The position numbers and the translations under genes are program-made. The notes under the pieces are model-generated. The model made no database searches, was not told the DNA's origin, and was given only the letters and a program-made list of their open reading frames with translations. Below are positions 1 to 38,485 of a stretch of DNA of 38,485 nucleotides, one piece after another; position 1 is the stretch's first letter, and every line of letters starts with the position of its first letter. The stretch comes from Acidobacteriaceae bacterium (GTDB lineage Bacteria; Acidobacteriota; Terriglobia; Terriglobales; Acidobacteriaceae). The stretch covers positions 1-38,485 of the forward strand of contig PLHQ01000200.1 in the NCBI GenBank assembly GCA_003138975.1, given 5' to 3'.

Positions 1-216
1 TGACCCGCTCCCCTATGCCGATTAGCAGCCTCGCGCGTTTTGGAGGGTTAAGCCCCGATAAATACGGCATCTACTGGCCAGCTCGAATGCAGAACGGGAG
101 GTAGGCTCCATCTTGAAAGAAGATCCTATAGCGACCGCGGCTCACGCGTCTGCGGAGCACTCCACAATGACTTCCCTCGATAATACCTCTTAGCCTTCGA
201 GCACCGGGAGGTCCGC

Positions 217-909
217 TCATGACATCAGCTCTCCGGTCCGCAGCAGAAAAAGAATTCTCAGATCGATCACAGCGTGCAGTGCCATGGGCAGCCACAGAGT
301 TCCCGTGACGATAAAGATCACGGCCATGATTGTTCCCAGCAGTGCGGTGCCGATGATCCCATAGAGGCCCTGGTATCCGTGCGCCATCCCAAAGGCAATA
401 CTCGAAACGCACAACGCGATCCATAGCCCGATGTGCCACGGGAAATCGGAGAGATAACGGATCAGAAATCCACGGTACAACACTTCCTCACAAATACCTG
501 CTGTGACGGCAACGACCACGAACCAAGCGCGCTCTTCTCGAGTGATCGGGAGGATGAAAGCCAGACCTTTGAAGGCCTTCATCGTTTTGTCACGCAGCTT
601 CAGGTTGCGGCGCGTGAAATAGGCCTGCAGCACGGAACCAACTGCGAACGCGAGCACGAAGCCCAATACAAACGAAAGGTTGATTTTCTGCAGGGCGGAC
701 CGATGGACTGCGGACCAGACTAAAAAAACCTGAGATCGCAGGCCGATCCAGGCGACAAGCGCGGCGATCCACTCGACGATAATTCTTTGGTAGCACAAGA
801 TTTTTCTGCGTGGATTCGTGCCGGTCTTTAGGGCGCGGGTCTCCAGTACATCCCAGATAGGAACGCCAACGAACAGGAAGAGAGCCAGCAAGTGCTCGCA
901 TGTAATCAT
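217..909 (-). CDS. CPBP family intramembrane metalloprotease (CAAX protease-like)
   Basis: A 230-residue, very hydrophobic protein with several predicted membrane helices. The three signatures of the CPBP/ABI family (PF02517) are visible: a glutamate pair plus arginine in EEVLYRGF (E141, E142, R146), a FGMAH motif (H177), and a HAVID motif near the C-terminus (H212, D216). In characterised relatives these side chains form the membrane-embedded metal site that cleaves prenylated or other membrane proteins. The bacterial substrate cannot be predicted here. It lies 57 bp downstream of the Memo-like gene on the same strand, so it may be the last gene of an rsmA-memo-CPBP transcript. The family call is firm and the biological role is unknown. 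Confidence 0.87.
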   Translation of the reverse strand: MITCEHLLALFLFVGVPIWDVLETRALKTGTNPRRKILCYQRIIVEWIAALVAWIGLRSQVFLVWSAVHRSALQKINLSFVLGFVLAFAVGSVLQAYFTRRNLKLRDKTMKAFKGLAFILPITREERAWFVVVAVTAGICEEVLYRGFLIRYLSDFPWHIGLWIALCVSSIAFGMAHGYQGLYGIIGTALLGTIMAVIFIVTGTLWLPMALHAVIDLRILFLLRTGELMS

Positions 910-966
910 GGGGACAATTTACAATATCGACCGGGCTCGGCAGAACGATTCTTGCCGGTCGCGGCG

Positions 967-1788
967 CTAGCGAACCACAATGCCTGCGTAGCCCACGACG
1001 GCGTCGCGTTCGCCGGAAATATCGCCGGAGGTGGCGTACTTGACCAGGTCGGCGGTAGTTGCGCCGAGCTTTTTTGCTGCCGTCAGCATAGCCACGGCTG
1101 GACCGAAGCCGCACATGCTGATGTGATGCAGGGTGACTGCGTCGTACAGGGCGCCAGCATCGAGGCGGAGAATGGGCTCGATTGCCAGGTGGTCCTTCAC
1201 GCGCGTTATGGTGTCGGACTCGTAATGATTCATGTCGCTGGAGGCGACGATGAGGACGGACTGAGTCTGTCTGGCGATGACATCTGCGAGGGCGAGGCCG
1301 AGTTGTTCAAGCGGTTCGAACTCTCCGCTGCCGAGAGCGATGGGAACGAACTTGAGTTTGGGCTGGCGCATTTGCAGAAAGGGTAACTCGACTTCTGCGG
1401 CGTGTTCGGAACGGTGGGCGGCTGAATCTTCTTGAAGAAGCGGGCATTGCCGCTTGAGAGCGGCAGCGAAATCGGTGTCGAGGGGGACATCACCGAGTGG
1501 CGTCTCCCAAGCGCCTTCGCTTACGATCGCGAGGGGGCGGCCCATCCCGGTGTGGTTGGGACACATCACGATGCAGAGCTCCGGAATCTCCAATCCAGCG
1601 AACACAGCGCCTGCAACATGGCCGGAGTAGACGTAGCCGGCGTGGGGGACGATGCAGCCGAGGGCGCGAACTGGTTTCTGTGCGGGAGTCGGGGAGAGGT
1701 AGGTGCGAACTTCTTCGCGTAAAGTTTCTGGATCGCGAGGATAGAATCGTCCAGCCACGGCAGGATGACGAATGAGAGTCGCGGTCAT
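967..1788 (-). CDS. Memo-like protein (AmmeMemoRadiSam system protein B)
   Basis: A 273-residue protein of the MEMO1 family (PF01875), which is related in fold to LigB-type extradiol dioxygenases. Visible family motifs are HPAVAGRFYP at the N-terminus, IVPHAGYVYSG, a CPNHTG segment, VASSDMNHYES, and a C-terminal MCGFGPAVA block carrying the conserved cysteine. The ATG at 1788 was chosen over an upstream in-frame start because GGAGGA lies six bases before it. In many genomes this protein is encoded with AMMECR1 and a radical-SAM protein; neither is present in the window. Its biochemical role in bacteria is unsettled. It sits 81 bp downstream of rsmA, and a 14-bp tandem repeat lies between the two. 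Confidence 0.9.
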   Translation of the reverse strand: MTATLIRHPAVAGRFYPRDPETLREEVRTYLSPTPAQKPVRALGCIVPHAGYVYSGHVAGAVFAGLEIPELCIVMCPNHTGMGRPLAIVSEGAWETPLGDVPLDTDFAAALKRQCPLLQEDSAAHRSEHAAEVELPFLQMRQPKLKFVPIALGSGEFEPLEQLGLALADVIARQTQSVLIVASSDMNHYESDTITRVKDHLAIEPILRLDAGALYDAVTLHHISMCGFGPAVAMLTAAKKLGATTADLVKYATSGDISGERDAVVGYAGIVVR

Positions 1789-1810
1789 GGATATTCCTCC
1801 GCGAACATAG

Positions 1811-1838
1811 TCCAACGATCAGTGTCCAGCGACCAGTG
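1811..1838. repeat. 14-bp imperfect tandem duplication between rsmA and the Memo gene
   Basis: TCCAACGATCAGTG is followed directly by TCCAGCGACCAGTG, two copies differing at two positions, in the 81-bp gap between rsmA and the Memo-like gene. It may be a slippage product or part of a regulatory site. No function is evident. Confidence 0.6.
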
Positions 1839-1869
1839 TTCCACCGAACCAGCGCCGACTCCCTATATG

Positions 1870-2772
1870 CTACGAGCCGTCGTGGTTCTGGCGCAAGGCA
1901 CGAAACAGGGCGGCACTTTCTTGCAGGCTTAAGGTTTCGGCGCGGGCGGCAGGTTTCACTCGAGCTTGCGACAGAGCGGACCGCAGATGAGGCTCGGGAT
2001 AAGTGGACTTGAGATTGTTCCACAGAGTTTTGCGTTTCTGGCCAAACGAGAGTTTGAGGAAGTCGATGAAGCCGTCTGCGATTTGGCGGTCCCCGTCAAG
2101 GCCGAGTTCGTGCTGTCTTGGCGCCATGGTAAGCCGCAGGGCGGTGGAATGCACTTTGGGCGGCGGGGCAAAGGCGCCGGGCGGGAGGGTGAAGAGTTTT
2201 TCGACGCGAGCGTGGAGCTGGGCGGTGGCGGAGAGCAGACCGTAGTCGCGGCTGCCGGGTTTGGCGGCGATGCGATCGGCAACCTCGCGCTGTACCAGGA
2301 TGACGAGGGTTTCAAAATATTTGGAGTAATCGAAGAGGCGCAGCAGAATATCGGAAGTGATGTAGTAGGGAAGATTCCCGATCACTCGTGTCGGCGTAGG
2401 CTTGAATTCGATGCCGGGACGGCTCAGGCCGGGCTTGGGGCCGAACAGGGAATCGAAATCGATGGAAAGAATGTCGGCCTCGATGACCTCGACGTTCGGG
2501 AACATGCCGAAGCGAAGGCGAAGCTGTGCGGCCAACACGCGGTCAAGTTCTACGGCAATCAGGCGGCGTGCGCGATTGGCCAGAAGGGAAGTGAGGGCGC
2601 CGCGTCCGGGACCGATTTCGAGGACGGTGTTTTGCGAGACGTCGCCGAGGGCGTCGACAATCTGCAAGGCAAAGCTGTCGCTGGCGAGGAAATGCTGTCC
2701 CAACTTGGGCTTGAGTTTTGGGCGGCGCGTGGAAACAGCCTTCGACACGTTGACCCTCTTTTCCTCGGGCAT
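1870..2772 (-). CDS. rsmA: 16S rRNA (adenine1518-N6/adenine1519-N6)-dimethyltransferase RsmA
   Basis: RsmA (KsgA) dimethylates two adjacent adenines in the 3'-terminal hairpin of 16S rRNA during late 30S assembly, using S-adenosylmethionine. The 300-residue product has the expected N-terminal KPKLGQHFL segment, the SAM-binding motif VLEIGPGRGALT, the acidic loop AVELD, and the catalytic NLPYYIT motif. The C-terminal helical domain (FGQKRKTLWNNL) is complete. ATG at 2772 is used here; an in-frame TTG at 2784 is possible, and neither has a clear Shine-Dalgarno sequence. It is transcribed divergently from glgA across a gap of about 110 bp and leads toward the Memo-like and CPBP genes. Confidence 0.95.
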   Translation of the reverse strand: MPEEKRVNVSKAVSTRRPKLKPKLGQHFLASDSFALQIVDALGDVSQNTVLEIGPGRGALTSLLANRARRLIAVELDRVLAAQLRLRFGMFPNVEVIEADILSIDFDSLFGPKPGLSRPGIEFKPTPTRVIGNLPYYITSDILLRLFDYSKYFETLVILVQREVADRIAAKPGSRDYGLLSATAQLHARVEKLFTLPPGAFAPPPKVHSTALRLTMAPRQHELGLDGDRQIADGFIDFLKLSFGQKRKTLWNNLKSTYPEPHLRSALSQARVKPAARAETLSLQESAALFRALRQNHDGS

Positions 2773-2882
2773 ATAGACTGGCAATTCAGCCCGCGTGCAT
2801 TGCGCGCGGGAGGTAGGTCCCGCAGCTTATATTCCATCATAACGTGCGCCCGCGAAAAACGGGTCCAGTCCGGGAGGGGTTC

Positions 2883-4361
2883 ATGCATATCGCATTCGTA
2901 GCTTCGGAAGGTGTCCCGTTTTCAAAAACCGGCGGGTTGGCGGACGTGGTTGGCGCACTGCCGCGCGCCCTGGCCGCACTGGGACATCAGGTGAGCGTGT
3001 ACCTGCCTCGTTACAAGCAGACAAAATTGGCGGATCCGGCGACTGTGGTGCGTAGTATTACGGTTCCGTTCGACGATAAATACCGTTTTTCGGCGGTTGT
3101 GACAGGCGGCAGCCAGGCTGGAGTGCGGTTTTATTTTGTCGATTATCCCGAGTTCTTCGAGCGTGACGCGCTTTACGGCACGCCCGCCGGCGACTATCCG
3201 GATAACGCGGAACGTTTCGCGCTGTTCTCGCGAACCGTGCTGGAAGCATCGAAAATTCTGGGCGTGCCGCACGTGTTTCACTGCCACGACTGGCAGTCGG
3301 CGCTGGTGCCGGTGCTGCTGCGCACGGTTTATACGGAGGATCCAGCCTTCCGCGATGTGGGCACGGTTTTCACCATCCACAACATCGGCTACCAAGGACT
3401 TTTCCCGCCTGAGACATTGCCGCTACTCATGCTGCCTTGGGATTTGTTTACCATGTCGAAAATGGAATTTTTCGGCCAGGTGAATTTTCTGAAGGGCGCG
3501 CTCACCTATTCTGACTTCGTCACAACGGTGAGCCGAAAATACAGCCAGGAGATTCAGACTGCGGAATATGGATTTGGGTTGGAAGGCGTGCTGCGCGACC
3601 GAGCTGCCACCGTCACTGGAATTCTGAATGGTGTGGATTACGACGAGTGGAGTCCGCAGGCCGACAAGTTTATTGCCGCCAAATATTCGCCTCAGGATTT
3701 GACGGGCAAGGCTAAGTGCAAGCAGGATCTTTTGGCGGCGTTCGGGGTGAATAATGCGGATCCGAAGCTGCCGGTGATCGGAATTGTGTCGCGGTTTGCC
3801 GCGCAAAAAGGGTTTGACCTGATCGCGCAGATCATGGACCGCCTGGCGCGGGAAGAGATGATTGTGATCGCTCTGGGTGCGGGCGACAAGCCGTATGAGG
3901 AAATGTTCGTTCGTCTCAACAAGCAGTTCCCCAACAAGATTGCGGTGAAGGTGGCTTACGACAACGCCATCGCGCACAAGATTGAGGCGGGGTCCGACAT
4001 GTTCCTGATGCCCTCGAAGTACGAACCCTGCGGGTTAAACCAGATCTACAGCCTGAAGTACGGGACGGTGCCGATTGTTCGCGCCACTGGTGGCCTCGAC
4101 GACACGATTGAGCCCTGGGATGCACGCTCGGGCAAAGGCACAGGCTTCAAGTTTACGGAGTACAACGGCGAATCGCTGCTGCTGACCATTCGGCATGCGT
4201 TGCAGGCGTATCGCGACCAGACCTCGTGGCAGGTGCTGATGCGCAACGGCATGAACAAGGATTTCTCGTGGAATGCTTCGGCGCGGGAGTATGGGAAGAT
4301 TTATGAGCGGGTGCGGCAGATGCGGGGCGCCACGCCTGTGCAGGAGAAGGTGCTGGTGTAA
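2883..4361 (+). CDS. glgA: Glycogen synthase (ADP-glucose type)
   Basis: GlgA transfers glucose from ADP-glucose to the non-reducing end of an alpha-1,4-glucan. The 492-residue protein is of the bacterial GT5 type. The N-terminal domain starts MHIAFVASEGVPFSKTGGLADVVG, containing the KTGGL motif at residues 15-19 that contacts ADP-glucose. The C-terminal Rossmann domain carries SKYEPCGLNQIYSLKYGTVP and the TGGLDDT segment typical of GT5 enzymes. The ATG at 2883 follows a GGGAGGGG ribosome site, so the longer upstream reading is not used. It stands alone, without glgC or glgB nearby, and is followed by an intrinsic terminator. Confidence 0.96.
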   Translation: MHIAFVASEGVPFSKTGGLADVVGALPRALAALGHQVSVYLPRYKQTKLADPATVVRSITVPFDDKYRFSAVVTGGSQAGVRFYFVDYPEFFERDALYGTPAGDYPDNAERFALFSRTVLEASKILGVPHVFHCHDWQSALVPVLLRTVYTEDPAFRDVGTVFTIHNIGYQGLFPPETLPLLMLPWDLFTMSKMEFFGQVNFLKGALTYSDFVTTVSRKYSQEIQTAEYGFGLEGVLRDRAATVTGILNGVDYDEWSPQADKFIAAKYSPQDLTGKAKCKQDLLAAFGVNNADPKLPVIGIVSRFAAQKGFDLIAQIMDRLAREEMIVIALGAGDKPYEEMFVRLNKQFPNKIAVKVAYDNAIAHKIEAGSDMFLMPSKYEPCGLNQIYSLKYGTVPIVRATGGLDDTIEPWDARSGKGTGFKFTEYNGESLLLTIRHALQAYRDQTSWQVLMRNGMNKDFSWNASAREYGKIYERVRQMRGATPVQEKVLV

Positions 4362-4384
4362 TTTGATCGTTCGAAGGTTGGAAG

Positions 4385-4424
4385 CGCCGCCGCTCATTTG
4401 AGCTGAGTGCGGCGTTTCTCTTTT
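4385..4424 (+). terminator. Rho-independent terminator after glgA
   Basis: CGCCGC (4385-4390) pairs with GCGGCG (4409-4414), with further partial pairing inside, and is followed by the T-rich tract TTTCTCTTTT. It lies 24 bp after the glgA stop and before dinB, so dinB probably has its own promoter. Confidence 0.65.
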
Positions 4425-4442
4425 GGCTGCTACAATTCGTCC

Positions 4443-5816
4443 ATGGCCGTCACCTCCCAACTGCCGGCTCTCTCCCGAACCATCTTCCACGTCGACATGG
4501 ACGCATTCTTCGTCTCGGTGGAGGAGTTGTACGATCCGTCGCTGAAAGGGAAGGCTGTTGTGGTGGGCGGACAGCGGCATGAGCGGGGCGTGCTTTCGGC
4601 TGCATCTTATGAGGCGCGGAAGTTCGGGGTGCATTCGGCGCTGCCGCTGCGAACCGCGGCGAAACTTTGTCCGCAGGCGATTTTTGTCGAGGGTCATCCG
4701 CAGCGCTACCGCGAGTATTCAGAAAAAGTCTATAAGGTGCTGACGGCATTCTCACCGCAGGTGGAGATGGCGTCCATTGACGAAGCCTACCTGGACATGA
4801 CGGGCACGGCGCGGTTACACGGCCCGCCGCTGCGGGCGGCTCACAAATTGCACAGGCGGATGAAGGAAGAAACGCAGCTGAACTGTTCGATCGGCATCGG
4901 CTCATCGCGTTTGATCGCGAAGGTTTCATCCGCGCAGTCGAAGCCTAACGGCGTGCTGTGGATTGTGCCGGGAGAGGAATCGAAGTTCCTTGCGCCTCTG
5001 GATGTGCGGGCAATTCCCGGGGTAGGCAAGGTGATGGAGAGCCATCTGCGTTCGTTGGGTATCAAGAAAGTGGGAGACTTGGCGCGGCTGGAAGAATTTG
5101 AGCTTGAGGAGCGATTCGGTAAGTGGGGGTTAGCGCTGGCGGGCAAGGCGCGCGGAGAAGATGCGGGGGGATGGTTCGACGCTGAAGTGGGCGCCGACAC
5201 GGCAGCGAGATCCATCAGCCACGAGCATACGTACAACGAAGACACGGCGGATACGAACCAGCTGGAAGCTACGCTGATGCGGCTTTCCGAGATGGTGGGA
5301 CGGCGCTTGCGCGAAGCCAAGCTCTACGCGCGCACGATTCAACTCAAGCTGCGCTACAAAGACTTCACGACCATCACGCGCGCACATACCTTGCCGGCGC
5401 CTACTCAACTTGATGGCGAAATCTTTGAGCAAGTGCGCGCCTTGTTTCGCAAGAACTGGAAGCAGCGTAGAGAGGTCCGGCTGCTGGGAGTGCAGGCGTC
5501 TTCATTCGAGGCACAGCCAGAGCAGATCAGTCTGCTTGAAAGTGGTCCACAACAGCGTTGGAAAAATGTACTGGCGGCGGCGGATCGTTTGCGCGACAAG
5601 TTTGGCGAGTCGAGCGTTTCGTTTGCTTCAGGCCTGCGGGGAACTTTCCGCGAGCGGACCCACGAGAATCCGACAGGGCTGCCGGGGAAAAATAAGGAAA
5701 AGTGGAGCCGGTTCAATTACCACACTGCCTCGCCCACCGGGCTGCGCCCGGTCGGACACTCGCGGGCGGCAGTCCCCACATTTGGAAAAACGAAGGCCGG
5801 GCATCCCGGAAGGTGA
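4443..5816 (+). CDS. dinB: DNA polymerase IV (Y-family translesion polymerase)
   Basis: Pol IV is an error-prone Y-family polymerase that copies past damaged bases. The 457-residue product has the metal-binding aspartate of HVDMDAFFVSVE (D18), the palm motif SIDEAYLD (D113, E114), the SIGIGSSRLIAKVSS finger/palm segment, a helix-hairpin-helix thumb (IPGVGKVMESHLRSLGIKK) and a little-finger domain. ATG at 4443 was chosen because homology starts shortly after it; no strong ribosome site precedes it. The last 25-30 residues are not polymerase-like: they are read through a palindromic repeat (5733-5780), and the stop codon lies in the loop of the hairpin that terminates the opposite-strand protease gene. 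No obvious clamp-binding peptide is seen at the extreme C-terminus. Confidence 0.94.
   Translation: MAVTSQLPALSRTIFHVDMDAFFVSVEELYDPSLKGKAVVVGGQRHERGVLSAASYEARKFGVHSALPLRTAAKLCPQAIFVEGHPQRYREYSEKVYKVLTAFSPQVEMASIDEAYLDMTGTARLHGPPLRAAHKLHRRMKEETQLNCSIGIGSSRLIAKVSSAQSKPNGVLWIVPGEESKFLAPLDVRAIPGVGKVMESHLRSLGIKKVGDLARLEEFELEERFGKWGLALAGKARGEDAGGWFDAEVGADTAARSISHEHTYNEDTADTNQLEATLMRLSEMVGRRLREAKLYARTIQLKLRYKDFTTITRAHTLPAPTQLDGEIFEQVRALFRKNWKQRREVRLLGVQASSFEAQPEQISLLESGPQQRWKNVLAAADRLRDKFGESSVSFASGLRGTFRERTHENPTGLPGKNKEKWSRFNYHTASPTGLRPVGHSRAAVPTFGKTKAGHPGR
5733..5780. repeat. Interspersed palindromic repeat, copy in dinB
   Basis: A perfect 7-bp stem with a 3-nt loop, ACCGGGC-TGC-GCCCGGT (5736-5752), is followed after 11 nt by GGGCGGCAGTCCCCACA (5764-5780). 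The same architecture and spacing, with GGGCGGCTGTCGCCACA, recurs inside uvrC at 16055-16102. The conserved tail plus a variable but self-complementary stem indicates a REP-like family. Here it is translated as the dinB C-terminus. Confidence 0.7.
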
Positions 5817-5832
5817 TTCCGGATCCCGGCCT
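5794..5832 (-). terminator. Rho-independent terminator of the M48 protease gene, overlapping the dinB 3' end
   Basis: A long GC-rich inverted repeat, AGGCCGGGCATCCCGGAA (5794-5811) against TTCCGGATCCCGGCCT (5817-5832) with two small bulges, has a 5-nt loop. Reading on the minus strand, the stem is followed by TCGTTTTT, so it fits termination of the M48 gene ending at 5864. The dinB stop codon (5814-5816) sits in the loop. On the plus strand the downstream tract is only weakly T-rich. Confidence 0.75.
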
Positions 5833-5863
5833 GCGTCTTATTGCAACTTGGAGTAGAGCTTGC

Positions 5864-7657
5864 TTAGTTGCCCGAGTTTGAGTTGGCAGCGGTAGTGGGC
5901 GCGGCGCTCGGAGCGTTCGCGGTGCCGTAGCGAGCCAGCCGCGGGTAAAACGGCGTGACTTCAAACGGCATCTTGTCGCGCGCCGAGGTGATGGCGACCG
6001 GAGCCGCCTTTACCATTTCTGCCTTGTCGTCCCAGGGATTGATTTTGACGCGTCCGCCCAAGGGCAGAGCCGCGACCTGATCCAGTTTCGTGTTGTCGAG
6101 CGCCGGGCCTTGCGTGGAAAGGGCAGACAGGCGAGTGATGGTGCCATTGTCGGCCAGAGAATTGCCCAGGTGCGTGGTCAATAGCGCGTTGAGCTGAGGA
6201 GCGCGGGCTTGCAGCGCCTTCAGGAATAAGCCGACATTGTCGAGTTTCTGCGCGTAGGGCGAGTTTTTCAACAGTTCTACGGCCTTCTTGTCGGCTGAGG
6301 CTTCTTCTTCCGGAATATGTTTGAATCCAAAGTTGCTGTAGGTGGAGTCATCAGAGAACAACATGCGGTCGTTAAAGGCGTACTTGCTGCCCAAATTGTG
6401 GCCGAGCACGATGTGCGCGAGCTCATGCGAGAGCACAGCTGCCAGGCTGGCCTCGTCGGGAAGCACGTCGATTAATCCCCGGCTGATGACGATGGTGTTC
6501 CCCACGCTGAAGGTTTCGAGTGGCGCGGTGAGCAACACGCGAGTCCGCACCGGCCGCGGCAGATCGATGTTGTTAGTGACCTCAAGGTTGTTGACCACGG
6601 TCTGGAGAATGTGGTCCACGTCGCCCTCGGGCGCAAGCAAGCCTGCGCGTGTGAGACGCTCGATGACGTTATCTTCCGCCTGCTGCTGCCATTCCCGCTC
6701 GGCCTGTAGCGGAGAAGCATCCTGGGTGGTCGCGCTTTCGTCCTTCACGCTGTCTACACGAATCTGCGTGAGTTCGTCGTCCTTGCCTTCCTTCTTCAGA
6801 TCGTAGCCCCAGATGCGGGTCTGCGCCTTGAAGGCCATCTTGTTCTTCACGCCAGCGCTGAAGTCGCCTTCTTCGCTGTAGATGTAAGCGGGTACCCAGT
6901 AGCCAGGAATCAGGTTGAGGCGCCAACTATCCATGTGGAAGAAATAGGAATTACGCGGTGCCGGAGCGTAGGTACCGTTTAAGCGGACGATGTTGAACTC
7001 CTGATCCTCGACCCAAACGCGGCCGAGGAAGCGTCCCCTGCCGGAGCCCTTCTTGGGCATGACGTCGAAGACTAGGCAGCGGACGTCGCCGAGAAATTCG
7101 CGGCGAATATAGTGAAACTCGTAGTGCTCGCGGTCAAAATCCGTACGGTCAGCGTAAACCATCCAGGAAAAGCCCAGGGGCTGGTACTGCACCTTGAAGA
7201 GCTTGTTGAAGCCGCCCATCAGCCGCGTCTCCATGCCCTTGTCTTGCTCCTTCAGATAATCTTTGCGGTCAACCGTCTCGCCCATATCCATGCGACCCAG
7301 GAAATAATGGTCTGCGCTGGGGACGGGGCCGAGTTGCGGATCGGCGCTCAGATTTTGTAGATAAGTCTCAACCACCGGTGTGCGGGTGGAGAGAGCCTTC
7401 ATGAGTCCGTGCTCGCGTTCGATGAAGCGATCCACTACCTGATCCATGGTGGTGGGCTGAGGCAGAGCCGAGGGTGTTGGCGCCGGCGCGGTGCTCTGAG
7501 CCGTTGCCGGTTGTGCGGCAGCGGACGGGGCGGACGGTTGCACCGTCGGCGCGGGAGTATTCGGCTGGGCGGATCTTTGCGAGTCAGACGACTGCTGGCT
7601 AGCTGCGCTCACCGAGACTAGCAGTGCGGCTGTGAACATCCATTTCGAAGTGCGCAT
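5864..7657 (-). CDS. Secreted M48 family metalloprotease with N-terminal lipoprotein-carrier-like domain
   Basis: A 597-residue exported protein. It begins with a signal peptide (about residues 1-20) and a Pro/Ala/Gln-rich linker to about residue 68. Next comes a roughly 230-residue beta-rich region whose pattern (GFSWMVYADRTDF, VFDVMPKKGSGRGRFLGRVW, SWRLNLIPGYWVPAYIYSE) resembles LolA/LppX-like lipoprotein-carrier folds. The peptidase domain has the zinc motif HELAH (411-415) and the third ligand in EASAD (E452), as expected for gluzincins of family M48. Relatives such as BepA and LoiP act in outer-membrane protein quality control, so a periplasmic role is inferred. GGAGAG lies six bases before the ATG at 7657. 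The upstream neighbour is a TonB-family gene on the same strand. Confidence 0.88.
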   Translation of the reverse strand: MRTSKWMFTAALLVSVSAASQQSSDSQRSAQPNTPAPTVQPSAPSAAAQPATAQSTAPAPTPSALPQPTTMDQVVDRFIEREHGLMKALSTRTPVVETYLQNLSADPQLGPVPSADHYFLGRMDMGETVDRKDYLKEQDKGMETRLMGGFNKLFKVQYQPLGFSWMVYADRTDFDREHYEFHYIRREFLGDVRCLVFDVMPKKGSGRGRFLGRVWVEDQEFNIVRLNGTYAPAPRNSYFFHMDSWRLNLIPGYWVPAYIYSEEGDFSAGVKNKMAFKAQTRIWGYDLKKEGKDDELTQIRVDSVKDESATTQDASPLQAEREWQQQAEDNVIERLTRAGLLAPEGDVDHILQTVVNNLEVTNNIDLPRPVRTRVLLTAPLETFSVGNTIVISRGLIDVLPDEASLAAVLSHELAHIVLGHNLGSKYAFNDRMLFSDDSTYSNFGFKHIPEEEASADKKAVELLKNSPYAQKLDNVGLFLKALQARAPQLNALLTTHLGNSLADNGTITRLSALSTQGPALDNTKLDQVAALPLGGRVKINPWDDKAEMVKAAPVAITSARDKMPFEVTPFYPRLARYGTANAPSAAPTTAANSNSGN

Positions 7658-7790
7658 GACTTTCTCTCCAAATTCTTAAAACCAGTTTCTTCAAAGCAAT
7701 ATTTCTCTGGACCGACATCCCCGATTTGCCTCGCAGATTCAGGCCCGCGAAACTAACCTTCTGGACGAATCCTTCCGTGTATCCAAACTC

Positions 7791-8819
7791 TTAGTACGCC
7801 AACTGAAACAGCACGTGTACGACTGCCGTGGAATCCGTGGGCTGTCCCATGCGCAGCGCGGGCTTGAACCGCATCTTGTTAGCAGCCGCGACGGCTGCTT
7901 CGTCCAATCCGTGACCCAGGCCGCGAACCACGCGATTGACATGCAGCGTTCCATTGGCGCTGAACATCACTTCCAGCAAAACTTCACCTTCCAACTTCAG
8001 ACTGCGGGCATCGTCTGTGTAGAGCGGCTGCGGCTTGTATGTAATCTCCACTGGTACAGTGGCGGGCCCCGAGTCAGCCTGGGCGAGCTTCGGTCCGCCG
8101 TGAACCACCTGCTCAGCGCCGAATCCGCCGGTCGACACCGCACTGCTGCGGCCGTCGCCCTTGCTTCCGGTTGCGATGCTGCTGCCGAAATCGGCACTGG
8201 CAACTGTGCCTTTAATGCCTTTCGCTCCGCCCGATCCATTGCCTTGCCCCGATCCTGCGGGCATATCAAATGATCCGGCCTGGGCGGCATATAGCTTGGC
8301 GCCCTGCTTGCCCGTGCCCTGCAAGCCATTGGGATCGCCAAAGCCTCCGGTCTGCACCTTCTGCACGGCGACATTCACCGTGGGCGCCACGGAGTTTCCC
8401 GAGAAATCTCCTGTGTGCAAAAGTTGTGGACGCGCCGCTCCTGAAGTCATCTTGATCTGGGGAGCAGCGAACTGATTGATTACGACCTTCGGTGCTTCTA
8501 CCCGCTCAGGAGTGGGCGCACGATGAACCTCATGCGGCACGACTAGCTTTGGTTGCTCGAAAACGGGCGCGGGGGGAAGCAGCTTCATCTTCAATGGCTT
8601 CACCTTGACCGGCGCAGGCTCTGGCCTTAGCGCTGGTAGGGGAATCAATTCCGTCACCCGATACGCCTGCAACTGAAGCCGATCCGGAAACACGATCCCA
8701 AGATTCACCAGGAGAAAAGTGACCAGAACGATAAAGACGTAGCTGGTTGCCAGTGCGCGCTTGTCGATCTTGCGCTCCGGCAAAATCCCGAGCTGAAAAC
8801 TGTATTGAGGCGTAGCCAT
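7791..8819 (-). CDS. TonB family protein (energy transducer-like)
   Basis: A 342-residue inner-membrane-anchored protein. One membrane helix (about residues 24-44, SYVFIVLVTFLLVNLGIVF) is followed by a long Pro/Lys- and then Gly/Ser-rich periplasmic region and a C-terminal TonB domain (about 255-342: PVEITYKPQPLYTDDARSLK, GEVLLEVMFSANGTLHVNRV, AANKMRFKPALRMGQP). TonB transmits the proton-motive force to outer-membrane transporters. No exbB/exbD or TonB-dependent receptor is adjacent, so its partner is unknown. GGAG lies eight bases before the ATG at 8819. It may be co-transcribed with the M48 gene 133 bp downstream. Confidence 0.9.
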   Translation of the reverse strand: MATPQYSFQLGILPERKIDKRALATSYVFIVLVTFLLVNLGIVFPDRLQLQAYRVTELIPLPALRPEPAPVKVKPLKMKLLPPAPVFEQPKLVVPHEVHRAPTPERVEAPKVVINQFAAPQIKMTSGAARPQLLHTGDFSGNSVAPTVNVAVQKVQTGGFGDPNGLQGTGKQGAKLYAAQAGSFDMPAGSGQGNGSGGAKGIKGTVASADFGSSIATGSKGDGRSSAVSTGGFGAEQVVHGGPKLAQADSGPATVPVEITYKPQPLYTDDARSLKLEGEVLLEVMFSANGTLHVNRVVRGLGHGLDEAAVAAANKMRFKPALRMGQPTDSTAVVHVLFQLAY

Positions 8820-8982
8820 GTATTTACTCCAAGGATCCCCAGGCCGAGGGAGCAGACCGGGATTGGAGCTTTCACAGTACGGGAAAAAGGACAGGGCGGA
8901 AACGTGTCCACGGCTCTTGACCTAAGGTAACCAGGGGTGAACTCTTACGGGAATTGAGCCCGAAATGGGCCAGGAGCGCTGC

Positions 8983-10398
8983 TCATGACGCCACGTCTGC
9001 CTGACGGCGCCAGCGAAACCAGGAGAAAACCGGTACGCCAGCCAGAATTACCAGGAGTCCATACAAGGAATTCGGCCAGTTTTCGCGAAAGGTGTAGTAG
9101 AGAAGGACGGCGGCAACGGTAATGAACAATGCGGGAACGAAAGGGTAGCCTAGGACGCGGTACGGCCGAACTGCTTGCCGATCGCGCCAGCGGAAGATGA
9201 AGATGGTGCTACCGGCGATCATGTAGAAGAGCCATTCTGCAAAGATGGCGAGGGAAAAGAGTTGGCGGAAGTTTCCTCCCAGCAGCAGAAGGATGATCGA
9301 CAGCATTGCCTGCACTACGATCGCAGCCGAGGGCGTGTGAAAGCGCGGATGAACCTCCGCAAGAGCGCGGAAGAAGTATCCGTCTCGTGCCATGGCGAAG
9401 GGCACGCGGGCGCCGCTCATGACGGTGCCGTTCAGCGTGACCAGCATGGAGATAGCCATGCCCGCCGACACGATGGCTGCGCCCATGTGTCCCATGACCA
9501 GAGCGACTGCATCCGAGGCGGGCCGGGGCGATGCCGCGATCACACTCGCCGGCAGCACGTATTGCACGCCCGCATTCACCAGGACATAGAGAACGCCGAC
9601 CGTGGCTACGCCGGCGATTAGAGCAATCGGAATGTTGCGCTCCGGCTTCTTCACCTCGCCGGCCACCATGTTCAGATCGTTCCAGCCGTCGTAAGCCCAC
9701 AAAGCCGCGACCAGTGCGGCCATGAAGCCGGCGATCCCGCCCTTGGCTCCGGTAAACGTTCCGGCAAAATTGCTCCAGCCGCGTCCGGTCGCGCCGCCGG
9801 CGCCGCTGAAGCACACCGCGACGATGCCGAGAATGATTGCCACTTTCAGCACCGTAAATACAAGCTGGAATTCTCCGGCCTTCTTCACTCCCAGGTAGTT
9901 CAGAACGGAAATAAGAATGGCTGCGGCAATTGCGACAAGCTGTCCCCATGTGACCGGGAAAGAGTGAAAGGAGATGTTCGCGGGGAAAATGTTCCCAGAA
10001 AAAAATGAAAAGATGGAGAACGTACCCAGGATGCGCACCAGTCCGGTCGCGACCGTGGCCACCGAGGCCGGTTTCGCGATTACGAACCATGTCCAACCGT
10101 AAAGAAAACCGCCAAGGGGACCGTAAGCGTCGCGGACGTAAACATACTCGCCGCCCGTCTGCGGCTTCATGGCGCCCAGTTCGGCGTAGGTAAGCGCACC
10201 AAAAAAAGACAGCAGGCCACCCACGAGCCATGCCAGATAAACCAGTTTGGCCGAGCCCACTGCCTGCATCATCTCGGCGGGAACCAGAAAGATTCCGCTG
10301 CCGATGATCGTTCCCACCACTACCGCCGAGGCATGGCTTACGCCTAAGTCACGAGAAAGCTCAGGACGGGTGGTAGTTTGCTGTAGTAGTTCTGGCAT
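8983..10398 (-). CDS. APC superfamily amino acid permease
   Basis: A 471-residue polytopic membrane protein with about twelve hydrophobic helices. The first helix carries the APC substrate-site sequence VVVGTIIGSGIFLVP. Other family landmarks are GGEYVYVRDAYGPLGGFLYGW and FMAALVAALWAYDGWNDLNMVAGEVKKPERNIP, typical of the LAT/YfnA/SteT-like branch. Substrate cannot be inferred beyond amino acids or related amines. ATG at 10398 is used; a TTG lies five codons upstream. It follows the sodium/solute symporter gene by 44 bp on the same strand, so the two transporters may share a transcript. Confidence 0.92.
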   Translation of the reverse strand: MPELLQQTTTRPELSRDLGVSHASAVVVGTIIGSGIFLVPAEMMQAVGSAKLVYLAWLVGGLLSFFGALTYAELGAMKPQTGGEYVYVRDAYGPLGGFLYGWTWFVIAKPASVATVATGLVRILGTFSIFSFFSGNIFPANISFHSFPVTWGQLVAIAAAILISVLNYLGVKKAGEFQLVFTVLKVAIILGIVAVCFSGAGGATGRGWSNFAGTFTGAKGGIAGFMAALVAALWAYDGWNDLNMVAGEVKKPERNIPIALIAGVATVGVLYVLVNAGVQYVLPASVIAASPRPASDAVALVMGHMGAAIVSAGMAISMLVTLNGTVMSGARVPFAMARDGYFFRALAEVHPRFHTPSAAIVVQAMLSIILLLLGGNFRQLFSLAIFAEWLFYMIAGSTIFIFRWRDRQAVRPYRVLGYPFVPALFITVAAVLLYYTFRENWPNSLYGLLVILAGVPVFSWFRWRRQADVAS

Positions 10399-10442
10399 GG
10401 TTGAAGGGTGCAAGTATACGTCAGAGGACGCATCGGTCTTCT

Positions 10443-11900
10443 TTACGAGTGTTCCCGCACAAGCAGGCTAGTGACGTATCCCACTCCAAACGTTACAACC
10501 GTCCCAATCATTACCCACCACGTCCACGGGACATGCGTGCAACGCCACAGATATAAATCGACGCTGAATCCAAACAGCATGCCCACCATCGCTCCGCGCT
10601 GATTGGCCTCCCGCGTCAACACGCCGAGCAGGAAGACTCCCAGCAGCGCGCCGTAGGCCACCGATGCAATTTGCAGCCCGACTTCGACTACGCGTCCAGC
10701 TTTGTGAAGCGACAAAACTGCCAGGCCAAACAGCACCATCGCAAAAAAGAACGTGGCCAGCCGCGAAAGGCGCATCCGTCTCTGTTCGTCCGCTTGCGGC
10801 CAAAGGCGCAGGTAGAAGTCCATAATCGCGCTGGATGACAGGGAGTTCAGCGCCGCGCTCAGGTTCGACATGGCTGCCGCTAGAATCGCGGCGATCAGCA
10901 GGCCGGAGATCCCGTGCGGCATCTGTCTGACGATGAACGTAGGGTAAATTCGATCAGGTCTCCCGAAGGTCGCCGAGGGCACGCGGTAGTAGGCCCACAG
11001 CATTACACCCACAATCAGGAATAACGCAAACTGAAACAGAATTGCGACGCCACTCGAAAGCAGCGCCGTCACGGATTGCTTTCGGCTGCGAGCCGCGAGC
11101 AGGCGCTGCACGATTAGTTGATCGGTGCCGTGGCTGGCCGTAATAAAAAAAGTTCCGCCGATCACGCCGGCCCAGAACGTATAAGGAATCCACAAGCTCG
11201 GCGTGAAGTCGAACACCTGCAGCTTGCCCGCGCTTGCGGCGGCGGCATGGATGGCGCTCCACCCACCCGGAACCAGATGCAGGATCGTCCACAATCCGAC
11301 CAGCGTTCCGCCAACGTAGATCACGGTCTGCACCACGTCGGTCCAGATCACCGCCGCCAGTCCGCCCTCAAATGTATAGATGAGCGTCAATGCAGTGATG
11401 ATGGCGATCGAGGCGACTTCGCCCGTGCCCAGTGCGATTGCAACCACGATCGATACGGCATAGACGCGCACGCCTTCCGCAGCAGTACGCGTCAGCAGAA
11501 AAAGTCCGGCAGTCAGCGAGCGCAAACCGCGCCCGAAGCGGCGTTCAATCAATTCATACGCCGTGTAGAGATCCCCGCGAAAGTAATGCGGCAACAGGAC
11601 GAAGCTAATCACGACGCGTCCGACAACATACCCCAACACCACTTGCAGGAAAGTGAGATTGGTGTCATAGGCCAGGCCGGGAATGCTGATGATGGTGAGC
11701 GTGCTGGTTTCGGCGGCAACGATGGAAAGCGCGATGGCCCACCAGGGAATATCGCGTCCCGCCAGGAAGTAGTCGCGCAGAGTACGATGCCGCTTGCGGA
11801 AACGCAGTCCGAACAGGGTGATGCCGACCAGATACAACGCGATAATCGCCAGATCGAGTTGGTCGAGGCCCATGCGCTCTGCCGCGTTTGATTGAGCCAT
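10443..11900 (-). CDS. Sodium:solute symporter family protein (SSS)
   Basis: A 485-residue integral membrane protein of the SSS family (TC 2.A.21) with about 13 predicted helices. Recognisable segments are DYFLAGRDIPWWAIALSIVAAETSTLT (helix 1 and sodium-site region), YELIERRFGRGLRSLTAGLFLLTR and YTFEGGLAAVIWTDVVQTVIYVGG. Family members import sugars, organic acids or amino acids with sodium. The divergent gene 111 bp away is a BadF/NagK-type sugar kinase, which makes a sugar or amino-sugar substrate plausible, but this is inference from context only. No clear ribosome site precedes the ATG at 11900. Confidence 0.92.
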   Translation of the reverse strand: MAQSNAAERMGLDQLDLAIIALYLVGITLFGLRFRKRHRTLRDYFLAGRDIPWWAIALSIVAAETSTLTIISIPGLAYDTNLTFLQVVLGYVVGRVVISFVLLPHYFRGDLYTAYELIERRFGRGLRSLTAGLFLLTRTAAEGVRVYAVSIVVAIALGTGEVASIAIITALTLIYTFEGGLAAVIWTDVVQTVIYVGGTLVGLWTILHLVPGGWSAIHAAAASAGKLQVFDFTPSLWIPYTFWAGVIGGTFFITASHGTDQLIVQRLLAARSRKQSVTALLSSGVAILFQFALFLIVGVMLWAYYRVPSATFGRPDRIYPTFIVRQMPHGISGLLIAAILAAAMSNLSAALNSLSSSAIMDFYLRLWPQADEQRRMRLSRLATFFFAMVLFGLAVLSLHKAGRVVEVGLQIASVAYGALLGVFLLGVLTREANQRGAMVGMLFGFSVDLYLWRCTHVPWTWWVMIGTVVTFGVGYVTSLLVREHS

Positions 11901-11967
11901 TATGGCCGTACTTCAGCTTTCCCGCGAGTGAGAGTCTATGAACCTCTAAGCAAAAGTGTTCGAAAAA

Positions 11968-11992
11968 ACTGAGAACCGAGAGCTGAGAACTT
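11968..11992. repeat. Short imperfect direct repeat in the symporter/kinase intergenic region
   Basis: CTGAGAAC occurs twice within 25 bp, separated by CGAGAG, in the 111-bp divergent spacer. It could be a regulator half-site pair or a simple slippage repeat. No promoter elements can be confidently assigned. Confidence 0.4.
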
Positions 11993-12011
11993 CCTGTGAT
12001 AAAAATAACCC

Positions 12012-12929
12012 GTGGATTACTTTTTGGGCGTTGATGGTGGCGGCAGCAAGACAGCATGCGTGGTGGGCAGTGAATCTTCAGTCCTAGCATCCGCCCAGTC
12101 AGGCCCCAGCAACATCACTCGGGTTGGAGAAGTTCGCGCTCGCGAATCGCTGCACGAGGCGATACGGCGGGCGTGCGCCGCCGCGAGAATCGATCCGCGG
12201 CAATTGAGGTATGCCTGCATCGGCGCCGCCGGAGCAGGACGGGCAGAGATTGCCAGCGTCGTTCGTAATATGGCTGCAGAAGTGATTCCTGGAGAAATCG
12301 AGGTTGTGGGCGATATGCAGATTGCACTGCAAGCCGCTTTGGGCGAGGGGCCGGGTGTAATCGTAATCGCGGGTACGGGTTCGATCGCCTTCGGTCGCGA
12401 TGCGCAGGGAAAAACTGCTCGTGCCGGAGGTTGGGGTTTTGCCATTTCTGATGAAGGCTCGGCTCACTGGATCGGCCGCACCGCGGTCGCCGCCGTGCTT
12501 CGCTCAGCCGATCAATCTGATCTAAGCGCTCAGCAAACCTCGCCGTTATTCCGCGAGATGAAATCTATCTGGAAGCTGGAATCATTGGAGGAATTGGCGG
12601 GCACTGCCAACTCCAATCCGGACTTTGCTACGCTCTTGCCCACAATCTTGGCCGCTGCCGATTCCGGAGACGAACTGGCACAACAAGTCCTCGCGCAAGC
12701 GGGAAGAGAACTCGCACGACTCGCCAGCATCGTTATGCGGCGGCTTTTCTCTGAGCAGCATGCGACTGTCCCACTGGCCATGGCGGGCGGCGTCTTTCGT
12801 CATGCACCGATGATCCGCGAGCTTTTCTACAATGAAGTTCGCACGGCGCATCCACACGTCGTTTTGAATCCTGAAGTGGTCGAACCGGTTCAAGGTGCAT
12901 TGCAATTGGCACGGAGAGCCGCTTCGTGA
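12012..12929 (+). CDS. BadF/BadG/BcrA/BcrD ATPase family protein, N-acetylglucosamine kinase-like
   Basis: A 305-residue member of the ASKHA fold (PF01869). Visible signatures are the phosphate-1 loop FLGVDGGGSKTACVVG at the N-terminus, the GDMQIALQAAL segment (phosphate/substrate loop), the adenosine-site motif VIAGTGSIAFG, and GGWGFAISDEGSAHWIG, shared with NagK-type amino-sugar kinases rather than with benzoyl-CoA reductase activators, which carry extra cysteines. Role: likely ATP-dependent phosphorylation of N-acetylglucosamine or a related cell-wall sugar. The start is GTG at 12012. It is divergent from the SSS transporter, so a transport-plus-phosphorylation pair is plausible. The gene downstream begins 15 bp after its stop. 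Confidence 0.88.
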   Translation: MDYFLGVDGGGSKTACVVGSESSVLASAQSGPSNITRVGEVRARESLHEAIRRACAAARIDPRQLRYACIGAAGAGRAEIASVVRNMAAEVIPGEIEVVGDMQIALQAALGEGPGVIVIAGTGSIAFGRDAQGKTARAGGWGFAISDEGSAHWIGRTAVAAVLRSADQSDLSAQQTSPLFREMKSIWKLESLEELAGTANSNPDFATLLPTILAAADSGDELAQQVLAQAGRELARLASIVMRRLFSEQHATVPLAMAGGVFRHAPMIRELFYNEVRTAHPHVVLNPEVVEPVQGALQLARRAAS

Positions 12930-12944
12930 GCGCCGCAATTGATC

Positions 12945-13700
12945 ATGGATTCGGGAGGAATCCAACCTGAATGCACGCAGCCTCCCCCGGTCGCTGAGCC
13001 CGCGGCAGTGCGGCTGCGCACTGCCGCGGACGCAAACACTCCCGACCCCATCCCGCCGCTAACCGAAGATGTCGTCCTAGCCCTACTCGAGCGCCGCGAC
13101 GTGCCTCCGGAGACCCTGGAGGAATTCAGCCAGAACCCAGCCGCGCTGAAGTCGCGAAAAGTATGCGTCATTCTCGCCGCTCATCCCCACACGCCGCGGC
13201 ATCTTGCGCTCCGGCTAATTCGCCAGTTCTACACGTTCGATCTGATGCGGTTTACGCATCATCCGGCGGTCGCCGCCGATTTAAAACGTGTGGCCGACGA
13301 GCAACTCATCGCGCGCCTGACCTCCGTCACGCTGGGGGAACGCCTCACGCTAGCCCGGCGCGGATCGCAAGCCGTCGCTGCCGCGCTGTTGCTCGACACA
13401 GAATCCCGCGTCTCGCACACCGCCCTGGAAAATTCCCGGCTGACGGAAGCCGCTGTCATCAAAGCACTCCTGCGGCCGAACGGGTCAGCTTTTGTCGAGG
13501 CGGTGTGCCATCACCCGAAGTGGTCGCCGCGGCGCGAGATCCGCGTGGCGTTGCTGCGCAGTCCACATACGCCCCTCGCCCGGGCCCTCGAGTTTGCCCG
13601 CACTCTTCCTCCACCGCTTCTGCGAGACATTCTGCACACATCACGTTTGCCGGAGAAGATCAAGGCTTACCTGCACAATAATCTGAAGGAAAGGAAGTAG
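12945..13700 (+). CDS. Conserved hypothetical helical-repeat protein
   Basis: I do not recognise a named family. The 251-residue protein has a Pro/Ala-rich N-terminal 40 residues and then a series of amphipathic helix pairs (RKVCVILAAHPHTPRHLALRLIRQFY, ADEQLIARLTSVTLGERLTLARRG, TEAAVIKALLRPNGSAFVEAVCHHP, RREIRVALLRSPHTPLARALEF). Their recurring 'x-Leu-Ala-x-HP-x-TP' pattern suggests a HEAT- or leucine-rich-variant-like alpha solenoid. No signal peptide or membrane helix is seen, so it is probably cytoplasmic. The spacing of 15 bp after the kinase gene suggests co-transcription. The start is uncertain: ATG at 12945 or TTG at 12939. Confidence 0.75.
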   Translation: MDSGGIQPECTQPPPVAEPAAVRLRTAADANTPDPIPPLTEDVVLALLERRDVPPETLEEFSQNPAALKSRKVCVILAAHPHTPRHLALRLIRQFYTFDLMRFTHHPAVAADLKRVADEQLIARLTSVTLGERLTLARRGSQAVAAALLLDTESRVSHTALENSRLTEAAVIKALLRPNGSAFVEAVCHHPKWSPRREIRVALLRSPHTPLARALEFARTLPPPLLRDILHTSRLPEKIKAYLHNNLKERK

Positions 13701-13722
13701 GATTCAGTCTTCCGAAGTACCA

Positions 13723-14476
13723 TTACCGTCCGCCGCCGATTTCCAAATGGCGCCCGTGGTATAGGAGGCCGCAGCGGAGAGCAGCCAGAGCACGCCCTCG
13801 GCTACTTCGAGCGGCGTGCCTGCCCTTTGCATTGGAATGGTTGCTGCTAGCCGGTCCAGCCGGTCCGGCGCGCCATTGGCGGCATGCAGGCCGGTTTCGA
13901 TCAGTCCGGGAGCAACTGCGTTCACGCGGATTCCTTCGTTGCGACTTCGCGCGCAAGTCCAATCGTGAAACTGTCAATCGTACCCTTGGACGCAGCGTAG
14001 TGGACCCACTCTCCGGCAGAGCCGGTGCGCGCCGCGCGCGAAGATATATTTACGATCGCACCGCCCGTTCCGCCGCGCTGGGTTGACATGCGACGCACGG
14101 CCTCGCGTGCGCACAAAAACGCTCCCGTCACATTTACCGCCATGACTTGCGCGAGAGTTGTTGCGCTTACCGATTCCACTCGTGCAAATCCTCCGGTAAT
14201 GGCGGCGTTATTGACTAGAGCCTTGATCGCGCCCAGTTCGCGTTCGGCAGTTTCGAAAAGTCGGACGACATCTTCCTCACGGGCAACATCTGCTTGGATC
14301 GCACAAGAACGCCCGCCCGCGGATACGATCTGTTCTGCGATCGCCCGCGCTTCGGCCTCACCGGTCGCAAAATTAACCGCCACAGAATATCCGCGCGCAC
14401 TCGCTCGTTGCGCGATCGCCGCGCCGATTCCGCGACTCGAGCCGGTCACGATGAGCGTGCCCTGGTTGCTCAGCAT
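13723..14476 (-). pseudogene. SDR family oxidoreductase (FabG-like), broken by two frameshifts
   Basis: The conceptual product is a complete classical short-chain dehydrogenase/reductase of about 250 residues. It has TGSSRGIG for the NAD(P) loop, NNAA, catalytic Ser in IVNISSRAA and the YxxxK pair in HYAASKG, then EGIRVNAVAPGLIETG and a C-terminal TGAI-LEIGGGR. The reading frame changes twice. Near 13938-13945 (GTTGCGAC, plus strand) one base appears missing, so translation runs into a stop just after GLAREVATKESA. Near 13752-13757 a second base appears missing in the codons expected to read ATT-TTG-GAA, moving the C-terminus out of frame. As sequenced it would yield a truncated 184-residue protein lacking the substrate-side C-terminus. 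Either a decaying gene or two assembly errors. Confidence 0.8.
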
Positions 14477-14592
14477 AGATTCATTTCATGGACGAAGGGC
14501 CAGTTTAGCAAAGCTCAGAACATTGCCCCAGAGGGTGCAGGGGAACACAGAAGAAAACGCGTGTAGAATATTCGCTCATTCGTGGAGGCTGC

Positions 14593-15078
14593 ATGAAATC
14601 GCTTCTGCTGGTTCTGGTGGTCACGTTGCTGGTTGTGACGGTCGTAGTGCCGGATACTCGTCCATTCGTTTCTGCCTCGGCGAAGCCCAGTGCGGAGACG
14701 CTGCGGCAGTTGGAAGGCGAGTTCATGAAGGCCGCGGCGGAGCATGGCTCTGCGGGATACATGTCTTACTACGCCGACGATGCAGTTGAAGTGCCCAACG
14801 GCGCGGCAATCATTACGGGGAAAGTAAACATCGCGAAGACCATGGGATTTCTCGACGACAAGAACAACCATCTTAGCTGGACTCCGGTGGGCGCCGATAT
14901 TTCAGCCTCGGGCGATCTCGGGTACACCTACGGTACTTACGAATTTCGCGCAGTCGGCAAAGACGGCAATCCTGTCGTTGAGCATGGTAAGTACACCAGC
15001 ATCTGGAAGAAGCAGAGAGATGGCAGCTGGAAGGTTGTTTTAGACATGGGGAATGCGAGTACGGAATCGTCGAAATAG
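14593..15078 (+). CDS. Exported NTF2-like (DUF4440/SnoaL-type) protein
   Basis: A 161-residue protein with a hydrophobic N-terminal segment (about residues 2-20) that looks like a signal peptide or anchor, followed by one NTF2-like domain. The DUF4440 pattern is clear: LRQLEGEFMKAAAEHG, YMSYYADDAVEVPNGAAIITGK, and the final strands YGTYEFRAVGKDGNP, GKYTSIWKKQRDGSWKVVLDMGN. Such domains bind small hydrophobic ligands or act as isomerase-like scaffolds; the ligand is unknown. A GGAGG ribosome site lies six bases before the ATG. It is divergent from the broken SDR gene and convergent with uvrC, whose stop is only a few bases away. Confidence 0.88.
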   Translation: MKSLLLVLVVTLLVVTVVVPDTRPFVSASAKPSAETLRQLEGEFMKAAAEHGSAGYMSYYADDAVEVPNGAAIITGKVNIAKTMGFLDDKNNHLSWTPVGADISASGDLGYTYGTYEFRAVGKDGNPVVEHGKYTSIWKKQRDGSWKVVLDMGNASTESSK

Positions 15079-15084
15079 AATCAG

Positions 15085-17004
15085 CTATTTCCGAAAGTGA
15101 TTACTGATTGCTTCCGCTTGGACCCGGGTAACGACCGCCGAGAGCGCGGCTGCGTCCGCCTGCTTTACCGCTTGCAAACTGCCAAAGTGTTCGAGGAGTC
15201 GGCGGGTTGTGCTCTCGCCTACACCGGGAATCTCTCTTAGCTCGGTGGAGCGGTCACGCATCTGCCGGCGTTTGCGATGGAACGTCACGGCAAAACGGTG
15301 GGCTTCGTCACGAATGAGTTGAATGAGATGCAGCACAGGCGAGTGATGATCGAGAACGACCGGATCCTTCTCTTGCCCATAAACGTAGAGTATCTCCTCG
15401 CGCTTGGCGATGGCCGCGAGCGGCTGGTTGATGATCTCCAGCGATTCCAGCGCTGCGGCGGCCTCATGCAACTGGCCGAGTCCTCCATCGATCAGCACCA
15501 GGCTGGGCATGGTTTTCTCTTCCTGCTGCAAGCGCTTGTAGCGGCGCGTGACCACTTCGCGCATGGAAGCGAAATCGTCGACGCCCTCGACGGTACGGAT
15601 AATAAATTTGCGGTAATCCGATTTCTTCATCTTGCCGTCCTCCCAGACCACCATGGAGGCCACGGTTTCCGCGCCTTGAATGTGGGAGATGTCGAAGCAC
15701 TCGATGCGCTTGGGCAGTTCGGGAAGGCTTAGAACTTCCTGCAATTCTTCCTGGATGGCCTTGGCGTTGGGCTTGAGAACGCGAAAACGCTGATCGTAGG
15801 ATTGCTTGGCGTTGGTTCCGGCGAGGTCGATGAGGGCACGCTTGTCGCCGCGCTGCGGGACCAATATGTGAACGTGCGCGGCGCGGGGATCCGAAGCCGC
15901 TACCTGCTCGGAGAGCAAGTCTTCGAGAGTTTCACGATCTTCGAAATCGACGGGCACGTAGAGATTCCGGGGCACGTAGGGCTGGCTGATATAGAGCTGC
16001 TTGAGCAGAGCAGAGAAGAACTCACCGGGATGAAAGTCGCTAGCGACAGGAGGAGTAGCCGAGCCTTGCTCGGCCCGAGAGCCGGGGGCGGCTGTCGCCA
16101 CAGGGTCAGAGGAAGACTCGACATCCGGGGGCGATGCGAACTCCGGAAGATCTTCCCAGAAGAATTCGCGGCGGTCGACGACGCGTCCGCCGCGCATGTG
16201 GAATAGATTTACTGCGAGCATGCCGTTTTCATAGTGGTAGCCGAAGACGTCGGCGTCATCGCCTTCGGCGGCGGCAATGCGCTGGCGCTCCTGGAGTTGC
16301 TCCACGGTGGAAATCAAATCGCGGTAGCGGGCAGCGCGCTCATACTCTTCCGCGGCGGCAGCGTGCTCCATGCGTTCGTGCAGCGATCGAGCTAAATCCG
16401 TGGGACGACCTTCCAGAAAAAGTTTCACGTCACGAACGGCTTCCTGATACGTCTCGGGCGTAGTTAGGTCCTTCACGCATGGGCCCAGGCAACGTTTTAT
16501 GTAATACTGCAAACACGGACGCGGATGAAAGCGTGTTAGGTCGACTTTGCACGACGGAATCAGAAAGTTACGGTGAATCAGATCGACGATGCGATAAGCC
16601 AGATTAGCGGGGAAGTAGGGGCCGTAGTAAGCGCTGCCGTCCTTACGCAGGCGGCGCGTGACGTAGACCCGCGGCCAGCGCTCGCCCAGCGTGAGCTTTA
16701 CGTAAGGGTAAGTCTTGTCGTCGCGCAGCAGGATGTTGAAGCGCGGTTTACGCTGCTTGATGAGATTGTTCTCGAGCGCCAGCGCTTCTTTGTTGTTGGC
16801 GACGACAATGTAGTCGACGTCGACCGCCTCGCGCACCAGAGTGCCAGTCTTCGAATCTTCCCAGCGGCCTTCGTGGAAATAGCTGGCCACGCGGCTGCGC
16901 AGGTTCTTTGCCTTGCCCACGTAGATCACTTCGCCCTCGGCGTTTTTGTAGAGATAAACGCCGGGCTCGGTGGGGATGGTGCGGATTTTTTGGAGAAGAT
17001 CCAT
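15085..17004 (-). CDS. uvrC: UvrABC excinuclease subunit C
   Basis: UvrC makes both incisions in nucleotide excision repair. The 639-residue product has the GIY-YIG nuclease at the N-terminus (GVYLYKNAEGEVIYVGKAK), a conserved cysteine cluster (CKVDLTRFHPRPCLQYYIKRCLGPC, residues 152-176), a UVR motif for UvrB contact (about 210-245), an RNase H-like nuclease with D438 (ECFDISH), D506 (LIDGG) and H567 (RDEAHRFA), and C-terminal tandem helix-hairpin-helix motifs (about 588-635). Residues about 301-317 are a low-complexity insert translated from a palindromic repeat, located in the linker before the RNase H region, where it should be tolerated. No strong ribosome site precedes the ATG. Confidence 0.96.
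   Translation of the reverse strand: MDLLQKIRTIPTEPGVYLYKNAEGEVIYVGKAKNLRSRVASYFHEGRWEDSKTGTLVREAVDVDYIVVANNKEALALENNLIKQRKPRFNILLRDDKTYPYVKLTLGERWPRVYVTRRLRKDGSAYYGPYFPANLAYRIVDLIHRNFLIPSCKVDLTRFHPRPCLQYYIKRCLGPCVKDLTTPETYQEAVRDVKLFLEGRPTDLARSLHERMEHAAAAEEYERAARYRDLISTVEQLQERQRIAAAEGDDADVFGYHYENGMLAVNLFHMRGGRVVDRREFFWEDLPEFASPPDVESSSDPVATAAPGSRAEQGSATPPVASDFHPGEFFSALLKQLYISQPYVPRNLYVPVDFEDRETLEDLLSEQVAASDPRAAHVHILVPQRGDKRALIDLAGTNAKQSYDQRFRVLKPNAKAIQEELQEVLSLPELPKRIECFDISHIQGAETVASMVVWEDGKMKKSDYRKFIIRTVEGVDDFASMREVVTRRYKRLQQEEKTMPSLVLIDGGLGQLHEAAAALESLEIINQPLAAIAKREEILYVYGQEKDPVVLDHHSPVLHLIQLIRDEAHRFAVTFHRKRRQMRDRSTELREIPGVGESTTRRLLEHFGSLQAVKQADAAALSAVVTRVQAEAISNHFRK
16055..16102. repeat. 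Interspersed palindromic repeat, copy inside uvrC
   Basis: A perfect 7-bp stem with 3-nt loop, GCCGAGC-CTT-GCTCGGC (16058-16074), is followed after 11 nt by GGGCGGCTGTCGCCACA (16086-16102). This matches the dinB copy at 5733-5780 in architecture, spacing and the conserved tail. It is read in frame as uvrC residues of about 301-317 (PVATAAPGSRAEQGSATP). Confidence 0.7.
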
Positions 17005-17421
17005 TAGCGGAATTGCTCTATTCTATTCGATGAGCCGACGGCGACTTTTACGGCAGCCACGAAAGGAGCCACCGAGCGCCAATGGTGCAATGAATGCAGC
17101 GACGCCCCACGGAGTCAGAGCAAGAGAGGCTCGGGAGACGCGCTGAATCTGACCCCTCACCGTATAAAATTTCCATTGGCTATGTGGGGTTTGCGTTGCG
17201 TGGGTCCACGTGAGTTAATGGCGGTCAGCAGTCGACACCCGCAAATCCTTGAAAACGGATATACTTATAGCTGACAGTGTCGATACGGGAAACTGGCACG
17301 TCTCGTGCAAAAGTAGGAACGGGATTTGTAGACAGTTTGATGCCCCAGGCCCTGTAGCACAGCGTAGGCGCGCGGGAGAATCCCAGACGCGCTGAGAGAA
17401 CTAACAAGGAGCTCCTCCATT
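17005..17421. other. Intergenic region between uvrC and the OmpA lipoprotein gene
   Basis: This 417-bp gap has no convincing reading frame. Its proximal part (17005-17290) shows no recognisable element. The distal part holds a sigma-54-type promoter (17294-17309) and a leader of about 100 nt that ends in an AAGGAG ribosome site before the ompA-like start at 17422. The leader contains GC-rich self-complementary patches around 17365-17395. Confidence 0.6.
17294..17309 (+). promoter_or_regulatory. Putative sigma-54 (RpoN) -24/-12 promoter
   Basis: TGGCACG-TCTC-GTGCA matches the RpoN consensus TGGCACG-N4-TTGCA/T with a single mismatch, and with exact GG-to-GC spacing. It lies on the coding strand 113 bp upstream of the OmpA-family lipoprotein start, giving a predicted start site near 17320. 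Sigma-54 promoters require an AAA+ enhancer-binding protein; no obvious enhancer site was identified upstream. Confidence 0.65.
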
Positions 17422-18165
17422 ATGAACCGCACTTCGTTGACAATTTTCCTCGCAGTTAGCTTGGCAGCCACGATCGGCTGCACAAGCAAGAATTATGTAA
17501 AGCAACAAACAACGCCCTTGATCAATAAAACCAACGAACTTGATGACATGACGGCGAAAAACAGCCGGGACATCAAGGACGTTGACGCGCGGGCTCAAGC
17601 CGGGATTCAGGTCGTGAACGCCAAGACGGCTGAAGTGGATCAGAAGGCGCAGACCGCTGGTCAGAACGCTGCCTCGGCGCAGCAGATGGCGGACGCAGCC
17701 AATGGCCGCGTAGGCGTTTTAACAAACACCGTGGCGAACCTGGACAACTACCGTCCGGTAGCCGAGACGTCAGTGAAGTTTGGGTTCAACCGAGACAATC
17801 TCACTTCGCAGGCGAAAGATGCGCTCGACCAGATGGCGGGAAGCATTTCGAGCACCAAGGGCTACATTATTACTTTGGAAGGCAGCACGGATTCGGTGGG
17901 ATCGGCCGAGTACAACTATGATTTGAGCCAGCGGCGGGCGAACTCGGTGATTCAGTATCTGGCTTCGAAATACAACGTGCCAGCGCACAAGATTTATGTG
18001 ATCGGGCTAGGCAAGGACAAGCCGGTGGATTCTAACAAAACGAAACAAGGGCGCGCCGATAACCGGCGCGTGGATGTCCGCCTGATGACCAACACGGTGG
18101 GCGATACGAATCAGCCGGCGACGACGCCCGCGACGACAGGACAGAATAATCCATCGTCGATGTAA
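17422..18165 (+). CDS. OmpA family peptidoglycan-associated lipoprotein
   Basis: A 247-residue outer-envelope protein. A signal peptide ends in a lipobox (AATIGC), so the mature protein should start at a lipidated cysteine near residue 20. Residues of about 25-110 form an Ala/Gln/Asp-rich heptad-like helix (NELDDMTAKNSRDIKDVDARAQAG), reminiscent of Lpp-type coiled coils. The C-terminal OmpA domain (about 120-230) has SVKFGFNRDNLTSQAKDAL, GSTDSVGSAEYNYDLSQRRANSV and GKDKPVDSNKTKQGRADNRRVDV, including the Asp and Arg that bind diaminopimelate in peptidoglycan. It therefore probably tethers the outer membrane to the wall. AAGGAG lies upstream of the ATG; a sigma-54 promoter precedes it and a strong terminator follows. 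Confidence 0.92.
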   Translation: MNRTSLTIFLAVSLAATIGCTSKNYVKQQTTPLINKTNELDDMTAKNSRDIKDVDARAQAGIQVVNAKTAEVDQKAQTAGQNAASAQQMADAANGRVGVLTNTVANLDNYRPVAETSVKFGFNRDNLTSQAKDALDQMAGSISSTKGYIITLEGSTDSVGSAEYNYDLSQRRANSVIQYLASKYNVPAHKIYVIGLGKDKPVDSNKTKQGRADNRRVDVRLMTNTVGDTNQPATTPATTGQNNPSSM

Positions 18166-18198
18166 AACAGTTTCCTCCTCTCCGGAGGACTTTACCAA

Positions 18199-18236
18199 CA
18201 GGCCGCTCTATCCTCCCCCAGAGCGGCCTGCTTTTT
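18199..18236 (+). terminator. Rho-independent terminator of the OmpA lipoprotein gene
   Basis: A perfect 11-bp inverted repeat, CAGGCCGCTCT (18199-18209) and AGAGCGGCCTG (18220-18230), with a 10-nt loop, is followed by CTTTTT. It lies 34 bp after the stop codon. Confidence 0.9.
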
Positions 18237-18378
18237 GTCTTCGCGCATACGGATTGAAGACAAAACCACGAAGGCGCCGCGTATGTGGGCCTGTCTTCAT
18301 TAGGCATGTCGTAGAGCGATTCCAAGTTTGCCCGGATCTTGGTTTCATCAATCGCCGATGCAGGCTAAAATAGGAAAC

Positions 18379-18987
18379 ATGGTTTCACGGTGGTTTGGAT
18401 TCGCTGGTCTAGTTTTGGCAGTGGCAGCATGGGCGCAGCAGGGAAGTCCTTCCGACTCAAACGGGTCGAAAGCGGCTGAGCCGAGCGCGCGGCAGGCTGC
18501 TCCCCGCTTTGCGCCACCGCGTTCGGATAGCGTGCAGGTGGATGATTTGGGATCCGCGACGGGGCAGAGCTCGAGCAGAGATACGCAGATGGATTTGGCA
18601 CCGCCGGAGGACGATGCCAAGACGCACCCGCAGAGTTCGGCGGCGATGGCTGAGGCCGAAGCCGAAATATTGGGCGGCAGCAGCAGGATTACCGAGTTTC
18701 ACACCTGGGATCCGCACAAGGCCGCGAAAAGTATTGAAGTGGGAGACTTTTACTTCAAGCGCAAGAACTACAGAGCGGCGGAAGAGCGCTACCGAGAAGC
18801 CCTGCGCTACAAGGACAACGACGCAGTGGCGACGATTCGCCTGGCGGTGAGTCTGGAAAAGCTGGGCATACTGGATGACGCCCGCCTTGAGTATGAGAGC
18901 TATTTGAAGATTCTGCCGCATGGACCAGAAGCCGAACAGGCACAAAAGGCGATTGACCGGCTGAAGGCACAGACGGCAGGAAAATAG
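18379..18987 (+). CDS. Exported tetratricopeptide-repeat protein
   Basis: A protein of about 202 residues from the ATG at 18379, chosen because AGGA precedes it and it starts directly at a signal peptide (MVSRWFGFAGLVLAVAAWAQQ). An in-frame ATG at 18358 is possible. A Ser/Pro/Ala-rich disordered stretch (about 22-95) precedes two TPR units (AAKSIEVGDFYFKRKNYRAAEERYREALRYK and AVATIRLAVSLEKLGILDDARLEYESYLKILP). This architecture resembles BamD- or CpoB-like periplasmic scaffolds but no specific family is recognised. It is separated from the OmpA gene by a terminator, so it needs its own promoter. Confidence 0.85.
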   Translation: MVSRWFGFAGLVLAVAAWAQQGSPSDSNGSKAAEPSARQAAPRFAPPRSDSVQVDDLGSATGQSSSRDTQMDLAPPEDDAKTHPQSSAAMAEAEAEILGGSSRITEFHTWDPHKAAKSIEVGDFYFKRKNYRAAEERYREALRYKDNDAVATIRLAVSLEKLGILDDARLEYESYLKILPHGPEAEQAQKAIDRLKAQTAGK

Positions 18988-19003
18988 TCAGAGCGTAGTT
19001 TGA

Positions 19004-19771
19004 TCATAGAGGGGTACGGACGCTGCGAGTCCGGGCTGCGAGCATTGGCTTTTGTTTCTTTTGTCCTGCCTGGGCTGCACGCTTTGTACTTCCGTCGTCC
19101 TCGCTGTGGACTACCTTACTTTCACCTTCCTCACCCAGGATCAAGTTTGCGGGCCACTTAGGACCGGAACGGGTTTTGCCTTTTGATCGAGCAGTTTCCG
19201 CTACGACGGCTTCGACGGCATCCAGACAGGCGTGGAACATTTGCGTGCGCAGCGGGCCCACAGCGCCTCCCCGGATCAGAAGCATTGCGGTGCCGTGCAT
19301 GAGCGACCAGAGCGAGAGCATGAGGCGGGTATGTTGGCGGGGAGTTCCTCCAAGGCGCTGCGTCAGACGCTCGCGCAACAGATTAAAAGATGGCCACGGT
19401 TCGTGCAGGGACGGGGGCTCGGCGAACTTGTCATACAAGACCTCGTAGGCGTGGCGATGCTGGAGGGCGAATTCGAGATAAGCCTGGCACGCTTGCGCGA
19501 GAGTGCGGGAATCGCGAAGGGTAGCGAAAAGCTCGGAGCGGGTTTGGAGACGCAGAGCGCGTAGGATATCGTCGCGATCGCGGTACCGCTCGTAAACGGT
19601 GGGAGTGGTGGTGCCGGCGGCTTTGGCGACGGCGCGCATGGTGAGGGCCTTTTCTCCGCCCCTGGCGCGCAGCCGACCGGCGGCTTCCAGGATGCGTTGT
19701 TCGAGTTGGGGATCGGCTTGTCTGGGCAAGGGCTCGACTCCGGAATGAAGAGGTTCAATGCAAGGGCCCAA
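19004..19771 (-). CDS. TetR/AcrR family transcriptional regulator
   Basis: A 255-residue repressor-like protein. The N-terminal helix-turn-helix domain (about residues 20-70) is typical: EQRILEAAGRLRARGGEKALTMRAVAKAAGTTTPTVYERYRDRDDILRAL. A ligand-binding helical domain follows, with a WHG-type region SLWSLMHGTAMLLIRGG. The last roughly 50 residues are a basic, low-complexity tail (TKRAAQAGQKKQKPMLAARTRSVRTPL) beyond the usual TetR length. The start appears to be TTG at 19771, with no ATG available before the DNA-binding domain and no evident ribosome site. The divergent region holds paired AACAATGT repeats that could be its operator. Confidence 0.87.
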   Translation of the reverse strand: MGPCIEPLHSGVEPLPRQADPQLEQRILEAAGRLRARGGEKALTMRAVAKAAGTTTPTVYERYRDRDDILRALRLQTRSELFATLRDSRTLAQACQAYLEFALQHRHAYEVLYDKFAEPPSLHEPWPSFNLLRERLTQRLGGTPRQHTRLMLSLWSLMHGTAMLLIRGGAVGPLRTQMFHACLDAVEAVVAETARSKGKTRSGPKWPANLILGEEGESKVVHSEDDGSTKRAAQAGQKKQKPMLAARTRSVRTPL

Positions 19772-19783
19772 AAAAATAATTTG

Positions 19784-19805
19784 AACAATGTCTAAGTAAC
19801 AATGT
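19784..19805. promoter_or_regulatory. Candidate TetR-type operator: phased AACAATGT repeats
   Basis: AACAATGT occurs at 19784-19791 and 19798-19805, a 14-bp period, followed by ACAATATATT. It lies immediately upstream of the tetR start and in the divergent promoter region. Direct repeats are less usual than palindromes for TetR dimers, so binding is inference. Confidence 0.4.
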
Positions 19806-19842
19806 ACAATATATTCACACTAAGCAAGTGAGTTAATCCCGC

Positions 19843-19911
19843 AGGCTGTGTCCTGCCGGAGCCTGAGAAAGTTTTGTACAGCCTTCCCCCAAGCCGAGTG
19901 GCTCCGGCAGG
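19843..19911 (+). promoter_or_regulatory. Structured leader with two mutually exclusive hairpins
   Basis: A perfect 12-bp inverted repeat (CCTGCCGGAGCC at 19852-19863, GGCTCCGGCAGG at 19900-19911) encloses a 36-nt loop. A second pairing, AGGCTGT (19843-19849) with ACAGCCT (19878-19884), interleaves with the first, so both could coexist only as a pseudoknot. It lies 43 bp before the small gene at 19954. It matches no riboswitch class I can recognise. Confidence 0.45.
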
Positions 19912-19953
19912 CACGTGCCGATCCAGCAGACGTCAGGGTACCGAGGAGTATAG

Positions 19954-20202
19954 ATGTTGAACGACGAATTCAGAAAGCAGGCGGGTATTGCCCGGCTAGC
20001 GTCGGACCTGCGTACGGCGAAAATCGAACTGCTGAGCGCGCAATGCGCTACGGATCGACTCCGCCTGCAGTATTCCGCAGCCGACATTATCTCCTTCGGG
20101 GAACGCGAGGCACTGAAAGGTGCAATCGCCTCCGCCGGCGCGCTGTGCCGCTTTTTCTCCTCGCTCGAGGACCAGCTCAGGCAAGCTGAGCAGCAGGAGT
20201 AA
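19954..20202 (+). CDS. Small hypothetical protein
   Basis: An 82-residue, predominantly helical soluble protein that I do not recognise. It begins MLNDEFRKQAGIARLASDLRTAKIELLSAQ and ends in a charged helix SSLEDQLRQAEQQE. GAGGAG lies five bases before the ATG, a good ribosome site that supports translation. No signal peptide or cysteine motif is evident. It is divergent from tetR and preceded by a structured leader, so it may be under TetR control. Downstream is a convergent lipoprotein gene. Confidence 0.6.
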   Translation: MLNDEFRKQAGIARLASDLRTAKIELLSAQCATDRLRLQYSAADIISFGEREALKGAIASAGALCRFFSSLEDQLRQAEQQE

Positions 20203-20263
20203 ACCGCCAGCGTTATTTTTGATTTTCTTTCCGCGACCCATCTCCCGAAAACGCAACTCGCGT

Positions 20264-20968
20264 CTATTTCTCCACTCGCAGGAACTCGCCGGTCGTGGCA
20301 CTCACCGCGACCGTCAGCTTGGCGGTATCGCGAGAAGATCCGTAGATAACGTGCCAGACAAGTTCATTGGTGTTGTGGTTCCAGTCGCAGATGTAAATCA
20401 CGGGCGTGGAAGGGTCTTTTTCCAGAATTTTGTCCCCACCTTGTTTTTGTCCCACAGCAAAGGCTTGATCGGAATCGATCTTAAGGAAGCCGACGTCAAA
20501 AATCTGTGTAGACGCATTGCCGGGGTTGTAGACGTCTTCGTTGCCGGGGGAAACTCCGCGGGAGGGAGCGTCTGGCGCGTTGCTGCCGGACCAGATGAAA
20601 GGCTTGACTCCGCGTTGCGTGGGCGAAGCGAAGCTGGCGCGCCAGACTGCCGATTTACCATCGTGGCCATCTCCATCGCTGGTGGGAATGGACTCGATGC
20701 GGAACGGTTTTGCGTCGGGAGCGTAACTGCGGGCGGCGATGAAGACCTTTTGAAAAGCAGCGCGTCCCGAGAGCAGCTCAGGACCCTTGGACTCTGGTTT
20801 GGCCTCGGGCGGCGTGGCGGTGTTGGAATTGCAAGCCGCAAGCAGCGCGAGAACTACCAGGAGCAACGCCGAGGAAATCGTCGTGGCGGCGGTACGTGCG
20901 GGGTGCATTTTCAGCGTGGTATGTTCTGCGAAAACGGTTCTTGGCTGAACGAAATCCCGCATCTTCAT
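20264..20968 (-). CDS. Putative lipoprotein of unknown function
   Basis: A protein of about 234 residues with a lipobox (LALLAAC) after a strongly hydrophobic segment, so it is probably a lipoprotein. ATG at 20968 is preferred because AGGAAGG lies five bases upstream, though this gives a long (about 20-residue) n-region; an in-frame ATG at 20908 would give a conventional signal peptide. The mature part has a short Pro/Glu linker and then a compact domain with AAFQKVFIAARSYAPDAKPFRIES, AVWRASFASPTQRGVKPF and a C-terminal VIYGSSRDTAKLTVAVSATTGEFLRVEK. The last resembles a single PepSY-like repeat, but I cannot assign it firmly. Confidence 0.8.
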   Translation of the reverse strand: MKMRDFVQPRTVFAEHTTLKMHPARTAATTISSALLLVVLALLAACNSNTATPPEAKPESKGPELLSGRAAFQKVFIAARSYAPDAKPFRIESIPTSDGDGHDGKSAVWRASFASPTQRGVKPFIWSGSNAPDAPSRGVSPGNEDVYNPGNASTQIFDVGFLKIDSDQAFAVGQKQGGDKILEKDPSTPVIYICDWNHNTNELVWHVIYGSSRDTAKLTVAVSATTGEFLRVEK

Positions 20969-21049
20969 CACGACCTTCCTGTTATAACTGGGATGATTCA
21001 TAGTCGCGCAACATTTTACCTGAAGCGCGCGGAAACGCGAGATGGCGGC

Positions 21050-21571
21050 ATGGATTCCTTACTCGGAGAGTTGAAGCTTGCTCTGGAGTCGGCGGTACAA
21101 GGCATGTCGGAGGAGCAGATGAAGTGGCATCCCCCCGACAAATGGTGCGCGGCGGAAGTGCTGGAACATCTGTATCTAACCTATACAGGAACGGTGAAAG
21201 GATTCGAGCGGTTGTTGGACGCGGGTAAACCCATAACGGCTCGAGCATCGATGAGACAGCGCGGGCGGGCATTCGTGGTGTTGGGATTTGGCTACCTGCC
21301 TTCGGGAAGGAAGGCGCCGAAGCAAACTGTTCCGCGCGGTTTGGCGGTGGAGAAAGTAAGAGCCGAGGTGGGGCTGAAGATTGCGGCGATGGACGAGATC
21401 ATCGCACAGTGCGAGGCTCGCTTCGGGCGCGGAAAAGTACTGGACCACCCGATTCTGGGTCCGTTGACTGCGGCGCAGTGGAGAAAATTTCATTGGATTC
21501 ACGGACGGCATCATGTGAAGCAGATTGAAAGGCTGCTCCGACAGGCGAGGCACGAAGGAACGTTGTGCTGA
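21050..21571 (+). CDS. DinB-like superfamily protein (DinB/YfiT fold)
   Basis: A 173-residue four-helix-bundle protein of the DinB_2 type (PF12867), unrelated to DNA polymerase IV. Hallmarks are MSEEQMKWHPPDKWCAAEVLEHLYLTY, with the first metal-ligand histidine in EHL, and WRKFHWIHGRHHVKQIERL near the C-terminus, with the paired histidines that complete the metal site. Members include thiol-S-transferases and many uncharacterised enzymes. The start is uncertain: ATG at 21050 begins directly at the domain, and ATG at 20993 would add 19 residues and come within 25 bp of the divergent lipoprotein start. Confidence 0.82.
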   Translation: MDSLLGELKLALESAVQGMSEEQMKWHPPDKWCAAEVLEHLYLTYTGTVKGFERLLDAGKPITARASMRQRGRAFVVLGFGYLPSGRKAPKQTVPRGLAVEKVRAEVGLKIAAMDEIIAQCEARFGRGKVLDHPILGPLTAAQWRKFHWIHGRHHVKQIERLLRQARHEGTLC

Positions 21572-21679
21572 GTTGCGGAAGCAAAAGCAATTAAGAACGC
21601 CGGCCCCATTTGGTCGGCGTTTTGTTTTGCCCGAAACGGCATTTGACGTCCGATTGCGAACGGTTCGGAAAGCTTGTAT

Positions 21680-22324
21680 TTACGGTTCGCGCATGGCGGC
21701 GGGAACGCCAGCTTTTCTGGCTTCTTCCTCCAAGTCATCGAGTTTCTGTTTGGCGTCGTCGACGGCCTTTTGTTTGTCGGCGATCTTCTGTTTGTAGTCG
21801 GCTTCCTCTTTGTCCCACTGAGTGGAGTTGCGCAGACGATTGCCTGCATCGGCATACATGACGGCGGCGCGGAGCTGGTATTCCTTTTGGAGCACGTCGA
21901 GTTCGCGCGAGGCCAGGTCGATGGAGTTTTTCTGAGCCGACAACTTTTCCTGCCAGGCTTTCCATTCGGCTTGTTTCTTGGCCTGTTCGTCATCGGCGGG
22001 TTTCGTTCCGGCGGCGTCTTTACTGTCGGTTGGAGCGGCCGCCGCTTTTGAGGCGGATTCCGCGGAAGCAGTAGCGTCTGCACCTGCGGGTGCGGGTTCC
22101 CCGACGATGGAGAGCTTGTCGTCTTTCGGAAGATTGTCGTTGTCAAAGACCTTGGGCTTGGCTTTGCCGCTAGGATCTTTGTGAACCTTGCGGGCATAGT
22201 CGCCCAGCGAGGATTGGTCCGGTACCGGCGTTGTAGCAGGCGTTGTGGTCTGTGCCGCGGCCGGAGAACCGGCCAGGACCGTGAACAGCGCGAATACGAA
22301 TCCGACGTGTGTGATGCGCTTCAT
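21680..22324 (-). CDS. Exported coiled-coil protein of unknown function
   Basis: A 214-residue protein with a clear signal peptide (MKRITHVGFVFALFTVLAGSPAAAQ). A Thr/Pro-rich and Ala/Asp-rich spacer follows (to about 115), then a long charged helix with strong coiled-coil character (KKQAEWKAWQEKLSAQKNSI through KQKAVDDAKQKLDDLEEEARK). The start at 22324 is supported by AAAGGA eight bases upstream. The protein lies 67 bp downstream of the PAS/HisKA stub, in the same direction as the pilD cluster, so a periplasmic role related to pili or envelope is possible but unproven. No named family is recognised. Confidence 0.82.
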   Translation of the reverse strand: MKRITHVGFVFALFTVLAGSPAAAQTTTPATTPVPDQSSLGDYARKVHKDPSGKAKPKVFDNDNLPKDDKLSIVGEPAPAGADATASAESASKAAAAPTDSKDAAGTKPADDEQAKKQAEWKAWQEKLSAQKNSIDLASRELDVLQKEYQLRAAVMYADAGNRLRNSTQWDKEEADYKQKIADKQKAVDDAKQKLDDLEEEARKAGVPAAMREP

Positions 22325-22391
22325 AGCTTCCATCCTTTGACTGCGTTCATAGGTTGATCCGTTGAGAGGCTCTTCCTGTTGATTTTCATGG

Positions 22392-23306
22392 TCAGGTGAT
22401 TCGAGCGGCCGTATTGGCACGAGTGCCAGCATCTACCGTGCGCTTCGCGGCCAGAAATCCTCCGATGCGGCGGTCCAGACTTGCAGCCTCGCCTGCGATG
22501 TCGGCGGCGAGTTGCGGGGTGAGATCGGGATCGCGATTACGCGCCAGTTGTTGCGCATACCCGGCGATAGTGCTCAGAGAGGTGCGTAACTCAAGAGCCA
22601 TCTCCGCGGAAATTTCACCATGCAACTGTTGTTGGCGGCGGATGTGTTCAAACTCGCTACGATCGCTGATCAGGCACGCAGCTCCGAGCAGGCTGCCATC
22701 GACGGCGGGGACGGCGGAAACCGTAACTGCGATGTGAAGTTTCTCTCCGGCGGGAGTGGTGTAGTCGGCCTCGAGTTGACGCCGCTTGCTGCCCTCACGC
22801 AACACCGCATGAACTTCCTCGACGAGCCGCACGGGCAAATCCGCCGGGCCATCGGAACGGACGGTGGACTTCGGCGAGCAAACTGCCGCGTCGCGGAAAA
22901 TATCTTCCGCGCTCATCCCCGAGAGAGAGCGAAAACCCAGAATTTCTTTGGCTGCGGGATTGGCTTGCTTCACCAATCCGTTGAGGGCGAACACCAGCAC
23001 TCCGGAAGGAAGATTGGAAAGCACGGTCTGGCTGAAATTTTCAGTCACGCGAGCGCGGCGCTGTTCGGTGAGCGTTTGTACTTGTAATTCGTGCTTCTGC
23101 TGCTTCAGTTGCTGGATCACAGTGTTGTACAAATGGACCGGCAAAGCCTCCAGAGTGTGAGGGGTGGCGGAATCGAGATCGGCCTCAGCAGCCAGATTGC
23201 GGCGCAAGCGGCGGATCAGAAAGATGGCGAACACGAACGCGCATCCCGCCATAAACAGCACCAGCGTGCCGCGCCACACCAGCGGATTGGCGAGCAGTCT
23301 TACCAC
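22392..23306 (-). CDS. Membrane PAS-domain protein with a degenerate, ATPase-less histidine-kinase dimerisation domain
   Basis: A 304-residue protein with one N-terminal membrane helix (about 12-34), a linker helix, a PAS domain (about 90-215, TVLSNLPSGVLVFALNGLVKQANPAAKEILGF) and a HisKA-like two-helix dimerisation domain at the C-terminus. The H-box reads ISAEMALELRTSLSTIAGYAQQL; the residue where kinases have the phosphorylated His (A-H-E) is Leu238, codon CTT. No HATPase domain follows: the gene stops shortly after the second dimerisation helix. GTG at 23306 is chosen because GGGAGG lies five bases upstream; it overlaps the pilD stop by 7 bp, implying translational coupling. It cannot be a kinase on its own; it could be a sensory scaffold or a partner for heterodimers. 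Confidence 0.83.
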   Translation of the reverse strand: MVRLLANPLVWRGTLVLFMAGCAFVFAIFLIRRLRRNLAAEADLDSATPHTLEALPVHLYNTVIQQLKQQKHELQVQTLTEQRRARVTENFSQTVLSNLPSGVLVFALNGLVKQANPAAKEILGFRSLSGMSAEDIFRDAAVCSPKSTVRSDGPADLPVRLVEEVHAVLREGSKRRQLEADYTTPAGEKLHIAVTVSAVPAVDGSLLGAACLISDRSEFEHIRRQQQLHGEISAEMALELRTSLSTIAGYAQQLARNRDPDLTPQLAADIAGEAASLDRRIGGFLAAKRTVDAGTRANTAARIT

Positions 23307-24223
23307 CAAAGCCTCCCATACCAGTGCAAGAACTGATTGCCGACGAAAAGCGCGAGCAGGGCCATGCTGCCCAAAAAAACGCCGAAGGGCATCTGGTAAT
23401 GGCGGTAAACCATTTGCGCGGATTGCCATCCCCGGCGGCGCGCAGCTTGCAAGTTGGCCAGCCGGCGCATGAAGCGATGGGTGCGCTTGATCCAGACCAT
23501 CAGCACGGTGGCAAGGCCAAACAGCGACCCGGCCAGGGATGCCGTGAAGATAGTGAAGATGGTGAGTTTGATACCGAGAAACGCGCCTACCATGGCCATC
23601 AGCTTGACGTCGCCGAAGCCCATGCCTTCCATTCCGCGCCAGCGCAAGTAAGCGGCCCCCGCCCCGTAGATGAACGATGCACCCAAGGCCGCGCCCAACA
23701 GGGAATCGAGCAAAGAGACCAGGTGAGCTGAGAAGTCGGCGCTGAAGGGCAGGTTAATGATGCCAGGCAGAAACTGCGAAGCCACGTCATTGACTGGAAC
23801 CAGCAAGCTGAAAATTATGCCGAGGGCAAGGCCGGGGAACGTCAGCTTATCCGGCAGAAGCTTGGTTTCGGCGTCGGTGAAGATGAGGCCAAGCAGGAGA
23901 AATCCAAAGACGCAGTACTTCAACGTGGCCAGGGTCAGCCCGAAGTAGGCGTAACAGGCTAGGAAGAGAGCGCCGGTAAGCAACTCAATGAAAAGGTACC
24001 GCGGGGAAATTCTTGTTTTGCAGTGCCGGCAGCGGCCCCTCAGAAGCAGCCAACTGATGACCGGCATGTTGTCGTAGAAGGCAATTGGGTGCTTGCAGCG
24101 GGGGCAGGCCGATCGCGGCGTCACCACCGACAAACCCAAGGGCAGGCGATAGATACACACGTTCAGAAAGCTGCCAAAGGCCAGCCCGAGGAAGAAAATC
24201 GACGATGCGTAAAAAGGGTCCAC
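23300..24223 (-). CDS. pilD: Prepilin peptidase / N-methyltransferase (type IV pilus)
   Basis: PilD cleaves the leader of type IV prepilins and related pseudopilins and N-methylates the new N-terminus, in the inner membrane. The 307-residue protein has the N-terminal methyltransferase region GLAFGSFLNVCIYRLP and the zinc-binding cysteine pairs CPRC (C40, C43) and CRHC (C65, C68). It also has the two peptidase aspartates: D117 in IFTDAETKLLPD and D205 in GFGDVKLMAMVGAFLG. About eight membrane helices are present. The start is GTG at 24223. No pilin or pilus assembly gene is in the window, but the downstream gene overlaps by 7 bp. Confidence 0.94.
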   Translation of the reverse strand: MDPFYASSIFFLGLAFGSFLNVCIYRLPLGLSVVTPRSACPRCKHPIAFYDNMPVISWLLLRGRCRHCKTRISPRYLFIELLTGALFLACYAYFGLTLATLKYCVFGFLLLGLIFTDAETKLLPDKLTFPGLALGIIFSLLVPVNDVASQFLPGIINLPFSADFSAHLVSLLDSLLGAALGASFIYGAGAAYLRWRGMEGMGFGDVKLMAMVGAFLGIKLTIFTIFTASLAGSLFGLATVLMVWIKRTHRFMRRLANLQAARRRGWQSAQMVYRHYQMPFGVFLGSMALLALFVGNQFLHWYGRLWW

Positions 24224-24380
24224 TGAGTTTGTGGCGTTTCACAGGAAAGCGCGGTTATAGCATTCCAAACGCACGTCTTCCTGAGAACGCGGGCAATGCT
24301 GATTCTTGAGTGGATTATAAGGCGACGGGGGTAGGCGGGACTAAGGTACTGAAGTCACTGTCCGAACGGACGATGGAGGT

Positions 24381-24408
24381 CAAGGAAAAGCAATCAAGGA
24401 AAAGCAAT
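24381..24408. repeat. Exact 14-bp tandem duplication at the glycosyltransferase 3' end
   Basis: CAAGGAAAAGCAAT occurs twice back to back (24381-24394 and 24395-24408). The stop codon of the minus-strand glycosyltransferase lies at the junction. One copy alone would give the same stop, so the protein is unaffected. Confidence 0.8.
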
Positions 24409-24879
24409 CTGCAACAACTTGCCTTCCAGTGCCTTGGACGAACGTTCATGAGCGGGCAGGAGTCCGTTCCAACGAGTCCAGTTGCGGGGAACTAACCGGG
24501 TTTGGGGAGCCGGTAGGTCCTGCCAATTGTTATCCACTTGTTCGCGCACGACCACGGAAAAAGCGGTAGTGCCGGCTAAGCTGTCGCCAGGTAACGAGTT
24601 CCATTCGAACAATGTGGCTTGGAGTCTTTCGGTGATGGACTCCGATGGGTCCAGACAAAGGATCCAATCGTAGCGTGCACGGTCGAGGTAATGCTTCGTC
24701 GTGGCTTGGCCGTCTGCTGGCACAATGCGCGCGCCGTATTCGCGTGCAACGCGCAAGGTCGCGTCGGTCGAGAAATGGTCCACGATCAGGAGCTCGGCGC
24801 AGGGAAGAAGCGTCTCCAGCGCCCGACCCAGGCGCCGGGCGTCGTTCCTAGTATGCAGCAATGCCGTAATAGGAGGCAT
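24394..24879 (-). CDS. Short family 2-like glycosyltransferase
   Basis: A protein of about 161 residues, shorter than typical GT2 enzymes (usually 230 or more). The N-terminal part fits GT-A fold enzymes of the WaaE/KdtX type: MPPITALLHTRNDARRLGRALETLLPCAELLIVDHFSTDAT, then YGARIVP and a metal-site-like region in DWILCLDPSESI, where family members usually have DxDE. The acidic DxD is changed to DPSE, so catalytic competence is uncertain. ATG at 24879 is chosen because homology begins there. The region upstream in frame is Arg-rich and unlikely to be coding. Confidence 0.72.
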   Translation of the reverse strand: MPPITALLHTRNDARRLGRALETLLPCAELLIVDHFSTDATLRVAREYGARIVPADGQATTKHYLDRARYDWILCLDPSESITERLQATLFEWNSLPGDSLAGTTAFSVVVREQVDNNWQDLPAPQTRLVPRNWTRWNGLLPAHERSSKALEGKLLQIAFP

Positions 24880-25035
24880 TAGGGACGGATTAGGGTGCTT
24901 CCTGAGTCTACGACGACGCAGACGAAGGCGGCGAATCCAAGGAGCAGGATTTCCGGCGTAAGTGAGAGAAGCGAAGCCAGAGCGAAGGCGTGGACGCACG
25001 TTCTCTAAGAGCGAAAGGGCGTATTGAGAGTGTCC

Positions 25036-26142
25036 CTACGGCGAATCGCCTAGCTTCTGGCGGCCAGCATTCGGGTCCTGCTGCTTAATCACCGTGACGG
25101 GAGCTTGCAGGGTAAACGTAAGTATGGTTTCTGAGGGCAGCTTGATCTGCTGGCTTTTGCTGGCAGCCTGTGCGCCGCCACCTACACCGGCACCCGCCGC
25201 AGTGCCGATCGCAGCTCCTTTGCCCCCGCCCGCGAGGGCGCCGATGATGCCGCCCACGATGGCTCCGCCGCCCACCTTTTCCGCTGTGTTCTTGCCTCGC
25301 GAACTGCCTTCTTTTCTGAACTGATCGGTTTGAAGGTTGTAGCTTTTGCCATTCGCCGCGATGCTGTCGAGTTGCAAGACAACGAGCGACTGTCCCGCGA
25401 ATTTGCCGGCGCTCTTGAGGTCGACGATGTGTCCGGTGATGTCGGCGCCTGCGGGAATCACTTGGGATCCTTCTGCGGAGAGTGGTGCGTTCAGGCTGGC
25501 GTGAAATGAGTCCCCGGGCTGGTTCGTTTCGCTGTCAATGCTGTCGATGAGGCGGACTGAGATCGATGTGCCCTGCTCAATCGTCACCTTCAGCGGTTGC
25601 GGTGGTGCGGGAGGCGGAGGTGGTGATGACGGGGGCACGCCGGCGGAAGGCTCGTCTTGTGAAGTCGGCGCTGGTGGTTGGGAACCCTCAGCGAGTGTGC
25701 TGCTGGCGGAGTCGTTTCCCATGGCCGGATCTTCAGCGACGCGAGAACGACTGGGCTTTCTGGCGCTCGCTGGGCTCCCTCCCGGCATTGATCTGGCAGG
25801 TTTGGCGTCGGCGATCTTGGCGGCCGGTGCTGGAGGTGCTGCGGAGGGGTTCGAGGCAGTTCCCACCTGCAGGTTGTTGATGACTTCTCTAACACCCTCT
25901 ACGGACGCTGCCTGCCGCGCCGCGGCCGCGCGCTGCGCATCGTTGTCCACGAACCCCGTTAGGGTTACAACGCCATTGCTGGCCTGCACGGTGAGTTGCT
26001 TGCTCGACAGTCCGGAGTCCTGACTGTACTTGCCCTGGATTTCGCTGGAAACTTTTGCGTCATCCGGCTTTTTGGCGCAGCTCAGGCTTGCGGCGAGGAT
26101 TGCCGCGAGAGCGAACACGAAAACTGGCGAGAGTTTGTGCAT
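25036..26142 (-). CDS. BON-domain lipoprotein with proline-rich linker and glycine-zipper tail
   Basis: A 368-residue exported protein with a lipobox (AASLSC). Domain order: BON domain (about 27-92, SSEIQGKYSQDSGLSSKQLTVQASNGVVTLTGFVDND), a long Pro/Ser/Ala-rich linker (about 95-188), then a beta-rich domain (TSISVRLIDSIDSETNQPGDSFHASL) of the type found in many acidobacterial envelope proteins. The C-terminus carries a glycine-zipper stretch (GGGAIVGGIIGALAGGGKGAAIGTAAGAG, about 295-325). BON domains associate with membranes and phospholipids in OsmY/DolP-type proteins. It is probably an outer-membrane-associated structural or stress protein. Substrate and partners are not evident. Confidence 0.87.
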   Translation of the reverse strand: MHKLSPVFVFALAAILAASLSCAKKPDDAKVSSEIQGKYSQDSGLSSKQLTVQASNGVVTLTGFVDNDAQRAAAARQAASVEGVREVINNLQVGTASNPSAAPPAPAAKIADAKPARSMPGGSPASARKPSRSRVAEDPAMGNDSASSTLAEGSQPPAPTSQDEPSAGVPPSSPPPPPAPPQPLKVTIEQGTSISVRLIDSIDSETNQPGDSFHASLNAPLSAEGSQVIPAGADITGHIVDLKSAGKFAGQSLVVLQLDSIAANGKSYNLQTDQFRKEGSSRGKNTAEKVGGGAIVGGIIGALAGGGKGAAIGTAAGAGVGGGAQAASKSQQIKLPSETILTFTLQAPVTVIKQQDPNAGRQKLGDSP

Positions 26143-26278
26143 GACCGGATTCCCAAAAAGTGGGTATAGTCCGCAACGCGCGTCAACAGTATAGCCCGTT
26201 GGAAAAACCAGGTGGAAGTCTGGTTGACTGGACGAACCGGATCTTGCACGTCAGGCTGCGATATGCGGTCGGTTTGAT

Positions 26279-26303
26279 CCGGCAGAGAGACTTCTCCTGC
26301 CGG
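26279..26303. terminator. Possible weak terminator hairpin after the PilZ gene
   Basis: CCGGCAG (26279-26285) pairs with CTGCCGG (26297-26303). It directly follows the PilZ gene stop, but there is no convincing T tract on either side, so termination is uncertain. Confidence 0.35.
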
Positions 26304-26307
26304 GTTT

Positions 26308-26847
26308 CTAGCGTATGAACTTGTAGTCGACGATCGAGGCAGCTAGAAGGCCGGTACCGGCTTCCGCGTCTTGAGCGTTCGCTTCCTGATCCCGGGAGCG
26401 TATTACGCGGCCCTGACACAGCACGTTGCGGTTCTTCTGGCCGGAGATTTCTTCGGGCATTTCAAACACCAGCTCGATCAAAGCGTTGACGGGCAACTGC
26501 TGCGGCCCGTGGAATAGAAGGCCGGTCTGGCTGAGATTTTCGATTGTGCCTTCGTACCATGCGCTCGTGTTATTGACGCGGTAGCGAAGAGCTACGTCAA
26601 GCTTCAAGCGCCGCGCACGCGGTGTCCAGGAAGGCCGTTTCTCGCGGGTATGACTGCGCCGGATCCCGGTTTCCGGTTTCGCGTGCTCCACGCGCTCGGT
26701 GCGGCGCATGGTGGTCCAGTCATACTTGTACTCGGCCGCACACAAAAGGCAGACCTGGTAGTAGTCCCCGTCAGAGCCACGCCGGGGCCAAGAGAACTCG
26801 TGCGAGCAGTGGCCTAGCATAAGAACATCCATGATTTTCTGCGGCAT
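26308..26847 (-). CDS. PilZ domain protein with an N-terminal Cys/His-rich segment
   Basis: A 179-residue protein. The C-terminal PilZ domain (about 75-175) carries the c-di-GMP-binding arginine motif only loosely (RARRLKLDVALRYR) followed by the second-strand motif IENLSQTGLLFHG, comparable to the D/NxSxxG signature. The first 45 residues hold GHCSHEFSWPRRG and YYQVCLLCAAEYKYDW, a CxH...CxxC pattern suggesting a small zinc-binding knuckle. PilZ proteins couple c-di-GMP to pilus or polysaccharide functions; the window also encodes an HD-GYP protein and PilD. Possible alternative starts exist at M6 and M10. Confidence 0.86.
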   Translation of the reverse strand: MPQKIMDVLMLGHCSHEFSWPRRGSDGDYYQVCLLCAAEYKYDWTTMRRTERVEHAKPETGIRRSHTREKRPSWTPRARRLKLDVALRYRVNNTSAWYEGTIENLSQTGLLFHGPQQLPVNALIELVFEMPEEISGQKNRNVLCQGRVIRSRDQEANAQDAEAGTGLLAASIVDYKFIR

Positions 26848-27062
26848 GATGGTTACTTGCGGACCTAACTTCGGACCAAAACAGGGAGCGCCGAAGGCAA
26901 TTTCATAATCTCCCGAACCCGGATTCTTGGGTAGGTTACTTTCGTGTAGGGCAATAGTGTGTCATTTTTCTCACGTTTCAGGAGAACCCTAACTGCGGAA
27001 CGGGAAATAGTCCTCACTCGGTAGTCGCGGGAGATATTGCTTCCCTGGCCGTAGCGCAGGCT

Positions 27063-27887
27063 CTAGCTTGTCTTGGCCGGATTATCGGCGACTCGAATCG
27101 AGAAGTTTACAACAATTGTGGCCTTGGTCTCGACCGGCTGGCCGTTCTGGAGATAAGGCTTGAAGTGCCACTCGCGCACTGCCTGCTGCGCCGCAGCGGT
27201 CAGGATAGCGGGGCCGCTAAGCACGCGTAGGCCTTGGATTGTGCCGTCAGTGCCCACGACCGCCTGCAACACCACGGAACCCTGCACCTTCATGTGCTGT
27301 CCCAACAAAGGATAGGTCAAATCGACCGAAGCCAGTCGCTCGCGATCCGCAGCATTCGTAGGATGAGCCACCACTGAAGTCGCAACCGCTGAGACGCGGT
27401 TTGAATCGCTTGGTATTTCCACTTTGGCGACGTTACTTCCGGGATGGATGATGCGGTGCGTGTCGCCTGCAACCACTTCGACGTCCATCGGCGGAAGGGC
27501 GGCCCGATTCGTCACGACTGCCGGAGACTCTGAGTTAGCAGCGTCTTTATTAGACGGCTCAGGAACGGCCGATGCGGTGGAAGCCTTCGGTGCAGGATGG
27601 CTCTTTGGTGTCGCAGCCGGTGCAACGGGCACTTGGGCGGTTTTGGCAGGAGCAGTCGCCGACTGCGCCTTCGGAACGCTTTCCGAGTATGAAGCATCAG
27701 ATTCAAGCGCCTCGTCCGAGCCAAACCAGAATTCGCGATCCTTCACGAGGACGACGGCGAGGGCCATCACCAGAAGAGTAAGGGCGATCAGTAGCCGGCT
27801 ACGTTCCTTGGTGGCGCGACCAACCTGAGGACTGGCGTGACCAACCTGAGGCTTGGGAAGCGTCGCTCTTGGGTTCACGTCCAGCAT
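27063..27887 (-). CDS. TonB family protein (second copy)
   Basis: A protein of about 274 residues from the ATG at 27887. The N-terminal cytoplasmic stretch contains two copies of PQVGxA (encoded by a 13-bp direct repeat at 27818-27830 and 27839-27851). One membrane helix (RLLIALTLLVMALAVVLV), a disordered Ala/Pro/Ser linker, and a C-terminal TonB domain follow (LTYPLLGQHMKVQGSVVLQA, DGTIQGLRVLSGPAILTAAAQQAVREWHFKPY). It should link the inner membrane to an outer-membrane partner, but no receptor or ExbBD pair is nearby. Ribosome site weak. Confidence 0.88.
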   Translation of the reverse strand: MLDVNPRATLPKPQVGHASPQVGRATKERSRLLIALTLLVMALAVVLVKDREFWFGSDEALESDASYSESVPKAQSATAPAKTAQVPVAPAATPKSHPAPKASTASAVPEPSNKDAANSESPAVVTNRAALPPMDVEVVAGDTHRIIHPGSNVAKVEIPSDSNRVSAVATSVVAHPTNAADRERLASVDLTYPLLGQHMKVQGSVVLQAVVGTDGTIQGLRVLSGPAILTAAAQQAVREWHFKPYLQNGQPVETKATIVVNFSIRVADNPAKTS

Positions 27888-28120
27888 TGCGTTTCTTTCG
27901 ATCGGGGTTCGGGTCGCCCTTGCGAAATAGCCTCGATCTTGGGGGCCTCTTAGCACGCAGCTATCTTGAGGCACTCAGGATGCCATGACAATGGCACGAT
28001 ATGGGGACAGATGGCCCGAGAGTGCTAGAAAGCCGCCTTTGGAGCGATCGCTTGAGAGCCCAGAAACAGTCCTCCAGGAGCGTTTTGAGCTCTGCCTTTG
28101 GCTTTACGGGCGCGCCTCCC

Positions 28121-28135
28121 GTGATCTGGATCACA
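28121..28135. promoter_or_regulatory. CRP/FNR-family-like binding site
   Basis: GTGA-TCTGGA-TCACA matches the E. coli CRP consensus TGTGA-N6-TCACA in nine of ten conserved bases, and the core GTGATC-TG-GATCAC is a perfect inverted repeat. It lies just upstream of the membrane-protein start at 28141, or about 40 bp before an alternative start at 28174. Confidence 0.45.
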
Positions 28136-28140
28136 GCCTT

Positions 28141-28602
28141 ATGTCCGCCAATTTCGGTAGAGTATGGGCACTCATGGGTGGATTTTCCATTCTTACCAAC
28201 CGCAAGCGCGCCATCGTCGCTCTGGCACACTCTGTCGTGTTCCTGCTGGTTGCGGTGCGGCAGATGGTTGCGGCCAACCCCGCCGCCGGCATTTGGTTGC
28301 CTTCCACGGTGCCCACCGGCACGTGGATCCTCTGCGGAGTCTTTGCTATTGTCTCCTCCATTCTTTTGTGGCTCCTCCTCATTTCCCGCGGATGGATGGA
28401 AAAATTCTACTTCGGATTCTGCACGGTCAGCGCCAGCTCAGGCCTTCTGCGAACTGCTGCCGGGGATCAGACCTTTCACGCCGGCCTCTACATAAGAGTT
28501 ATTATGCTGGTCAGCGCGGTTCTGATTGGGCTGTTAATCGTTCGTAGGCATTCCCGCACACACTCCCGCACGCCTTCGGAGTACGCTGAAAGTACTTCGT
28601 AA
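28141..28602 (+). CDS. Small hypothetical integral membrane protein
   Basis: A protein of about 153 residues with four hydrophobic helices (AIVALAHSVVFLLVAV, WILCGVFAIVSSILLWLLLI, FYFGFCTVSASSGLLRTAAG and IRVIMLVSAVLIGLLIV) and a basic C-terminal tail. I do not recognise a named family. The start is uncertain: ATG at 28141 or ATG at 28174 (MGGFSILTNRKRAIV), which places the CRP-like inverted repeat at a class-II activator distance. The gene is divergent from the second tonB. Codon use and hydrophobic pattern support a real gene. Confidence 0.72.
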   Translation: MSANFGRVWALMGGFSILTNRKRAIVALAHSVVFLLVAVRQMVAANPAAGIWLPSTVPTGTWILCGVFAIVSSILLWLLLISRGWMEKFYFGFCTVSASSGLLRTAAGDQTFHAGLYIRVIMLVSAVLIGLLIVRRHSRTHSRTPSEYAESTS

Positions 28603-28711
28603 TCATTCCTCTCAGGTCATTGGCCGGTATCGTCACGGCGTAGCTCCCTTCTGGTGACGGCTCACGATTTCCTCAAAACTGACGGTGGGGTGCAAAGTGT
28701 ATTATCGCGGC

Positions 28712-29314
28712 ATGGGAAGCGCTACCGCGCCGGACGTGACCGCCTTTATCCTGGCTGGAGGCAAGAGCACGCGTATGGGTATGAACAAGGCTTTTGTAGA
28801 CTTCGACGGCCGAACCTTGCTGGGGCGGATGCTTGACTTGGCGCGATCGGTTGCGACCGATATACGCATTGTGGGAAGTCGCGAGAAGTTTGCGGCGTTT
28901 GCCCCGGTGGTGGAAGACATATTCCACGACTGCGGCCCTCTGGGTGGAATTCATGCTGCCTTGCGGTCTTCGCAGACGGACCTTAACTTGATGCTGGCGG
29001 TGGACATGCCTCTTGTCTCTGCAGCGTTCTTGAAGTATTTGATCAACCAGGCGTGGACTGCGCCTGGGGCGATCGCAGTCGTTCCCCGCGATAATGGACG
29101 ATGGGAGCCACTGTGCGCCGTTTACCGACGGAACTTTGCTGACGCCGCTGAAAAGGCATTGCTGGCGGGCCGGAACCGGATTGACTTGCTTTATCCGAAG
29201 ATTGAAGCCCGGGTGATTGAGGAAGAAGAGTTGAAACGCGAGGGGTTCGCGCGCGCCATTTTCCGCAATTTGAATACTCCCGAGGAATTAGAGTTGGGGA
29301 AGCGAAGGACTTGA
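28712..29314 (+). CDS. mobA: Molybdenum cofactor guanylyltransferase MobA
   Basis: MobA transfers GMP from GTP to molybdopterin to make the MGD form of the cofactor used by DMSO-reductase-family enzymes. The 200-residue product opens with the nucleotidyltransferase loop FILAGGKSTRMGMNKAF and has the metal-binding acidic motif LAVDMPLV and the family segment RWEPLCAVYRR. The ATG at 28712 fits the domain start. It stands alone rather than in a moa/moe cluster. Confidence 0.9.
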   Translation: MGSATAPDVTAFILAGGKSTRMGMNKAFVDFDGRTLLGRMLDLARSVATDIRIVGSREKFAAFAPVVEDIFHDCGPLGGIHAALRSSQTDLNLMLAVDMPLVSAAFLKYLINQAWTAPGAIAVVPRDNGRWEPLCAVYRRNFADAAEKALLAGRNRIDLLYPKIEARVIEEEELKREGFARAIFRNLNTPEELELGKRRT

Positions 29315-29353
29315 AAGCGGTTTGTATAAGCGCGATTCCTGAGAGCCAGCCGA

Positions 29354-30118
29354 ATGCCTGAAACTGTGAACCAGCCTTACATCGAATTCCGCGAGGTCTC
29401 AAAAGCTTTCGGCGAAAACGCGGTTCTGGATCACGTCAGTTTCAACGTGATGCCCGCCGAAACCGTTTGTATCCTGGGGCGCAGCGGCGTGGGCAAGTCG
29501 GTTTCGCTGCAGCTTCTTATGGGGTTTCTCAAGGCGGATTCCGGGCGCGTTATCGTGGCTGGCGAAGATATCACCGGTTTTTCTGAAGAACAACTGGAAG
29601 CGATCCGAAAAAAAGTGACCATGGTCTTTCAGAACGGGGCGCTCTTTGACTCACTCACGGTGGGCGAGAATGTGGCGTTTGCGCTGCGCGAAACCCGGGA
29701 GTTGTCCGAGGAGCAGATTTACCAGATCGTCGATGGCTTGCTACAAATGGTGGGCGTAAAGGAAATGCGAGACCTGTTGCCCTCCGACCTCTCGACCGGG
29801 ATGAAGAGGTCTGTCGCGATTGCCCGCGCGCTGGCTGCGCGGCCGGAATGCATTCTTTACGATGAGCCCACCACGATGGTGGACCCGCTGATGGCCCAAC
29901 TGCTCGGCGATCTGATCAAGCGACTCAAGCTGCAATTGAGCCTCACCAGTATCGTTGTCACTCACGACATGCGGCTGGCCCAGAAATTGGCCGACCGGGT
30001 CGTGTTCTTGCACGAAGGCAAGGCGATCTTCTTTGGAACGTCAGCAGAGATGGAAAAATCCACTGAGCCGATCGTGCAGGAGTTCCTGGACTTGGACGAA
30101 CTGAAGCTGGGATGCTAA
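29354..30118 (+). CDS. ABC transporter ATP-binding protein, MlaF-like
   Basis: A 254-residue ATPase with Walker A GRSGVGKS, Q-loop FQNGALFDSLTVGENVAF (typical for the MlaF/Ttg2A lipid-transport group), signature LSTGMKRSVAIARAL in place of LSGGQ/LSGGM, and Walker B ILYDEPTTMVDP where most families have DEPTTGLDP. The H-loop histidine is in VVTHDM. MlaF-type ATPases drive phospholipid movement between membranes together with MlaE permeases; no permease or MCE protein is next to it. It follows mobA by 39 bp, likely in the same transcript. Confidence 0.92.
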   Translation: MPETVNQPYIEFREVSKAFGENAVLDHVSFNVMPAETVCILGRSGVGKSVSLQLLMGFLKADSGRVIVAGEDITGFSEEQLEAIRKKVTMVFQNGALFDSLTVGENVAFALRETRELSEEQIYQIVDGLLQMVGVKEMRDLLPSDLSTGMKRSVAIARALAARPECILYDEPTTMVDPLMAQLLGDLIKRLKLQLSLTSIVVTHDMRLAQKLADRVVFLHEGKAIFFGTSAEMEKSTEPIVQEFLDLDELKLGC

Positions 30119-30143
30119 GCAGGGTGAGCCACGGAAATTCAAC

Positions 30144-30347
30144 TCATTCCTTGCAGGTTTTCCTGGCGTAGCCGGTGCAAGTGACGACCGGCAGGCGCGG
30201 ATACTTCTCAAATCGCGCGTCGGTGAACGAAAGCTGGCATTGCACGAACATCGAACCCCGGTCGGACTTGATGATCCGGGCATGCACGCAGTCTGCGCAC
30301 AATCCCGGGTACGGCGAGTTCTTGTTTCCTTCTTTGGCGGAGAACAT
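30144..30347 (-). CDS. Small cysteine-rich protein, probable zinc-binding
   Basis: A 67-residue protein with CADCVHARIIKSDRGS, VQCQLS, and a C-terminal VVTCTGYARK. The arrangement CxxC...C...C, with 'KYPRLPVVTCTGY', resembles a small conserved bacterial hypothetical family whose cysteines likely hold a zinc ion or cluster. The function is unknown. The gene is antiparallel to the ABC ATPase gene and ends 25 bp past its stop. The neighbouring ribE gene ends 31 bp upstream of it on the same strand, so the two may share a transcript. Confidence 0.7.
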   Translation of the reverse strand: MFSAKEGNKNSPYPGLCADCVHARIIKSDRGSMFVQCQLSFTDARFEKYPRLPVVTCTGYARKTCKE

Positions 30348-30378
30348 ACGTCGAGATTGTGCATGCCCGTGGGTTCGC

Positions 30379-31023
30379 CTAGAATCCTTGTCGCACTAAC
30401 TCTTCGACCGTAAGCGAACTCTCCACCGCCTCGCTGCTCATCATTTTCTCTACGTATTTCGCAATCAGATCTGCTTCGAGGTTGACGGGATCCCCAGGCC
30501 GGAGCGAGTTGAGATTTGTCATCTCGACGGTATGCGGAATGATTGCAATGGTGCAGCTCCTGCCTTCCAGCTTTGCGACAGTAAGACTGATGCCCTCGAT
30601 CGAAATCGAGCCCTTGTAGACGGTGTATTTCTCTATCTCACCTGGCAACTCGATGCGGAGCCACCAATTTTCCGAGTCCGCGATGCGCTCCAGGGCGATG
30701 AGCCTGCCGACGCCATCCACGTGGCCTTGCACGATGTGCCCGCCGAAGCGGCCATCGGCTTTCATGGGCAGTTCCAGGTTGACCAGGGCTCCCTCGTGCA
30801 TGCACGAAAAGGATGTGAGCACCCAGGTTTCGGGCGCTAAATCGGCGCAGAATGAACCGGGCTTGATATCGAGCGCTGTGAGGCAGACGCCGCTGACCGC
30901 GACGCTGTTGCCGGGCTTCAGTTCCTTCGGAGTATTTGTGGCTGTAATGGTGATGCGGCGATTCTCGCCGTGCTGTTCGATGCGGGTCACGCGTCCTACT
31001 TCTTCAACGATTCCGGTAAACAT
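30379..31023 (-). CDS. ribE: Riboflavin synthase alpha subunit
   Basis: Riboflavin synthase dismutates two 6,7-dimethyl-8-ribityllumazine molecules into riboflavin and 5-amino-6-ribitylaminouracil. The 214-residue protein shows the two tandem Lum_binding barrels: MFTGIVEEVGRV...VSGVCLTALDI and GGHIVQGHVDGVGRL...SIEGISLTVAKLEG. GGAGGTC lies just before the ATG. No FMN riboswitch is seen upstream. ribD lies further along on the same strand, separated by a plus-strand gene, so they are not one operon. Confidence 0.95.
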   Translation of the reverse strand: MFTGIVEEVGRVTRIEQHGENRRITITATNTPKELKPGNSVAVSGVCLTALDIKPGSFCADLAPETWVLTSFSCMHEGALVNLELPMKADGRFGGHIVQGHVDGVGRLIALERIADSENWWLRIELPGEIEKYTVYKGSISIEGISLTVAKLEGRSCTIAIIPHTVEMTNLNSLRPGDPVNLEADLIAKYVEKMMSSEAVESSLTVEELVRQGF

Positions 31024-31172
31024 GAGGACCTCCGAAATAACTTATCAATCATAAATGCATCTCTGAGTCAGCCACACGCGGCGCAATATGTCGGGCTCCT
31101 GCGACTCTGTGTTTCTGCTTTCAAAACGAGTATCTTTGTTTCCAGGAAGCCACGTCGAGCGGGGGCAATCAC

Positions 31173-31850
31173 ATGCACCATACTAGTCGCCGCCAGTTCA
31201 CCACACAAATGTGCGCGCTCACTGGAGGAGTGTTGTTGGGCAGTAAGATTTTTCGGGCCAAGGCATTCGCGGACGAGCCGCCGTCAAGCGGGGAACTGCT
31301 CCGTCGCATGAAATGGCTGAATGAGCCAGCTTCAGCAACCATTTCACGGGATAGACTCGTCGTACGGGCGCGTCGGAAGACGGATTTCTGGCGGAAGACA
31401 TTTTATGGATATGTCACAGATAACGGGCATTTCTTTCGTCTGCCGGTTAGCGGGGATTTTGATTTCGAGGCTCGGATCGACGGTCAGTACGCGGCGCTTT
31501 ACGACCAGGCGGGACTGATGGTTCGAATCGATGCCCAGAACTGGGTCAAGTGCGGAACTGAATTCTTCGACAGCACCCGCCACGCCAGCGTGGTCTTCAC
31601 TCGGCAATTCTCCGACTGGTCGACGATGAAGGATCTGACAACAAGCGGACGCGTTTGGTGGAAAGTTGTTCGCAAGCCGGATTCTCTCGAGACGCTCTGT
31701 TCGGTAGACGGCAAGAACTTTACTTCGGTGCGCATGGGTTATCTGGTTCCTTCAGCCTCAGCCGACGTTGGCATCATGTGCGCAGCTCCGGAGGGCGAGG
31801 GGTTCCAGTGTGTCTTCGACAGCCTTAAGCTGACCCTTGCCAGCAAGTGA
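31173..31850 (+). CDS. Tat-exported DUF1349-like (concanavalin A-like fold) protein
   Basis: A 225-residue protein. The N-terminus has a twin-arginine-like motif (SRRQF) and hydrophobic segment LTGGVLLG, suggesting Tat export. The remainder matches the DUF1349 pattern: KWLNEPASATISRDRLVVRARRKTDFWRKTFYGY, DFDFEARIDGQYAALYDQAGLMVRIDAQNWVKCGTEFF and VDGKNFTSVRMGYL. These proteins have a beta-sandwich lectin-like fold and may bind or hydrolyse sugars; enzymatic activity is not shown. It lies between the riboflavin genes but on the opposite strand. Confidence 0.85.
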   Translation: MHHTSRRQFTTQMCALTGGVLLGSKIFRAKAFADEPPSSGELLRRMKWLNEPASATISRDRLVVRARRKTDFWRKTFYGYVTDNGHFFRLPVSGDFDFEARIDGQYAALYDQAGLMVRIDAQNWVKCGTEFFDSTRHASVVFTRQFSDWSTMKDLTTSGRVWWKVVRKPDSLETLCSVDGKNFTSVRMGYLVPSASADVGIMCAAPEGEGFQCVFDSLKLTLASK

Positions 31851-31870
31851 GCGGTGAGACCGCGAAAGCC

Positions 31871-33040
31871 TCACTCCTCGTACGGATTGCGCAAGTACCC
31901 TTCCACAGCAAAATCGTTTGCGAAGCGGTGCCAACGGAGATGGTTTACCAGCGGCGCTTCATCCATATGGCGGAAGCTTGCGCCAGTGGCGAATGGAACA
32001 GAGCTCTCACTCGCAAAGATCTTCGGCGCGTAATACAGAAAAACTTTGTCAACGATGCCGGAGGCTAGCGCCGTCCCGTTTACAGTCGCTCCACCTTCGA
32101 TCATCACGCTGGTGAGTTCCAGTTGTCCGAGGCAGCGCAAGATCGAATGAATATCCGGGCGTCCATCCGTGGCAGGAGGAAATTGTTCGACTCGAACGCC
32201 ACGCGCTTCCAATTCTCTCTTCTTCTTTTCCACGCCTGAGGAACAGAAAATCAGCACATCGCTGTTGAAGCTGCCCTCATTCGCGACGCTCTGCACCAGG
32301 CGCGATTCCAACGGCAGTCGCAAGTGCGAATCCAGAATTACCCGCAACAACGGACGTCGGCGCGGGTGCCCGCTGCGGTCGGTGAGCAACGGGTCGTCAG
32401 CGAGGATCGTTCCCACTCCGACCATGATCGCATCGCTCTGGTGTCGCTGTTCGTGGACGTGGGCACGCGCCGCTTCGCCGGTGATCCATCCGCCAGCAGG
32501 AATTCCTACCGCGCTCTTGGACTCAGCCCTGGGCGGCGGAGCGATTTTGCCATCGAGCGTCATCGCGGACTTCAGTGTCACCAGGGGAACGCCGTGTCGA
32601 ATATAGCGTGCGAAAGCCTCGTTCAGGCGGTGGGCTTCCGCTTCCGACCGTCCAACTTCCACGTGAACGCCCGCGGTACGCAACTTCTCGAAGCCTCGCC
32701 CGCTCACCTTGGGATTGGGATCGGGCATGGAAGCCACCACGCGATGAATTCCGGCAGCGATTAGGGCGTCGGTACAGGGAGGCGTGCGGCCCTGGTGCGA
32801 GTGTGGCTCAAGATTAATGTAGAGCGTGCCGCCGCGAGCCTTGTCGCCGGCTTGCTCGAGGGCAAGCAACTCGGCGTGCTTCACGCCATCGTAAGTGTAA
32901 ACGCCCGTGCCGGCGATCTTTCCTTGCGGGTCAATGATCAGCGCGCCGACGTAAGGATTGGGCGACGCCAAAGCCATGCCTTGGCGCGCCAGATTAAGCG
33001 CGTGGTGCAGGAATTGTTCGTCAGTCGAATGGTCGGCCAT
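31871..33040 (-). CDS. ribD: Bifunctional riboflavin biosynthesis protein RibD (deaminase/reductase)
   Basis: RibD deaminates and then reduces the pyrimidine intermediate of riboflavin synthesis. The 389-residue protein has the N-terminal cytidine-deaminase-like domain with HAE (H55, E57) and PNPYVG, and the C-terminal reductase domain (LVTLKSAMTLDGKIA, MVGVGTILADDPLLTDR, MIEGGATVNG). The second zinc motif, normally EPCSHHGRTPPC, reads EPHSHQGRTPPC, so the first ligand is His80 instead of Cys, with C89 conserved. This ligand swap could still bind zinc. ATG at 33040 is used; one at 33073 would add 11 residues. Confidence 0.93.
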   Translation of the reverse strand: MADHSTDEQFLHHALNLARQGMALASPNPYVGALIIDPQGKIAGTGVYTYDGVKHAELLALEQAGDKARGGTLYINLEPHSHQGRTPPCTDALIAAGIHRVVASMPDPNPKVSGRGFEKLRTAGVHVEVGRSEAEAHRLNEAFARYIRHGVPLVTLKSAMTLDGKIAPPPRAESKSAVGIPAGGWITGEAARAHVHEQRHQSDAIMVGVGTILADDPLLTDRSGHPRRRPLLRVILDSHLRLPLESRLVQSVANEGSFNSDVLIFCSSGVEKKKRELEARGVRVEQFPPATDGRPDIHSILRCLGQLELTSVMIEGGATVNGTALASGIVDKVFLYYAPKIFASESSVPFATGASFRHMDEAPLVNHLRWHRFANDFAVEGYLRNPYEE

Positions 33041-33151
33041 CTGGGATAGGTACAGATCATGAGAACTCACCATAGAGACACGGAGTAACGGAGAAAGACA
33101 TCTTAGCGTTGGTCTTCTCCTTGGCTCAGTGCTTCCTGGTGAACAGACCTT

Positions 33152-34105
33152 TTATTCGAACAGCGAATCCACGAATTCTTTCGGGTCAAACGGGAGCAGA
33201 TCGCCCACCTTCTCGCCGACGCCGACAAATCGTACTGGGAGTCCTAACTCGCGCGAGATGGCCACCACGACGCCACCTTTAGCAGTGCCGTCGAGCTTGG
33301 TGAGCACGATGCCGGTGACGCCTGCCGACTGCGTGAATAGCCGCGCCTGCTGCAAGCCATTTTGACCGGTAGTCGCGTCCATGACGAGCAGCGTCTCGTG
33401 CGGCGCCCCTGGGATAATGCGCTGAGCGGTGCGGCGCATTTTCTCCAGTTCGGACATGAGGCTGGTCTTGGTGTGCAGCCGACCTGCCGTGTCCACAATC
33501 ACGTAGTCTGTCTTTCGCGCTGTTGCGGCCTGCAATGCGTCGAACAGCACGGCCGCGGGATCGCCGCCGGGCTTGGTCTTGATCACTTCCGTCCCGGTCC
33601 GCATTCCCCAAATTTCCAGTTGATCAATCGCCGCCGCGCGGAAGGTATCCGCAGCGCACAGCAAAACATCCTTGCCCTGCGAGCGAAATACCTGCGACAA
33701 CTTGCCGATCGTGGTCGTCTTGCCAGTGCCATTCACGCCAACAACGAGAATCACTTCAGGCGTGCCGTCTACTCGTTGGACGGGCCGGGTATTCGCGGCA
33801 TTCAGAATGGCCAGCAATTCTTCTTTAAGGAGCCGTTTCAATTCCTGTACATCCTTGATTTGTTTACGGTCGGCTTTGTCGCGGAGCTTGCCCAGGACTT
33901 CCTGGGTGGTCGTGGTTCCCAGGTCGGCGCCGATCAGCGTGGCCTCGAGATCGTCAAGTGTGTTCCGGTCGATTTCCTTGCCAAACGAGACGACTTCTTC
34001 AATACGCTCGGCGAGGTTCTCCCGCGTGCGAGTGACGGCCTCCTTCATGCGCTCGAAGAGACCAGTTTTCTTTTCTTCCGTGCTGCCGAACAGAGTTTGA
34101 ATCAT
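33152..34105 (-). CDS. ftsY: Signal recognition particle receptor FtsY
   Basis: FtsY docks SRP-ribosome complexes at the inner membrane for co-translational insertion. The 317-residue protein has a short N-terminal helix region (about 1-50), NG-domain motifs [14 protein letters not shown] (G1), [11 protein letters not shown] (G2), DTAGRLHTK (G3) and [10 protein letters not shown] (G4), and the closing [15 protein letters not shown]. The long acidic A domain of E. coli FtsY is absent, as in many bacteria. ATG at 34105 is chosen because upstream in-frame sequence overlaps the next gene. Confidence 0.95.
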
Positions 34106-34181
34106 GAGAAATCCCGAAACTTGATTATAGCGGTCAGAGCAGGTCGCGCTCCCGGCTGCAGGTAGAGGTGGGCGAAAATGT

Positions 34182-36080
34182 TTAGACGCGGGTTCTTTCG
34201 AGGTTGACGGGATCCGAGTCGGGAGGCGCGGGAGCGGGCACAGGCGCCGGGACATTCGAGGCCGGACTCGCTGACACTGCTCTCCTGATAGCAAGGCGCT
34301 GGATACGAATCTCGCCCCGCTCGTAAACCGCCATCAGCGCCGCCACCGGGAGGGGATCAAGCCGCTTGCCGGAAAGATTTTGAATGATCTTCAATGCTTC
34401 CTCTGGAGTGTGCGCCTGTTGATAAGGACGATTGGTGGTCAGTGCATCAAAAGTGTCGGCCACCGCGATGACGCGCGCCAGCTGTGGAATCTGATCCCCT
34501 TTGAGGCCGTAAGGATAGCCCCGGCCGTCGAGCGCTTCATGGTGAAGTTCGATACCGGGGAGCATCTCGGCGAGTTGGGTTACCGGGCGCAGGATATTGG
34601 CGCCCTTGGTGGTGTGGGTCTTCATGACCTCAAATTCTTCCGCAGTAAGCGCGCCCGGCTTCCTGAGGATGCGGTCTTCGATGCCAATCTTGCCTACGTC
34701 GTGGAGCTGGGCGGAAATTTGCAGCGTCTCCATAAAAGCGGCCGGCAAGTTCAATTCTTTGGCGATCATCATGGAGTAACGTGTGACGCGATCAGAGTGA
34801 CCACGAGTGTAAGGATCCTTCTCGTCGACCGCGCCCGCGAGCATTTGAATGGAGCCCAGGAACAAAGCACGATTTTCCTCTGCTGCCCCTTTCAGATCTT
34901 CGACGAACTGTTCGAGTTCCTGAGACATCGTGTTGAAGGTCCCGGCCAATTCGCCGATCTCAGTCCGGCTCGACAAGTGCACACGCTGTGAAAAGTCTCC
35001 GCGCGCCAAGGCGCGACTGGACTGGGTAAGGATCTGTAGGGGATTGGTAATTCTGCGGGCGGCGAAAATACTCACGGCGATGCTGAGCAGGACTGCCATC
35101 AGAGCCAACAGGCGCGCGGTGCGCTGCATCTCGTAAACTCCGCGGTAAGCCTCGCGTTGCGGTTTCTGCACGACGACCGCCCAATCGAGCGCCATCACCG
35201 GGCTATAGGTGCCGAGCATCTCCACACTGTTCTTGCCTTCCTTGACGGCGAATTCCTTGGTGGCAGCCAACTGCGCCTTATTGCCCTCGTCCACAAAATT
35301 GCGGACGATCTCAAGGCTCTTCATGTCCTGGCCGGTCACATATTGCGGAGTGCCCGCCGCCACCAGTCGCCCTTGAGCGTCGACGACATAAGGAATTAGA
35401 CCGCCGTTGCTAACGTCGTGCAGGCGGCGAATCAGGAACTGCAGATCCACGACGGCGCCCACCATGCCCAAAAAACGACCGCCGTAGCTGACGGGACTGC
35501 TGACCAGCACGACGGTCCGCGAGGATTTGCCGTCTTCCACCTGGAGCGCTTGCCCGTTATAGGCGCGGCCGTCGCGGGCTGCATCATAGGCATGTTGCAA
35601 CTCGCGCTGCAGGAAAGCGTCCGGGGCAATGCGCCCGGCAGAGATGCCCTTCGCGTCAGAGTTCAGCAGCGTGGCATAGGCAAGTTCGTCAGAGGAAGAA
35701 ACGAAGTTTTCCAGCAGGGCGCGCAGTTCCGGCGCTTCAATGTTCTTGCTGCCAATGTCGCCGCCGCTCGCCACCTGAATGGCCGACGAAAGGTTAGCCA
35801 GCATCATCCGTAAAGAGCGCTCGTGCTGCGAGAGATCGTCAGCCAGCGACCGCGTCACCGTATTCTGCAGCAACATCTCGTTAGTCTTCAGCCGGTCCCG
35901 GTTGATCGCCTCGACTTGAGCGGAGTAGAAGTACATCGGAACGATGCTGATCACCAGCAGCACGCCGAGGATTACATACAGAATGGGAATACGCGCCGGA
36001 GTGGGCCTTGTGGAAGACGAATCGCTCCTCCCCTGACTCAGTTCGGAAGCGCCGTCGATCGAAGTGGCGGCGGATTTCAC
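34182..36080 (-). CDS. Membrane Cache/HAMP/HD-GYP protein (c-di-GMP phosphodiesterase-like)
   Basis: A 632-residue two-helix receptor. TM1 (about 31-52), a periplasmic sensory region of about 260 residues with the shape of a double Cache domain, TM2 (about 322-342), HAMP (about 340-395) and an HD-GYP domain (about 405-580). The HD metal-site motif is intact (GHSDRVTRYS, LHDVGKIGI with H460/D461), as is the second motif HHEALDGRGYP (GYP at 521-523). HD-GYP proteins hydrolyse c-di-GMP. The C-terminal 35 residues are Pro/Ala-rich. The sensed ligand is unknown. It sits between ftsY and gpsA on the same strand, with its own upstream region. Confidence 0.92.
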   Translation of the reverse strand: MKSAATSIDGASELSQGRSDSSSTRPTPARIPILYVILGVLLVISIVPMYFYSAQVEAINRDRLKTNEMLLQNTVTRSLADDLSQHERSLRMMLANLSSAIQVASGGDIGSKNIEAPELRALLENFVSSSDELAYATLLNSDAKGISAGRIAPDAFLQRELQHAYDAARDGRAYNGQALQVEDGKSSRTVVLVSSPVSYGGRFLGMVGAVVDLQFLIRRLHDVSNGGLIPYVVDAQGRLVAAGTPQYVTGQDMKSLEIVRNFVDEGNKAQLAATKEFAVKEGKNSVEMLGTYSPVMALDWAVVVQKPQREAYRGVYEMQRTARLLALMAVLLSIAVSIFAARRITNPLQILTQSSRALARGDFSQRVHLSSRTEIGELAGTFNTMSQELEQFVEDLKGAAEENRALFLGSIQMLAGAVDEKDPYTRGHSDRVTRYSMMIAKELNLPAAFMETLQISAQLHDVGKIGIEDRILRKPGALTAEEFEVMKTHTTKGANILRPVTQLAEMLPGIELHHEALDGRGYPYGLKGDQIPQLARVIAVADTFDALTTNRPYQQAHTPEEALKIIQNLSGKRLDPLPVAALMAVYERGEIRIQRLAIRRAVSASPASNVPAPVPAPAPPDSDPVNLERTRV

Positions 36081-36206
36081 AGGTATCTATAGAATTTTAA
36101 TGGGGCCGGTGTAGAAAGAGCCGGAAACCGTTGTTTTTGCCATTACCAAAGTGTTGCTCAAAGCCGGCTTTTAGCGCAGATTTGGCAACAAAACGTAACG
36201 GCGGGC

Positions 36207-37226
36207 TTATGTTCTGAGGGTTTCACTTTTGCCGCTGCGCGTCATCAGTTCATAAATTGCTTCGCGCGGAGCTTTGCCCTCGTGCAAGATGGCGTGCATC
36301 TGTTCCGTGATAGGCATCTCGACGCCGTGAGTGCGCGCCAGTCCCACGGCTGCCCCCGTGGTGAAGATTCCTTCTGCAACCATGCCATGCATCCCGGCAA
36401 GAATCTCCGGCAACTTGCGTCCGCGGCCCAGTTCGACCCCCACACTGCGATTGCGGGAGAGTCCGCCGGTGCAAGTCAGCACCAGGTCGCCGAGACCGGC
36501 GAGGCCGGCCATGGTTTCTGCTTTACCTCCACAGGCCACCACGAGGCGCGTCATCTCCGCCAACCCCCGCGTGATGAGGGCCGCTACGGAATTGTGTCCC
36601 AAGCCAAGGCCCGAGCAAACGCCGGCGGCGATCGCGACGGTATTCTTCAGCGCGCCGCCAAGCTCCACGCCGACTGGGTCATCGTTGGTATAAATGCGAA
36701 AGCTGGCGTGACTGAACTCCTGCTGTACGGTGCGCGCAAGTTCAGCCTCCTGCGACGCGATGGCGATTGCGGTCGGATCTCCGCGGGCGGCTTCGAGAGC
36801 AAACGAAGGACCACTGAGTGCACCGATCCGTGGCAGCCGGTCGCCGCTTTTGGTCATCTGCACGATCACCTCGGTCATGCGCAGCAGGGAGATTTCTTCC
36901 AGCCCTTTGGTAGCGCTGACAATTATGGTTTCTGCGAGCAGATGCGATCGCATCTGCTCGAACATGCGGCGGCAGTGTTGCGATGGCATCACACTTACGA
37001 CGATAGCCGCCTCGGCAAGGGCTTCGGCCAAGTCGTTGCAGGGCGTTACACAGGCTGGTATTCGCAAGCCCGGGAGGAACTTCTCGTTTACGCGCTGCTG
37101 TGCAATGGTGTCGCAAACTTCCTTCTCGTGAGCCCAGAGCCGAATCCGGTGAGTTTCTTTGTGTCCCAGGACGATTGAAAGCGCCGTACCCCAGGCTCCC
37201 GCGCCGATAATTGCAATCTCGCTCAT
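36207..37226 (-). CDS. gpsA: Glycerol-3-phosphate dehydrogenase [NAD(P)+]
   Basis: GpsA reduces dihydroxyacetone phosphate to glycerol-3-phosphate, the phospholipid backbone precursor. The 339-residue protein has the Rossmann loop IIGAGAWGTALS, the SATKGLE segment, LSGPSFA, the catalytic lysine in LGGALKNTVAIA, and the GLGDLVLTCTGGLSRNRSVG motif. It overlaps the plsY stop by 4 bp (ATGA), so the pair is translationally coupled. A perfect 26-bp palindrome lies inside the gene at 36935-36960. Confidence 0.96.
   Translation of the reverse strand: MSEIAIIGAGAWGTALSIVLGHKETHRIRLWAHEKEVCDTIAQQRVNEKFLPGLRIPACVTPCNDLAEALAEAAIVVSVMPSQHCRRMFEQMRSHLLAETIIVSATKGLEEISLLRMTEVIVQMTKSGDRLPRIGALSGPSFALEAARGDPTAIAIASQEAELARTVQQEFSHASFRIYTNDDPVGVELGGALKNTVAIAAGVCSGLGLGHNSVAALITRGLAEMTRLVVACGGKAETMAGLAGLGDLVLTCTGGLSRNRSVGVELGRGRKLPEILAGMHGMVAEGIFTTGAAVGLARTHGVEMPITEQMHAILHEGKAPREAIYELMTRSGKSETLRT
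36935..36960. repeat. Perfect 26-bp palindrome inside gpsA
   Basis: The half-sequence CGAGCAGATGCGA is followed directly by its exact reverse complement, with GCGATCGC at the centre. The bases on either side no longer pair. It encodes EQMRSHLLAE in GpsA, a surface-variable part of the enzyme. It could be a hairpin or protein-binding site, or chance. Confidence 0.85.
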
Positions 37227-37846
37227 GCGTGCTTTGCTCCCATGCGGCTTTCTGTGCCGGTAAGCAGGCGGCGAATGTTTTCGTGATGCCTAGCGATGAT
37301 GAGCAGGGAAGTGGCCGCCATGAATGTCAGGGCCAATGGCGCGTTGCCATAGGCGTGCATTCTGTGGACGAGAAATGGAAAAGAGGCAACGGCGAGGATC
37401 GATCCAAGCGATACGTAACGAAAGACGACTACCACTGCGACAAAAATACCCGCTGCTACCAGCACAGCCTTTGGAGTGATCACAATGAAGGATCCCAACC
37501 CCGTGGCAACTCCCTTGCCTCCGCGAAACTTTAGCCATACGGGAAACATATGCCCGAGAACAGCAAGCAACGCAGCCATTGCCATCGGCTGATAAGGCAG
37601 AACACCACCGGCCATTTGAGCTGAGAGGTAGTATGCCAGCCCGGCTGCGGTGCTTCCTTTCAGAGCATCCAGCAACAGCGTTAGACCTCCGAGTACCGGC
37701 GATTTGCGGGAGACATTCGTGGCACCGATATTTCCGCTGCCGCTCTTGCGCACATCTTCTCCACGAAAGATGCGTACAAGCAGATACCCGAAAGGAATCG
37801 ATCCCAGCAGGTAGCTCAGAGCGGCGATGGTGAGGAGCGTTGGCAA
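37223..37846 (-). CDS. plsY: Glycerol-3-phosphate acyltransferase PlsY
   Basis: PlsY uses acyl-phosphate to acylate glycerol-3-phosphate at sn-1, the first step of phosphatidic acid synthesis. The 207-residue membrane protein has the three PlsY motifs: GSIPFGYLL and SGSGNIGATNVSR (motif 1), KFRGGKGVATGLG (motif 2), and RHHENIRRLLTGTE (motif 3). The start appears to be TTG at 37846. It is coupled to gpsA (4-bp overlap), which supplies its substrate, and begins 22 bp after thpR. Confidence 0.95.
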   Translation of the reverse strand: MPTLLTIAALSYLLGSIPFGYLLVRIFRGEDVRKSGSGNIGATNVSRKSPVLGGLTLLLDALKGSTAAGLAYYLSAQMAGGVLPYQPMAMAALLAVLGHMFPVWLKFRGGKGVATGLGSFIVITPKAVLVAAGIFVAVVVVFRYVSLGSILAVASFPFLVHRMHAYGNAPLALTFMAATSLLIIARHHENIRRLLTGTESRMGAKHA

Positions 37847-37868
37847 GGTGCGTTAGATTTCTGCTGCG

Positions 37869-38456
37869 CTACTGCAACCCAAATCCCGCCAGCCTCATGT
37901 ATTTTGAACCGCCGGGCGAAAGCTGGCTTTGGTAAAGAAAAAACTCGCGGGCCGTCATCGTTCCAAACTCCGGTGGAGACTGTGCCGCCAGTTTTTCCTG
38001 CAAGCGCTGAAAGGTGCGGTTCGGACCATCCCCCTTCCGCCAGCGTGCCGAACCTGACCCGCGACCGCCTCGTGCGAGCGTGAGATGCGCGTTGAAAGCA
38101 TGCCCCTCTTTCGGGATGTTAAGGGAGGATAGTCTGTTATCCATCGTTTCCGCCAGAGAAGTCAGTGCCGAACCTGCCTCAATTCCTACCCAGAACACGC
38201 GCGGCGCCCGCGCCTCTGGAAAGAATCCAAAGCCGCGAAAGTTCATTTCCATCGCTGCGGCCTCAATCGTTCTGAGAGTCAGCTTAATCTTCTCGGCCTC
38301 AGCTTCGGACTTCTCTCCGATGAACTTCAGAGTGACGTGCAGCGATTCAGGCCGCACCCAACGCGCCTCCGGAGCAAACTTCCGCACGTCGTCGAGGAAG
38401 CGAGTGATCCGGCCGCGGATGTCGTCGTCAATATCGAGTGCGACGAAAAGGCGCAT
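37869..38456 (-). CDS. thpR: RNA 2',3'-cyclic phosphodiesterase (2'-5' RNA ligase family)
   Basis: A 195-residue two-histidine phosphoesterase. Both HxT motifs are present: SLHVTLKFIGE and FNAHLTLARG, in the expected N- and C-terminal halves, preceded by MRLFVALDI typical of ThpR/LigT. The enzyme opens 2',3'-cyclic phosphates in RNA and can ligate 2'-5' tRNA halves in vitro. AAGG lies seven bases before the ATG. It appears to lead a thpR-plsY-gpsA transcript. The gene begins 29 bp from the window edge. Confidence 0.93.
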   Translation of the reverse strand: MRLFVALDIDDDIRGRITRFLDDVRKFAPEARWVRPESLHVTLKFIGEKSEAEAEKIKLTLRTIEAAAMEMNFRGFGFFPEARAPRVFWVGIEAGSALTSLAETMDNRLSSLNIPKEGHAFNAHLTLARGGRGSGSARWRKGDGPNRTFQRLQEKLAAQSPPEFGTMTAREFFLYQSQLSPGGSKYMRLAGFGLQ

Positions 38457-38485
38457 AAAACAACCTTATAGCGACTGGCTGCTAG

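Follow-up and report, generated by a model that had tools for sequence, protein, structure and literature searches.

The window analyzed here, a stretch of 38,485 nt from an uncultured soil bacterium of the Acidobacteriaceae (contig PLHQ01000200.1), contains copies of a palindromic repeat in the reading frames of dinB and uvrC, and the original prediction held that one repeat family had been inserted in frame into both genes. The features of the locus are:

4407–5816, + strand: dinB (DNA polymerase IV) open frame, C-terminus lengthened by stop loss (Pfam IMS, IMS_C)
5703–5705, + strand: TGG where the related genome G042 has the dinB stop TAG; in frame, reads through the REP to 5816 (alignment)
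5736–5752, + strand: REP copy 1, variable hairpin 1, 7-bp stem and 3-nt loop
5754–5775, + strand: REP copy 1, conserved hairpin 2, decayed, 4 mismatches to GGACAGCCGAGGGCGGCTGTCC
5776–5780, + strand: REP copy 1, tail CCACA, which reads TGTGG on the reverse strand, a tag of the GT(A/G)G type at the hairpin-2 foot
15085–17004, − strand: uvrC (excinuclease subunit C), holds REP copy 2 (Pfam)
16058–16074, + strand: REP copy 2, variable hairpin 1, 7-bp stem and 3-nt loop
16076–16097, + strand: REP copy 2, conserved hairpin 2, decayed, with 4 mismatches and 8 of its 9 pairs retained (pairs read from the sequence)
16098–16102, + strand: REP copy 2, tail CCACA

Copy 1 has a perfect 7-bp stem of ACCGGGC (5736–5742) and GCCCGGT (5746–5752) with the 3-nt loop TGC, and copy 2 a perfect 7-bp stem of GCCGAGC (16058–16064) and GCTCGGC (16068–16074) with the 3-nt loop CTT; in each an 11-nt gap follows the stem-loop and leads into a common tail ending at 5780 and 16102, respectively. 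Inspection of the sequence bears out the predicted geometry of stem, loop, gap and tail at both copies. The 11-nt spacer length was also correct, but a second hairpin had been overlooked: what looks like a spacer represents the left arm of hairpin 2 in decayed form, and spacer and tail together make up this hairpin, as seen in undecayed copies. The complete repeat unit consists of a variable hairpin 1 and a conserved hairpin 2 (GGACAGCCG-AGGG-CGGCTGTCC, the arms in undecayed copies being GGACAGCCG and CGGCTGTCC), followed by CCACATG, and its consensus has no stop codons in five of the six reading frames. Both window copies are members of this dispersed two-hairpin repeat.

Regarding dinB, insertion into the gene is not supported. 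Counted from the first residue of the LLGVQASSFE anchor, the protein ends after 72–80 residues in the 28 other orthologues that were readable among 29 other loci fetched, and after 111 in the window. The stop has been lost, and the frame enters a 3′ intergenic repeat that is also found in G042, where a perfect copy lies 49 nt downstream of the dinB stop. Regarding uvrC, the predicted in-frame insert was confirmed; copy 2 is internal, lies antisense to the gene and occupies the loop that starts the UvrC RNase H-like domain (PF22920, which matches the window UvrC in two stretches, 313–405 being the better).

A dispersed two-hairpin repeat and its RAYT

Searches of the 5.45-Mb window genome with the 17-nt tail (at most 2 mismatches) gave 50 matches vs. 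7 for the reversed control, and the 27-nt hairpin-2 consensus (at most 3 mismatches) gave 31 vs. 0. Counts for this genome were obtained by pattern search and from fetched stretches, and at least one of the 40 matches considered below is probably false (L040 at 1761, 5 mismatches). The repeat was found in all 41 sampled genomes of the acidobacterial genus (1–167 copies each, 2032 in total), and pattern search detected it in none of 16 sampled genomes from other families, a sample of 14 from another family of the order and two of the class that held no other genera of the same family. The further copies that the original prediction asked for are thus present genome-wide in the window genome and in the genus, in the manner of REPs, which are short palindromes of 20–40 nt in many dispersed copies.

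The original prediction also described stems that vary while staying self-complementary, as in REPs, and this is supported by paired changes and by counts of stems in unselected copies. An alignment of 26 of 38 copies, from which both window copies and another ten were omitted (several of the omitted ones having no clear hairpin 1), contained 20 paired changes compared with 6.1 in shuffles (0 of 500 equally high); the cells changed on both sides numbered 19 in hairpin 1 and one in hairpin 2. A second covariation measure was weak, with 5 pairs altered on both sides vs. 3.0 after shuffling (29 of 500 equally high). Because poorly paired copies were left out, the pairing percentage of the alignment is flattering, and the unselected count serves as a check: a perfect stem of at least 5 bp precedes hairpin 2 in 17/35 copies of the window genome, 37/52 of G042 and 78/107 of the named loci, against 6–8% of shuffles. 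The GT(A/G)G tetranucleotide typical of the REP hairpin foot was present at the foot of hairpin 2 in 20 of 21 RAYT-flanking copies (GTGG in 15, GTAG in 5), which were located without the tail in the pattern, so that this count is independent; tag counts in the window genome and the named loci are no test, since the fetch patterns contained the tag.

The RAYT survey covered 30 loci retrieved for the 35 genomes that gave a match. One subfamily comprises seven RAYT genes whose identity to the RAYT of G001 is at least 71% (the latter scores 80.6 bits against NF047646 at a cut-off of 80). All seven bear repeat copies on both sides, with 0–2 mismatches and the nearest beginning at most 62 bp away, whereas a copy within 400 bp was found beside none of the 23 other best RAYTs examined (at most 66% identical). 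Copies per genome had a median of 114 with the cognate RAYT (n = 7) vs. 30.5 without (n = 34; one-sided p = 0.0044, relatedness ignored). Judged from these sequence associations, the repeat is a REP/RAYT system, a REP family with a cognate RAYT in the genus. Transposases of the IS200/IS605 Y1 type were rejected as movers, as in 31 Y1 loci no transposase gene had the repeat next to it; the sole match there (L128) is more than 1 kb from the gene.

The window genome (98.6% complete) gave no match to the cognate RAYT at E 0.001; it yielded no more than a fragment at 49 bits and, at 42 bits, a match to a Y1 transposase with an internal TAG. Its copies are therefore orphans. The RAYT-driven spread that had been suggested is supported in the genus by a cognate gene flanked by copies, a gene that is missing from the window genome itself. 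High counts also occur in other genomes without the cognate RAYT (131 in G050, 116 in G023, 89 in G002 and 88 in G017), and G010 has it but only 9 copies (genome 72% complete), so that one has to suppose RAYT loss or the action of other RAYTs.

Inverted pairs, with tails outward and 74–161 bp from start to start, were rare: one among 36 copies of the window genome, seven among 108 named copies and one in 52 copies of G042 (RAYT region outside the set). Inverted doublets thus do not dominate in any of the three sets.

Repeat turnover in the uvrC loop and the range of host genes

The uvrC loop holds repeats in 33 of 36 species read, belonging to three families, with 17 family changes on the tree and sister species carrying different families. 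Family labels were pattern-based for 24 of the 33 occupied loops and assigned by eye for nine (G052, G022, G051, G011, G018, G003, G043, G055, and G053; also the A half of G016), and the tree is a codon tree of uvrC with dinB (10/33 inner branches open), replacing an earlier protein-only uvrC tree (18/33 open). Tandem A+B repeats were found in G012 and G016, and several uvrC genes contain both halves of an inverted repeat pair. Three loops were classed as empty, of which those of G005 and G046 may hold remnants and that of G007, with 36 residues, has no insert. In other families the insert is absent, and of the 13 loci read, 12 have a loop of 26 residues. Since copies occur genome-wide and the uvrC insert is missing from G007 and from other families, neither a lack of further copies nor orthologues keeping the same inserts without the palindrome, either of which would have told against the original prediction, was observed.

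The uvrC loop is an unusually good REP hot spot, and tolerance alone does not obviously account for the repeated occupation of a single loop. An existing palindrome in the loop might attract REPs, hairpin into hairpin, giving more turnover than tolerance alone; this seems possible, though unlikely. The three families with their 17 changes, the differing sisters and the tandem A+B arrays fit such targeting, as does the finding that 5 of the 52 tails in the window-genome loci have a CCTTCGACTTCGCTCAGGGCAGG-like palindrome close to hairpin 2 or within it, but the nested palindrome is near only 2 of 129 named tails and none of the 52 in G042, and insertion points scatter within the loop. Moreover, in 14 of 15 loci from other genera of the same family the loop is already long (34–109 residues) and lacks a 7-bp palindrome, which indicates plain tolerance. 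Somewhat more doubtful is the bolder proposal that the loop is a standing REP dock, in which unrelated families replace each other in frame through hairpin attraction or as repair-tuning linkers.

In-frame copies inside genes made up 11/40 in the window genome, 9/52 in G042 and 13/109 in the named loci, the window share being higher than that of the named loci (p = 0.04; p = 0.31 against G042), a difference given no weight here; since named loci partly coincide with genomes of the set (L247 is identical to a stretch of G042 and L208 matches G002), the tallies are not additive. Strict coding thresholds overlooked metH and valS, and looser thresholds with Pfam were adopted; of the named hosts, L199 was identified as mutS2 through similarity, and L221 is possibly located 5′ of the true start. 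The repeat is mainly extragenic, the remaining copies having failed the open-frame and coding-score screen or having no Pfam match, with part of them put to Pfam.

That the REP-coded parts of UvrC and of further repair proteins are selected for altered repair, a mutator effect, is improbable. Repair genes account for 4 of the 11 in-frame hosts of the window genome (uvrC, mutS2, uvrD, and lhr), uvrC is nearly always occupied, and the same bias is reported for other bacteria by Di Nocera 2013 (PMC3733652). The repair-host count is, however, post hoc and uncontrolled for gene length and loop content, and the other seven hosts (ubiD, valS, metH, lpxB, agmatine deiminase, hydantoinase A, and quinone oxidoreductase) lie outside repair, so that the repair-gene specialty hinted at by the original prediction is not supported; in addition, the three empty uvrC loops, one of just 36 residues, and a loop amino-acid sequence that is unconserved between repeat families or orientations argue against selection.

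Origin of the window copies and relation to known systems

Very probably, the window copies belong, in decayed form, to a genus-wide REP family spread by a RAYT since lost, with uvrC having tolerated an in-frame insertion and dinB the loss of its stop. The RAYT (REP-associated tyrosine transposase) would multiply the repeat by taking the GT(A/G)G-tagged hairpin in single-stranded form as its substrate, and it would later have been lost from the window genome rather than never having been present. Most copies would fall outside conserved genes, genic ones surviving only where they add whole codons to a tolerant loop or tail, presumably as neutral inserts. The uvrC copy would be a survivor in a loop occupied, emptied and re-occupied by several REP families among relatives, and the dinB copy would have been intergenic first and coding after stop loss. 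Several observations count against this explanation: half of the window-genome copies are without a perfect hairpin-1 stem; inverted pairs, which as REPINs are the usual mobile unit, are rare; some genomes without the cognate RAYT are rich in copies and one with it is poor; and the frequent hits in a single loop are not obviously explained by tolerance alone. Chance palindromes or RNA-hairpin selection at two loci with no mobile family can be dismissed, for although a hairpin at a gene end may act as a terminator and copy 1 sits immediately 3′ of where dinB usually ends, this reading is already refuted by the copy counts (31 vs. 0) and runs counter to the presence of the repeat in 41/41 genus genomes and 0/16 from other families, its place in the RAYT flanks and its absence from orthologous places in relatives.

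The family resembles the GTAG-tagged REPs with RAYT, or REPtrons (Nunvar 2010, PMC2817692; Di Nocera 2013, PMC3733652), in its short hairpin with GT(A/G)G foot, tens to more than 100 copies per genome, a RAYT flanked by copies, more than one subfamily per genome and copies in genes including repair genes. It differs from REPtrons in that many units add a second, sequence-variable hairpin, in its mostly single copies and in its new host genus. Some copies stand in inverted pairs with tails outward like REPINs (PMC3116915), but singlets dominate here. Rickettsia palindromic elements (RPE) are likewise palindromic repeats in frame within unrelated protein genes, and PMC3733652 equates its repeats from within R. 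conorii genes with RPE-4 and RPE-6; unlike in RPE, whose sequence and hosts differ, most copies here lie outside conserved genes and a RAYT is linked.

REPs inside repair genes are already known, having been reported in 2013 (PMC3733652) together with speculation on a mutator effect; what is unusual here is the quality of the uvrC hot spot. For an uncultured genus of Acidobacteriota, a REP family has been linked with its RAYT, and dinB illustrates that a coding REP can arise by stop loss, without insertion. With many species, one loop, several families and copies still recognizable, uvrC offers a natural experiment on palindromes entering proteins, and whether REPs in repair genes are tolerated or selected becomes testable with this one gene.

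Structure and distribution of the repeat family

Direct reading of the two repeat copies in the window revealed in each a hairpin whose stem pairs perfectly over 7 bp around a 3-nt loop, followed by a gap and a common tail, as the original prediction of one palindromic REP-like family had described.

5733-5780, copy 1, at the 3' end of dinB
16055-16102, copy 2, inside uvrC, antisense to the gene

Same-genome copies show that the complete element runs from a variable hairpin 1 (GTCGAGC-TTC-GCTCGAC in one example) through a conserved hairpin 2, GGACAGCCG-AGGG-CGGCTGTCC, to CCACATGAG. Each window copy has four mismatches in hairpin 2, of which 8 of 9 pairs can still be formed in the uvrC copy, judging from its sequence. 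The 11-nt spacer noted previously exists as a gap but is not a plain spacer: hairpin 2 once had its left arm there, now decayed. The proposed family is genuine and extends beyond these two copies: in the 5.45-Mb genome the tail gave 50 matches with up to two mismatches (7 for the reversed control), and hairpin 2 plus tail gave 31 (control 0).

Regarding hairpin 1, an alignment of 26 copies selected out of 38, excluding those of the window, had 93.1% of cells paired and two-sided changes in 20 cells, of which hairpin 1 accounts for 19 (shuffled mean 6.1, 0/500 as high); counted by pair, two-sided change was less clear (5 pairs versus 3.0 in shuffles, 29/500 as high). Support also comes from an unselected count of perfectly paired stems, 5 bp or longer, within the 26 nt preceding hairpin 2, which were found in 17/35 copies of the window genome, 37/52 of the congeneric genome G042 and 78/107 from named Acidobacteriota records, compared with 2 and 2, 4 and 5, and 7 and 3, respectively, in flanking control windows and 6-8% in shuffled sequence. 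Given this excess, hairpin 1 is a genuine component of the unit, although about half of the copies in the window genome have it in decayed form already.

Every one of the 41 genus genomes sampled carries the repeat (1-167 copies each, 2032 in total). It was missing from the 16 genomes sampled outside the genus, 14 from another family of the order and two from other families of the class, a sample without other genera of the same family. At least 80 named carrier loci among the matches listed (119 stretches) were all Acidobacteriota records, including Candidatus Sulfotelmatobacter, Acidobacteriaceae, and gp1 and Terriglobia MAGs, figures that are a lower bound and leave room for carriers elsewhere. 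REP counts exist for three other Acidobacteriota, according to PMC12306157. A subfamily with a GGACGGRCG stem occurs in 30/41 genus genomes and was not found in that of the window. A second palindrome resembling CCTTCGACTTCGCTCAGGGCAGG lies close to or within hairpin 2 in 5/52 tails of window-genome loci (L018, about 1983; L021, about 6287; L023; L028, about 5674; L031), and in 2/129 tails of named loci and 0/52 in G042.

Linkage to a RAYT transposase

The NCBIfam model of the REP-associated tyrosine transposase (RAYT) was exceeded in score in 34/41 genus genomes, and the RAYT of genome G001, which has three repeat copies upstream and one downstream, matched in 35/41. Among 30 loci fetched from these 35 genomes, one per genome, all seven RAYTs at least 71% identical to that of G001 were flanked on both sides by copies with 0-2 mismatches, the nearest beginning at most 62 bp away, while none of the 23 RAYTs at most 66% identical had a copy within 400 bp. 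The tag at the foot of hairpin 2 in RAYT-flanking copies, on which the tag evidence rests, was GTGG in 15/21 and GTAG in 5/21; GT(A/G)G heads and GTGG variants are known for REPs from PMC2817692 and PMC3733652, respectively. Median copy number was 114 in genomes with this RAYT and 30.5 in those without (p=0.0044, one-sided, kinship ignored), with many copies despite no such RAYT in G050 (131) and G023 (116) and few despite its presence in G010 (9).

The RAYT sought on the suggestion of the original prediction was thus identified in the genus but is absent from the window genome, where no match was obtained at E 0.001; the best RAYT-like matches scored 49 bits, for a fragment adjoining undetermined bases, and 42 bits, for one with an internal stop. 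The copies of the window genome are therefore orphans of a RAYT-linked REP family. Two Y1 transposases were observed in the window genome, one with a TAG inside (G000:C115:125-478, L051) and one of IS200/IS605 type (G000:C107:148652-148975, L010). A rare transposase class has been located in Acidobacteria (PMC6006769).

The dinB terminus and other host genes

Thirty dinB loci were fetched including that of the window, one being unreadable. The 28 others compared end 72-80 residues past the start of a fixed anchor, versus 111 in the window, and only G042 has a repeat within 200 nt after the stop. In the alignment, TAG in G042 corresponds to TGG in the window, the repeat follows downstream in both, the two hairpin 1 sequences being distinguished by a single loop base, and genome G056 has no repeat at that position. 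The extended C-terminus of the window's dinB is thus read-through by stop loss into a 3' intergenic REP and not the in-frame insertion proposed for this gene.

Requiring Pfam support and at most five mismatches in hairpin 2, 11/40 copies of the window genome lie in frame within genes, namely uvrC, mutS2, ubiD, valS, uvrD, metH, lhr, lpxB, agmatine deiminase, hydantoinase A and quinone oxidoreductase. The corresponding numbers were 13/109 for named loci and 9/52 for the RAYT-bearing G042 (52 fetched out of 61 counted, RAYT region and uvrC excluded), including one NamZ/beta-lactamase copy close to an uncertain start. Several species share sites in mutS2, metH, lpxB, lhr and hydantoinase A, usually with the repeat in the same orientation, a pattern that suggests inheritance; in agmatine deiminase and lpxB both orientations occur, suggesting either recurrent events or pairs that lost different halves. 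The window genome further has a repeat close to the C-terminus of a ROK-family kinase (L014, 1808-2887, minus strand), where a stop may likewise have been lost or the tail extended.

Repeat turnover in the UvrC loop

The in-frame linker insert described for uvrC was confirmed, the antisense copy falling in a loop where the RNase H-like domain begins; the window holds this one true in-frame insertion beside the stop loss in dinB. Among 36 readable uvrC genes from the 41 genus genomes searched (the rest missing, split or truncated), the loop spans 36-110 residues including anchors, and 33 loops contain a recognisable repeat while three have none. Assigned by pattern in 24 cases and by eye in nine, the 33 comprise 18 loops with the present family, eight with a second (TGTCATCCTGAGCGAAGCGAAGGA...), two with both, and five with a third (AGAGACGTTGC...GCAACGTCTC). 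The second family, TGTCATCCTGAGCGAAGCGAAGGA ... CTCAGGATGACA, is in frame and reads as CHPERSEG... (loops L070, L076, L083, L086, L088, L090, L092, L152, L154 and L155). Inverted pairs (for REPIN features, see PMC3116915) have both halves within the loop in several species, e.g., G002, G023 and G044.

On a tree from codons of uvrC, with the loop removed, and dinB, the family label changes 17 times, no different from shuffled labels (16.7). For the second family by itself, at least eight gains or losses have to be placed on well-supported branches. Stems pairing perfectly over at least 7 bp are present in 22/36 genus loops versus 2/28 outside loci (those fetched out of 97 genomes with a match), many of which have shorter loops. 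Beyond the taxonomic family the loop measures 26 residues in 12/13 loci and 30 in the remaining one. Within the family, 15 loci of other genera have loops of 34-109 residues, 14 of them without a palindrome of at least 7 bp. It follows that the loop was long and tolerant beforehand, with REPs moving in and out of it in this genus.

PMC3733652 describes REPs within genes of several species, many for replication or repair (UvrABCD, RecBCD, Pol I), with one recB site common to two Xanthomonas species, proposes intragenic REPs as flexible linkers and speculates on mutator effects. Among the titles and abstract beginnings listed by the literature searches, none dealt with REPs of this genus or with uvrC as a site of repeat turnover. 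What merits following up is the UvrC loop, where repeat families turn over.
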